Shown here piece by piece: positions 1 to 64,000 of a stretch of DNA of 64,000 bases (the first letter of the stretch is position 1; each line of letters starts with the position of its first letter). The position numbers were made by a program, and so were the translations under genes. Below the pieces are notes generated by a model. It worked only from the letters and a program-made list of their open reading frames with translations. It made no database searches and had not been told where the DNA came from. Source of the DNA: Prototheca cutis (taxonomy: Eukaryota; Chlorophyta; Trebouxiophyceae; Chlorellales; Chlorellaceae); assembly GCA_002897115.2 (NCBI GenBank), contig BCIH01000005.1:1098683-1162682 (forward strand), in the 5' to 3' direction.

Positions 1-626
1 AAATCGTTCTGAAGTGCTATTGCCTGTGCGTGGGTTCCCTGTGTGTAGGAATGCCAACCTCCTTTCCTTCGAAAGCCGCGATGATCCGTCCGGACCTTGG
101 GTGCTGCCCTCGCTCCCCCTCCCAGGGCTCTCCTGGAAATAACCTCCTCCGGACACAAATACAAGCTCCAAACCCTCCCTTTCCAGTGTACACGACGTTC
201 ACCCTATTACAGTTTGACCATCGTCGGATGGCATCCGTGTTCTACGGCAATGAAAGGCGTACAGAGCGCGCCGGGGGCCGTCACATGGCCGCGGCCGGGC
301 GGCAGCGTGACTCGGGAAGCGTCACTACTGAGCAGCAAGAGCACACAATGAAACAGACAGTCGTGCAATGAGCACAATACGATCCACGGCGCACGCATCG
401 CGGCGCCCAAGGGATAGCAAGAGGGTTGGGGGGAAGTCACCGTTGTCCAAGTACTTGTCGTCCTCTCAAGGGGGGTTCATTCATTCAATATCTTCTTCGG
501 GGGGTATGTGTGCGCAAAGGGGGCCTGCCTTGGACTGTGGAGAGCTGAGCAATGGAACCAGCCAGAAACACCCTCCGGCAAAGAGGGCGTGCCAGACAGA
601 CAAAAGCCACACCTGAAACCCCGTGC
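1..626. other. No gene recognised at left window edge
   Basis: Short open frames occur on both strands but none has a recognisable domain or a splice pattern that joins in phase. The right part is probably the 3' flank of the minus-strand thioesterase gene ending at 627. Confidence 0.4.
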
Positions 627-1894
627 TCAGTCGCGGGAGGCATCGGTCTTGGCGCCCGACCCCTGGGGGAACAGGCGGCCCCACAGGTACGACCCCACCA
701 CTGGGAGCATCTTCTTGAGGCTGGGCGCGACAAACAGCGCACGGGCCGTGGCGTAGACTTTGCCCTCTGGCCCGTCGCGCATGGTGGCCGTCATCCACAG
801 CTTCCGGCCTTCGGCCTTTTCCAGCTCGGCGCTGCAGAGGAGCGTCGCCCCGGCGGGGATCTTGGCCTTGTACTGCACCTCCAGGTTCACCGTGTAGGCG
901 GGTCCCCAAAAGTCCAGAGCACGCTGCTGCTTCAGGCTGAACAGCAGGCCACCAAAGCTCTCGTCAAACAGCGCCGCTGTCAGGCCGCCGTGCACCACGC
1001 GGGGGAAACCGCACACTTCGCGCCCCAGCGCTATCACCGAGTGCCACCGCTTGGCGTCGGGATTATAATATCCCGTCAGGTCCTCCACGATGCCTGTTGG
1101 TGCATGTTTGTGTGGTGGCGGCTGTTGGCTCTCGAACTTTTTCGGCGGGTGGGCGAGTGAAGTGAGTCATTTGGTGTGGAAGTGCAGTCGGGCGGGCGTG
1201 GTCCTCACCCCCCCGAAAACCAACACCGATACGCACCCTTGTTGACAAAGGCGCTGAACATGTGGTCGTCCTCCAGGAAAGGGTGGTCCTGGGCCATGAG
1301 GGACTCGGACGTCAACACCTGCATGTGTCATGGTTTATTGTGGGGGATTTCGCTGTGGGGAAGGGACCCGTGCACAGGAGGAAAGCCCAAAAGTCACGGC
1401 CTTCTTCCCCACTGGAATGGAGGCCGCATACTCCAAAGATTCGGTCAGTTTGACCATCATAAAACGATGGATGACTCTCGCACCATCAACATGCACGCAT
1501 TTCCCAGCAAAAGCAGCCCACCCCGGCAGCCCCACCCTACCCTGACGGTGCCGGGCTGTGCAGCGAGGTCGGCCTCCCAGCCCGAGCCGGGGGTGTGCTG
1601 GCCGTTGTACTTTTGGAGCTTGGCCAGCTGCTCCGGGGTCAAGCTTGTGGTGTTGTTGGCGTGGGCGTAAGCCACGCCGCCCAGCAAGGCCAACGCCGCG
1701 GGAGAGAGCAGGAGCCATTTGGGGTCCAGCCCCAGGCCGCCGAGGAAGCCGGCGCCCCGGGCCGCCGGGCCCTGGGGCGCCGAGGAGCTGCCCAAGCTGC
1801 GCGTCTGCTGCCTGGTCTGAGACCTACCCGCCGTCATGCGCCAGGAAGCCATCCTGCTCAGGCGCAAGGCCCTGGAGCCGAGTGGACCGTGCAT
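627..1894 (-). CDS. Hotdog-fold thioesterase-superfamily protein with N-terminal membrane segment
   Basis: Three exons join in phase on the minus strand: 1541..1894, 1237..1318 and 627..1093, giving about 300 residues. The last exon holds a PaaI/THEM4-like hotdog thioesterase domain, marked by the motif GFPRVVHGGLTAALFDES, where the HGG segment is typical of the family. Such enzymes hydrolyse acyl-CoA or acyl-ACP thioesters; the substrate here cannot be read from sequence. The first exon encodes an Arg/Ser-rich leader and one hydrophobic stretch (WLLLSPAALALLGGVAYAHA), which suggests an organelle-targeted or membrane-anchored protein. The start could also be the second in-frame Met about 14 codons later. 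Domain assignment is confident; the N-terminus less so. It is divergent from the epoxide hydrolase gene. Confidence 0.75.
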
Positions 1895-2332
1895 GGTGTG
1901 TCGGCAGCACCTATGTCTGTTGAAGCAGGCTCAGGGGCCACGGATGATGGGCGAGAGGCGCCTTATAGAATTGAAAAATATCAACAATTATTTGCTCGCA
2001 CAGGGACCGGCCTCCCGCATTTGATCTCTGCCTGCGCTGCGAGGGTCGATCCAAACCGTGGGGCGGGGAGGGTGAGATACCCTTACGTAAGCAGTAGGTC
2101 CTCGATTCCAACCAACCTGCGCGCGGGAATTTCGTGATTTGTCCAGATCGGCAGCCATGCTGATGTCGGATTGCAGGGGACGATCCCTTCCGGCCAGAGG
2201 GTCTGGCGCTGCAGTACGATTGTTTCAGTTGTGGAGTGTTCAAGAATCAGTCCCGGCGTTGACAGGTGCATGCCCTTGCATCTGATTTGCGCACGTGGCT
2301 GAAACGGTGGTGTCGGAGCGAGCATCAGAAAA
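1895..2332. promoter_or_regulatory. Divergent intergenic region (thioesterase / epoxide hydrolase)
   Basis: A 438-bp gap separates two genes transcribed away from each other, so it should hold both promoters. I see no recognisable element beyond AT-richer stretches near 1970-2000. Confidence 0.35.
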
Positions 2333-4631
2333 ATGAACCTGCACGCGCTCAAGGCGCACCTGCGCTATGTGGCGTTTGTGTCTGTCGGATGTGCAATTGG
2401 CGTGCCGATCGCATGCGTTCTGGCGTACCATAAGATGAAGAGGTGGGTCCCTACTGGTTCTGCTGGTTCCGAGCACCTTCACCCTGGCCGATTCCCACCG
2501 GATCGGATCCACCCACGAAACCTGGAGCAAAGCTGTGTGTCACAGGCTTTGATGACATGTGGGAAGATAATTGATACGGATTTCACGCAACTCCCGAGTC
2601 CTTTGCAACAAAAGAGGCCCACATCAAAATCGTCCCCAGGGCTCTCATGGGCGGCGACCAGGCGGGGACCATCCATCCCGTGACCGCGGCCAAGAACGAC
2701 CCCTTGCCCGGTCTCCAGCACCAGTGGCTCTCCATCAATGGCGTCAAGTGAGCCCGGTGTCGTGTGGAGTGGCTGTGGGTTTTGACAGGGTCGTCGAATG
2801 GTGACTGCCGAATGACTTGTGCAGGCCACGTCGGGCACCGATGGCATGCTCACTGACGAGGGAGGGCTCAATGTGGAATAGGACTGTGATCCTTTCACAC
2901 TCCCTGGCAACCACCCACAACACCCTGGGCCTGGGTCTGCTGAATAATCCGCAGGCTGCACCTCGTCCGTGGGGGCCCGCCGACAACGGACCCGGCCCGC
3001 CCGGTGATGCTGTTTGTCCATGGTTTCCCCGAGGCCTGGTTCTCATGGTCACGACAGCTCCAGGAGTTTCAAAAGACCTATGATGTCGTGGCCTTTGACA
3101 TGCGGGGCTACAACGAGAGCGACAAACCCCAGGTATTGGAATGCCGACCGAGGTTGCCTTTTCCGTTCATCAAACACCATTCCACAGAATCCCACCCCCC
3201 CTCCCTCCCCACCCCAAAAACAACAAACAAAACAGGGGATCAACAACTACCGGATGAGCATTCTGATCAAGGATCTGGCCACTGTCATCAAAACCGTTAG
3301 CCCAGAGAAAAAGATTGTGCTCGTGGCGCATGACTGGGGCGGCGTCGGTACGACAAACCCGGGGGGCACTTCTTGTTGGGTTTGGCCGGTCGACGCTGGT
3401 TGGTTTGGAGGCAGGTCTACTGCATCCTCCAAATGCGTGCAATGCCTTTGGACCATTCGACAGACTATCACCAGCAGGGGTCTCGATTCCATGACTGCAG
3501 CGTCAGTGCGTCAGGCAACATTCCTCCTTTCTTCCACGCTGCAGTGGCCTGGGCGCTGGCGCGCACGCAACCCGACCTGCTGAGTCACCTTGTCATCCTG
3601 TGCTCGCCGCATCCGAAGACATACCTGGCAAACATGGATCTGAAGCAGTTTCGCAAGTCGTGGTACGTCTTCCTCTTCCAGGTAAGTGTGCGAGCGGGTA
3701 GAGCCGACTCCCCCTCCCCTCCCCCCCCAAACAAAACAAAAACAAAAAAACAAAGAGAGGCGCACACACGAATCAATACACCTTCCATGCAGCTTCCATG
3801 GCTGCCCGAGGCACTGCTGCGTGACCATAACTTTGAGTTTATCAACCGCATGTTTACGAGCAAGTCGATGGGGCTGAAGAATCAGGAGAGCCTGGGACCC
3901 GAGGAAGTCCAGCGGTACAAGACGGCCATGATGCGGCCGGGCTCCCTCAGCTCCACCCTCAACTACTACCGAGCCCTCTACCGCTACGACCCTGACCTCC
4001 CCAGGTGAGAACTGCAGTGTTGAGTGAAGGGGACTCTGTGTGTATGTGTTTCGGTAGGGGGTGGACGCCACTGCAGGAAACCCCGAGCACGTGAGACTCA
4101 CTGTTCTACTGCTCAATCAGTGATTCATGATACCGGCAAAAATAAATCCTTGTAAACCTCGGAATATCAACCCAATTCTCCACCCCCTCATGGTCAAGCA
4201 GCCCCAAAAGGGGCAAGTTGCAAGTCCCGACGTTGCTCCTCCACGCCTCGGGCGACGGCGCGCTGGGACCCCAGGTCTTCCGCGGCACCGAGCGATACGT
4301 GGAGACAATCGACAGCGTGGAGCTACCAGACTGCAGTCACTGGGCACAGCAAGACAGGTTGGGTGGGGATTGTTGATGTGAGCTGATGCGCAGGGTGGGA
4401 GGGAAGGGGGGGATATCGTCCTAGGAGGGACTGGTGGTGTGCGTGAGGGGAAACTCACGGCCACGGTGAGCGCAATGGACTCCCATCCTGGATGATGCAA
4501 TGGACCCTGTTTCACCTGATGTCTCCATTGTATATTGCTGCCAACGTCTGGAAATCAGGCCGGAGCTGGTCAACAGCCTGATCACCAAGTTCCTGAAGAC
4601 GCACGAGGCCCGACTGGGCAGCCGTCTGTAG
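2333..4631 (+). CDS. Soluble epoxide hydrolase-like alpha/beta hydrolase, membrane-anchored N-terminus
   Basis: Exons: 2333..2442, about 2599/2615..2747, 2955..3132, 3236..3347, 3545..3681, 3793..4004, 4202..4357 and 4559..4631. From exon 3 on, all junctions keep phase. The protein shows the HGFPE oxyanion-loop motif, DMRGY, the nucleophile in HDWGG (around 3335), an acid in HASGDGA and the catalytic His in DCSHW, which together match the epoxide hydrolase branch of the alpha/beta hydrolase fold. These enzymes open epoxides to diols. Exon 1 encodes a single hydrophobic segment (YVAFVSVGCAIGVPIACVLA), implying membrane attachment. The exon 1/2 junction does not close in phase with any GT-AG choice I can find, so an assembly indel or an unusual splice site is possible there. 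Confidence 0.82.
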
Positions 4632-5208
4632 ATTGCCACAACGCCTTCTTCTTTCTTTGGGAGAGGCTGCGCACCGTTGTTCTAGGCCAGCCCACGACCG
4701 ACCTTGCATGGACGGCAGCGGTCAATTCGCTCAAGGAAAGAGAGAAAACGGCCCTCGTTTTGAGGCGCTTATTCTTGTGCGCCCACAAACTTTTGGAGGT
4801 TGCTTGTTTTGCCGATTCAGCACTGTTCCGCTGACCGTCTGGCATCGGATTTTTTTCCTGCAAGAAAAAACGACACAAGGAAGAAGGTGAACGGAAAAGT
4901 GCAGACCTCTGCTGTCCCTGCACCACGTTCATTCCCACCCTGAAGTGGCCAAAGCAAACCGTTGGCGATCCAATTACAGTGCTCGTCGGTGCGAGGTGCC
5001 ACAGCACACCTGGTGCAATTGCATCCTAAACAATGCCTACATCACCAAGCACATCCACGGCAACACACGGCAGTGTGGCAAAAGGGGGCCTGCATTGTCA
5101 GACACACTGCACTGCCTGGCCCATCAATGCAAGCGGGAAATGGCTGGGGAACGAGGTCAAGCAAGCAAGCGGGCAGCCCAGCTGCTGTGAATTTCTACCC
5201 CCGGCCCG
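4632..5208. other. Convergent intergenic region, no feature seen
   Basis: Lies between the 3' ends of the epoxide hydrolase (+) and the VHS/GAT gene (-). It should contain both 3' UTRs. No RNA gene, repeat or domain-bearing frame was recognised. Confidence 0.4.
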
Positions 5209-7768
5209 TCAAATCTTTGGGCTGGCGATGGCATCGAATGCAGCAAACGCGTCCAGGCCCTCAGACTGCTGCTGCTCCGCTGGCGGTGGTGCCGCCGAAG
5301 ACCCGCCGGTGCGGCGCATGGGCGAGCCCTTTGGCGGCGGCGGCAGGTCCTCTTCCTTCTTCCGCAGCGTCACCAGGCCTTGGAACGCATCAGACAGCGG
5401 AGCCACTGCCGCAGCAGAGGGCCCCGCGCCGTTGCTGGACCCGGCGCCGTAGGAATCATATGATGCCGCCGGCGCCTCATACAGGGCCGGGTACAGACTG
5501 CCCGTGGCTGCGGCAGGGAACGGTGCTGGCTGTGGCAGGGGAGCCACAGTCGGGAATGCAGCCTGTGGGGAAGGAGCAGCCGCGGGAATGCCGTCGAACG
5601 AGAATGCGTCACCCGAGGCAAAGGGGTTGTTGCCCGTGGGCGGGGCAGGTGCAGGGGCCGGGGCAGCAGGTGCAGCAGAAGCACCCCCCGCGGCAAACGG
5701 GTTGCTGCTCTGCGCCACCGGCTGCGCGGGTGGCCAGGCCGTCGATGGCGCAGCCTCGCCAAACCCGGCCGCCACTGCCGGCGGCTGCGGCCGGTGCGAG
5801 GACGACGCCGTCGATGACGGTGAAGTCGCCGCTGGGATCGACGTCGCCGACGGCGCGGGGGCCGATGCCGGAATCAAACCCGTCACAGTTCCCGATGCCG
5901 GCAAACCCCCGGCAGCCGCCGCGGCGCTGCCCCAGGCATCATCACTGAAAAAGGCGTTGCCCGCAGAAGGCCCCGCGGCGTACGCCGGGACACTGGCCGG
6001 CACAGCGGCGGGCGGCGCCTGTGGTGCAGCTGCCGGGAAGCTTCCGGGGTCGGCGAACGGATTGTTGCTCTTCACCACCTGCTGTTGGGGTGGCTGCTGG
6101 GGTACCGTCGCCGCGGGCTCAACCGGAGCTGCCTGCGTCCCAAAGGGTTTTTGCCAGGACAGCGGCACCGCGGGGCTGGGCACTTCTGGTGTCCAGTCGT
6201 CCAGGGACAGCAGGTCTGCAACCACAGGCTGAGGCCGGAGAGGCGGGGCGGACTGGGGCACGTGGGGTGGTGGAACTGGAGCTGGCACTTGTACCGACGC
6301 CGCCGGCCCAGGACCTCCGACCCCCGCACCGACGACACCACCGATGCCCTGGTGGAGGTGCGCGGCGGCGCGCCGCGGCGGCGGGGGACTGCGGCCCTCG
6401 GCGATGTCCACGAGCCTCGCGTGGCGGTCGAGGGCTCGCTGCGCGTCGTCGTGCAGGGCCAGGGCGCTGGACAGAAGGTTCTCGTCCTCGATGCGCTCCA
6501 CCAGACCCGCCAGTCGTGCGAGCATGGCGCGGGCTTGCTCTGCCATGTCCGAAATGTAGTCCTCTTTGACGCCGGCAGGGTCGTCGCCGGCCTCCACGCC
6601 CGACAGCACCTCCACCAGCAGGTCCACCGTGTTGCGCGCCACCTCCAGATCCGCCGCAATCTTGGCCGGCGGCTGGTCGGGCGAGAGCAGTGCCGAGCCG
6701 CGCGCAGGGGCCGACCCGGGCGTCCCCGGTGGGACAGACCCCGCGCCAAACAAGTCTGCAGCAGGGTTGGTCGGCCGGGAACCGGGGGTTTGCGCCGCGC
6801 TGGCGCTCAACGGGCCGCCAACTGGTGCGGGGCCAAAGGGACCGGGCATGGGGCCGCCCCCGGGGGTCAGAGCTGGAGGACCGGGGCTCAGACCGGGGTA
6901 CGGCTGGAAACCCGCGCCCGCATCCCCCGTCCGCGGCGGGAACACCATGCCCCGTGCCTGTTTGGGAAGATTGTTTTTGTGGGGATTGCTTGTTTGTCTA
7001 TTTATCTATTTATTTACTTAGGCGTTTGTCGTTGTGAGCGGATGCTTTGGGATTTCTTGGCGTGCCACGTGGTCCCCCCCCAAAAGGAACAAATCAACCA
7101 AACCTTGAGCTTGTTGTAGGTGTTGACAAAGGGCGAGGGCCGCAGCGTGTAGGCCCACTCCTGCAACAGCGCCAGCGTCTGCTGGGAAACTTCGGGCGGA
7201 CACCAGGCCGAGCGGTCGCTCAGCCGCACCAGCTCCCCCAGCAGGTCGCTGTGGGCGAGTTCAATGTGGAAAGCGTCGCCGCACGTCCGAACACAGTGCT
7301 CCAGCAACTGCAGCGCCAGTGCCTGCGCATGACCCTTGCGGCACTGCAGCCGCTTGCGCAGCTGCTTGCAAGCCTTGTTCGCCATGTACCTGTTTGAGAG
7401 GGCGGAATGTTTTGGGGAAATCATATGTCAATCACAGATGCGTCGGTTTCAACACGCAGAGTGCGCGGCCGGCGGCCGCTGTCGCATTCACGGCCCTGTC
7501 CCTGTGCCAGCGCCCACGACGCTACCCAGGGCTACCGAGGACCTCCACAGCGGCATGCGCAGGACCTCCTGCCAAAGCCAGACCCCCAGGCTCACTGTGG
7601 TTCCGCGCTGCCGGTAATAGCTGCAGCCACATCTGTGTACAGCGCAAAGTTGGGGGCCGACAGGGTCTCGGAGGTGGCATGATCGATGATGGCGTACATG
7701 CGCTCCTTGGCAGGCCGCAGCGCCTTCTTGTTCACACGCGTGGGCCCCTGCGGGGGTGGGGTAGACAT
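5209..7768 (-). CDS. TOM1-like (TOL) VHS/GAT-domain ubiquitin and clathrin adaptor
   Basis: Three exons join in phase: 7596..7768, 7104..7389 and 5209..6957 (about 735 residues). Exons 1-2 encode a VHS domain, recognisable from IDHATSETL followed by ALALQLLEHCVRTCG. Exon 3 begins with the linker after VHS, then a GAT three-helix region (EVARNTVDLLVEVLSG... DDAQRALDRHARL), then a long Pro/Ala-rich tail. The tail has a clathrin-box-like LLSLDD and three NPF tripeptides, which in other proteins bind clathrin and EH domains. TOL proteins act as early ESCRT-0-like sorters of ubiquitinated membrane cargo in plants and algae. There is no GAE ear domain, which argues against GGA. Antisense frames over the tail are composition shadows. 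Confidence 0.85.
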
Positions 7769-9238
7769 GTGGCGACGCTCAAAAGGATGCATGCCACTCT
7801 CATCGGCCAGCGGCATGGGGGAGAGCGGGGCCCACAGCCGCAATGCCTCGCACCCCCGATGCGGGGACCCGGAAACCCAAGCGCACCATCCTGTCGCGTC
7901 GTCTGGAGAGACGCCGCGCCTCACGCAATCGGCCCTGAGCAGCCTCACTGGGCCACTTTTGATGAAACTTGCCGCCCCGAGTAGCGGGAGTGGCAAGAGC
8001 ACCCGGCCTTTGAGGGGCGGAGGCAGGGATGAACGATCCGCGAGCTATCCAGGGGCGTTGGCAGCATCGGAAGATTTTGGAAGCTGCCCTCGCCACATGG
8101 GCTGGCCCCCACTGGGTTGCCCACATGCAGCTGCATTCCCCGTCATTGCAATCTGGAACATACAACAGAAAGGTCGAAATGAGAGAACAAAGAACATGCA
8201 CAACAAGCTGCGTCAGGGTGGACAGTGTGTATGCCAGGATGCCTTTCGGCGACAGTCATACACCGGTGCTGGTAACCACTTCCTGCACACAGATGAGCTC
8301 CTGCTGCAGCCCAGGACCAAGGATGTGAGGCATGGAGCATATCCCTTCCCCTTGGTCGTACTGGCATGCGGCTGGCATTCCAACTACCAGCCAGCTCATG
8401 GCAGACATCCACCTCTCCTTTTCGGTTTGAAGAGCAGTGGTGGGTGCAGGCCAGAGCTGACTACTGGATCTATCAGCTAATTCTTCGGTTCATTGCGGCA
8501 GTACACCACTGCACCTCCTCCGGGGACCCATAATCGAATGCCCTGGCCGCCGGCCGCTGGCGGCGACAAGCCCCAGTCGCATGGGCAGACTGAAGACAAG
8601 ATGACAATCCAATGCATCCTTTGATACAGACATATGTACATGTCCTGATTTCTGTGTTCGGATCCGCAGGCAGTCATGGTGCTGGCATGCACAGACACTT
8701 GTTCCACGCATCAAGGGTGCCAAAACTGCACGGCGCGCACGCTGCCATTGCCCACAACTCCTCTCAAAGAGCATGAGGACAAATCTTGAGGATGCAGCCT
8801 GTGCAATGTCAACTTGCGCTTGGCTAGATGATCTCCCCAACTGTTGCAGGGGCAGGTCTCTACAATGGCATCTTTGAACCACATGAGGGGAACCGCCTCG
8901 GAGGGCGGTTACACGCACAGGGGGCCTGTGCTATGCGCACGTCGTCTGTTGCCTACATTACATGTGTGGATCGAGCAATCTTGCTTAACAAGTGCTGCGA
9001 TAGGCGCTGTTCAGGACCTGCCTCCGAACGGTGCGTTGTTTCGGGGGACACCACGAGAATCGATTTTCTTTGGAACCACGGCTTACCCGCATGGGGCCTG
9101 CCACGACAGCAACCAATTTTCCAATCTGCAACGACAGCCGAGTGACCTGTTGAATGCAAACGATCCAGGCCCGGGTGAACGGCCTGCACACAAAATTAGA
9201 AACTGCTACGCGCGTAGCGTCCGGTTCTAAGACCAAGC
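7769..9238. other. Long intergenic region without a supported gene
   Basis: About 1.5 kb between divergent genes. Open frames exist on the plus strand up to 264 codons (7686..8480), but they overlap the VHS exon in antisense, have no domain, and read as GC-driven noise. It should hold two promoters. No RNA gene was recognised. Confidence 0.35.
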
Positions 9239-10758
9239 ATGGGTCGCACGAGGCAAGGACGATCTCCCCGGAAGCCAGTCGGCCCGGCTGGTCAGTGCCA
9301 GGCCAGGAGGGGTGGGCCCGGACTGCACGCCCTCTCTCGCTCGCGTTACGCGCCACGGGGTAGAGTTGACTATGTACAATGTATTTCTGTCCTCCCCTTG
9401 CGCAGAGCCCACCAGGAGCAACAGCGGGCCCCTGGGGGCCGCGCTCCTGGTGGGGGCGGCGGCACTGGGAGGCGCCATGATCCACAGGGCACTGGCAAGA
9501 CAACAGCGTGAGGCCGACTTGCAGCGTCAGCATGGTATGGGGGAGTGGGTGTGGGTGATAACTGGTAGGTGGCTCTTTTCCCGAACGCATCATGCCCGTG
9601 CGTTGTTTGGTTAGATGGATAGGGGCCTGTGTCAACTCCGGTGTCAGGTCAGTACCGCGCGCAGGCTGCCCGGTCTACACAGTCGCGTGCTCCTGGGGTC
9701 ACACACACACACACACACACAGTCCCCGAGCTCGGTCATTTCTTTCCACAGACGAGCTGCAGTCTGTCATCTCCTCGACAGCCAGTCAGCTGAGCGAGAT
9801 GGCGGAGGAGCTGGAGGCTACTCAGGCCGTGCTGAGGACCACCTCCCGGGACCTGGCCGACAAAGTTCGCGAGCTGGAGGGGCGCACTAGGGAGGCAGAG
9901 GTGTGTGTTGGGGTGTGGCTGGGGTGGTGCTGTGGGGAGATATGGGGGTTGCAGTCGGGCAGGCTTGAGAGGTGTGTCGGCAGCCCCGGGAGTGCGTGCC
10001 TTTGCCAAAGATGTGCAGCATGCGCGACGTGCCAGCAAGACAATTGGCACATACGCTCAGTCGCAACCCACTCTAATCCCAAGTGCAGGAGCTGCAGGGA
10101 AGGCTGGAGGCGGCTCGGGGCGAACTAGGCCTTAGCAGGAGCCGGGTCCTCTGCATTGAGCGGGAGCTCACCGCCACCAAGAGGTACTGTCATGTAATGC
10201 TTGGGTGAAATACATGGTGCTATTGGGCATATTGTTTGGAAAACATACCGATTCCTGGTTGTTCATGCCCCTGGTGGCTCGTTGCAACGTCAGGCATGCA
10301 GCCAGAACCCTAACGGAGTCCAAGCGCTCATGTGCCTGGTAACAACCTCATCTCCCCCCCAATGCACATCCAGATCGCTTGGACTGTACCAAAACCAGCT
10401 GGATGCGGCCAGATTCGACCTTGTGGAGTCGCGGATGGCGGGCAGCCCGGAGTGGTGAGCCTGAACCCCCCCCCCCCCCCCCCCCAACGTCACCAACAGC
10501 CATGGAGGGCCTCACGCCCCGGGGCAGCAGTCTTGCACAGGGCGCTCTTTCTGTGCGCCCTTGACCATGTGTAACGCATTTCATGATGAGCACGTGACAG
10601 AGCCAGGCCAGTATAGCGCTGGGCGGGTCAGACACGCCGCGTCCGCCTGGCGGGCCAACTCGCGCTCCGCCAGCGAGGCCGCCGCGGCTCCTCCTCGAAG
10701 AATCCGACAGCCACAAGGACCACAACAGCCGCGTGAAAGTCACATTCCGTTGCACTGA
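9239..10758 (+). CDS. Small single-pass coiled-coil protein, function unknown
   Basis: Exons 9239..9290, 9406..9534, 9752..9900, 10089..10183, 10374..10454 and 10500..10758 all join in phase. After a basic start there is one glycine/alanine-rich transmembrane segment (GPLGAALLVGAAALGGAMI), then heptad-like helices (ELQSVISSTASQLSEMAEEL and ELQGRLEAARGEL). This looks like a membrane-anchored coiled-coil protein. I do not recognise a family. The last intron (donor TG/GTGAGC, poly-C run, acceptor CCAACAG) is inferred; if it is not spliced, translation stops at 10458, because the donor overlaps a TGA. An alternative start is the ATG at 9372. The terminal exon after 10500 is low-complexity and the weakest part. 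Confidence 0.5.
10466..10485 (+). repeat. Poly-C tract near an inferred 3' splice site
   Basis: An uninterrupted run of about 20 C lies a few bases upstream of the CACCAACAG acceptor. It is one of many such tracts in introns of this window. Confidence 0.9.
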
Positions 10759-11114
10759 GTTCAAGCCCCGCTCCTCCAAAAGTAAGGAAGCCTGATTTGT
10801 GAGGTCAGGGGCTGCCACCGTCATCCGGGAGGGCCCCGAGTCCCGACTCGGCTGCGTTTGACAAACGCAAACACGTGCTTGGCCGTTCAAGACTCCGCCC
10901 CGCACTCAAGCAGGAAGCCTGGGAACGGGACATTTTTGGCATTCTGTACCCCCAGATAGAAATTCTGAATTTTTGTGCATAAATTGCAGGACTGATAGTC
11001 GCTTCCAGCACTGTTTTTTATTTCTCTTTTGGTGCCCTCCCGACTGCCACCGTCAGCCGGCCCTGGGAGGCGAGATCCAGCTCGCTTATAGCCCTGCGTT
11101 GGTCGCTTTCTACC
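10759..11114. promoter_or_regulatory. Upstream region of malic enzyme gene
   Basis: 356 bp between tandem plus-strand genes. It should carry the malic enzyme promoter. No clear motif was picked out. Confidence 0.3.
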
Positions 11115-13757
11115 ATGGATATGACCCAGAGTCTGAGCGCGGGCCGCGGCGCCGTGCTCCGCTCCCGCGGTGAATACTGTCGGCTGCCCGGCATGAGCAG
11201 GAGCGGCGTGGGCCGTCGAGGAGGGCGGAGAAGCTATGCCGCGATGGCGCCCAAAGCTGTTCTGGCGGATTTCCCCCCACCTCAGGTGTGCTCCCGACAT
11301 TGCATTGTTATTGTTTGATTTTTTCTCCTTCATTAGCTCGGTTCGCACGTGCGTGCTTTCTGCACGAGGTCGACAAGTCAACTCCATCACCAGGCGGCGA
11401 GCCCATTGCCTCTGTGTTTCAGGCGGCACCCCAGCCCATGAAGGTCTCCAGATCTGCCATCGATGTCACCAAGCCCGGCGACGAGCGGGCGAGGAACGAG
11501 GGCCTTAAGGCCGTCGATGGCCTTGGCAGCATGCCCATCATCTACACGCCGTGGCTTAACAAGGGTGCGTTCCGGGGCCTCATGTGGGCCGCCAGTTTGC
11601 TGGCCCCGGTTTCTGGCATGCCGCACCGCGCTCCTCCCTCCCTGCAGCTGATTATGGGAGGGTGATAGGGTTTTTGGGAGGACCCCCACCTTCCGTGTCC
11701 AGTCGCGTGACCCGTCGCCGTGACGTCATGATGGATGTGGACGGCCCGATCTCAAGTTTCCCCCGGCTTTAGAACGGGACCAGCGTTTTTGTGATGGCAT
11801 GTCGACCCCTTGTGTGTTCCTCACACACCCCTACCCCCACTGGACATCGTTCCTCATTCAAGCCATCCGCAGTCATTCATGGTCACTCATTCCCGTGTTC
11901 GTCCCATTCCAAAACAAAACACAGGTACCAACTTTTCGGAGGCGGAGCGGCGGGAGAAGCGCCTGGACGGCCTGCTCCCTCCCCGGATCGAGTCCCTGGA
12001 CGACCAGGCTGACAGGTGTGTGTTGGTTGTGTGCGGGGTGGCCGCTTCCTTGTACGGGCCTGGTCCGATGAGATGGGCTGGGGGTGGACTGGGCGTGCCT
12101 GCCTTGATGTCGTCCCCGAGGCTGTGCCCAAACACACCGGCAATGCCCCCCCCCCCCCCCCCCCCACCTCGCCACAACAGCCAGGATAACAATGTTAAGC
12201 AGTGAAAGAAACAACAATAACTACAACCCAAAAATGACAATGCACAGGTTGATGCGTCAGCTTCGGAGCGAGGAGCTGACCAACCTGCAGCGCAACAACA
12301 TCATGAAGCAGATCATGGCGACGCACACGACTCTGTTTTACAAGGTGCTGCTTGAGCACATCGAGGAGCTGGCGCCGATCGTGTACACGCCGACGATCGG
12401 CGAGGCGTGTCAGCGCTGGAGCGCGACGTTCCGCGAGCCTCTGGGCATGTACGTCTCTGCGTTCCGGCACCGGGGCCGATTCGACGAGGTCCTGGACAAC
12501 TGGCCCAACCGCAACGTGCAGATCATCGTGGTGACGGACGGCTCGCGCATCCTGGGCCTGGGCGATCTGGGCACCAACGGCATCGGCATCTCCGTCGGCA
12601 AGATTGCGCTGTACGTGGCCGCGGTGGGCTTCCACCCCGAGCACTCGCTGCCCGTCGTCCTGGACACGGGCTGCAACCGGGCCGAGCTGCGTGAGGACTC
12701 GCTGTACCTGGGAGAGCGGCGCGAGCGTCTGACCGGGGACGAGTACTATGAAATCGTCCAAGAATTCTGCGAGGCGGTGCGGCGGCGCTGGCCCAACGCG
12801 CTGCTGCAATTCGAGGACTTTGAGACGAGCAAGGCCTTCAAGATCCTGGACGCGCACCGCGAGGGCCAGCTGTGCTTCAACGACGACATCCAGGGCACGG
12901 GTGCCGTGGTCACCGCGGGCTTTGTCAACGGCATGAAGGCGCAGGGCACCGACCTCCGCGAGGCGCGCGTCGTGTTCTACGGCGCGGGCTCGTCGGCCGT
13001 GGGCGTGGCGCAGAGCATCGTGACCTACATGCGCGCCGCGGCCGGGATTTCCGAGGAAGAAGCAAAGTCCCGGATTTTCATGGTCGACTCGAAGGGACTC
13101 ATCACCAACACGCGGGGCGATGCGCTGCCGGAGCACAAGCAGGCGCTGGCCAGGCGGGACGGCACGCCCGACATGCGCGACCTGGAGGAGATTGTGCGAT
13201 TCGTCAAGCCGCATGCATTGATCGGGCTGTCGGCAGCGGGGCCGGTCTGGACGCGGCCCGTGATCGAGGCGCTGTGCGAAGGCTGCGAGTCGCCCCTGGT
13301 GTTTCCGCTGTCGAATCCGACCTCAAACGCGGAGGTCACGGCGGAGCACGCGTACGAGTGGAGCGGGGGCAAGTGCATTTTCGCCGCAGGGTCTCCTTTC
13401 AGGCCCGTGACGATGGGCGACCAGACCTTCACGCCCGGCCAGGCGAACAATGTGTTTGTGTTCCCGGGCATTGGCTTTGGGGCGGTGATGGCCAAGGCAC
13501 GGACGGTGAACGACGAGATGTTTGTTGCCGCGGCCGCGGGCCTGGCCGATGCCGTCAGTGCCGAGCAACTCTCCCACAAGCAGCTGTACCCGGCGATTTC
13601 CGATCTCCGCGAGGTGTCTCTCGAGGTCGCTGCCGCCGNGGCCAAGGCCGCCTGGGACTCGGGCGTGTCACAGCTCGCCGAGGAGCCCGCCGACTGGCGG
13701 GAGTACATTGCCGACCGCCAGTGGTGGCCTGACGAGTCTGTCAAGGCTGCGTTGTGA
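11115..13757 (+). CDS. NADP-dependent malic enzyme, probably organelle-targeted
   Basis: Four exons, 11115..11285, 11423..11564, 11925..12015 and 12248..13757, join in phase to about 637 residues, normal for the family. Malic enzyme decarboxylates malate to pyruvate and CO2, reducing NAD(P). Diagnostic stretches are LDGLLPP, PIVYTPTIGEACQ, the cofactor-loop GLGDLGTNGIGISVGK, the metal-binding FNDDIQGTGAVV and a second Rossmann motif GAGSSAVGVAQ. The N-terminus is Arg/Ser-rich (SGVGRRGGRRSYAAM) and looks like a plastid or mitochondrial transit peptide. NADP rather than NAD preference is likely from the plant/algal context but is not proven by sequence here. One ambiguous base near 13639 leaves one residue unread. 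A long antisense frame over exon 4 is a shadow. Confidence 0.92.
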
Positions 13758-14531
13758 GCGTGGCTGTGCCCTGGATCGATCGATTGATGTCCATCCACAA
13801 CCCCACAGCAAACGCCGCAACTGCCGAGGCTCGGCGCGGACACAGCACTGCAGCCCTGTATTTCTTGCTTTCCTTTGCATCGTGGCGGGAGGGACAATGT
13901 GCATGCGCGCCACTGCGACGACGACGCCATGGCTGTGACAGGCCAAGTCTTGCTCCCAGTCTTACTGGACCCGGGCCCGTGGACGTGCCGCACCGGCCCC
14001 CGGTCCCGTCCCCCCCACCCCACTTCCAAAACAGATCCTGGACCGCGGCGACTCTCCGCACAATGGAGGCCCGCTCCGCAACCCAAATTGCTTCTTGGCT
14101 AGATTCGACTGCTACCAGAGAGCGTCGTGTGTTGAGTGCCTGAATGTCACTATATCGCCGGAGGGGTGTGCTCATTTAGCAGGCAAACCCCTTTCCGCTT
14201 TCTCGCTTGGCGCCCCCCTGCAACTCTGTACTTGAAATCCATTCGGCGCGCTGCATGTCGGGGACATCTTGTCCTTTGTTACGCTGAGACCCAATATAGT
14301 TGAGAGGATCAGGAGCATGATCGAGGTGTGGGTGTGGGCAGACATGACATCAGTGCAGAAGTGTCGCGGATGTGAAGAACTACCCTGAAAATTCAAATCG
14401 ACGGGTCCCGACATGTTGGTCGGGTCGGGTCGGGTCGTGGATAATTTCGGACAGGGCCTTCCCATGCCTGTGCCACACCCTGCAATCATGCATGCAATGT
14501 GGATGGTGCAGTAGGCCCTCGCAAACCAAGC
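13758..14531. other. Intergenic region with short GGGTC repeat
   Basis: Lies between two plus-strand genes. It contains a short GGTCG/GGGTC tandem run around 14418-14437. Otherwise nothing was recognised; it should include the malic enzyme 3' UTR and DCC1 promoter. Confidence 0.4.
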
Positions 14532-16804
14532 ATGGCAAGCAGCCTGGGCTTGTTCCCGGGGCGGCCCCGGACGCTGCAGCACGGCGATGCCGTACGCAAA
14601 GACCTGGTCCTGCTCGAAGTGGACGACGCGGTCCTGGGCGAGCTGCTGAGCCAAGGGTATTGTTTTGGGTTTAGGAATCGATCGTCGACAATGTGCATGA
14701 GATGCTGACGAGCTGTAGTGGCAGTCATGGTGGGGGATCCACTGGCTTTGGCCGCATCCAGCCCCTAGCCTAGGGGCCCCAGGTGCCTGGGCAACCCCGC
14801 ACTGTTCATGGGCAGGACAAGGCACCACCTCGTGGTGGCCAGGGAATGCGAAGAGGATGTCATGCGTCAAAGGCAACCCTATGCCCATCTCTCCTTACAT
14901 CAACACAGACTGTCCATCAAGGGCCATGACAGTTCGGATGCGGTCCTGTGCACTGCGTCTGGGACGTACCAACTCAAGACGGTCGGCACCACCAACACCA
15001 TCTTTCTAGCACACGACGCCAGCTCCCAGGTTGGATCATGCATTGCCTGCAGGGTGGTGCTTCCGGGTAGTGAAGTTGGGAAGCTGTGTTATGCTGACTT
15101 CTTCCCAGTCGTGGCAGCATCACCATCGCGAGGGGGGCCCCTTCACCCTCTTACACAGGTAGCATTGACGGAGCTGGAGCCAAACACAAAGTGCCCACTC
15201 ACGCCGCCAAACGCCGTCCATGGCTTGGCTACGCAACAGGAAAAGGCATGGATGTCTGTTGTCGCTATTTGTATGTAGGGGACGGGGGGTGGGGCATGCT
15301 TTCTTTCTTTCTTCCAAAGCCACACAAACCAAAATCAGCCAACCCACTGGGCCCCAACCTCTCCGCACAACAGAATGCCGCAGCCAAGCAGCAGGATCCC
15401 GTGAGAATCCTGGCTTCGGCAGCTACCCATGTGGAGCTGGCGCGCACGGCACCTAGAGGCTACCAACTGGATGCCCTGCTGCAGGTGGAAGGAGGGGCTC
15501 CATGTTGACCGAACTGGGACGGTTCCCGAGCTTCTTTTTACAGTGTCGGGAGAGTGCATTGAATATCTGTGGCTTTTGGATGGGATGGAGGGGTGGAGTG
15601 CGCACGGTGAAAGCAGCAGCTCGCCTGGTTCAGCATCAAATCCGCTCGTACTCCATACTGGCAGTGAGCTGCTTCAAGCAAGGCGAACCCCCTGTTCCGG
15701 CTTTGCACTGCAGGAGTGTGTGTATCGTGGCCCCGAAGAGGGCACCGCGATGGCATCAGCAGCGCTCGGCGATGCCATGGACTGTGACCAGCCGCCGCAC
15801 TCCTCGACGGGAAATACCGGCGACCAAGCTCAGGGTGGCTACACGTTTGAGCAGCTGCTGTCACGAGTGCAGATGAGCTCCGATGAACTGACGGCCGCGT
15901 TGCAGCAGCGACGCGCACTGCGCCTGGGCAACCGCTGGCTGTCGGTGTGCCCCGACTACCAGGACACGCTGCTGCAGCTGCTGCTCCTGAGCTTTGTGGA
16001 GCAGGGCTGGGAGGCCCGGCGCACGGTCGAGGCAACAGCAGCAGTGGCGGCGCTGAGACAAAGTGGGGTGGAGGAGGCACTGGCGTGGCACTGCCTCCAC
16101 TGCTTCTGCCGATCTGTCGATGGAGGTGATGGTGACGACAAGGAGCAGGCTGTCCCGGAAGCTGGACTCCCCGGTTCCACACCACCGTCGTCATCCGACG
16201 CAGGCACCTTGCCGGGGCCCTGGGTTCTGGACGCGATGGCAGTGGCACGAGCGCAGGCAGTGAAGCTGCTGCCCGCCCGCCAAGGGTCCTGGCCGCTGGC
16301 AGAGTTTCGTGCCCAACTGGCCCGGGCGATGCCAGAGGGCATGGCCGTGCCACCGGGGGCGCTGCGGGGTCTTGCGCTCGTCGACGCCGCGCGGGGTGAG
16401 GTGCACAGCTTCCCCCTGGCTTCCTTGCCGCACGCTCCGGCCGAACGCTTTGCCGCGCTGTTTGCACGCCGCCCCAGGCACGTCGGTTGATCGAAATTAA
16501 AGGGGAGGATGTGTGATGTTGGCTGGTTGTTCATTGCTGGAAGCTGGTGAGAACCTATGGTATGAAATGCGTGCATGTGCATCTGGTACCTGGAGCCTGG
16601 TCTGCCAGGGAGGAAAAATGAACCAGCCCCACCCACCCAAACAATCAAGCAAACAAACAAAATCGCAGGTGGACACTAGAAGAACTGGAGCCGTACCTGG
16701 AAAACCTGGCCGATCCGGGACAAAGCATGGAGGGCCTGCTGCTAAAGTATTGCCGTGCCATACAGCCGAGTCCCGGCGCCACCCCTGTTTACTGCGCTCG
16801 CTGA
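14532..16804 (+). CDS. DSCC1: Sister chromatid cohesion protein DCC1 (Ctf18-RFC subunit)
   Basis: Five exons: 14532..14656, 14909..15029, 15374..15484, 15714..16477 and 16669..16804, about 418 residues, close to the family length. DCC1 binds Ctf18 and Ctf8 in the alternative clamp loader that acts on PCNA during replication and cohesion. Recognisable stretches are DLVLLEVDDAVLGELLSQG followed by AVLCTASGTYQLKTV (N-terminal fold), the central helical region, and in the C-terminal winged-helix part MPEGMAVPPGALRGLALVD then WTLEELEPYLENL and LLKYCRA. Intron 4 only closes in phase with a GC donor (AG/GCACGT at 16478) and AG acceptor. The start is the first ATG in frame with the LLLE motif; no upstream coding exon was seen. 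Confidence 0.85.
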
Positions 16805-17202
16805 CGTATAGCGGGCGGGCTTTGTTGTTCATATGCTTGCTTGTTTGTCGTCCTGCTTCCCACCCTCCGCGGCACTCTGTTCAACTCAATCAAGGCATCC
16901 AACTCTGCTACACACAAGCAAGCAGACAGACAGACATTGCTGGGATCTGGCGTCATGGGCATCCGAACGAAATGAGCTTTGTCACGAGCAATTGTCAAGC
17001 ACTTGCTGTCTTTGGGTTTCTCGTCTTCTATGCATGCATGCATGCATGCAAGTGTATGAGGGGGTGGTGGTCCAGCTGGTGGCGACAGCCAGCCTCCGTC
17101 AAGAATGCACCAAACCAGGCTATGATGGCAGCTCCTCTGGCCTAAGAATAGAATGAAGCCGGCAGCCCAACATGCCATGCACCCCCCTACCCCTCGACCA
17201 CC
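16805..17202. other. Convergent intergenic region with TGCA repeat
   Basis: Between convergent 3' ends of DCC1 and the glycosyltransferase. It contains a short (ATGC)n run near 17030-17050. No gene recognised. Confidence 0.4.
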
Positions 17203-18864
17203 CTAAAAAGGGTAAGGTGGCGATGCAAAGGTTGCAAACTGCATGCCGCGGTCCACACCGTCATAGCACTCGGACGTGGTGTAGTTGTTCACGTAATACA
17301 AGTAATCAATCGTCTTTTGGTTGCCCATGCCTGTATGGGGGTGGTGGAGGAGGGGAATACGGGCGGGGGGCCGTTTGCTTGTGATCACCGCTGTTCTCAC
17401 AGTCACTGACATTCAGATGGACTCTGCACCAGCAGGTCAAGCGCCCCCGCAGTCCATGCCCCCCCCCCCCCCCTCCCCCCCCACACACACAAAAAAAGCC
17501 AAAATTCCTCTCACCGCTGCCGCGCTTGATCTTTGCTGCAAATTCCTGCTCGGACTTGACGGCATAGTGATAGAGTGCTAGCCGCTCTGAAGCTTGTTCT
17601 TGCGACTTGGGCCCCTGAACGGCCTCACGTCGCGTGCTGACGGCGAAGTGGGGCGGCTCGTACCGAAAGTGGTGTGGGTCAGTGGTCACACCCGCAGTTC
17701 GTGCGGGCTGGACGATGCTCTTGATGTGCAGGTTCTCCGAGTGGCCCTGCGGCGCACAGGCCCAGTAACTGGACAGCGTGTTTGTCTTGGGCTTGGTCTT
17801 GACCCCGGACCCCCCAAACACCACCCAGTTGACTGCCAGGCCGCCATACGGCTCATAGTCCCGCAGCAGTGTCGGCAGGTCTGCAGTGCCGTCTCGTATG
17901 ACCAGGAACTCGTCCAGATCAATAGCCGCCATCCAAACCTCCGCCCTGGGAGTTGTTAAGGTTGTGCTGGGCTGTCTTTTGTAGGTGTCATGTTTGTAGG
18001 TGAGCGACGTGTTGTGGATTCTATCTTGTCTCTTGTTCTGGGGGTTGTGGGTTCAAGTCCGGGCTCCAGCACAAGGCACCTGGCCCCCCCCAAAGAACCA
18101 GTACCAACCCTTATTCCAATCAAAAAGACACACCTGCTGCGAGCCTTTGCAAGGCANATCTCGTACGCTGCGAGCTGTGGGCCATGCGTTCCCGGCGTAG
18201 GGACCAGGGATGCGTTGTATGTGAAATCCACGACTCCCGCGCCGATGTAGTCGGCCACCTCGCTGGCCATGCTACTAGCCGACCCTGTGTCCACCAGGTA
18301 GAATCGGTCCACGCCAATGGCCCGGTGGTACGCCAGCCATTCCCGTACATCCGCATGCTGGTCCTTCACGGCCGCGCACACCGTGACATAGGCCGGCCGG
18401 GCCGCGGGGGCCGTTGTCTCAGTGACTGCCGCCTGTTGCTGCTGCTGCTGCTGGATGCTGCTTGCACCTGTGGAAGCCATCGCCCCTGCTGTTTTGCCGG
18501 CCGCGGTGGGCGTAGTCCCTGCTGCTGCTGTTGCTGCTCCACCAGCTTGGGCCTGGGCCCCAGACTGCCCAGCCGCGTCGCCTGCAGCAGCCTGGGAAAC
18601 GGCCTGGGACACGGCCTGGACCTGCTCCTGAGACACCGTGGAGACGCCGGCGGCGTCCTTTGCCCCGTCGGCGGCCAGTCCAGCCGCGCCCGTCGTTGCT
18701 CCGGCCTGCCGCAACCGCCGCCCGAAGGAGAGGCCTGGCGAGCCTGGATCTGGCATGATACGGTCGGACGGCTCATTCCTTAAACGAAATGAAACCCCCA
18801 TGACCAGTTGGCACTGACATACCAAGGCCAGAGCCACAAGGGCGGCACAGGCAAGGGGTGTCAT
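17203..18864 (-). CDS. Glycosyltransferase family 92 (DUF23)-type protein, secretory pathway
   Basis: Three exons join in phase: 18134..18864, 17515..17945 and 17203..17330 (about 429 residues). The protein begins with a hydrophobic signal peptide or signal anchor (LACAALVALALVCQCQLVMG), then a low-complexity Ala/Gln/Gly spacer with a seven-Gln run. The catalytic-like region starts at YVTVCAAVKDQHADVREWLA and has the pattern YHRAIGVDRFYLVDTGS, followed by the metal-binding DLDEF motif at the start of exon 2. This order is typical of GT92/DUF23 enzymes, some of which make galactan in plant cell walls. The donor sugar and acceptor here are unknown. One ambiguous base lies near 18157. Residues after FRYEPPHF are less conserved. 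An in-frame GTG upstream was not used as the start. Confidence 0.75.
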
Positions 18865-19628
18865 GGGCCGAACCCTGTTCACGCCCCCTGCCCGCACAAC
18901 CCAGCGCGCTCCCGACTGGAAACCAAGCTTTGCTCGGGATCTACTGTAAGATCATGATAATGACATACAGATACGGGCAATTTCCACAGTCTCACGGTCC
19001 CGGATCTATGGCACTGGCGTGGGCGAATGAATTGTTTGGGGGTGGAAACCCAGGGGCGGGACGGCCCTGGGGGACCAGGACAGAGTGTGCAAGATCTCCA
19101 GATCCCTCCACGAGACTGCACCCGGCTGGCCAGCCAAAGATCTCAGACAAACCGCTCCGGAAGCCCGCAGAAATAGACATGCTATCACCAGCAAATATTT
19201 ATCCGTTGTGATACATGACATGACTAGGACGCCCCTTGTTCTTCTGGCAGGAGAATGCAGGTCGGAGCAGGCCCTTTGCCCAGGGTGTCACCAGGGTTTG
19301 CACCTCGACCGCCGCCTCCAATGTTCATAGCTCGACAGGCAGTTGTCTGCTCAGGCCCCCACACACATGCCTCAGAACAGTGTCCAATGCTGAACAAGTG
19401 CATGGAAGAGGTGATGAGGAGTTGTCACGTACAATGGACGACGCCGATGCAGGAGGCCGATCTCCTTTCTTCGGGCCTATCCGAGGACAATGTGAGGAGC
19501 TGGAACCTGCACCAGTAGCTGCACTGTACACAACAATAATGCGCGCCAGATGTACAAAACATGAATTCCATCGCGTTATAATGTACATGTATCTTGTTGG
19601 AAATCCACCGAGGGATACAGGGTTCACG
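18865..19628. promoter_or_regulatory. Divergent intergenic region (GT92 / CotH-like 1)
   Basis: 764 bp between divergently transcribed secretory-pathway genes. No specific motif was recognised. Confidence 0.35.
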
Positions 19629-21189
19629 ATGCGTATCCCGATCTTGATCTGCCTTTTGGGCCTGGTCGTGAGCACGGCCCATGCCCGTACCCACCGCGAC
19701 CTGCTGCACCTGTCCCCCGCAAGTGAGGCTGGTCATGCGACCAGCGCTTGTTGCAAGGAATTGGAAGCCATCGGGTTCTCCAGCAACCTCCCCGTGGTGG
19801 TCATGGACACGGGCGGCAAGGCTATCGACGAGAAGTATGTGGACGTGCCGGGGACCCTGTGCACGTGCAACTCGGGTCACGACTTTAAGGACTTCAACGG
19901 CAGCGTCGTGGCCAGTGTGCACGGATCCAGCAGCGCCAAATTCGACAAGAAGTATGCCGTGATGATGGGAGGAGGAATGGGGTGGAGATTAGCAAGTGCT
20001 TGTGGGCTGGAACTTGGAGTCGACAAGTTCAAGAGGGACCATGATTGGCCCCGACGACTGCACCTGCCACACAATGCATCGGATGTGCAAATGGGGTTTG
20101 AACAACCAGACACCAGTAATGTCTCCACTGGCTATCCCCACTGATTACCAAGCTGCATCCTAAGAAGAACAACCGGCCAGTGCATCCGCCCCAGCACTTG
20201 CGGCAATCCCCCGCCCCACACACAGGTCGTTCACGGTGAGGCTGCAGCATGCCAATGGCACCAGCGAGAGCTCGAAGTTCCTGGGCATGCCCAAGGGCTC
20301 AGAATGGGTGCTCTACGGTGGCGACCAAGTGGACCTGACCGACGGCATGAGGGATTATGTAACCTACAACCTGGGCCGGGCCATGGGCGATTACGCCACC
20401 AGGTAAAGACCCCACTGCCATGTGGTAGGAATAGCAGAAAAGGCATGGGAGCCAATGACTGCATGGCAGTGCTGCTGCTTTGACATTTGGTAGTGATGAA
20501 GATCACAAGAAAATACCCATATCACCACCATGGCCGCCCGCCCCAGGACGGTGTGGATTGAAGTGTTCCTGGTGACCGACGGCAAGCCCCTGGCGCTCTC
20601 CGACTACCACGGCATCTACATCGGCGAAGAGCACGTCGACCGGGTAGGTGATCTTTCTTTCTTTTCTTGATTTGGGTTGCCCCAGTGCCAGTGGCAGTGT
20701 GACATGCCCTCTCCGGAGCAAAGCTTTCTTGCGCACTGAGGGGAAGAAGCAGTATTGAATCTGGTTCCGCATTTGCTCCATCACTGCTGTGCTACTTCTG
20801 CACAGCCGGTCGGCCTAACCTCCGCCACCCCGGCCTCCCTTTCTACCTTGCCAGGGCAAGGACCGGGTAGACATTGCAAAGTGGACCATGGAAAACCCCT
20901 CGGGCGGATACATCTTTGAATTTGCCCACAGCGACTACAATGCCAGCACCAACCTTGTGACCCCGGGCAACATGCCAGGCGACGATTATCCCTTGGTCAT
21001 TACGTAAGTGTGCCATGGCTGTGTGTGTGTGTGTGTGTGTGTGTGAAGATGGGGTTTGACATGATGCAGCATCTCCTCCCGAGCAGACAGACAGGGATTT
21101 GTTAAACTGTTTCCTAAAGGGCATGGCCCGTGCCCGTCACACATTCGTGTCTCCCTACCCTCAGCATCAAGCAGCTACCCTTCACCCTG

Positions 21190-21223
<34 letters not shown>

Positions 21224-22809
21224 NNNNNNNNNNNNNNNNNNNNNNNNNNNNNNNNNNNNNNNNNNNNNNNNNNNNNNNNNNNNNNNNNNNNNNNNNNNNN
21301 NNNNNNNNNNNNNNNNNNNNNNNCCCCCCCCCCCCCCCCCCCAAACACACACACACACACACGCACTGCAGATACCCAGGTAGCAAGAACAAGACGGAGG
21401 CAGACTATGCCGCGCAGTGGCTGCTGGACTACATGACGGAGTTTTACAAGGCCATCACGGCCGACGATTACCTCACCGCCTCGCCCGGCTACATGCAGTA
21501 CGTCAACATGTCGTCCTTTGTCGACTTCTTCCTCGTTACCGAGCTGACCAAGAATCCCGACGGCTACAGGTGTGGATTAGTCGTGGGGCTTGAAGCGGAC
21601 CGGGTGGGCGGGTGGGTGCTTGCTCCACGTCCGATAGTACCGCGCACTGCGTTGGCGCCCACACTTGATGACTGCATGCATCGTGACTGTGTGCATGGCT
21701 CCCCTTTCATCAAAACACCTCCTCAAACGAAAATACACACTACAAAAAGCCAAATGCATGTAAACAACGAACGAAACCACAGGGACTCTATCTGGATGCA
21801 CAAGGACAGGGACGCGCCCTTCTCCATGGGTCCAATCTGGGACTTTAACGAGGCCTATGGCGAGTGCTGCGGCTTCCCGATCAACGGCTACAACCAGAGC
21901 GGGCAGAGCGGGCCCGGCGTGGCCGGGGGCAGCGCCATCTCGCCCAATGGCTGGCGCTTCCTCATCTGCGAGGACCCCACCCGATGCAGCGCCGAGCCCG
22001 ACGACGGCGTCAGCCTCTGGTTCCGGCGCATGTGGAACGACACGCGGTTCAGCACCGCGGCGGCCGCGCGCTGGGAGGAGCTGCGGGCTGGACCCTGGGC
22101 TGACGACGCCATCCAAAACCTCATCACCACCACCGAGGCCTACGTGCGTCTGGTGTTCTGTGGGCCCGAGCATCTATTTGATGGAATTCATGGCGGTTGA
22201 CTGGGGGTGGATGCTCTAATATGACAGAGTTTGCTGGGGGTTGGAGGGTTATGCTGCTAGAGCTGTTTTTCCTTTTCCGGCCGTATGAATAATACTATGA
22301 TTCTGGAATGCACAGCATACTCGAATCCTTAGAAACGGAACCCTCAACCCACTGGTGCAGATCCACCCTGCCGTCACTCGTGACTACAAGGTGTACAGCT
22401 CTGTGCTGTGGAAGCCCTGGTATGCCAACACGGATGTGCAGTTCATCACCGGTACGTAGATGGGGGTTGGAGTGTACAAGGTGTGTGTATTTTTGTGTGC
22501 GTTGGGGGGCCCGCCCTTTTGCTTGGGACAACATCCGCAGCATTGCGTCTCCAGACTTGCAATTCCCAANCATCCACCCGTGCCTTATCATCTTCTCAAT
22601 CATCTTCTCAATCGCCAATGCCGGCAGAGGTGCACAACTTTGCTGCTTGGCTCGCGGAGCGAACAGCCTGGCTGGACCAGGAGTTTGCCCTGGTCAAGGC
22701 GGGCAACTACGTGTACCCCATCTCCAACATGGAGCCGGTTCCGGAGAAGGTGGGGCCCGTAGGGGGCGCCCCCGTGCCGGCCGCCGTCGCCGCGGCGTCC
22801 GCTCCCTGA
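19629..22809 (+). CDS. Secreted CotH kinase-family protein, copy 1
   Basis: Eight exons: 19629..19951, 20226..20402, 20547..20643, 20855..21003, 21372..21569, 21783..22143, 22316..22451 and 22628..22809, joining in phase to about 540 residues. A signal peptide (PILICLLGLVVSTAHA) opens the protein. The body matches the CotH family: FLGMPKGSEWVLYGG, then GIYIGEEHV, NPDGYR, and the strongly conserved GPIWDFNEAYG, where the Asp corresponds to the putative metal-binding residue. CotH proteins are atypical kinases of spore coats in bacteria and adhesins in mucoralean fungi; their algal role is unknown. Several N-glycosylation sequons (for example NGT, NMS) fit a secreted protein. Intron 4 contains a poly-C run broken by a 100-N gap. 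It is paralogous to the next gene. Confidence 0.8.
21190..21342. other. Assembly gap inside an intronic poly-C run
   Basis: A run of about 33 C, then 100 Ns (21224-21323), then about 19 more C. The gap falls wholly inside intron 4 of the first CotH gene, so no coding sequence is lost. The round gap size suggests an unknown true length. Confidence 0.95.
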
Positions 22810-23194
22810 ACCATTGGATCGGGGGGCCCAGCCTAGGAAGGGAGGCCGGAACCTTCTTACCCGGGGGAGCCTATCTCGGGTGCACGGATGACAGCAACCA
22901 GAAATCGTTATCTCAGTATTCCTCCATTGACGTACCCAAATTTCAACATTGCCACGTTGTAATGCCTGTCTGGCTCGGTGTCGGTCAGAACCACGGTGAT
23001 CGCCAAGGCTTTTCCATGTGGGCCGGACTGGGGCTGCTTTTGGCCTGTCCTAGACAGGACGTCGCCTTCCCGTCGCCAAGAAGTTCCTCATTTTGGGTAT
23101 CCGTTGACGCATTCCATATACATGTAATGTGTTGATAGAAACCTGAGACCATTTTCATTGTCGAAGCGGGCGCATTGCGACCGGTTTGGGAGAC
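22810..23194. promoter_or_regulatory. Spacer between tandem CotH-like genes
   Basis: 385 bp, holding the 3' end of copy 1 and promoter of copy 2. No motif recognised. Confidence 0.3.
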
Positions 23195-26110
23195 ATGGCG
23201 TTCGCCGTTCGCGCATGCGCGGCACTGATCTTGGTGTTCGCCGCGTGCGCCGCATACTGCCAGGGGGTGCCGATCCGGCGCCTCGCCCAAGTTGTTGACC
23301 TTACGAATGTGGCAACCCCCGAGACAGAAGATGCGGCGGCAACACCAGAGTGCTGCGCCCGGCTAGAGGCGTTGGGCTGGAAGGGCACCCTGCCAGTGGT
23401 GGTCATCCAGGCAACCGAGGACCTGCCCCTGGACACCACCACGGAGGTGGACCTGTGCACCTGCCCCAATGGCGCTGATTTCAACGCTACAAGTAGCAGG
23501 GCCAAGGTTGGAGCGCGGGGGAACAGCAGTAAAAAGGCCGCCAAGAAGTGAGTGGGTAGCTGGCTTGTTCTGGAACTGGGTGGGTCTTGGGGGGGGGGTA
23601 GTAGTATGCGTGTCAGGTGAGGTTGCTACGCAGGAATCGCCACCGGTGCCCTGGCATCAGGGAAAATGCACATATTTCTGGTTCTTGGATTTGAAATGCG
23701 GCTACAGAAAGAAACCTATCGATCGTGCGATGCATAGTTGGGTGATTGTTCCATGGCGAACCCCCCCCCCCCCCCCCCCCCCCACCACCACCTCACACTC
23801 CAACACACAACAATTCTGCGCCAGGTCATGGAAGGTGAAGACCATCTACCCCAATGGCACGAGCGAGGACGTGAAGTTCTTGGGCATGCCCAAGAATGAC
23901 GACTGGGTGCTGTACGGCGGGGACGAGTCGGATTTGACCCTGGGCATGCGCAACTGGCTCGCCTACTACCTCGCCCGGGCCACGGGCGAATATGCCACGA
24001 GGTGAGGTGGTGTGTGACTGCTTGCCATTGCAACTGCCATTATTTTGTCGTCGTGCCCCAAATCACGCTGCATTTTTGCTGCACATTCAGCCCCCCTTGT
24101 CCCACACACAACACCAAAAAAAACGAACGGGAAACAACACACTTCAGGACTGTGTGGGCTGAACTGTTTGTGAACACCGAGGGCAAGCCCTTTACGCTCG
24201 ATGACTACCGGGGACTCTACATTGGCGAGGAGAAGATCAAGCGGGTATGTGCGCGCGCGCGCGCGTGTGTGTGGGGGGGGGGGGGGGGGAGAGAGAGAGT
24301 GCCTGCAACAGAAAGACCAAGGGCTTTCAAATATGCATGCATGACCTGGTCTATGTGGCAACAAAGGACTACTCTAGGCAATGAAAGAGAATTCTTTAAT
24401 CGTTGTTGACGCCTGGTTGACCCAATCGCCTACGAGAATGCATCCATGCAGGGCAAGAAGCGGGTGGACATTGCCAAGTGGACACCTGAGAACCCATCGG
24501 GGGGGTATCTTTTTGCCTATGAGAATGACAACATCAAACCTGACGACGTGACGGCAGGACCCATCCCTGGACTGGACGAGCCCATGGTCATGGAGTGAGC
24601 CGCTGGTAGCTTGTTGAGGAGGAGGAGGAGATCGTCGCTTTGTTGTGGCACTCCCAAGGCGCTGGGGTGCTGCTCATGCCGCACCGAAGAATCAAAGCCT
24701 TTCCCACAAACAGACATCCAATCGGTCAAACTCACCACCACCAACACCATTCTTCTCATCCAACAGGTATCCTAAGAACAACAGTGATGCCAATGCATGG
24801 CTGGTCAAGTACCTAACCGACTTCCACACTGCTCTGTTTGGCGCCGACTGGCTGGACAACAAGACCGGCTACCTGCCCTATGTGGACCTGTCCTCCTGGA
24901 TCAATTACTTCCTGGTCGTAGAAGCCTCAAAAAACCCTGACGGATACCGGTATGATGTGTGGGATGAGGGTGTTGCCATCCACCAAGTGTTTTTCTTTTA
25001 AACAGTGGGCCCTGCTTGATTCACTCTTCAAACTCTCCCCCCCCCGCCTGCTGACACGTCACAATATTGCCTTAACAACACCCCCGCCTCACAACCCTCA
25101 CACCATCAGTGGCTCTACGTACATGCACAAGGACGTGGATACGCCGCTGGCCATGGGCCCTGCCTGGGACTACAACGAGGCCTTTGGCATCTGCTGTGGT
25201 TTCCCTGTGGAGGGCTACGACGACAACGGCATCAGCGAGCCCGGCGTGGCCGGGGGCAGTGCCATCTCGCCAAACGGCTGGCGCTTCCTCATCTGTGCTG
25301 ACCAGGAGCGCTGCGTGTTTGACCCCGTGGACGGCATCAGCTCCTGGTTCCGCCGTGTTTGGAACGACACCGAGTTCCGGGCAGCTGCCGACACGAGGTT
25401 TAAGCAGCTGCGTGCGGCCGGCTGGAGTGACGCCGCCGTTGAGAAAGTCATCGACACTGCCGCCGCTGAGGTGAGCTTTGGGAGCTTTTTGTTTGTTTAA
25501 ATTAAAGCGGGTCCGCACTACGCATGTATGCTTGTGTGTTGAAACAAGACAACAGAAATGTGCAGGTGTCGGAAACTGAGCGAAGCCGATGGCATTGCCC
25601 TTCATCTCCCCTACCTTCCCAGATCGAGCCGGCAATTCTCCGGGACTTTGGCAAGTGGAACGAGACACAGCTCAAGCCCTGGTACGCCAATGGCCAGGTC
25701 CAGTTTGAGACAGGCAAGTGGTGGAGTGGGAGGTGGGGTTCCAGGCGGGGTCTTTTCTGCCGCATGGGTGGGGACGATGAAAAGAAGAGGGGGGTGGACC
25801 AGCGCACTACGACACATGTGCATGCGATCTCGGATGAAGAATTTGGTGTTTGATCGTCAGCTTGCGTGCACCAAGAAGATACCAGATCACATTCAACCCG
25901 CCTTGCCCGACCATCATCGCAAATCACCCCATGAAAAGTGCAGAGGTTGCGTCGCTGCAGACCTGGGTTCTGCAACGACTGGCGTGGATGGGCGCCGCGC
26001 TGGATCGTGCGGGAACCGCGGCCTACGAGTACCCGGCTGACAACCAGATCCCCGTGCCAGCCACTGCGACGGCAGTCACGCCCGCCACAGTCACGCCCGC
26101 CGGCAAGTGA
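23195..26110 (+). CDS. Secreted CotH kinase-family protein, copy 2
   Basis: Eight exons: 23195..23547, 23825..24001, 24148..24244, 24452..24594, 24767..24949, 25110..25470, 25623..25713 and 25944..26110, about 523 residues. It has a signal peptide (ALILVFAACAAYCQG), a Cys-containing N-terminal segment like copy 1 (ECCARLEALGW versus CCKELEAIGF), and the same core: FLGMPKNDDWVLYGGD, GLYIGEEKI, NPDGYR and GPAWDYNEAFG. Introns fall at equivalent positions and phases to copy 1, and exons 2, 3 and 6 have identical lengths (177, 97 and 361 bases), so the genes arose by tandem duplication after intron gain. Intron 7 uses a GC donor (G/GCAAGT) where copy 1 has GT. The Pro/Thr-rich C-terminus differs from copy 1. 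Confidence 0.8.
23760..23783 (+). repeat. Poly-C tract before CotH-like 2 exon 2
   Basis: About 24 C in intron 1, roughly 40 bases upstream of the GCGCCAG acceptor. Confidence 0.95.
24273..24289 (+). repeat. Poly-G tract after CotH-like 2 exon 3
   Basis: A (GC)n/(GT)n stretch and about 17 G lie just downstream of the GTATGT donor of exon 3. Confidence 0.9.
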
Positions 26111-26858
26111 TACAGCTGTGCGGCCGCCTTTGCGGGGCCATTCCCAGGGCCCTGACAGTCAGACTGCTGTCGTCTCCAACCTCTCATGAAATGTTTGTCA
26201 AAGATTGGATTCGATTACGTCGCTGCAATCATCATCAGCCTGCCAAGCTGCCTCTTTGATGGAAATACAAGCCATGTAGTGTCCCCCACAAGCTGTCCCT
26301 CGGGACATGGGCGGCCCTGGCATGGACTGTGGCCATGCTTGGAGTAGTCTTCTGCATCTTGAGCTGCTGAAAGCTCGCACCCGTTATTCATATCGACATA
26401 TCCTGTTGGGACCAAGGACGCCCTGTAATGCAACGGTCATCTCTGCGCGGATGATGGGGAAGCAGGCCTGCATCCACGCCACCAGGAGTGGGTGGGGTGC
26501 CATGACAGGGAGGAGTCCCCTTCATGGGATTCCATAAGCGTGGGCATCCGAATAGAGTTGAGCTAAAATCGCATGATCTGCACATCATCGGAATCGAGGC
26601 CTGGACCCGGAAATCCCTGTGATCCCGGGCGGGCGGATCGTCCCGGGTGCTGCTAACACGACTTCAAACTGCAACCTGAAAACAGCCCTGGTCGAGACGA
26701 CGCCTTGTCGCTCGCTCCCCCCGCGCACCGATTTTGTGCAGGATTTATCTATTAAAGTGTTGATCTCACAGAGGACCTGGCTACAGGGCTGGACGCTGGC
26801 CCACTTTCAAAGCGAGCCCGCTCCCCGGGTGCACAGCACAAGGCCTTGTCACGGCACC
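26111..26858. promoter_or_regulatory. Intergenic region upstream of CDKB
   Basis: 748 bp between tandem plus-strand genes. No coding domain or RNA gene was recognised; the right end is the CDKB promoter and 5' UTR. Confidence 0.35.
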
Positions 26859-28657
26859 ATGGTGAGCTTCCCGGGCCCGTGCCCCCTCCGAGCAGGCATG
26901 CGAGAAAACACACGCAGTCATGCACTTGTGCCCGCGCCCTCCCGTTGCAGGACAACTACATAAAGCTGGAGAAGATCGGGGAGGGCACCTATGGCAAGGT
27001 GTACAAGGCCAAGGACCAGACCACCAATAAGCTGGTGGCGCTGAAGAAGACCCGCCTGGAGGTTGGTCTGGAGTTTGTGGCTGGTTTATGTTTGTCCATG
27101 TCCCTGTTCATGTCTTGCATGGGTCAGGAAGTGTGAGGGTGCAATGCTTTCGCCCGATCATGCCAGCACTTCAACCCCCAGGCATGCCTCATAACCTCAC
27201 CCGCAATGCAGATGGAGGAGGAGGGCGTCCCCTCCACGGCCCTGCGCGAGATTTCCCTGCTGCTCATGCTGTCCAAGAGCAACCACATCGTCAGGTATGC
27301 TCGGTGAAAGTTGGAGATGGGACTGAGAAAGCGTGGGCGGTGGCAGCTGCAGCTACCCCGTGCTGCGCAGCAGGAGCAGGTTCGTTTGAATCGCTGAACA
27401 CTGTTCATTCTCGCGTTCCAAACATGATCAGGCTGCTGGATGTTGAGCACATCGAGGAGAACAACAAGCCCTGTCTGTATCTGGTACGATTTCCTTTTCC
27501 TTTGGAAGGGCGCTGCTGTGTGGGAGCTCTCTGTGTGAGGACTACTGGCCATCCCTGCCCATGCAGTCTCCCACACGCAGTAGCCACACGTGCACACACC
27601 CCTCCCCCTTGACAGGTGTTTGAATACTGCAACACTGACCTCAAGAAGTACATGGATCGGCTGGGCAAGGGCCCCTCTTTTCCCCTGTCCCCCATGCTCG
27701 TCAAGGTTGGGCGACAGATGGCGGGTGCTGGGTGTCTGTTTCTCTGTGTATGCATGTGTTGTGATGGGAGCTGCTGAAAAGAAAGGATCCTTGTCTGCTG
27801 CTGCCGCCTGACCATTTCCAAGAGCAAACCAAGAACCCCAGAATGCCCGACCCTGTCCTATTCCAACCCGTTTCAAACCACAAAACAGAGCTTGATGTAT
27901 CAGCTGCTGAAGGGCGTGGCGCACATGCACCGCCATGGCGTGATGCACCGGGACCTGAAGCCTCAAAACCTTCTGGTTGAGGAGACGGAGCACCCCGACC
28001 ACCCGCTGCTCAAGGTGGCAGACCTGGGCCTGGGCCGCGCTTTCTCGATCCCCATCAAGGCCTACACGCACGAGATTGTGACCCTGTGGTACCGCGCGCC
28101 CGAGGTCCTGCTGGGCGTGAGCTGCTACGCGCCTGCAGTGGACATGTGGAGCGTGGCCTGCATCTTTGCCGAGCTGGTCCGCAAGCAAGCCGTGTTCCCG
28201 GGAGACTCGGAGCTGCAGCAGCTCCTGCACATCTTCAAGGTCCTGGGCACGCCCAGCGAGACCACGTGGCCGGGAGTCAGCCGTCTGCGCGACTGGCACG
28301 AATTCCCCCAGTGGAGGCCCCAGGACCTCAAGCCGGTGTGCTGCAGGAGGAGTAGCTTGTTGGATCTTTCTTTCTTTCTTTTGGTTGGCGGGTGTCTACT
28401 TTTACTGATGGCACCAACCGACGGTTGGGAAGTGGGGAGGGATGATTGCTTAGGTCGGTGCAATGCCTGCTGACCTTGGCCCCGGGACGCCTCCTCCAAC
28501 CCCCAATCATCTTCCACCAAAAAAAAACGTTACTACTACACAGCTGTTCCCCCGGCTGGAGGACAGTGGCATCGAGCTCATGAAGGCCATGTTTGAATAC
28601 GATCCCGCCAAACGCATCACGGTGAGATTGGCATGGCATCTGTGTGGGTGTGTGCAT

Positions 28658-28719
<62 letters not shown>

Positions 28720-28945
28720 GTCTCATGCCTCCAGACCCAGCACCCCTTTGCCCAATTTGCACACCCTGAATCAACTGACCGTCAACCGCCAGGCCAAGGA
28801 CGCGCTGCTGCATCCTTACTTTGACGACCTGGACAAGGCGCTGGTGGATGGTATGGAGGACCGCGCAGTGTCGGCACAACTGGCAGAGTCGCTTGCCACA
28901 TTGGCAGTCCAACGCGGCGCGGCACTGCCGACAGAGGCGACGTGA
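26859..28945 (+). CDS. CDKB: B-type cyclin-dependent kinase
   Basis: Eight coding exons: 26859..26861, 26951..27061, 27212..27294, 27432..27483, 27616..27705, 27889..28335, 28544..28621 and 28793..28945, all in phase, 338 residues. Exon 1 holds only the ATG. The kinase shows GEGTYGKVY (Gly loop with Thr14/Tyr15 equivalents), VALKK (catalytic Lys), the cyclin-binding helix [24 protein letters not shown] (DLG in place of DFG) and the T-loop Thr in [21 protein letters not shown] plus ADLGLGRAF and DWHEFPQW mark plant-type CDKB, which drives G2/M. PSTALRE is intermediate between CDKA and land-plant CDKB motifs and has been described in other green algae. Intron 7 carries a 58-base poly-C run. Confidence 0.95.
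28660..28717 (+). repeat. 58-base poly-C tract in CDKB intron 7
   Basis: Uninterrupted run of 58 C between donor at 28622 and acceptor at 28792. Confidence 0.97.
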
Positions 28946-29638
28946 AGCTTTTTTGTTGGCCGGAGAGAGGGAGAAACCAAAGAAGGGTGTTTCGGGACGA
29001 CAAACGGGGAAAAGTCCTTCTGTGGGATGTTGCTGCCGCAGCAGTGAGGGCCCTCCCAAGAAAACGGGCTCCCAGCTGTGTGGCGGAATGACTGCAACAA
29101 GAAAAGGTATTCCCCATCCATGGAGTGAATTTCTGATGCTACGCCGTGGCATCAGAAATGACACAAGCAAACATGGTCCCTCCCTGGCAATGTCTGTACC
29201 ATTCTCTCCACCCCAGTCCCACCTCCACGCTGTGCATGCCGCCAAGCAATTATTCAAGGTGCATTGGTTTGTGCACCTCCCCCCCTTCCCGGGGTCTTGG
29301 GTGCCTGCCGCACTGGTCCCCCCCACCAATTGCTCACTGTGCACAACAGCAGCAGCAACTCCCATTCCTTTCCGTGTTTCCATCCCACGCAACGAGGCTG
29401 TACAATGTCAGTCGCTTACGCTGTGTCCGAGGACATTTGGGGGTTGGGGTATTGCGCTCTTGTGTTGTGGGGGACCAAGCCAAAGGCTGGATGCCGCATT
29501 CAAGTGATCGTCGCCGGGGATGGACAGTGTGAGAAAGTTGCAGCAGTGTATCGGCCCCGAGAGGGCCATGTGCCCTTGGTGGGGAAAGGAAGAAAAATCA
29601 CCAACGGTCCATGCAAACGTTCCACAGGTGTTGCCCTA
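28946..29638. other. Convergent intergenic region with perfect hairpin
   Basis: Lies between the 3' ends of CDKB and the auxilin-like gene. It contains a perfect 11-bp inverted repeat (29129-29139 with 29149-29159, 9-base loop). No gene was recognised. Confidence 0.5.
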
Positions 29639-32600
29639 CTACTTTCTCCCAGACTCGTACTTGCCCCATGCAGCCTTGAGGATGTCAAAGATCATGTCGG
29701 CCTGCGCGATAGTTTCAGGGGATCCGCCCTTTTGCCGGACCTTGTCGGGGTGCACCACCAAATTAGCCTTCATGTACCAGCGCTTGACCTGCGGGTTTTG
29801 ATGGGGAGATTTTTTTTGTCGACGAGGATATTTTTGGTGGAATTTCTTGAAATTCCCACCAGACCACCGAGGCGACAAGGTGCGCCCTACTACCCAGACA
29901 TCCATCCAGAAAAGGAACACAACCAAGTCATTAAAAAAAATCAAAATAAGAGAACAGTGAACAGACCTTGGCATCTTCGACCATGTCGGCAATGGAAGGC
30001 CGAGCCCAGACCGCTTCCGGCCACAGCACGGTGTGCATCGTGGAGAGCAGAGCACGGATGTTGTCGCGCTTTCCTGCAGTCCAGGCCTCCATCTCGGGCG
30101 CCAGCGTCTCGCGCGCCCCGCGCTTGGCCTCACGCTCGGCTGTCTCGGCCTCGTCCATCGCCCGAGCCGCCGCGAGCCCGGCCGCCATGCGGGCATGGCG
30201 AGCCGCCAGCCGGGCTGCTCGGAGTCGCCGCCGCACCTCAGGCTCGTCCGCGCCCTCGCCCGGTGTCGGGGCGTCGTACAAGTCGCTATAGGCCGAGACG
30301 TCAACGTCCGTCGGCGTGGGCAGCGCCGACCCGAGCGTCGATTCGAGGTCTCCAAAGGCGCCCAGTGAAGCACTGTGCGCTGGCTTGCGGGCATTGGCCC
30401 CCGCAGAGGCGGGGCGAGGATTGCCCGATCCCGCGCCACCAGCAGTCGCTGCCAGGCCACCCCCGTGGCGCCGATCGAGCGCGCTGGTGCTCTTGCTGGA
30501 GTGCACCGGCAGCGAAAACATTGCGTCAATGTGGGCTGTAGACGCCGTGTGTTTGTCCCCGGCACTGTTCTCGTTCCCCAGCATGTCATCGTTGCTGCCA
30601 AAACCCATGAGGTCTGCGCTGGCGGAGGCGCTGGCAGAGGCTCGGCCTGGGGCCTGAGAAGCAGTCGCCGTTGTCCCGCCCGTCTGAGCGCTCAAACCGC
30701 CACCAGCCCTGCCACCGAGCTCGTCCACTCCCAGCAAGTCGTCCATCGGCGACTGAGGCGGCGATTGATGCGCTGGCGGCTGGTGGACAGCCTCCCGCGA
30801 CGGAGCGTTATTACTTCCACCAGCAGCACTAGCTTCTCCCATCCCGCCGCCAAAAACCTGCGAACCATGCAATTCTTCACCACCGCCAGACTCGGGGCTG
30901 GTCGCTCGCATGACAGGACTGCTCACTTCCTGCCATTGCCGCTCGCCCATGCTGACCGTCCACTCTGGCGCTGCCCCAGTTTCCACATTCTCCTCCTTAT
31001 CGCTGCCGTACGCGTCATACAGTGCGTCAGTTGGCGTCCCGGGGGGCAGGCGTCCGCTGCCAGCGCCCACGCCCCGTAGTTCCGCCGCGGCACGGTACCG
31101 GGGCTTCCCGGCGGAGGGGATCCGGCCAACCCGATCATCGTCCATCCTCGACCCGGGCCTCGACCCTGGAACACCACCACTACTGGCGTCAAGCAGGGCC
31201 TGCACTGCGGCACGGTCCTCGGGCCCCAGGGCCCCGAGCATGGCCGAACGCGTCCGGGGCGACTGCGCCGCGACTGCCCGTGCCCAGTCCAGCTGGTACT
31301 GCGGTACTGCAGAGGCATCCTGGGACGAGGCTGCAGCGCCGCTGGCTCCGGAAACAGCGCCACTATTGCCACTGCCCTGCAGTACGCTGCCTTGGAGTTC
31401 GCGGACAGATTCCTGGAGCCGGCGTGCGCCGCGGGCCAGCCAGGCCGCCGATCCCCGCAGCGCATGCGCTGCCTTTTGCCGCACCTCGGCCGCGGACAGC
31501 GGCCGCGAGGTCGCTGACGATGTCATCTGATGTGCACGGCCCTGCTTGGGCAGCGGGAAGCCTCCTCCGTGGTCGTGTGGCGACACCGCTTCATTGTTAC
31601 CGTAGTTGTCGATATCGTCGGCATAACGATCATGATGCCCATCAAATGCACCGCTCTGAGCAACGTGATTGGACGGCGCCGCGGGGGCCCGGCGCTGCGG
31701 CGTGGGCCACGCCTCGTCGCCAAAGTCCTCGGGTCCAGTAGCGCCGCCACCAGCTCCGCCCATGGCAGCCCAGAACGTGCCCGAACTTTGTGATTGCACA
31801 CGCGATGGTATGCGGTCGTGGNCACGGACAGCCCGCCCGTCGCCATCAATCCACCCGCTCCCGTGATCGCCATTGGGAAGCACGGCATCGTACGACGGTG
31901 GCGGTGCTGCCGAAGACGGCGTCGGTCGTCGGGCAGCGGTGCCACCAGAGAGCGGCGGTGGCATACTGCCTCCCACACTCGCACTTGCCGTGGTCGCAGC
32001 AACACCAGGGCCTGTCGCCATGCCCGACAGCAAATCGGCACCCTCAACATCATCGTCGTCAAAGCCACCCAGAAGTGTTGGCCGTCGGGCCGGTTTGTTC
32101 TCGACGTGCAGAGCTGCTGGCACCGACACCCCACCTATGCTGAGTCCAAACAGGTCATCGTCCCCCGCAGACTGCTGCTGCGGCGACGGCGCGGCAGCGG
32201 CCGGGGCAGCAAAGCTGGGGTCGCGCTGTGTGGCGCTCGCAGGTGCTTGGGGCCAGCTGAACATGGCATCCAGGTCTCCCAGGGCTGCAAAAGCAGGGGA
32301 TGTTCTTATTCAAGAAGGCATGTTGGGCCGGGTATCGTCGCCTCCTTCTGCACACCTCTGCTGCATGTGTAGATCCTGCCTCCCGAAAGGAAGCGAGCGA
32401 TAAGGAAGAATCTTCCCTTTCGAACACAACCCCCCCTCCCTTTCTTTCCCACCGCCAACCCCACACACTCCACACCTGAGCCAACGCTGGGCCTGCTGCT
32501 GATACTCGGTGCCGAGTCTGTCCGCGAAGCGTGCCTGTGCAAGAGTGTCCCAGGCAGGTCAATGCCAGCACGGACAGGAGCAGCTCCTCGCGCCACCACA

Positions 32601-33103
32601 CGCCCCCACGCACGCTTCAGATGCGGGCCGGCAAGCACGCAGCAGGGAACCCACAAACAATCTCCCCCGACAGATGTCCCTACGCATGCCAGACCCCGCT
32701 CCCCAACAACCCCTCCGCCACAACAACAACCACCAGGCACCTCTTGTGCATCAGCTGCTCCAGGTCCTCCACATTGAACGCATCGACGGGCGTTGTCGCA
32801 GCCGGAGGTTGGGCCTTGGGAGGCGCTGGGGTCTTGGACGCTGCGAGCGGCGCGCGGGGAGCACCGGTGAGCGAAGCACATCCCCGCCATTCCCCCCGTG
32901 TCGAGCCCTTTCGCAGGCCTCTAGCGCGTAGGGCACCTCGCAAGCATCGAACGGCTCCCTGACCAGCACGACGCCGCACCTGTCTGCTTCTTTTTCATGT
33001 CGGACATCGCCTTCGGCCTGCCCATGACGTCCCCCTCCAGCCCCGAAAACCCCGAAAGCAAGGATCCCAGCGCATCGTTGCCCCTCCTGGAGGAGGCCGC
33101 CAT
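29639..33103 (-). CDS. Auxilin-like J-domain protein (clathrin uncoating)
   Basis: Five exons: 32980..33103, 32741..32840, 32476..32534, 29967..32284 and 29639..29788, in phase, about 916 residues. The C-terminal exon encodes an auxilin-type J-domain core with VKRWYMKANLVVHPDK and ending near AAWGKYES; the HPD tripeptide stimulates Hsp70 ATPase. Auxilin recruits Hsc70 to strip clathrin from vesicles. The long middle region is low-complexity, rich in Ser, Gly and Ala, with DLL/DLF/DLM-type short motifs (DDDLFGLS, DDLLGVD) of the kind that bind clathrin or adaptors, and a charged helix before the J domain. There is no PTEN-like or kinase domain, as in plant auxilin-like proteins. One ambiguous base lies near 31822. 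The small exons 2 and 3 are less certain. Confidence 0.85.
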
Positions 33104-33917
33104 GACTGCAGCACCTCCCAGTCTATCGCTCTTCCATACTTGAAAACACTCGCGCGATGCAGCCGGAAGCAGAGCAGATCTGAGCGTGCATGCGGTGCAG
33201 ATCGGCGTGGGGTAGCTAGGCGTCCTCGGGACTTCCCACAAAGGCCCCGCGCCCAGGTCCACGAAAGCTGGTACTTTGAGGAAGCGGGAAATGCCGCGAT
33301 CCCAAAGCCCCTTTTGCATGCCTTAGGTGATACGTGCGACAGTCGGATTGATGGCCGTCATCAAGCGTTGCAACAGTGTCTCCCTAGGTGTGGGGTCGTT
33401 GCGAACTGTCGAGGCCCCCCCGGGGTTCTGGCAGGACCGCCGACCAGCTCTGGTCGATCGACCCTCGAGCTTCAATAACCTGACGATTGCAGCTTACCCT
33501 GCAAATCCTAGTCATACCCAATTGTGGCCTTCCTCGCAGCATGCGCACAGCTGTCGTCCTCAGGCATGGCCGTCCGTCGTCCTGGGCTGCGGCCGTGCGG
33601 CGGCCAGCAAGCCAGTCCGGCCTAAGTGCGCATCACACCATAGGAAATATTGGACATATAACGGAATGCATTGGGTTCTGATCAGCTCGGGATGGTCACC
33701 TCCACAGTGTTGCGCAGTGTTAGGAAGAGGGGTCATCCCCGGGGGGTCCCCGGGGGTTCGGTGCCGTAATTCTTTGGATCACTTCTTAGCAAGCGGGGGT
33801 GAGCCGCGGGCGACTGATTTAGTGCGGATGCCAAACACGATAGATACTCCCGGCTGGGATTGAAAACACCTGAGTTTTTTTGCTGTGTATTGGGACACAC
33901 ACATACAAACCATCATC
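33104..33917. promoter_or_regulatory. Divergent intergenic region (auxilin-like / glutaredoxin)
   Basis: 814 bp between divergent genes. Nothing coding was supported. A GC-rich CCCCGGGGGG-type patch lies around 33736-33758. Confidence 0.35.
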
Positions 33918-34823
33918 ATGGCGCCCTGCATGGCTCTCACGCATTGTGCGGGGCTGTCTGCGGGGCTAGCGAGGGTGACCAGGGTCTCCCTGGTGCGCCC
34001 TGCAGTCCTGACGACTGGGCCCGCCTTTTCTCGACAACTGAAGGGTGCGCTGGGTTGCTTTTGCATTGGTTTAGCTCTTGTTTGTGTCGGTCCGGCATGT
34101 TCCCCTGTCTTGGGAGGCTGCTGGAGCTCTGGGATGGGCCCTGACGACACACTCCGCCCATGGCCTGGGATCCCTGCAGGCACAAGGCCGCAGTCTCGGG
34201 CCCTGACCGTTACCCCGCGTGCCATGGCAGCTGACATGATTGCAGCGATCAAGGAAAAGAACGACAGCAATCCCGTCATGGTCTACTCCAAGACCTACTG
34301 CCCATGTGAGGTTGTTGGATGTGTTGGGGGAGGGGGCCTTACAGATGCATTGATGCAGCCCTTGGAGATGCTCTTGCACGATGCACATGCGTAGAATTCT
34401 TTTGTTGCCAATGCACATGCACACAAATTCGCAAAGAACGCATGCAGACTGTGCGGATGTGAAGTCTCTGTTTGAGCGGCTCAATGTCAAGGCCAAGGTC
34501 GTGGACCTCGACACCCTGGCCGACGGGACAGCTGTCCAGCAGGCCCTTGCCACACTGACAGGCCGGGGCACAGTGCCGCAGGTCTTCATTGGCGGGCAGC
34601 ACCTCGGCGGCTGTGATGGTGGGGAGCGAGGCTGTTGTATTGATGGGGGACCCGGCTGTGTTCAGGATGAGGAGTTGGCTTGACAGCAGATGCCAGGACT
34701 CTAACAAGAACCCCCGGGGGCAAACAGAAGAGCTTTTGCTGCTGCCTCCCTGCAGATACGATGGAGGCATATGACAACGGCAAGCTCAAGCTGCTGCTGA
34801 GCAAGGCAGGCGTGGAGATTTGA
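33918..34823 (+). CDS. Class I (CPYC) glutaredoxin, probably organelle-targeted
   Basis: Four exons join in phase: 33918..34044, 34180..34305, 34448..34618 and 34756..34823 (163 residues). The active site CPYC is split by the second intron (CCA T / AC TGT), followed by ADVKSLFERLNV, the cis-Pro motif TVPQVFIGG and the glutathione-binding GGCD, also at a splice junction. These are the complete marks of a class I dithiol glutaredoxin, which reduces disulfides and glutathionylated proteins using GSH. About 55-60 residues precede the domain, rich in Ala, Arg, Ser and Thr and poor in acids, consistent with a plastid or mitochondrial transit peptide. A second in-frame Met (RAMAADMI) could start a cytosolic form. 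It is convergent with the Hikeshi gene. Confidence 0.92.
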
Positions 34824-35080
34824 GTTCTCGGAAGGCACAGCCCATTTGTCATCGTTCGATGGGTGAACCCTAAGACCAGCGGACTTGTGCCGTGCCCTGT
34901 TCGCGCTACCCGCTGTACTGTTGGCAGTTTTGAGAGTTTTCAGACGTGGACTGCTGGGTTCAAGAGATAGTGGTCGTGGGCTGCCGCACGACGACAAGGG
35001 ACTGGGCTCCGCTGGGGTGTGCATGAAGCAGCGTGAATGATCATCATGAGCACCACTCGTTGTGGGACCGATGCAACATG

Positions 35081-36204
35081 TCACATGGCATCCCGTCGGC
35101 GGGTTAGATAATCTGGGTCGTGGCGGAGCCGGCGCTCCAGGCGCTGGTACCATGCGTCGAGGACATTGGTCGGGACCAGGAGCTTGTCCCCGCCCACATT
35201 CTGCACGCCTCCAAAGCTCTGCATGAAATGAAACAGGTCCAGACCCACCCGCTTGGCAAAATCCTCTCGAGCACCGAGTTTGCTGCCCTCCTTCTGCTGC
35301 GCCTCAGCTGGATTTTTGTGGGGGTTTGGGATGAGAGGGAAACCAAGTCATGTGCAGACGATGACGCCTTTCTCCAACTGGTCTCGGTGCTCATTCTATA
35401 CAACAGCCCATCTCTTGCCCATGAACAACAGTTCGCGGCAACACAGGGCTCAAGAGAGACAGCTCCACACAAGTCGATCAACAACCCCCCCCTCCGCCCA
35501 CAACAAAAAAAAAAATACCGAGCGGCTCTAGGGCGATGCCGATCTGTGCAAACCCTGGTCCCACTTGGGCCCCCGACTCCAGTTCCGGCCAAGAAAGCGG
35601 GAAAACGTCACTGGGGTGGGAGTTGCTTACACAGCCCCTGTATGACCAGTCTTGGCCCCCTGCGATGGTTGGCACCGAATAATGGCCAGGTTTTCACGAT
35701 GCCTCGTGTGGCTGTGGTGAAGACCAGAAGCACTGCTGCAGGACGAAAATCTCTCGAGCGAGGAGCGCAGGTACCGCCAAAACCCTGCCCCACCTTTGTG
35801 CCCCGCTCACCCGTGGAGACATAGAGGGCCAGAGCAGCATCCGGCGGGAGGGAGTTTGGCTGCTGCAGGAAGAAGGAGACTTCCTTGAGGCCGAGGTGGC
35901 CTACCGTGATCAAGCTGGTCGCATCAAGGACCTGATCAAGGTTTGTGGTAGGAGTGGCTTCCCAGCTGAGGCTGCCTGAGTGGTGCTGGTCTAGCCCCTG
36001 CTCCCAAAACTGTCGGCAGTGAGGGTTATCCCCGATCCCAGGACGCGAAAGCATGCGGCATTGTATGCATACGTCTCATACATCTACCCTTTGAACGCAA
36101 ACACGCATCGCCCTCACCCAGCGCGTGGCATCTGTCTGCGTGAAGGAGGCCTGGGGGATTGGGGTGGTGCAGCCTATGAAAAAAATGCCGAAACCAGAGG
36201 CCAT
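35081..36204 (-). CDS. Hikeshi-like Hsp70 nuclear import factor
   Basis: Four exons, 36118..36204, 35811..35931, 35519..35659 and 35081..35307, join in phase to 191 residues, close to human Hikeshi (197). It matches the Hikeshi/OPI10 (DUF775) family across its length: an N-terminal strand region ending TQTDATRW, then LPPDAALALYV, a WSYRGCVSN strand, AQIGIALEPL, and the C-terminal helices DLFHFMQSFGG and LVPTNVLDAWYQRLERRLR. Human Hikeshi imports Hsp70 into the nucleus under heat stress via FG nucleoporins. The same job here is inferred from family membership. Each exon alone has little statistical signal; recognition rests on phase-consistent joining plus the conserved order of motifs. It shares a divergent upstream region with the BASS transporter. 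Confidence 0.85.
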
Positions 36205-36861
36205 TCTGCTCGCCGCATCAGGCACTAATCCAGATCGGCTGTTTTTACACAGTAAAATCACAGTAAACCCAGGACGAGAGGCGCTGCATATTTCCAGTGA
36301 AGCCTGCTATTGGTCAAGCATGGCTCATGAGACGTCCTCCACCCCGTGACAAACGGCTAGATGTAAAAAAAAAGACCGGCCTAGCTTGGGTTTCCGGATT
36401 AACTGGTCATTATTACATACACAAATGCATCGATGAATCCATGAGCTTGCAGGATCCAATCGTGGATTTTGTTGCACGGATCTTAGTGCCCTGAACACCG
36501 CGTCATGGCGCTGCAGGTGGGGCCAGTGGCGCCTGGCACGAGGTGCAGCCTGGCAGCTCCATCCAGGACCGGGGCTCGTGCCCAGGCTATTGCCGGGACC
36601 AGACCTCTCTTCCAGGCGGCACATGAAGCAGCGATGAGGCTTGGGATCAGGCGTGCGGCCTGTGGAGGGTGCGTGTGGTGATGTGAACTGGCGGTTGAGT
36701 GCATGTGTGCCTCTGCCAAGTGGCAGATCCTGGGAGGTCGGGAAGCAGGCGGGTGTGGACATGTATTTTTCCTGGTTTCTACCCAGGATCAGTCCACGAC
36801 GGGACAACAATCGTGATTTATAGAAACCCGGGGCGGGTTCCAAACCTTGCAACGGCGAAAC
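36205..36861. promoter_or_regulatory. Divergent intergenic region (Hikeshi / BASS transporter)
   Basis: 657 bp between divergently transcribed genes, presumably with both promoters. No motif or RNA gene recognised. Confidence 0.35.
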
Positions 36862-38127
36862 ATGCACAGGACCGCCAGAGCGACAGCTGTCCAGAGCGCA
36901 CCATGGAGCAGAGGTGGTCTTGGCCGCCCACAGCTGCCCTGGCGACTCGGCGGCAACCCCTCGCCCATGCGCCCAGTACTTGTATCGCGTGCACTGGACG
37001 ATGCGGGGACTGCGGCGCCCATTGGGCCTTCGACCCTGGAGAAGTTGGCCGACGGCCTGATGATGCTGTTCCCCATCTGGGCGCTGATCAGCGGCGTGAC
37101 GGCCTACAAGCACCCGGCCATCCTGTCGTGGATGACGCAGAAGCAGTTTGAAGCTGGCGTCTGGGCACTCATGCTGTCCATGGGCCTCAGCCTCACCAAG
37201 GAAGACTTTAAAAAGGTCCGTGGAGATTTTTTTTGTCTGTTTGCCTTTTTGGGGGGAAGGGGGGTTGTTCCACATGGGATTGAGCAAACGGCGCCCATTT
37301 TCTTCGAGCTTCTAGTGGAAATACAAGGTAACCCCCACATGCACCCTCCGCCAAAAAACCCACAGTGTCTGTGCAACCCGATTCCCATCCTGTGTGGTTT
37401 TGCCACCCAGTTCACGGTGATGCCGTTGCTGGGCTTTGCGATCAGCCGCGCGCTGCGGCTGAGCCCGCAGTTTTCGGTGGGTCTGATCCTGCTGGGCTGC
37501 TGCCCCGGTGGCCAGGCCAGCAACATTGCCACCCTGGTCGCCGGGGGTGATGTCGCACTGAGCGTACTCATGACTGCGGCAAGCACGCTGGCATCGACGG
37601 TGCTGACTCCGTTCCTGACCAGCGCCCTGGCGGGGACGTTCATCCCCGTGGACCGCACCGCGCTGATGCTGAGCACCGTGCAGTTTGTGCTGGTGCCCAC
37701 GCTGCTGGGCATGGCAGTCAACGAGGCCTTTCCCAGGGTCGTGGACCGGGTGCGCCCTGTCATGCCGATGCTGGCGCTGGCGCTGACTGTCGTTCTCTGT
37801 GCCGCGCCCGTAGCCCAAGTGGCCCCTCATCTCGCAGCCCACGGCGCGGCAGCGTGCCTGCCCGTGTTCTTGCTGCACTCGCTCGGGTACCTGCTCGGGT
37901 ACTCAGCCCCCAAGCTCCTGGGCTTTAGCGAACGCATCTCACGCACCGTCAGCATCGAGACGGGCATGCAGAGCGCAGCCATGGGCTATGCCCTGTCCAT
38001 GCGGCATTTCGGAGACATCCTCGTCGCCATGCCCCCGGCCGTGTCCATCGTCTTCATGGTCTGGATCGGTGCGGCGCTGGCCGTTGCCTGGCGTCTCCTG
38101 CCGCCAAAGGATCAACCGTCGCCATAG
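36862..38127 (+). CDS. BASS-family (bile acid:sodium symporter) transporter, plastid type
   Basis: Two exons, 36862..37215 and 37366..38127, give 371 residues. The protein has a basic, Arg/Ser/Ala-rich N-terminus like a plastid transit peptide, then about nine to ten hydrophobic helices. Family signatures include LSMGLSLTKEDF before the intron, MPLLGFAIS, and the crossover-region motif CCPGGQASNIATLVAGGDVALSV split over the sodium-binding helices, plus SIETGMQSAAMGYAL. The second exon begins within CLCNPIPILCGFATQ, aligning to the corresponding helix of plant BASS proteins. Plant members move pyruvate (BASS2) or other organic acids across the plastid envelope with Na+; the substrate here is not deducible. 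An upstream TTG is in frame but the ATG at 36862 is preferred. Confidence 0.88.
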   Translation: MHRTARATAVQSAPWSRGGLGRPQLPWRLGGNPSPMRPVLVSRALDDAGTAAPIGPSTLEKLADGLMMLFPIWALISGVTAYKHPAILSWMTQKQFEAGVWALMLSMGLSLTKEDFKKVRGDFFCLFAFLGGRGVVPHGIEQTAPIFFELLVEIQGNPHMHPPPKNPQCLCNPIPILCGFATQFTVMPLLGFAISRALRLSPQFSVGLILLGCCPGGQASNIATLVAGGDVALSVLMTAASTLASTVLTPFLTSALAGTFIPVDRTALMLSTVQFVLVPTLLGMAVNEAFPRVVDRVRPVMPMLALALTVVLCAAPVAQVAPHLAAHGAAACLPVFLLHSLGYLLGYSAPKLLGFSERISRTVSIETGMQSAAMGYALSMRHFGDILVAMPPAVSIVFMVWIGAALAVAWRLLPPKDQPSP

Positions 38128-38748
38128 GTTGATGGCGCTGACAAGGGGGTGCAACGGTGTTCACATCCACATCATCATTACGACCTTCCCTAGCCGACGA
38201 TGCGCGGCAACAACTTTCTGTGTAGTTTTCGCGGCAATTTCCCCCCTTTTTCCCTCTCTCGATGCTGTGACTCGAGGCTGTTTCGACTGGTCGATAGCAT
38301 GAGCCTGCGCTAGCTCGGCGGCCGGACTGTCGAGAGCCAGACAGTCTTCATTGTTCATAGAGGGTGTGCTCATTACGGCGACAAACATGCATCCGGTCGT
38401 TCGTTCATCCATTCGAGGAAGGGGACAGTGCAGCACCACGGCAGGGGTTGTCACTGCATGATTCCCTCCAACGAAAGAAAAAGGAAACATGCCGGCGTTG
38501 CAGAGGTTGAAGCGGCAGACAGAGAAGAAGGAGAGGCGTTGAGGGTGGGCGATTGCCGCGTGAAGTGTCATGGGAGTTCGGAGCTGGGGGGGTTCGTGCA
38601 GCCAGTCCGCCAGCCAGCAGGTGGGCTCCCAAGGCGGGCGCCGCTCGTCCATCTCCATGGGGTGCAGTCATCGTCGTTCATCATGGCATGTGCAGACAGT
38701 AGTACAAGCTCGGTCAGGGTCCTTCATGTGCAGGCAGCAGCGAGCAGG
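38128..38748. other. Convergent intergenic region, no feature seen
   Basis: Between the BASS transporter and C2 gene 3' ends. Frames here lack domains and are taken as UTR and spacer. Confidence 0.4.
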
Positions 38749-39622
38749 TCAGTGCCGCCTGAGCAGAAGCTGCGAGGCAGCTACCGCCAGCCCGGCAGCG
38801 ACGACCAGCAGCGGCACCGGCGGCCCCTTTTTCTTCCGCTGCTTCTTGCCCCTGGACTCCTCCTCGCCAGCACTGCGCGTTGGGTGATCGGGACGGTTGA
38901 GATGGCGCAAGGTTTTTGAAGAAAGAACGATTAAATTGGCGCGTGCACACAAGGACAAACCCCAAAGCGAGCTGATGCAACACCCATTCCTTGGCAAAAT
39001 TCCTTCACATGATCATCGGCAACAGGAACCGTGCATACATTTTGCCATTCTCCAGCACCGGCTTTGCGCTGGGTTTCTGCTCGGAAACCAGGTAGTTGAC
39101 AGCGATCCGCACAAACCCGCCCTCGTTGCCAGCGGCAGTGTACAGCTCAAAATACTTGTCCACCGGCACCGCATCCAGCAGGTCCCGAACATAGATGCCT
39201 TCAGGTGTAGGGGTGTGTGTGTGTGTGGGTGTTTTGCTGGGGGGGTTCTCCCGGTAGGTGTACATCTCGGACATGACGTGCATGCGGTGCCAACTCGTGG
39301 GGCCGTGCCACTGGCCCAGCCTGCAGACCACTCGCGCAATCTCAGGATACGACCATAGCATCCATCGCCTGTAATGAGCTGGCCGTCCTCGTGTCCCTTC
39401 CCCCCCTTTTACAAAACGCACACACGCGCACCGCAGGCCGCCACGATGCTGTTCTTCACCGCTCCCTCGGCCGTGCGGGCTTCCTTGCAGAGGAGGATTC
39501 GCAGTTCCGAAGCGCCCTCCAGTACCTCCCTGCAAGGTACATGGTCATGCCCGTGGTTCAGTCAGGGTTGGGCGCACAGCTGGCCGTGCACCAGACCTTC
39601 AGGCTCGGAGCGCTCCAGTAGG

Positions 39623-39685
<63 letters not shown>

Positions 39686-40186
39686 ACCCATCCACACGCG
39701 CGTGCACAGAGCCCTCGTCTCCACACGTACAAGGGGAGTTGCTCATCCCATTCTATCACATGATCCACATGCTGTCGCACAGATGTGTTCTTCTGCAGCA
39801 GGCAGGCAGCGAGGGCTGGGGATCGGTGACCAACGGGGGCGTCCCAGCAAAGCAGTGGTCTGGCCCCGGCCACTCCCACCCGTGAGAGCACCAAAGGGGT
39901 TCGAGGGAGGGGACCGCCCATTCACCAGACCTTGATAATCCGTGAGCCTCCACGCAGCTCAACTGCGAAATGGGTACAACAGGCGAGCGTCAGCGCCGCG
40001 CACGCGGGCAGTCCGGGGCCCAGATCATGGTCTAGGTCGGTGCAGGGGAGGCCAGCCCGGCCCACCTCGTACGAAGCCTCGGTCGAAGCTGGAGTCCCAT
40101 ACGATTTCGTCCTCCTTGTTGTGGCCCGCCACCTCCAGCACCTTGACCACCAACCAGCCCTTTGGCGTCTCGCCCTCCACGGCCAT
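38749..40186 (-). CDS. Small C2-domain protein with C-terminal membrane anchor
   Basis: Six exons: 40066..40186, 39931..39962, 39727..39792, 39432..39525, 39039..39198 and 38749..38872, joining in phase to 198 residues. The first five encode one C2-like beta sandwich: WLVVKVLEVAGHN, GFVRVELRGGSRIIKK, VIEWDEQLPLYVLEG, ELRILLCKEA and FELYTAAGNEGGFVRIAVNY. C2 domains usually bind membranes or Ca2+; few of the Asp ligands are visible, so Ca2+ binding is doubtful. The last exon has a Lys/Arg/Glu linker, a hydrophobic segment (VPLLVVAAGLAVAASQLLL) and an RRH end, making it tail-anchored. Exon 2 is only 32 bases. Intron 3 holds a 62-base homopolymer. I do not know a named homologue. Confidence 0.65.
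39624..39685 (+). repeat. 62-base poly-C (poly-G on the gene strand) in C2 gene intron 3
   Basis: Uninterrupted C run on the plus strand; on the transcribed strand it is poly-G starting about 40 bases after the GTGTGG donor. Confidence 0.97.
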
Positions 40187-40954
40187 CAACGGCGCCCCGC
40201 TGGCACACACCAGCAGCCCCTTGTGTCGAGGTTGGCCTCGGACCGCAGCCTCTGTGGTATGAGCAATACCAAACGCGATGCTCGCCAAGCAATATTACCG
40301 GGTACATATGCTGTCAGCGATTGGGGCCTGTCCAGCAAGAGGCGTTGGATCGCGATGCTCGGGCCCGGTGGCCCGGATTAACGGCTCGAGAGAGGCACGG
40401 ATCTCCCAAATCCCTTTCAGGCCCTTCCGCGCAGCACCCCCTTGTATGACTGCACGATGATGTTTATTCCGCACCAAAGACCAGTCTGAGAACAGGGCGG
40501 GGCCAGAAAGGGGCGCGCTCGTGGGCAATCACCCTTCGACGTTCGGGGGCTGCGCAGCTGCGGAGGACGGGGCCACCAAACCGCGCGTGCAGGCCCTTGA
40601 AACGCCTGTCAACTCCAGAAATCAAGATAATGAAGCTATTTCGGGGATTGAGGATGCAAATGGGAGTTGTTGCTGTGCGAGTATGTGGGTTTCTCGCTCG
40701 GTGGCCCCTGGGCTTTTAAACGCGCCGGCGGCAAGCACCCTTAGGATTGGCAAGGGCCCGGGACATACACTGGTTGTGCCCCAGAGCAGGTGCTGTGCGG
40801 GCTGATTCCACAAGAAAATCTTGTCTTACACCTCCACATCATCATTCAATTGCCCATTGTTGCCAAGTCAAGGAAGTTACTGTGCGGACAGAGGCAGGTC
40901 AATCTAGGGATCAGGTTCAAGTTGAGCAACAGGCAACGTCATTGCCACCATGTT
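40187..40954. other. Intergenic region, no feature seen
   Basis: 768 bp upstream of the C2 gene start and downstream of the unresolved minus-strand locus. No recognisable gene. Confidence 0.35.
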
Positions 40955-42462
40955 CTAAGCCTCTGCAGCTGCGCCTGGCCTCCCTGCGGTCCTCTGCCTG
41001 TACTTCTGGTGATTGCGTTCCCGCCGTCCGTTCTTCCGCTTCTTGGATGATCTAGAGCCTGAGTTGACCAGCGCTTCAACCCAGAATCCTTCCTCTTCTA
41101 GCTGTGCCGCGTGCTTGTCGATGGTTGCCGGAGACCATGTGCTTACCCATCTTTGAGTGAGTGAATCGAAGAAGGTCATCCTTTGCTGCATGTGGGTCCT
41201 CCAGCATATAGCGCCGCACCAGGCCGTCGATGACAGAGTCTTCCAGGGAGTGGCGAGCGGGCGGGGTTGAAGGGCCAGCATCCTCCCCACTTGGAGGTGC
41301 CGCGTTCGGGGTCAGCGAGACCAGCTGGCTATCCACTGCAGCCTGCTGGGATCTGGCACCGTGGATGTCCCGTGGTAGATCCTGCTCAGCACAGCAAGGG
41401 TTGGGCCGGCGCTGCCGCCTCCTGGCTCAGATCGGGCCCGCAGTCCACGTGCTGGGCTTTGTCATCAGGCTGAGCACCTGTGGTGGCTGGTGTTGGTTGA
41501 TGTCCACAGTCAAAACACCTTCTGATCCGCCTGCATTTAAGATGACCATGGGAACGGATAGTGCAGCCACTGCATCGGACTGGTCGACGCGGCGGCTGTT
41601 GCAGGGCCGGGGACAGCTCTCTACAGTCGGCACGGGGCCGCCCCCGCACAACACACTGCTGCCGTGTGAGCACGACCTCGAAGGGCTGCACCGGCGGCCG
41701 CCTGGGACGTGCACACCAGGGGTGGCATTGAGGTGGCCGAGCACGTGCAAGAGGCACGCCTGCACGATGCGGCGGGGGTCGGAAGAGAAGACACGCCCAG
41801 GTGGTACGCCGGCATCAAGCGCAACAGGTGCTCCAGGCCGGGGCGAGGACGGCGGACGTGGCGTCCCGCAGTCGACGGTGGCCCCCATCCAGCAGCAGCA
41901 CTGCACGCAACCCAAACAGCAGCACCGCCCGGTCGCCCCCAAGCGGGCGGCTGTCATCCTTCCAAAGTAGAAGCAGATACTGCGATGCAAGGCCGGGAGG
42001 GAGGCGTTGGCAAGCAGCGGTGAGGCACGACCAGAACGAAACCGGTGGAATCACATGGACACAGTTCGTCTCCGTGCTGCACACGATTTTCGGAGCCAGC
42101 CTAGATGCGAGGCTGCTTCAGATTGGATTGTGTGCTCGGCTGTCTATCTCTCCCACAAACACACACATACCTCGGGGGACGGGGTCCTGGTGGTGGCGCG
42201 CAGCAGTGCCGGGATATTGTTGGTGAGCTCTAGGCCGGCATCCCCGACATTCGCCGGGCCATTACCGGCGCTGCACTCTTCCTGCTCCTCTTCCAGGTTT
42301 ATGGGATCGGCGTCCGCGGTCTAAGAGGGCCCGGCCCTCGCGCACGGGACCGGGACGGGCATCAAACCCTAGCCTTGAGTTATCGCAGCCAGGCGAGACA
42401 GCATTCCGACGTCTCTTGGACGGTGTGCGGCGGCGGAAACCGAATGTAATGGATCCTTGCAT
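40955..42462 (-). CDS. Unresolved multi-exon gene, function unknown
   Basis: Several minus-strand segments look coding but I cannot join all in one frame. A likely exon at 42171..42320 (donor GTATGT) encodes an acidic stretch, INLEEEQEECSAGNG and LELTNNIPALLRATT. A start upstream at 42462 would give MQGSITFGFRRRTPSKRRRN, a basic, nuclear-localisation-like leader. Near the 3' end, 41147..41332 encodes SLEDSVIDGLVRRYMLEDP, and a frame ending at 40955 encodes QLEEEGFWVEALVN followed by a Lys/Arg-rich tail (SSKKRKNGRRERN). The middle (41430-42100) is readable in more than one frame. It may be a nuclear protein. No family was recognised, and exon borders are only rough. Transcript data would be needed to fix the model. 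Confidence 0.3.
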
Positions 42463-42650
42463 TGAATGTGCCTGCGCGATGCGGGTCTGGTAGCCAGAAC
42501 ATGCATCGTGCTCGGTTGCACGGTCCTCGAACGGGCTCCTAGCAAACCACATGGCTGGCGTCCGGTGCGATAGATCCGGGCATCGGACGGACTCCAGGCC
42601 AGCGTCGTGCGAGATACATGGCAGAACAATCTCCTGTTTCATTGTAAACT

Positions 42651-45600
42651 ATGGTGACGCGCAAAAGAAAGCGTCCAAGGGAGGAAGGCGGAGGGTGCGG
42701 GGCCGACTGCGGGTGTGCGAGTGCACGCCCCGCCTCAGCAGCTGCCGTGGCTGCANCCGCTCGTGCTGCAGGTGGCGGTGGTAAAGGCCCAGCCNCTGGC
42801 GGTTCCAACGGTGTCGACGGCTCAAGCCCGGGAGGTGTCGGCGGCTCAAGCCCGGGAGGTGGCGGCGGCGCGAGTCCGGGCCCGGACGACGGCCCTGTCG
42901 ACAGCGGCCCGGGCGAGGGCGGCCAACCAGGGCCCTCGTCGGCGCCCGGGGAGCCCTGCAACCCCCCCGACACGGTCGAGGAGGAAAGCGCGGACGGCAA
43001 GCACTTCACCATCAAGTGTCCGCTTGCGCACCACCTGCGGGCGAATGTGTGCTCCGCGNTCCTGGCTATCCTCAGCTGGAACGTGNAGTTCTGGACGGNC
43101 CNCATGCGCTTGGTGTCCNTGGTCACCNNCNNNTATGTGCTGCGGAAGCTCGAAGGTGGCGAGGTGCCGGCGCAGCTGACCAAAGAAGAGTTCAGGAAGG
43201 CACTGAGCTACCTGTGTGGGAAGAACCACTACGGCGACGAGGGGCCAGACAACGTGAATGTGGTGGGCGAGTTGGCCAAGTTCATTGGGAAGCATTATCG
43301 CTCGCGCGTGAGGCCGGCGGACCATCAGTCCCGGCAATGTGATCTCCAGGCAGCGCAGCTCTACCAGGCGTACACGAGGCACCTCAACACGCACAAGCGG
43401 TCGTCGGCACTGGGCCTCCTGGTTGCAAGCCTGGAAGCATGCGGGATGGGCGAAGATGACGCGAGGGGCATCGCGGAGCACACGTGGAACGACCTCGCGA
43501 CTGGCATCAGACGCAAAGTCCGTGGGACGGACGACCTGGCCCGGCGACGCGGCCAGCTCATCGCCAGGATCGCTCCCCGGGCGCTGGAGAACGCACTCGT
43601 TCAAGCTGCCGAGAAGGTTGGTCCCGGCTGGGAGGATGTTTTCGCCGACTTGGTTCCCGTCATCCGCCGGTGCGGCGCAGATGTGCCGTCGCCTGGAACC
43701 GTTCAAATGTCGTCTGACACGGATGCCGCCCAGGTGCGTGTTGTCTGCGTGGCCGCATGGCTCTCCGGCCTTTACGAGCTTGTTCTGCCACTGCGCGCAT
43801 TATGGCTTTGGGCAACGGGGAGCTGGCTTGGCACTGGGCTCAGCGCAGGCCATTCCCGCCCTCAAACAAGCCGTCCCGTCATTGCCGTCCCGTGCCTGCA
43901 GGTCGCCGCCGAGCCAGAAACACTCCAAATGGTGCCCAAGATGGTTGTGCCTAACGTGGCCCGCGCCGAGGTGTGGTGTTGTGGAGCCCATCAGGCTGTG
44001 CTTGGTTTTGCGGGCATGACTGTGGCGTGGGCAAGGCGTGATCGATGGGGTCCCCCGGGGGAGGGGGGATTCGCAGCGCAGAAGTGTGCCCCGCCCTTGG
44101 CATTCCAGTGCACGGCGACCCTGCCGCACAGCGTCAGCACGATCGCCGTCTCTCCCCCGCGCGACTGCTGCTTGACGCCCACTGCTCCCACCCGCAGGCC
44201 GGCCCAGACCAGGGCGAGGGGGCCGGACAAGCTGCCCAGCAGGCAACCTCAACGAGGTCTGGCAAGAAGAGGATCGGGGAGTGGCGGGGGGACGGCCACT
44301 TGCGCTGGCCGGCGGGCAAGGTGGAACGGGCCATGCCGCCCCGACTCGACATGCTGTCGACCCACGATCCGGATGGCGTGGTGCACCTGGCATACGAGCT
44401 GCTGGCGATCTTCAAGCGTTGCGGCGACAAAGGCCGGCCAGTGCAGCTGCCCAAGGCCGACTGGTGCGCGATCGTCCGCCCGATTGCCTCAGCGCTCATG
44501 TGGATCAGTACCGAGGCAGACAAGCTGCGCCTCCTGGCCACGGTTTCCAAGTTCATGTGGCAGACGAGGCGGTGGAAGCAGACGTTCACCGTGCTGCCNN
44601 TNTGCCGCNCNTCGGCNCGGCACATCATCCTGGACACACATGCCCTGTGGCTTCTCTGCCAGCAAGCGGGTATCGAGGTCGGCACGCGGGATGCCTTTAG
44701 GGCAGGAGGCCCGGAAAGCTGGCAGAGACTGTTCGACTTTCCCAGCACGTGGTTCGCGTCGGACCGATGCGGCCGGGCCCGCAGGCGCAAGAGGTTTGTG
44801 GGGTATGCTACGACCGNCGGCGTGGCACTGAGCTTGGCCTTGGAGCNCGNNGGGAGCGGCAGCGACGGGGAGCAAGGCGGCCGCGTTCCCTGGCACGTCG
44901 CCAAGAAGGCCCGGAGGCGGGCCGCCGTGAAGGAGGCCAAGCGGGCCTCGTGGGATGCCAAGCAGGCCGCNAAGAAAGCCCAGGCAGCCNNNAAGAAAGC
45001 CAAGCAGNNGGNNNACAGGGAGCATGCGAAGAAGGTGCTGGGNGGCGGCGGCTGCTCGCTGGGCATCGACCCCGGCCGCAAGGTCATCCTGACCTGCAAC
45101 TACGGCGANGNGAAGGNCGACACCGTGTGCGTGACTACGAAGGAGTACCGCCACAATGCGCACTTCAATAAGAACCGCGACACCCACATGAGGCTCCTGC
45201 GGGAGAACAAGGACCTGTGGGCCGTCGTGGGGAACGTGCCGTGGCTGGCGACTGGGCGCGCGCAGGACGTGTGCGACCTCATCGACTACATGTTTCAACC
45301 GTTTGACAGCGAGCGCACGCGTTTCGACGCCCTGCTCGACGTCACCTGCAGCTACAAATGGAGGAAGGGCGCGTTTGATGTGCACGTGATGAGGTACATG
45401 GCCATGGACAAATCCATCAAGGATGTCATTGCCTGCACAGGGCACCAGCCCAGCAGGATTGTCGTGTTCATGGGCAATGCCAGCTTCAGGCACAACTCAC
45501 CCGGTCATCCTCNNNNNNNNNNNNNNNNNNNNNNNNNNNNNNNNNNNNNNNNNNNNNNNNNNNNNNNNNNNNNNNNNNNNNNNNNNNNNNNNNNNNNNNN

Positions 45601-46794
45601 NNNNNNNNNNNNGTCGCCAAGAAGGCCCGGAGGCGGGCCGCCGTGAAGGAGGCCAAGCGGGCCTCGTGGGATGCCAAGCAGGCCGCAAAGAAAGCCCAGG
45701 CAGCCGTGAAGAAAGCCAAGCAGAAGGCATACAGGGAGCATGCGAAGAAGGTGCTGGGCGGCGGCGGCTGCTCGCTGGGCATCGACCCCGGCCGCAAGGT
45801 CATCCTGACCTGCAACTACGGCGACGGGAAGGACGACACCGTGTGCGTGACTACGAAGGAGTACCGCCACAATGCGCACTTCAATAAGAACCGCGACACC
45901 CACATGAGGCTCCTGCGGGAGAACAAGGACCTGTGGGCCGTCGTGGAGAATGTGCCGTGGCTGGCGACTGGGCGCGCGCAGGACGTGTGCGACCTCATCG
46001 ACTACATGTTTCAACCGTTTGACAGCGAGCGCACGCGTTTCGACGCCCTGCTCGACGTCACCTGCAGCTACAAATGGAGGAAGGGCGCGTTTGATGTGCA
46101 CGTGATGAGGTACATGGCCATGGACAAATCCATCAAGGATGTCATTGCCTGCACAGGGCACCAGCCCAGCAGGATTGTCGTGTTCATGGGCAATGCCAGC
46201 TTCAGGCACAACTCACCCGGTCATCCTCTGAGCCTGGGGTGGCGCCGCTGGGCCAAGCGCATGCGGGAGGCGCACGGACTGTTGGTGATAGAGGTCGACG
46301 AGTTCCGCACGTCGCAGGCGCGCGCTGGGGTGGTTGCGCACGTGTGTGGGAGTGTCTTGTGGGTGCCGGGTTGGATGGGTGTGGGCAGTGGGACGGGCGA
46401 GCAGGTGCCTGGGGAGGTTGGAGCAGGGCAGGCGCACGTGCGCACACAGTGTCCACGGACTGCCGGTCACACCGATCCCAAACGCGCAACACCGCAGATC
46501 TGTTCGGCGTGCGAGGCGCATATGCGCCTGGGTGGATGCAGCACCGCCCGGAACCAGTACGCCATCCTCGAATGCCAGAGTTGTGGCATGGTGTGGAACC
46601 GCGACGTCAACGCCGCGCGCAACATCCGCCGCCTGGGAGAGAGACTGGTCCTGACCGGCAAAAGGCCGCCCCCTTTTGATCGCAAAACCAAGCCAGCCCC
46701 CCTTGCATGTCCCCTGCCTCCCAGGCGCTCCACCTTGTATGATTTCATCACCAAGATACTCCGCTGGCTTTGGCCAGCGGAACAGCACCATTGA
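42651..46794 (+). CDS. Fanzor: eukaryotic TnpB-like RNA-guided endonuclease
   Basis: Exons 42651..43733, 44198 to about 46317 (interrupted by a gap and a duplicated block) and 46450..46794. With the duplicate counted once, the frame closes at about 943 residues. The start has a basic nuclear-localisation-like patch (TRKRKRPREE), then a Gly/Pro/Ser spacer with SSPGG repeats, and a long helical N-terminal half. The nuclease half has RuvC-I GIDPGRKVILT (Asp about 652), the Fanzor block VVFMGNASF, then VIEVDEFRTSQ, a zinc ribbon with CSAC and CQSC pairs, and RuvC-III NRDVNAARNI (Asp about 881), ending in RPPPFDRKT as other Fanzors do. Fanzors use an RNA encoded at the 3' end of the gene to guide DNA cutting. 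Many ambiguous bases leave single residues unread. The catalytic set appears intact. Confidence 0.88.
44897..45512 (+). repeat. Direct repeat, first copy (Fanzor exon 2), probable assembly artefact
   Basis: A 616-bp block ending flush at the N gap and repeated at 45613..46228, which begins flush after the gap. This copy contains most of the ambiguous bases. The copies differ clearly at two bases around 45229-45235 (GGGAACGTG versus GAGAATGTG), changing Gly to Glu. Confidence 0.95.
45513..45612. other. 100-N assembly gap inside Fanzor gene
   Basis: A run of exactly 100 Ns flanked by two copies of the same 616-bp block. Skipping gap plus second copy restores a continuous reading frame. Confidence 0.98.
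45613..46228 (+). repeat. Direct repeat, second copy (Fanzor exon 2)
   Basis: Matches 44897..45512 with Ns resolved, and runs into the unique 3' part of the Fanzor gene. It is therefore the better version of the RuvC-I region. Confidence 0.95.
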
Positions 46795-47014
46795 ACACGT
46801 GCTGTGAGGCCAGTTTTTCCTGGATTACCCTCGCGGATCTCTCGTGGGGTGCGCCCCCAGGTTCTCTGGGATCGTACCCCACCCCCCGGGATTGGAGTTG
46901 TTTGTCGCGGGCCACGCATGGCCATGAACACCTTTAGCTTCCAAGCACAGATGCACAATACATGCATGCACTATAATTTCTTATTAGTTAGTTGGGAATA
47001 TTCCGGGCGAAGGA
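46795..47014 (+). promoter_or_regulatory. Fanzor 3' flank (candidate guide-RNA region) and HCCS promoter
   Basis: Only 220 bp separate the Fanzor stop from the next ATG. In studied Fanzors the guide RNA scaffold overlaps the 3' end of the gene and flank. A GC hairpin (GGGGTGCGCCCC, 46846-46857) lies here. The guide-RNA role is inference. The right part is AT-richer and probably the HCCS promoter. Confidence 0.3.
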
Positions 47015-48525
47015 ATGGGGGCTGGGCAGAGCAAGGACAACCATGCCGTGGGTGCCAACGGGGCCTCGGAGCTGAGCACTAGCGAGCAGTCTTCGTGCCC
47101 CGTGCCGGAGTCTGTGCGGGGCAAGGCGGTGTACAATGTGTACAACCAGCGCATAGACGGCCTGCCGGCGCCAAAGATCGACATCCTGGACCCCAGTAAC
47201 AACATGCCGGCAGAGCCCAACCAGCAACCAGCCCCAGGCCAGAAGAAACTGCTGTCCACGGAACGGGTGGTCTCAAACATCCCAAAGGGCAACACTGAAG
47301 GCACATGGGTGTACCCCTCGCCGCAGATGTTCTATAACGGTGCGAGAGTGCCCGTGGGACTAGGCACATGATCTGGACAGAGCGTGGGGGTGGAGCAGCG
47401 GAGTGAGGACCTGCATATGTGCTGCTCGACCCTTACTACTTTGGTGGGGCTGCAGGGTCCCTGCATGAATCGACCCCTGCTTCCGTGTGTCAAAGCCTCC
47501 GCGACAAACCACCTCATACACATTGTCGCCTGCTGCAGCACTCAAGCGCAAGGGCAAGGGGGATGACGTAACAGAGGACGACATGGACTCGGTGATCCTG
47601 GCACACAACAGCATGAACGAGCTGACATGGGGCCACGTCCTGGTCTGGGAATCGCTGCACCGTGACACATGCTGCCAGCCCTCACTGATGCGCTTTAGAG
47701 GCCGGCCTGACGACCTCAGGCAGGGTTGTGCTGTACTTGATCTTCTTTTCTTTTTTCTTTTTTTTTTTTTTGGGGGGGGGGGGGGGGGACACGAGGGAAA
47801 CCCCTCCCAACGTACGGAACGGATGGGGCCTCCGACAGAGCATCGGGCAGCGTCTTGCAACCTGTGTTAGTGATGGAAGGCTTGCCATGGGGTGGACCTG
47901 CGTTGGGCCTGTGCTGAGCAGGGTGTGCCTGCTGCAGGGTCGCCATGTGCAAAGGCGTCCTCCAGCCAACGCCGTGGTACTACCCCATCCTGCAGTCCCA
48001 TTGCCCGGATGCGGTCTTGGTTTGGAGGCCAGCTGCCGTTTGATCGGCACGACTGGTACATTGATCGCTGCGGCAAGGAAGTCCGTTATGTCATCGATTT
48101 TTACTTCCACGATGAGCTGGCCGGTATGGTTTTTTTTCTGTGGTGGAGGTGTTGTTCAGGGGTGTTGACACGCAGGTGGGTGGGTGGGTGTGTGGGGGGG
48201 GTGGCTGGAGGGGCAGCACAGGCTGCTGTCACGCATGGAGCAGTGCAGACCAGCAGTTTTGGGGGGGCGGAACTGCTACGTGTACAGCGGTCACATTCCA
48301 TGGCTCGGTGCGACATTTGGCCACCCGAATCTCCCTGGGAACCCTGCAGGCAGACCCGAGGCCTTTGAGCTCAATGTGCGGCCGGCACTGGACTCGTTCG
48401 AGGCGGCGCTGGACCGGGCAAAGATGCAGATCTACACCACGTTTGCAAAATACGGTCTGCCCTGCCCCGTGACGGGTCATGCCGGCACCATTGGCGTGGC
48501 TGCTGTTGAGGCGGACAAGAACTGA
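47015..48525 (+). CDS. HCCS: Holocytochrome c synthase (cytochrome c heme lyase)
   Basis: Four exons, 47015..47339, 47539..47719, 47996..48123 and 48350..48525, join in phase to 269 residues, like the human enzyme. HCCS attaches heme to the CXXCH motif of cytochrome c in the mitochondrial intermembrane space. Matching stretches are [33 protein letters not shown], the heme-contacting region [20 protein letters not shown] with its catalytic His (FDRHDW), EVRYVIDFY and [14 protein letters not shown] dipeptide near the N-terminus (SSCPVPE) resembles the heme-regulatory motifs of the family. There is no cleavable presequence, as expected. Intron 2 closes in phase only with a GC donor (CAG/GCAGGG at 47720) and contains a T-run and G-run. 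Confidence 0.93.
47750..47788 (+). repeat. T-run followed by poly-G in HCCS intron 2
   Basis: A T-rich stretch and about 17 G lie some 50 bases after the intron's GC donor. Confidence 0.9.
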
Positions 48526-49043
48526 GGCCGGGCGACGGCGGCAGTGGCACCGGAGCTGGGTCCCGTCTGGGCACATTACATGGAGCTACTTGAGACGTAT
48601 GAGGCTTGCATGAGCCACGCTGCAAAAGTAAAAACAATATCGTGTGGAGGGGTGGACAGTGACACCAGGGCGCAAACCCTTTCGCGAGGTTCAACCGCCG
48701 GTGTCCGGTGGCCCAGCGGCTGGGGAAGTGGGAGGCGCGGTGACGGGGCACGTCACACACCCGGACCTCGAGAACAACCCCCTCTCCCAGCACAATAATT
48801 GTGCAGCGCCGACTGCAGACTTCAATGTGATGTCGTTCATTCATCTAGCCTAGGCGTTTCATGCCTGCAAACCGTCCAGAAAGCAGCAAATTTGTGAAGC
48901 TCTGAAGCTGGTGTCGCAGCTGGGTTCCGCCTGGGGTCGCTCGGGTCACGGTGCACGAACGGTGACTCCGCCACTCGTACGTAGCTGCCCCAGCCCGCTG
49001 ATCAGCATTTTGTGACAGCGTTCTCATTTTATATTTGGATACA
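48526..49043. promoter_or_regulatory. Intergenic region upstream of prolyl hydroxylase
   Basis: 518 bp between tandem plus-strand genes. No motif or gene recognised. Confidence 0.35.
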
Positions 49044-50304
49044 ATGGTCTTGATAAACAGTGCCCGAGGGCTGCGGGCGACGGTCCTGGTGGCCGCGCTG
49101 CTTGGCCTGTCCCTGGAGGCGCACGCCCTGGACAAGTACATTGAGGACACGGATCGATTCCCTGGCTGGAAGGGCGAGCTCCCCGACTCTCTGGGAAGCG
49201 TTCAGCTGGATCATGTGGGTTACGGTGTCGGCGGCAAGGTGAGCCTGGGTGCTGTACGCGTTTGGAGCGTCCGAGCGGGGACAGCGACCCGTGCCATCAT
49301 GAAGAGGCATGGCACTCGCATGCCGCTCCCATGGCCGGCGTTCTTCTGCTGTTAACGCCCTTAAAGCGACTCATCGCTTCCTCACGTTGCGTGCTGGACG
49401 ATTGCTCATCTAGCTGACCTCGCCCACAGGACGCACCCCCCACTTGGCCCCACCCCCCACCCTACTTGTGCAGGAGGTCTGGCGGGGCAAGGTGGAGCAG
49501 GTGTCCTGGGAGCCTCGTGCGTGGTTGTACCGTGGTTTTCTGTCTGAGGAGGAGTGCCAGTACCTGATGCGCAAGGCCAACAAGACGATGACGCCGTCGA
49601 CGGTCGTTGACAGTTCGACGGGCGGCAGCATGAGCAGCCGTGTCCGGACGAGCTCGGGTACGTGGTTCCCGCGCAGCGCGGACGACGTCATCACGGCGAT
49701 CGAGGACCGCATCGCGCTGGTGTCCATGATCCCCAAGGAGAACGGGGAGGGCATCCAGGTGCTGCGCTACAAGGACGGCCAGGAGTACAAGCCGCACACC
49801 GACTACTTCCATGACAAATACAACACCGACGTGTCACATGGCGGGCAGCGCCTGGCCACCATGCTCATGTACCTCACCACCCCCGTCCGCGGCGGCGAGA
49901 CGGTGTTTCCCATGGGCGCGCCGAAGAGCACGGGGCCCGAGTTTTCCGACTGCGGCCGGACGGGCCTGTCGGTCAAGCCCCGGGCAGGCGATGCCATTCT
50001 CTTTTACTCGCTCAAGCCCGACGGCTCGGAGGACGTTGCCTCCACGCATGGCTCGTGCCCCACGCTGGAGGGCGAGAAGTGGAGCGCGACCAAGTGGCTG
50101 CACCGGGGTCATTTCTACATGCCCAACGAGGACGGCTCAAAGTGCGCGGACGCCAAGACAAACTGCCCGGCCTGGGCCGCCGCGGGGGAGTGCGACAGCA
50201 ACCCCAACTACATGCATGCCTACTGCGCCAAGTCATGCAAGATGTGCGGCCGCATCTCCAGCGCCCTGCGCAAGCGCAGCCGCCGCGAGGGGTCTGCGGA
50301 GTGA
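49044..50304 (+). CDS. Prolyl 4-hydroxylase with C-terminal ShK domain (ER)
   Basis: Two exons, 49044..49238 and 49474..50304, give 341 residues. A signal peptide (ATVLVAALLGLSLEAHA) directs it to the ER. The core is a 2-oxoglutarate/Fe(II) dioxygenase: the first iron ligands in HTDYF, the sheet RLATMLMYLTTP with GGETVFP, the distal His in ASTHGSCP and the 2-oxoglutarate-binding Lys in EGEKWSATKW. The C-terminus is a six-Cys ShK-type toxin-like fold (CADAKTNCPAWAAAGECDSN, then CAKSCKMC), a common add-on in plant and algal P4Hs, not a toxin. The enzyme hydroxylates prolines in secreted hydroxyproline-rich wall glycoproteins. All catalytic residues seem present. There is no second transmembrane segment. 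Confidence 0.93.
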
Positions 50305-50828
50305 GTGCCCCTCGTTGGTGAAGCGCTGCTGCAAGGAAAGAAGGAAGGCTTGCCTCCTTTCCTCGCCCTTTTCAACAGGGGTATGCAGCGTCCCTGCCCA
50401 GCCTGGAACAATACACACAAGGGGCGCTCGGTACTCACAGGGACCCTGTCGTCGCGCCCGTGATCCTGCTGCGGTTTCGAATGGCTTTTGGATGTGCCTT
50501 GGGCGGCACCGGCCGACCGACCGACCGTGGACATCTTACTCTTGCTGGGGCGGCCCTATTCTTGCTTCTTTCATTCATGCTGCCGTGCGACGTGCACCAC
50601 AGCATCCTTTTTTGTTTCTTCTGTTTGTGAAGACCTTTGACCGCTCCACACACAAACTCTCATAGCTGGACCCCACGTCCACTCCTCTGTAACCCCAGCG
50701 CACACGGACGTTGAATGAAATGGAGAGCGGAGCAAGGCAATAGAAAATGTGCAGTGCGTCCCATGTGCATGAAAGGCTCGCAGGACTGTGTGTTCAACAC
50801 TCGTTCTTAAACACAGGAGGTCAGCCAG
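50305..50828. other. Convergent intergenic region, no feature seen
   Basis: Between P4H (+) and Ap4A phosphorylase (-) 3' ends. No gene recognised. Confidence 0.4.
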
Positions 50829-52179
50829 TCAAACCTGGGGGGGCCACGGCCATCCGACGACTTCTAGGATGCGCATTGGTCCCTGNTCGAGCACCGCGGC
50901 ACGTTGCCCTTCAGTCTTGACGAAGAATGTGCCGGCAAAGCAGAGCGCATTGCAGGCCACCGCGCCCGCACGCTCCGTGCGGCGCAGCACCAGCTGCAGG
51001 CACCCNGGCCACAGCAGCAGGTTGTAGTGCCGTTGAAGAGGGGCACTTGTGTCCTTCAGGTCAGCAAACACGCCCGCCGTGCGGCAGAGCTCGAGGTACG
51101 CCTGGTAAACACCCGCCCCAGAAACCCCGGTCTCCAGGCGGACTGCCCAGCTGGCATAGGGCAGGCTTCTGAGCTCCCGGACGGCGCCAGCTGGCGCGTC
51201 GCCAAGTCCATGCAGGGTCAGTGGGGCCAGGGGGGGCTGCTCGGGCCCCACGTCCGCAAGCGGCAGNGGGACGACCTGGAGGTGCCGGTGNGGCTGGCTG
51301 GCACCCGCGGCGTCGCCGCTGTTGAAGAACATGAGCGCCCCGGGCAAGGGCGCAGCCTGCGTTATTTAGAGGGAACACGGCGATTGCTCGTCGGCAGTGA
51401 GAGTAGGAAGCGGACTCTTTCTACTACNATGACCTGGCACCACNCGTCATTTCTGGACTCGCCAGCCGAGGCAAGAACCTGCCTGCACCACATACATATA
51501 ACCCCACCTCCATCCCAAAGCACACATAATCACCTGGAGGACTTTGAGTGTCGCCTCAAAATCAAGCAGAGTCAGAGGCGTGTCTTGTGGTTCAAATATG
51601 CGGGTGACCACCAGCGAGTGCAGCGGGGCAATGTTGAACTTGTTGAGCAGCAGTGTGTGCGTGGGTGAGAGGTGCTGCACCCACAGCGCTTCATCATAAG
51701 GCAAAAAGGGGTTGAATGGCTTGGAGTCACCCCCTGGCTTTTCACTCTTCTTCCTCGCGCTGCGGAGTTGGACAACCGGCGGCTAGGGTTGTGTGCACCG
51801 TTCCAGATCATCTGCTCGCCCGGAGGAAAACCATTGCTAATGGAGACGCCTGCCGTATTGCCAGGCCATATGCATCTGCATGTGCATTCTGCACCTCGAG
51901 AATCTGCTCAGATCCACGCCCCACAAAGGTATGAGCTATATGCGGCGACGCCCACTGTCCGGCAGCCACCACCTCAGCCCACCTGTCGTCATGCTTGCGT
52001 TGAAGGTTCTCTGCCACTTGCAGCACAAACTGGACGCCGGATGCATCATCGCGAACCAATTCCGCATTAGTCTTCGTCCGGAGGGCAGCGCCCGTGCTCT
52101 GCGCTCTGTCGTACACCAGCCTGATGGACCGCCACAGNGGGTCTCCTGGGACGGCCTGGTCCCCGAGATTCTGGGCCAT
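50829..52179 (-). CDS. Ap4A phosphorylase (ATP adenylyltransferase), HIT superfamily
   Basis: Three exons, 51983..52179, 51534..51759 and 50829..51356, join in phase to 316 residues. Ap4A phosphorylase splits diadenosine tetraphosphate with phosphate to ATP and ADP. Recognisable parts are WRSIRLVYDRAQ, GVQFVLQVAENLQRK, the family block NPFLPYDEALWVQ with LLLNKFNIAP and TRIFEPQ, and the catalytic region FFNSGDAAGASQ followed by HRHLQVV, where HxHxQ carries the nucleotidylated His. Ambiguous bases fall at about eight places in and around the gene, one just before HRHLQ. The start chosen gives the natural N-terminus, but a short upstream exon cannot be excluded. Fungal Apa1/2 and algal and plant homologues are of similar length. 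Confidence 0.88.
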
Positions 52180-53217
52180 CACGGGAAACCCCGCAGCTCG
52201 CGCGGCGACCTGCAACGGACCAGAGGGCAAGAACGATAAATGTGTGGGATAATCAGCACATCACATGCGTGGGCTGATCGCGGTGCGGAGGNACCCCCAA
52301 TCTCACCTGTCGTCGGAGGTGCCCAAGCCGCCGAGTGGCACAGCCAATGCAACTCGCACTGCTCCTGGATCTCACGCCCAGCATTGCAGGCCCATGNCCC
52401 GCAGGCCGTGNCGTCCTTACTTGCAACTGCTTGGCAGTCACGAAATACCAGCCGGGAGAGGAGGGTTTATTGTCTGGGCTCCGGTACCGGGCGCATCCCA
52501 GAAGATGCAGACGGTGCTACATGCCTCTCGTTCATGTGGCTGGTTTAGGCACGCCGACAGCCCGCCGGGATGCACGGATGGCTCTGGGCTCACCTCGGCA
52601 GCAGCGACGTAGCTGTTNACATGACCAAGTGACGTGCTTGGCAGAGCATGGAGAGTGCCACGTGCATTAGAAAAGGATCAGAGAGTGAGATGGGAACNGC
52701 GAGCTCGCTCCACCTTGTCAGTTGGAGGGGCGGCGCGGGCGAGCAGATGCCTGCAGTCTGCGCAGACCCCCCTGTCACCAGAATAAATGCAAGCATGCGC
52801 GCATGATGTCATTGATGGCAGGAACAGCGGGAAAAGAGCGCTGAGATCACAAGGAGCCGAATAAAATCAGGTACAGCCCATGGGCGCCCGGCGGCTTGGC
52901 GAGGAAGAGCAGCATCGCCGCACCCACCGCGCGCCGAGCGCCCTCCAGCAGTCATGAACTGATGGAATGTTGAGAAATGGCGTGTGTGCACGTATGCGTG
53001 CACTGGAATGGCATGGCATGGCATGGTGTGGTATGGCTCTCTCTTGCGCATTTGTTGAAGTGCGGTGGGGTGGTGAATACCGGCGATGCGCTCAGGCCTG
53101 CTGCCAACCGTGCATGCACCATGACGCGTGCATTGGATGGCCCGGCATCCATGACAGCTTGTGCGCCATGGTCAGCGGGACAGCCACGAGGCCGCCCCCC
53201 AAAACCCTACTGCTTCT
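52180..53217. other. Intergenic region between tandem minus-strand genes
   Basis: About 1 kb with scattered Ns and a (GGCAT)n microsatellite near 53009-53030. A short hydrophobic minus-strand frame around 52860-52930 has no supporting start or splice site. It should hold the Ap4A phosphorylase promoter and B3-gene 3' UTR. Confidence 0.35.
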
Positions 53218-54992
53218 CTATGTTGGCCGGCCACTGTCCATGAGCGGCGGCCCAGACGTGCCCATGGCGCCATTGGCCCCACCGTTCTCGCGCTGGACAT
53301 CCTCGGGCAGGCTCCGCAGGATCCAGACCATGCGCATGACGCCGTTGAGGTGCCGCCGGATCTCGTTGCACACCTGTGCGTATGTAGGCTCGTGGCTTTG
53401 TTTGGGTTTGCACTTTGGGGCAAAGCCAGATGGGGGTTCTCCGGAAAGAGGGCAAGGCACGCTCAGTCGCCGCTGCCCAAAGCTATTGCACCCACACATT
53501 CATCCATCCACTGACCCGCATCACATCACACAGACAATCAAACAGACAAAAAACCAAACAAAGGCCCCGATCACGCACCCCTTGGACGGCGAGGCGGCCG
53601 TGTGGTGAGAGTTCTGGGAGGAGGTCTGAGGACTCCATCTGATTGAGCAGGTTCATGACCCCCGTCATGGCGATGAGCCCCGGGTCGGTGGACTTTGTGA
53701 GCACTGACTTGATGTTGAGCACGCCGCCCTCGAGCATGGCCACCTTGCCCTCCGCGGCACGCAGTTCCTCGCGCAGGATCATGTTCTCTTGCATCAGCAA
53801 GTCCAGGTCGGCGACGTCAGACAGCATGGCGATGCCTGACCCGGGGGGACCGCCGGGCAGCCCCGCGCCCGGCGGCGCGGGGCCGTGGGGCCCCGCCCCG
53901 GGCGCGCCCGCGCCGCCGCCCAGGTGCCCGCCGCCGTGCACAAACTCCTCCATCCCCGTCCGTGGCCGCTTGTCGTAGCGGTAATCGTAAGAGCCCCCGC
54001 CCGCGGCGCCCGGACCACCGTAGCCGCCCGCGCCGTCGCCCTGGGCACCGGGGTAATCCATCCCCGGCGGCGGCGACAGCCGCGGGTGCCCTGTGCCGGG
54101 GCCCAGACCGGGCCCGCCGCCACCGGGCAGGCCATGCGGCGAGTGGCCGGGGGCGGTGGCCAGCTGCGCGGGCAGCCCGGGCCCGCCGCCCTGCATGCCG
54201 CCGGGGAGACCGTGCTGCGTGCCGGCCTGCAGGTAACCGGCCTGCTGCTGGACCAGTGCCAGCAAGTCGGGGGCGGCCAGGGGTCCGAGGCCCTCGGGGC
54301 CGGCTCCAGCGTGCTGCAGCTGCGCAGCCTGGTGCTCGGCCTTGGCTCGCAGGGCCTTGGCTCGGGATCCCTGCGCCCGCTGGACGATCGTCATCAGCAT
54401 GGTCGTGGTGTCCACCATCTCAAACACAACCGTGTCGCCCTCCTGGACCTGCGCACGGGATAGGTGGAGTGTGATTGGGTGGGTGTGTGAGTGGCAGCGG
54501 GCCGGGCGCATCGCCGTCGGCGCATCGCCGTCGGCGCGTCGCTGGCCCCATGCATTCATGCATGCGACCTCTTTCTTGTCTTGCAAAAACCCACAACCCC
54601 ACCAATAATCGCACACCTGCATCTCCTCGCCGTAGCGGCGCCAGCCTTGGAGCATGTATTCGTATTTTTCCTTGTTCCGCCGCTGGATGAGAACCATGTC
54701 CCAGGACCCGCCCTGGCCGTCGACCATGCGGAAGGGTTGCTCGATGAGGTTTTGCATGTACCGACTGACAAACTCATTGGGCACCACAAACTTGTACTTT
54801 GGCGAAGAAGAGCTGGCAGGTAGGATCTGCAGGGGGTTGGGATGGGGCGGTGGTGGGCGGGACGTGCCAGGACAGGGCAGGACAAAGTGGGGGTGCAGGG
54901 GATGCCTGCCGCCCCGGCCCCCTTCCGTTCCCCAGCCTCACATCCGCGCAAGCGATACCCAGCGCGGCGTGCGTCCCAGGGGAGGTTTGCAT
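53218..54992 (-). CDS. B3 DNA-binding-domain protein with coiled coil
   Basis: Four exons, 54942..54992, 54617..54826, 53579..54448 and 53218..53373, join in phase to 428 residues. The N-terminal region reads as a plant-type B3 domain: KYKFVVPNEFVSRYM, the central WDMVLIQRR, GWRRYGEEM and the closing EGDTVVFEMV. B3 proteins bind DNA in the major groove and occur only in the green lineage. A Gln/Gly/Pro-rich middle with a basic YDKRPRTGMEE patch follows, then a coiled-coil segment (LLMQENMILREELRAAEGK) that may dimerise the protein, and a conserved-looking tail VCNEIRRHLNGVMRMVWILR. The exact start is uncertain; the ATG at 54992 with donor GAT/GTGAGG is the best fit. The subfamily was not identified. 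Confidence 0.75.
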
Positions 54993-55141
54993 TCAGGCGC
55001 AATTACGGGAGCAGGAACCACAAGCATCATTCTCTGAGCACGCACCTTGGTGCACTGCTGCGACCCGCCAGTGCCCGGATGGCCTTCCTTGTCCGGCCTG
55101 CCACCCATGCCCACTGCGGCGTCCTCCTCCCAGCCTTCGCC
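54993..55141. promoter_or_regulatory. Short bidirectional promoter (B3 protein / ATM-like)
   Basis: Only 149 bp lie between the two divergent start codons, if both starts are right. It should serve both genes. No defined element was recognised. Confidence 0.4.
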
Positions 55142-57337
55142 ATGCCGTCCATCACGGACCCCAACTGTGTGAAGCTGACCGTCCGCAATCGTTTCTCGGT
55201 CCATGACGAGGTTTGTCTGCGCGCAGCAGGGCGAGACCGGACCAGCAGCGGGTCCGGAGGAGCGGGGGCGGTCGCCCGATGCCTGCAGTTGGCAGGGGTG
55301 CCTGCGGAGACCGGCCAAAGGACGGAAACAAGAACCGGAATGCCACCACAGCGCCGGGATCTATCTCTGTCCCAGAAAACAAAGAGACGCACGGCCAAAT
55401 TGTTCCACCATGCCCCCAAGGAAGCCAGCTATCGTGGTCCGCACCCTGGGCTCCGTACGCCTTCCCGGTATCAAATGGACGAGGCCCCCGAACCCACGGG
55501 CATTGCGACTGGGATGGACATATGGCCGTCTTATCCCCGACACCTCTGGCTCCCAAATCCACACACTGGCCCGAGATCGAACCGATGCATCCATATCGAG
55601 ACATAATGTATGATCAATTTCTGTGAGGGCCATGGCGATTTGATGTACTAGCGCGGCGCGGCGACCCAAGGACGTGGTCAGGGCTTTTGCCGGGTCTCTC
55701 GCCATCCGATGCCGGGAGACGATCTGGATCTGTGCAGGCACATTGAGGAGTCTCTACAGCTNTTNGAGAGCTCAAAAGCGTCTGAACGCAAGGCATGGGG
55801 ACCATCCATCGCGCATGGGGTCTGATGGCTAGTGAGGTGATCTGGTGCTTTCAAACCCTGAGTTGCCAGGAGCCGATCCGCCCACCGGGCTCAACCCTTC
55901 CCGCATCCATGACCCGGTGTGCGCTCACAGGATGGCATTAAGCAGGTCAACGCAGTCCTGGACAGCCGGCAGTGCGTGCAGCTGCTGGACAGCATCACCG
56001 CAGGCGAGGCACCTACAGGCTACGTGCAGCGTGAGTCATGTGCTCGATTGGCTTGCTGATTTGACAATGTATCTGTCTGGGGGGCCACGAGGATGAGCGG
56101 CGCATGTGTGATTATGCGTACGGGCACCATGTAGTCTCGGGTGGACCGCATGGTGGAGCATGCGGTGCAAGGACTGGGCCCAGGAGAGATGTCCCCAGGG
56201 GAGATGCTGTGTGTCGCAGTGCGGTCGGTCCTGGCCGGACGAGCGTGAACAATGCGACCATGTGATCGCGTGCACAGTGATCCCAGCATGTGGTTTCATG
56301 CCATTCACCCTTTCCAGGGGTGTCCTGGCCGGGTCTGGTGACGGCCGTCGCGCGCGGCATCGAGCAAGAGCAGCGCAGCGGCCGCTCCCGGCCCAAGCGC
56401 ACCGACATTGCATGGGCCAAGCTCCTGCGGCGCACGGTGCAGGTGGCAGAGGACGTCACGCGCACAGGTGAGCGAGTGACGGTGTTTATCCCCGGGATTG
56501 GTGTGCACTGTGCTCCGCCTTTGCGTGCGGCAGAGACGCTGGTGTCGAAGAAGGCTGTCGGGTTGATGCGGTCAACCGCCGGAACTTGCACACCTGAGAA
56601 ACAATGATACACAGTGCCCAGTCATTGCTCACTGAATGAGAGTTTGGTCCAAGGACCTCATCTCCACACCCCATACGTGTTCAGGCCACTGCAAAGCACC
56701 GCTGGCAAAATGTGCGGGCTTGCTGCTGGAGCACATCGGTGGAATACTGAACGAGGATCGCTCCGATGCAACTGCTGTCGAGTACTGGACACTGCTGCGC
56801 AAGCACCTCTTGACTGTGCCGGCGTATCGACACGCTGCTGCGCCAGACGCCATTGCAGGTGCCTGCCTGGTGTGGGGGTGGGGGAGAACGTCTGGAAAGC
56901 AAGACAGTGTGCAAGCAAATGGAGCGGCATAGGTCTCAGAGACAGGCCGTGATTGAGGGCCAACACAAAAATGGGCTGGAACGCTTCAGAGGTTCAGAGA
57001 ATGAGCCGGGAGCGCAGACATGAGATGCATGACCGCCTCAACCCCTGCCCATCACCCTGCATCGATGGCAGACCTTGTGCTGATCCTCATGGAGTGGCTG
57101 CCGATGGTTCAGTCCAGGGATGTGGGTGAGCACTACTTGGCCATGCTAAGCATGCTGGGCATACTGTCCGCCTGCCTGCTGCCGGGGACACAGCTGGATC
57201 TGGCTCGCAAGGTGCTGAGCATGTTCCTCCGGATCCAGTCCGTTATCGAAGAGTACACGTACGATGGAGTCGGTTGGTGGGTGGATTTTATCGGCAATTT
57301 CGGGTAATCCCCTCCCCCAGGCCCTTTCACTGCCCCA

Positions 57338-57377
<40 letters not shown>

Positions 57378-60300
57378 ACGACACAGGCACAGCAGCCGTG
57401 CGTGCCAGGCATATGTCCAGTCACTCACTGCATTTTTGCTGACACATGGCCGGGAACTGGTGACCAGTTTGCCGCTGGGGCCAGGCTCGCCCCTGGTGAG
57501 GCCGGCGCTGTTCTTGCTCCAGACGAGCCGGCACGATCCACGGAGCCGGGATACCGGGGCGCTCTTCTTCCGGGTGATGATTGCACTGATGGGCGCCGAG
57601 ACGCCCGGGTTTAGGGAGCTCACGAGCTGGCTGACCAGGGAGCTCTCGGCGGACTTCACGTGGTACGAGGGTGGGTGGGCATGTGAGTGGGTGAGCACGT
57701 GTGTGAGAGGGGCCTACTGGCATGATGGATGGAGAAGGTCGGGTGTGAAGCAGCTCTCTTCTTAGTTGTTCGCTGGTGATAGGGTCACGCAAGTCGGACA
57801 CGACCTGCTGACACACGTGCGTGAGCGAGCGCCCTGTCCCCCCCCCCCCTTCCCCCAATCCAAAAAAAGGCCCACTCACCAACTGCAAACCCAACACACA
57901 GGACCGACCGGAGCATGCACGGAGTGATGCTGTCGGGTTGCTGGGCGATGCCTGATGGCACGGAGCTTGCACGGACATCATGCAATCTGCTGCTGCTGGC
58001 AGCGACGGTGAAGCGCCTGGACCCGCAAGGTCCGATGAACTGCTCCACCCGGGATCAGGTCCTGGACCCTGGCGAGGCAGGCACAGCGCCCGAGCTGTTG
58101 GACAAGACCTGGGCGATGACTGACCCCGCGATCCAGCTCCCGATCCTGTGTGCCGAACTGTATCCCCTGGTTGAGATGCAGGAGCGGGCCTGGGCCGGGC
58201 CTGGCCCCGGGGCGGAGATCGTTGGCAGCCTGCTGTCATCGACACATGACACCCTGGACCGCTCCACAAATTTCTCCGGTGGGTGGAGATGCCGTGAGCT
58301 GAATGTTGCCGTTGTTGCTGCTTCACCGGGGTATGGTGGGCGGCCTTGTGACGTCATTAGCAAACCGGCATGCAGGCTGCCAGCTGTCTCGTCCCGTGGA
58401 TGCCTCCCCTTCCATTCACGTCCCCAACTGCACCGCTCTGCTATGTTCAAACCACAGTCGACGTCGTCTGGGCGCTGCGCTTGCTGCATGCCTGGCTGGA
58501 CTCTTTTGACGCCTCTCGCCCACATGCGTGGGCTGGCCAAAGCGGCAGAAAGTCACCGGATATGGAGTGCCAATCAGACGATACAATGGCAGCCTGTGAA
58601 AAGGCGATGGTGCGGGGGTGAGGCTGTTGAACAGGAAGGCAGGCCAGCGGGTGACTTTTTGAGCGGGAATGCATGTGGGCCCCCATGTGTGTGGGTGTGA
58701 GAAAGAGAACAGTGTGGTCGACCCCATCCCTGGCATGCTGTGATGACACAGGCATCCGCGGCCCATGGTCTGCTCGGGCTGCTCCGAGATTTACCCAGGG
58801 CATGTGGCGGCAACAAAAGCCTGATGTGCGATCTGGAGTCGATGTGCTGGGATGCACTCGGCGCGCTGTTTGCCCGGGCCCAGCTGCCGACGGAGCGTGC
58901 TGCAGCCACAAAGCTGCTGCTGAAATCTGACATCCAAGGCATGGAGGGCAAGACCCGGGCCTTGGCAGCCCTGATCCGCTGGGAGGGCCCGGACACACCA
59001 GACCGTGAGGCACTGGTGAAGGCCGGGATGGACAGCGCATGCAACATGGGCCTGGAAATAGAACGTTCGGGGGAGCTGTGCGAGGTGCTAGCGGGGGTGG
59101 GGTCCGCGGACGCCGTGTTCCCAGGCTGTGGGCTGCCAGGTAGACCCCGCGATGCTATCGGCCGTGCCACGCAAGCCCACTGGGACTGGCTGACTCGGGG
59201 CCTTTCCTGGGAAACCGAGGAGCGCATCGCCGATGCAGCAAGAGGTGTGCTTTCCTTCTTTTGTGGGGGGAGGGGGGTGAGGACGCTCAAAAGCTGTGCC
59301 CAGAACTAGGGTCCTGGCAACGACCGTGCCTGTCGTCATCTCCCGCATGCCACCACATCAGCTACATCGCCAACTACTGACGGTCCCATTCCCCCAATCT
59401 CCTGCACCAACCCAATCTCAAAACCCCCTTCCCCCATGCTCTCAAACCCGTAGGTCGCGGGACTTGGACGCGGGACCGCCTGCTCGATGCCCGTATCCAG
59501 GACGAGACCGCGAGACTGCATAACCAGGCATTGGAGGTGTACGGCTCGCCGGTGCCTTGGCCTGGTCCGGGGGTGAAGTACGAGAGTGTGATCAGAGCGC
59601 CGGTTGCGGCGGCGGCTTGTCTCGATCACAGGCTGTCGAAACGGCTTGCTTCGACGCTGCGTGAACGGATCCTGAACCTCGCCGGCCAGGTCCCCGCTGG
59701 GGAGGACCAATGGTCGGGGCTGGAAGATTCGCCATGGTTCCGAACGGCAATTGCAGCTGCAGACAGGCGATGGGATGCTGTGCGTGCACCACGTCGTCCC
59801 AGCCGCCAACAGCAGGATGGCCGGCCGCTGGAGATGCTGGCCGAGTGTCTGTGCGCCGTGGCCAGGACGTCTCAAGTCGCCATGGTGCGTCTGGACGGAT
59901 CGCCGGACCCAGCATGGATGCCCAAGTCGCCCGTCGCAAAGGCACTGGAATTCGGCTTGCTGTCCATGCTCGTCCGCTTGTTCTCCAGGTACCTGCCCCC
60001 TTCTACCAGGAGGCGACCGGGATTGGGTCCCGCTGTCGGCATGGTGATGGACCGGGATTTTTGGAAGGTGCTCGCGGCCGTGCATCGGGCACTCACCAGC
60101 TTCATGCAGTACGCAGACCATGTCCGCCGACTGGGAGATCGCAGCGACGAATTCCATCTCTTTGCGTGCACAAGGCTCTGGTGTGTCGGTCGAGCAGGGC
60201 TTGTTGAGGAGGGGAGGGGGCGTGTGCTGCAGGCCACCAGACACCGTGTGACAGCCAAACACCCAAAAGCTCTCCCTGGCATGCAGGGCTTTGGAGAAGG

Positions 60301-63300
60301 TGCGCANTGGGTTTGAAGAGAGAATCCACCTCGTTTCACTGGGGGATGCTCAGCAGGCTACGGGAGATGGACACCACAACCCCGGGGGCCGGGCCCTCTT
60401 TGACGACGACCTGGATCTTCCCTCTGGCCCNGCTCCCGGCAAGCGCCAACGGTAGAATTCTTCTGCGGTTTGGGTGATGGGCTTTTGTGTGTGTGGTTGG
60501 GGGGGGGGATGGGAAGGGAGGTCATGGGTGTGTGGAAAGGTGGGAGGAAGNGGGCCTGAGCCCTGTTCGGAGCATGTAATGCATGCTTGGATTGACTGGG
60601 ACTGAAGGGCAGCTCAGGGGAAAGGACGGGCGTGTAGAAGCGTTTCATGGCCAACTGAGTGACGTCACGACTTGCTGGATGTGGATACGGCCAACTACCT
60701 CGGCCATGCGGGCAAGGGAGATCCGTGGGAGCGCATGATCCAAGCTGCGGGGGCCCCCAGTCCACCTTGCACCCACCCACCCCCCCAATCTCATGTGCTG
60801 CCCCTGGCCGCCCACGCAGGACATCGTTGAGCATGGCGTCTGGTCTCGCGCCGGAGCTGGCTCCGACCAGGGCTGCCGCTGCCCACGGGGACCAGTTGGA
60901 TATCCTGCTTGCAGTCATGGAGGCGCTGGCCCCGCTGGCTCCCCACGACGCCTGGTCCTGGATGCAGGACGAGGAGGTCGAGGCAACGAAAGTGAGGCGG
61001 AGCCTCGTCCGGCCTGCCGATGCCGTCGGCGGGGACTGGACGGATGTGTTTGAACCGGGGAACCGGGACGAGCCCCACACCGATGGATTCCTCGAGGTCG
61101 TCCCGGCGTTGACCGGGTATGTGGACCTGACCAATGGACAGCTGGCATCCCTCGCACTCATGCGGTGCGATCGTCTGGCGCTGGAGTTGATAAGCTGCGT
61201 GCGTCGAGGGGACCGCAATGCAGCCAAGGAGACAGCGCTTGGAGTCGCATGGGTGCTGGGTGTGGAGTGCCGCCGATGGGCTCGCTACTGGCGGCCCCGT
61301 GCGTGGCAGGCACTGGTGGCGGTCGCATGCCGGGAGTTTGTCCCGGCAGTGGAGACAGAGCTGGGGCACGTGCCCCTGTCCGAGTTGCTGGTGCCGCTGG
61401 CTACGCTGTGGTGCCGAGCCGCTGAGGCGTTTGCCCGCGATCAAGTCCCAAAGGACTGGCATGTGCCCATCGATGTGGGGACCCGTGGCCTTGCTCATCG
61501 CCACCCGGGGCTTTCTTCGGGTGGCAGCGTAGGCGAGGAGCTCGTTTGGGCAGGGGTGGCGCTGCTGAGGGCGGGCGTAAACCCTAGCACGGAGCTGGAA
61601 TGGACAGATCACAGCGGGGCCGAGCCGCAGACCCGCAGCGCGTCCCTGTCGGTGGCCACAAGAGCGTTGGTCACTGCGGCAGTCTCACAGTACGCCCTGC
61701 GGCCACGCGAAGCCGCCGCAGAACTCATGGTTGCCCTGATCCGAGCCAGTCCCGCCACCGACAGGGTGGGACTGCTTGAAGACATGGCAAGGGGGATGGG
61801 CCGGGGCCCAGGTGACGTCCCCAGTCAATTCCGCACATCAACCACCCTCTCAGCCGTGTTTATGATGCGTAAGTGTCTGAGTGTTGGTGGCAGCAGCTTG
61901 GGGCATTGAGCGTGAACAGGGGAAAAGGTCTTGAGCATGGTTGTCTGATCGACGATACACTGTGATCTCAAACAGCTGAACTCACTTGTGTTGCTCCGCA
62001 CTACCTTCAAACTGACAAGTGCTTGCTTCTCACCTGTGCCTACCGTGACAGTTACTGTGGCGGCAGGGGAGGCGACGTGCGAGACAGCGGCGATTGCCAA
62101 AGTCTACGCGACGCGCTTTGAGGTGCAGGAGGATTCGCCAGACTCCCAGACTGCAATCTGGGTGAAGGAAGGCATAGCTAGGTCGTTGGAATCCCTGTCG
62201 TTCGCGATGGGCTACGGCCCGGGCTCATGCTCCAGGCTTCTGGAGGGACTTGCGTATCCTATTGCCCAGCGGCTGCTCTGGGCTGGGGTCGCGCCAGAGC
62301 GCCTGTGTGGGCCGCTGTCTGCTCTGGGGAGCGCAGCATCTCCTGTGCCGCCTGCACTCCTCATGCTCATGCCGGAAGATGTAAGGTCGAGGGCGCAGTC
62401 GCCGGTGTTTGAAAGCGCCGTCGCTCAGGTGCGCTTGCCTTGCCTGTGTGGGATGGGGTAGTGATCGACATCGACGACATGCCCCAGTTCCTGGATGCCT
62501 CGATCCAACACACGGGTGGGTGCATGCCAGGGAAACAACATATCACCGGCGCTCTTAACCGGGCATGCAACGTTTTTGTACACTCAACAACCGCACAGGT
62601 GAACGCCACGGTTGCGGCGGTCACCCTGCACGTCATCAAGCGCAACGGTGGCGTCTTTGCTGACCCTCCCCGTCTTGGTAAACAGGCTTGCGTCCAGTGG
62701 AATCCTGACATGTTCACGCTTCATGCAAGCTGGGGTTTGTTGAACACGCACGGATGTCCGGCACTGTCGTCCCCGCACCAGCACGGCACTCTTGCACTGC
62801 GTTTTCTTTGTAAAATTCGCCGAAAAATCTGCTGCCACTGCAGGTTCGGGCATCTCGGCGCGCGCCGTGCTGCATTCGCATGCTGCCAGTGTGGTGGCCG
62901 TCGCACTGGGTTTTGCCGCGCCGGCCGATGACTGCAAGGGCAGCGAGCTGTTTGTCCCCTGCACGGACCTTGTCGAGCGCCTGCTGTCCGCTGGCGTCGG
63001 CCCCAAGGTGAGAGGGGTCTGAGCTGTGGAGATTGGGCACATGGGTGTGCATTTTTAACAAGGAGAGCGATCCGTTCACGATGGAGCCAACGAAATCAGA
63101 GGGCGCTTGTTCAACTGATTCACGCATGCTTTCTTTCTTCCTATGACCCAACAGGTCCGAGAGGTTCCCACGGCGCTGACGCTGCTGTGCACGGTCCAGT
63201 ACCGCCTGCACAGCGCAGCCTGCCTGCGTCATCGCATGCGAGCCCTGGAGGCGCTGAGGACGCTGGTCCTGCTGCTTGATCCGCGACCTGGTGCAGATGC

Positions 63301-64000
63301 AGGCGAACGGGTGCGGCCGCTGCCGGCAGGTACGCCGCCCGGTCTGTGCAACCCACCCCTGGCCCGGGTGGTCGCCGAACTGCTGCTTCGGCAGCTGGGC
63401 GATGCAGTGCTGGAAAGCAACGCCTGTGCAGGTCTGGCTGATCTTTTGAATGCCATGCCCCATGGCGCTGCCGAGGACCTGGCCCCGCACCTGCTGCCCC
63501 GACTGCACAATCGCGTGAGGGAGCTGGTGCACCTGCCGCTTTGCACGATGGACAGGGGCCCCTGGCCTAAAAGGCTGGTGTTTGACTCGAGCGACGAGCA
63601 GGATGCACCACCTGTCGCCAGTCTGGGGCTGCCTTTGACTCTCGTCACCTCCTACCGCCTCTGCCGCCAGTTGGCTGAGGCTGGAAAGCCGCTGCTCGTT
63701 CAGCGCGTCACAGCCACCCGGGGGGACATTCTGAGCTGCCGTGCGGACCAACCGCCACCGCTGCAAGACGAACTGGAGCTCCTCGCGGCGGCATTTGCCG
63801 AGTTGACCCCTGTGCAGCGCCGGGACTGGCTGGATGCCGTGCTCGCGGGACACCTGTCTCTGCGCGGCGACCACCTGCCTCAGCGAGGGAGTGGCGTTAG
63901 TGCTGATGGCTGTCGGATAATCTGCATGGAACTGGCCCGTCGAGCCCGGGAGCAGCGAGATGATGACGTCCTGGTGTGTGAGGAGGCGGTGTATTTGGGT
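55142..64000 (+). CDS. ATM: ATM-like kinase, N-terminal HEAT region (partial, runs off window)
   Basis: A chain of exons joins in phase: 55142..55210, 55931..56030, 56318..56467, 56685..56858, 57072..57258, 57387 to about 57675, then further exons near 57902-58278, 58460-58617, 58752-59242, 59450-60230, 60822-61811, 62071-62430, 62600 onward and 63155-64000. The first part matches the N-terminus of plant ATM in order and spacing: VNAVLDSRQCVQLLDS, SWPGLVTAVARGIEQEQ, WAKLLRRTVQVAED and CAGLLLEHIGGIL. The rest is helical, HEAT-like repeats with many Leu/Ala helices. ATM is the DNA double-strand-break PI3K-like kinase; its FAT and kinase domains would lie beyond the window. The first exon and those after 57670 are approximate. 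Another giant HEAT protein is the main alternative. Confidence 0.6.
57340..57377 (+). repeat. 38-base poly-C tract in ATM-like intron
   Basis: Uninterrupted C run ending nine bases before the ACACAG acceptor at 57386. Confidence 0.95.

Follow-up and report, generated by a model that had tools for sequence, protein, structure and literature searches.

A multi-copy Fanzor1 element in the alga Prototheca cutis with a probable guide RNA at its right end

The closest systems described so far are CRe-1, CRe-2 and CRe-3 of Chlamydomonas reinhardtii, Fanzor1 elements with Helitron-shared ends, which are accompanied by duplications of 7–19 bp or longer after a fixed tetranucleotide, TTTT or T-rich (PMC3627910). 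The fungal MuDR-type Fanzor1 elements ROr-4, PBl-3 and MCi-4 show 9-bp duplications and MuDR-like inverted repeats (PMC3627910). For SpuFz1 of Spizellomyces punctatus, RNA and cleavage have been demonstrated experimentally; its Spu-1 and 'ghost' loci are characterized by 30-nt inverted repeats and CA, with CATA as TAM (PMC10432273). In Auxenochlorella UTEX 250-A, of a genus related to Prototheca, for which a phased diploid assembly is reported, the commonest repeat is an uncharacterised Fanzor-coding element (PMC12633428).

Here, we analyzed a 64,000-nt stretch of DNA (the window) from the short-read assembly of Prototheca cutis JCM 15793, which has a 20-Mb genome. An earlier sequence-only reading had proposed an algal host, and P. 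cutis is indeed a colourless alga of the green-algal lineage. Positions 42651–46794 hold a single Fanzor1 gene with three exons. The element around it resembles the CRe elements, which are described as non-autonomous, in being green-algal with a multi-exon Fanzor1, in its fixed 3′ and ragged or truncated 5′ ends and internal deletions, and in variable-length duplications after a fixed short motif, found in P. cutis in part of the copies. In contrast, the motif is T|CG rather than TTTT or T-rich and the duplications are 7–12 bp long, Helitron-shared ends were identified for CRe and none for the P. cutis element, and in P. cutis two deletion forms predominate, their junctions being fixed. The features of the locus are as follows.

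40378..46885, +, Fanzor1 element as assembled (~5.8 kb with the overlap taken once; limits of similarity among copies)
40378..40427, +, left end, of variable length between copies (copy comparison)
41919..41932, +, direct repeat GCAGCACCGCCCGG, 13–14 bp, left partner (junction of short copies; overlap of aligned parts)
42651..43733, +, exon 1, basic N-terminus MVTRKRKRPREE (gene model, copy comparison)
43734..44197, +, intron 1, GT–AG
44198..44896, +, exon 2, first part; TDG codons at 44813–44821, the middle base of the D codon being N
44897..45512, +, overlap, first writing (assembly artefact)
45513..45612, no strand, 100-N scaffold gap (N run in the sequence)
45613..46317, +, exon 2, second part (second writing of the overlap, then onward; gene model)
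45784–45786, +, RuvC-I Asp codon in GIDPG (exon 2, second part)
46300–46302, +, displaced Glu codon in DEFRTSQ (exon 2, second part)
46318..46497, +, intron 2, probably GC–AG (copy comparison, RTS-xx-C spacing)
46498..46794, +, exon 3, zinc ribbon CSAC..CQSC; stop at 46792–46794
46538..46551, +, direct repeat, right partner, where the sequence of short copies restarts
46603–46605, +, RuvC-III Asp codon in NRDVNAA (exon 3)
46789..46885, +, candidate guide-RNA scaffold, structured right end (folding, z −4.86 for 46700–46886)
46844..46882, +, terminal hairpin GTGGGGTGCG..CGTACCCCAC at the element right end (folding, right-end alignment)

As assembled, the gene is split by the scaffold gap, and the same 616-bp stretch stands flush with the gap on either side (44897–45512 and 45613–46228; 601/616 matching, with 13 of the 15 mismatches being N's in the first writing), which indicates an unmerged overlap between two contig ends. 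Further, the duplication was absent from all six other copies covering the region, where both window segments align to one stretch; therefore, a biological duplication was rejected. Outside the overlap, exons 1 and 2 contain 17 more N runs, totalling 22 bases. With the overlap taken once, the model comprises 927 codons without stop. The intact gene claimed in the sequence-only reading thus stands as an open frame, provided that N's, gap and overlap are allowed for.

The gene had also been described as spliced, in line with the exons and introns found here, the splice sites of which are conserved among copies. In intron 1, GT and AG were conserved wherever copies retain them. For intron 2, a GC–AG intron with its donor directly after 46317 is most likely from the comparison of copies: the donor CAG|GC was conserved in 17/17 copies read there, the AG acceptor was missing in two of these, which both belong to the deleted M form, and the junction preserves the two-residue spacing from RTS to the first zinc Cys found in relatives. 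A GT donor at 46330 was rejected, because it is absent from several copies and would not preserve the RTS-xx-C spacing.

Profile, motif and fold evidence agree in supporting the gene as a Fanzor, as originally proposed, and specifically as a Fanzor1. The profile search suggested with that proposal yielded a Cas12f1-like TNB domain (Pfam PF07282, 6.3e-15) and no other domain, and the CSAC/CQSC zinc ribbon read from the sequence was recovered. Both anticipated RuvC aspartates were located as well. GIDPG (RuvC-I) was present in the window and in 6/6 other copies read, with D652 and P653 invariant in alignment A4 (the window protein plus four relatives), while the NRD of NRDVNAA (RuvC-III) was present in 17/17 other copies read, one having NRDIN and one NRDAN. 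The catalytic Glu is shifted to directly ahead of the zinc ribbon (DEFRTSQICSAC), and E824 is invariant in A4; such a displaced Glu is a criterion for Fanzor, as the TDG motif in the WED domain is for Fanzor1 (PMC10711439). TDG was found in 6/6 other copies, whereas the D codon of the window contains an N. The basic N-terminal patch was likewise where it had been reported, and the first 12 residues of the protein are unchanged in 6/6 other copies holding them.

Structure prediction, which had been suggested for the joined protein, was carried out for the nuclease half (RuvC part). With modest model confidence (pLDDT 57 overall; 70–88 in residues 1–60, 131–190 and 211–230 save single blocks, and 52–65 between), its predicted fold is like that of the solved Fanzor1 structures, as SpuFz and PpFz filled the top five Foldseek matches; the predicted RuvC fold is one shared with SpuFz1 (8gkh). 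Against this, the best PDB sequence match, confined to the zinc-ribbon part, was the mimivirus protein L79, titled Fanzor2 (2.9e-5), and PpFz1 scored 0.059. The protein database contained two relatives by the full model and two more by the RuvC part. A search of this database with the five-row alignment (8000 candidates scored) detected no further relative, and none of 5 pattern matches in viral contigs was confirmed as a relative. A structure model of the relative P0003 was discarded as too poor (pLDDT 36.5).

The Pfam and PDB sequence matches include bacterial TnpB and Cas12f, as would be expected if the gene were no Fanzor but a TnpB/Cas12f-like bacterial contamination. However, we regard this as extremely improbable, given the introns with conserved splice sites, the displaced Glu and TDG, the fold nearest Fanzor1, the dozens of copies over scaffolds of the same genome, and a gene of the cytochrome haem-lyase family, known from eukaryotes, situated ~130 bp away.

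The Fanzor1 gene sits within a multi-copy eukaryotic transposable element with target duplications. A search for related copies, another check suggested beforehand, returned ~84 family loci by protein search of the genome, together with 28 loci of a second family, the ends of which were not found from four loci compared. The right end is fixed and the left end ragged across copies, with its limit in the window uncertain by ~30 bp. No coding content besides Fanzor1 was recognisable within the ~5.8 kb, and many copies belong to two recurrent deletion forms, both of which retain the right end region. In the left 2.2 kb, six ORFs were rejected as genes, because stops and frame-breaking indels occur among copies; these indels were many, unlike in 45613–46317, and the same rough tally of events finds some in exon 1 too, mostly compensating inside a short repeat.

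Insertions are flanked by target duplications of 7–12 bp, a feature absent, like the element ends and the deleted relatives, from the sequence-only reading. Among the copies with both ends (32 of 39), at least 8 of 9 bases matched in 16 (1.0 expected) and 9 of 9 in six (0.03 expected), and the duplication of the window copy itself is weak (7 of 9). The duplication starts with CG in 10 of 17 confident cases (binomial p 5e-8), seven of them preceded by T, and CG lies inside its first four bases in four further cases; the background frequencies are 7.3% for CG and 1.2% for TCG. The predicted TAM would end in T or TCG, and the integrating enzyme alone could account for the T|CG preference. Three long copies (C1:531681, C3:1014408 and C12:580614) have perfect duplications of 8–11 bp, consistent with insertion later than their divergence.

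Judging from the codon pattern among copies, the Fanzor1 frame is under selection. Eight long or partial copies were compared, which do not count as independent; one stop was observed in them vs. ~24 expected, and dN/dS was 0.31 in the RuvC part and 0.48–0.63 outside it. No frame-breaking indel was detected within 45613–46317 in five copies with near-full cover or in two covering ~50 codons, the eighth copy covering none of the segment. Besides the window, C6:529148 was the sole copy of the eight free of a stop or net frame shift across the three exons. Among the other seven, one had a stop; 1-bp deletions affected exon 1 in two copies and exon 3 in one, another copy had lost 2 bp in the RuvC part, and parts of exons were missing from several.

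This tally of one intact copy in eight, with a frame-breaking small indel in four and a stop in one, would suit a defunct family, in which the copies are relics of past activity in a short-read assembly, with neither guide RNA nor cutting now. The ~5–10% divergence of copies from the window across exons and left part, and the 16/32 copies with no clear target duplication, point in the same direction. However, stops are well under the neutral expectation, the perfect duplications at three long copies are compatible with insertion after their divergence, and misassembly of multi-copy sequence may account for some of the indels, so that we consider a defunct family unlikely. A working system, as envisaged in the sequence-only reading, would fit the selected frame, yet frame-breaking indels are found in several of the long copies.

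The right end of the element (46700–46886) folded with a z of −4.86, none of 200 shuffles being equally stable, and pairing was kept in 98.1% of cells across 34 right ends. Covariation was thin: alignment A1 contained four pairs changed on both sides, three of them from one row alignable otherwise; A2 contained two such pairs, within the range of slid controls (1–3); and in A3 covariation of either hairpin was not above shuffles. A hairpin in the last codons of exon 3, paired in 74% of A3 cells, was rejected as a family feature, and Rfam gave no match in 40300–47100. The structured right end is a probable guide RNA, and Fanzor guide RNAs in other species derive from the same place, the 3′ end of the locus (PMC10711439, PMC10432273).

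That shared position also argues against a reading in which the structured right end and T|CG belong to a trans-acting Helitron2-like or other transposase, with Fanzor carried along as a passenger and any RNA of it located elsewhere. CRe-1 to CRe-3 show much the same pattern with Helitron-shared ends (PMC3627910), and the terminal hairpin is also compatible with a DNA-level role, whereas a Helitron-type protein was not found, though the controls of that search were silent. On balance, a passenger Fanzor is possible, with the odds some three to one against it. Regarding the mobilising machinery, MULE (PF10551) had 0 matches in the genome, with controls matched in 3/14 prokaryote genomes. No genome match was obtained for hAT, Helitron (PF14214) and KDZ either, but the 14 control genomes were equally silent and these blanks therefore carry no weight on absence.

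The reading that we favor, with a probability of about two-thirds, is that of a Fanzor1 DNA element whose right end would act as an omega/reRNA scaffold guiding the cutting of insertion-free alleles. The gene would be transcribed and spliced, and the protein imported into the nucleus. The right end (~46789–46882) would be transcribed as a scaffold continuing into flanking host DNA, so that every copy would provide a guide to its own insertion site. The Fanzor–RNA complex would then cut insertion-free alleles beside the site motif, and repair of the cut allele would restore the element copy, which would thus not be lost. Since nothing in the element besides Fanzor1 was recognisable as coding, transposition to new sites would depend on a transposase or other machinery supplied from elsewhere. 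The deleted copies, in which both ends and the candidate RNA region at the right end are retained, would behave as non-autonomous elements, and their own guides could serve the Fanzor produced by the few long copies. Spu ghosts, like the short copies of P. cutis, retain the right-end region, with the Spu omega RNA located between stop codon and right end; the RNA, TAM and cleavage of SpuFz1 are experimental, whereas their P. cutis counterparts are predicted (PMC10432273).

Among variants common to dispersed short copies, linkage was gone within ~20 bp. This decay and four-gamete clustering favor mosaicism of the short copies, offered here only as an observation. Recombination-free simulated trees (star-like) did not reproduce the short-range decay, and long-range r2 was nearly equal (0.08–0.09 vs. 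0.06). Shared tracts exceeded permuted maxima in 9/171 pairs, and in 0/171 once sites were thinned to one per 8 bp. Left and right blocks were uncorrelated (Mantel r 0.10, p 0.13), as a star-like burst would likewise yield.

A rather doubtful extension of the favored reading is a multi-guide network, in which a few long copies would make one Fanzor protein, scores of deleted copies would make guide RNAs to their own sites, and RNA-guided cutting with copy-back would maintain the family and shuffle its sequence. If true, it would explain the rapid loss of linkage, the retention of right ends and the lack of a visible transposase. The element is of a known kind, of which P. cutis provides a clear new example with testable guide-RNA and target-motif predictions. 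The small genome is a compact setting for asking whether a single nuclease employs many natural guides: long copies are few, relatives bearing the right end number in the dozens, the right end is defined and a target motif is predicted. The algal Fanzor1 modelled here, large (927 codons) and with introns, comes with a predicted TAM and is a candidate for biochemistry.

Like ROr-4, PBl-3 and MCi-4 (PMC3627910), the P. cutis element has no transposase gene inside it, with duplications of 7–12 bp vs. 9 bp. In contrast to their MuDR-like inverted repeats, the ends of the P. cutis element, which form no clear inverted repeats, show only a weak 17-bp terminal resemblance by eye.

The gene interval (42651–46794) contains a gap of 100 Ns at 45513–45612, and the 616 bp to the left of this gap (44897–45512) recur to its right (45613–46228), with 601 of the 616 positions identical and 13 of the 15 differences between the two writings being Ns. 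The repeated stretch abuts the gap exactly on both sides, and in the six other copies of the element that span it, it is present once in each. It is an unmerged contig overlap. When the overlap was counted once, a 927-codon frame with three exons and no stops was obtained; this model includes another 22 N bases, distributed over 17 runs. Intron 1 is of the GT–AG type. Judging from the sequence, intron 2 is most likely GC–AG, since CAG/GC is conserved in 17/17 copies read, a GT 12 bp downstream is absent in several of them, and splicing there gives the same RTS-x-x-C spacing as is seen in relatives. The AG acceptor of intron 2 was missing in two of the 17 copies, both of the internally deleted M form.

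Frame integrity was assessed by comparing eight long or partial copies, designated by contig and position, with the window. Only one stop was observed, in C8:787003, as opposed to approximately 24 expected under the observed substitution spectrum (4.0, 3.9, 3.6, 3.8, 2.7, 2.5, 2.2 and 1.7 per copy), the eight copies not being independent of one another. The dN/dS ratio was 0.31 in the RuvC part (45613–46317), 0.63 in exon 2 before 45613, 0.49 in exon 1 and 0.48 in exon 3. C6:529148 was the only one of the eight with neither a stop nor a net frame shift across all three exons. Single-base deletions were detected in exon 1 of C1:531681 and C6:1370767 and in exon 3 of C6:1236836, and C2:2200363 has lost 2 bp within the RuvC part; in C12:580614 and C3:1014408, frames hold where present, with parts of exon 1 absent. 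The leftmost 2.2 kb of the element contain six ORFs whose frames are broken in most copies, and therefore no second protein was recognised.

A protein search of the genome set (19.89 Mb in 23 contigs, the window lying within contig C5) with a 337-aa query yielded 134 matches, merged into 112 loci. At least 84 of these belong to the family of the window and at least 28 to a second family, both figures being lower bounds as only the best candidates were scored; the second was separated by our own grouping, at about 43–57% identity. This diverged Fanzor family (L018, L024, L028 and L032, among other loci) is represented mostly by C-terminal matches.

Three forms recur in the window's family. The long copies comprise the near-complete C6:529148 and C8:787003, those without some blocks (C12:580614, C1:531681 and C3:1014408) and partial ones. 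In the M form, the left part to 40701 is joined to the right part from 46039 (8/8), and in the S form, the left part to 41883–41932 is joined to 46538–46540 in 20/20 fetched copies (at 41932 in 18/20), a junction that coincides with a 13–14 bp direct repeat in the long form. Both deleted forms retain the right end, with few exceptions that are shortened or carry another right-end type (L072, L075 and L022).

Copies differ in their left end, within a span of about 45 bp. Most share the same right end (..TCGTACCCCACC), and 48 of 57 fetched right ends fitted the pattern used. Of 39 copies, the 32 in which both ends were readable were analyzed for target duplications by comparing the right-flank 9-mer with the left flank, mismatched pairs providing the expectation. 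Matches of at least 8/9 were found in 16 copies vs. 1.0 expected, and of 9/9 in six vs. 0.03; the window copy's own duplication is weak (7/9). Among 17 confident duplications (7–12 bp matched, at most one mismatch), 10 start with CG, preceded by T in seven; CG lies within the first four bases in four more and is not at the start in the other three. Flank backgrounds are 7.3% for CG and 1.2% for TCG (binomial p of 5e-8 and 7e-10, respectively). Because the way in which the start of a duplication is chosen can bias it towards a leading C, an independent right-flank test was performed, in which G directly followed the terminal C run in 28/44 copies vs. a 35% background (p 1e-4).

The right end also folds stably: 46700–46886 reached −78 kcal/mol, and its shuffled versions averaged −55.3 kcal/mol (z −4.86; 0/200 shuffles as stable). 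Across 34 type I right ends, 98.1% of cells were paired (26–54% in slid controls), and four pairs were changed on both sides (0/500 shuffles; 0–1 in slid controls), three of them stemming from row L062, which is open to another alignment. A second type, observed in L075, most of L079–L097, L002 and L029 and in both S and M forms, carries an inserted modular stem (GGCGCC..GGGCGC, inner CTCTCC..GGAGAG); 3/15 lack the inner hairpin and 2/15 the inner part of the terminal hairpin. In these 15 ends with the extra stem, pairing was 94.4%, with two pairs changed on both sides, no more than in slid controls (1–3); 19/500 shuffles reach two pairs. In 58 copies, hairpins across the stop codon and inside the last codons were paired in 92.9% and 74.2% of cells, respectively, neither with covariation above shuffles. 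In the window, the last codons of exon 3 contain a hairpin (46761–46780) that is perfect over 8 bp and that a mismatch interrupts in most other copies. Divergence among S copies was 0.039–0.079 per 25-bp bin over 46788–46862, below most of 31 left windows (0.072–0.233), and 0.125 in the last right-end bin; coding-derived bins at 46538–46612 were equally low (0.064–0.079). Conservation and fold together fit, without proving, a candidate scaffold RNA whose end coincides with that of the element on the right, as has been shown for other Fanzors.

By analogy with tested Fanzors, a putative guide RNA would extend beyond the right end into the adjoining host DNA, and the unoccupied site would be cut by the Fanzor–RNA complex, with a predicted TAM ending in T or TCG; from this analogy we infer both such cutting and any guide supply by deleted copies. 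Integration into new sites would require a separate enzyme. No MULE transposase match was found in the P. cutis genome (controls positive in 3/14 prokaryote genomes); hAT, Helitron and KDZ also gave none, in searches whose controls were silent too and which are thus not informative on absence.

Linkage was analyzed in 19 of the 20 short copies L059–L078 (aligned part, 40790–41880). For variants common to several copies, r2 was 0.45 at ≤3 bp and 0.06, the permuted value, beyond 20 bp, linkage thus being gone within about 20 bp. Four-gamete pairs within 10 columns amounted to 0.48 vs. 0.88 permuted, and a shared-tract test of mosaicism fails once sites are thinned. These patterns suggest that the short copies are mosaic via gene conversion or template switching, with short-read assembly as a caveat.

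Among published elements, the Chlamydomonas CRe elements come nearest in anatomy. In the related genus Auxenochlorella, a preprint reports an uncharacterised Fanzor element as the commonest repeat (PMC12633428), and in Spizellomyces, short ghost copies are described that retain some of the sequence close to the right end (PMC10432273). Open-licence literature searches for Fanzor with Prototheca, and for Prototheca with transposon and TnpB, returned nothing beyond that preprint. Given these precedents and search results, the kind of element is already known, and no description of the P. cutis element, its ends, site motif or deletion forms was found in these open-licence searches.

The sequence-only reading had placed the gene at an algal nuclear locus, which was borne out, the host being a non-photosynthetic, human-associated species. 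Its JCM 15793 assembly (GCA_002897115.2) is described as a HiSeq 2500 assembly comprising 650 contigs and 46 scaffolds and totalling 20.03 Mb, slightly more than the set analyzed here, with a longest scaffold of 2,465,851 bp and a scaffold N50 of 1,409,608 bp (PMC11302234). No light-harvesting protein family match was found in the genome (control positive in 1/14 genomes), consistent with a colourless alga. A gene for cytochrome c haem lyase at 47015–48500 (PF01265, 7e-18) starts ~130 bp downstream of the right end, so that the element occupies its upstream region. Two diverged direct repeat pairs, unrelated to the Fanzor element, are also present (21796–22050/25123–25377 and 20252–20404/23851–24003; ~3.3–3.6 kb apart, 75–76% identity), and a short tandem repeat at 39623–39699 resembles repeats that lie close to some of the short copies (L064, L065 and L075).
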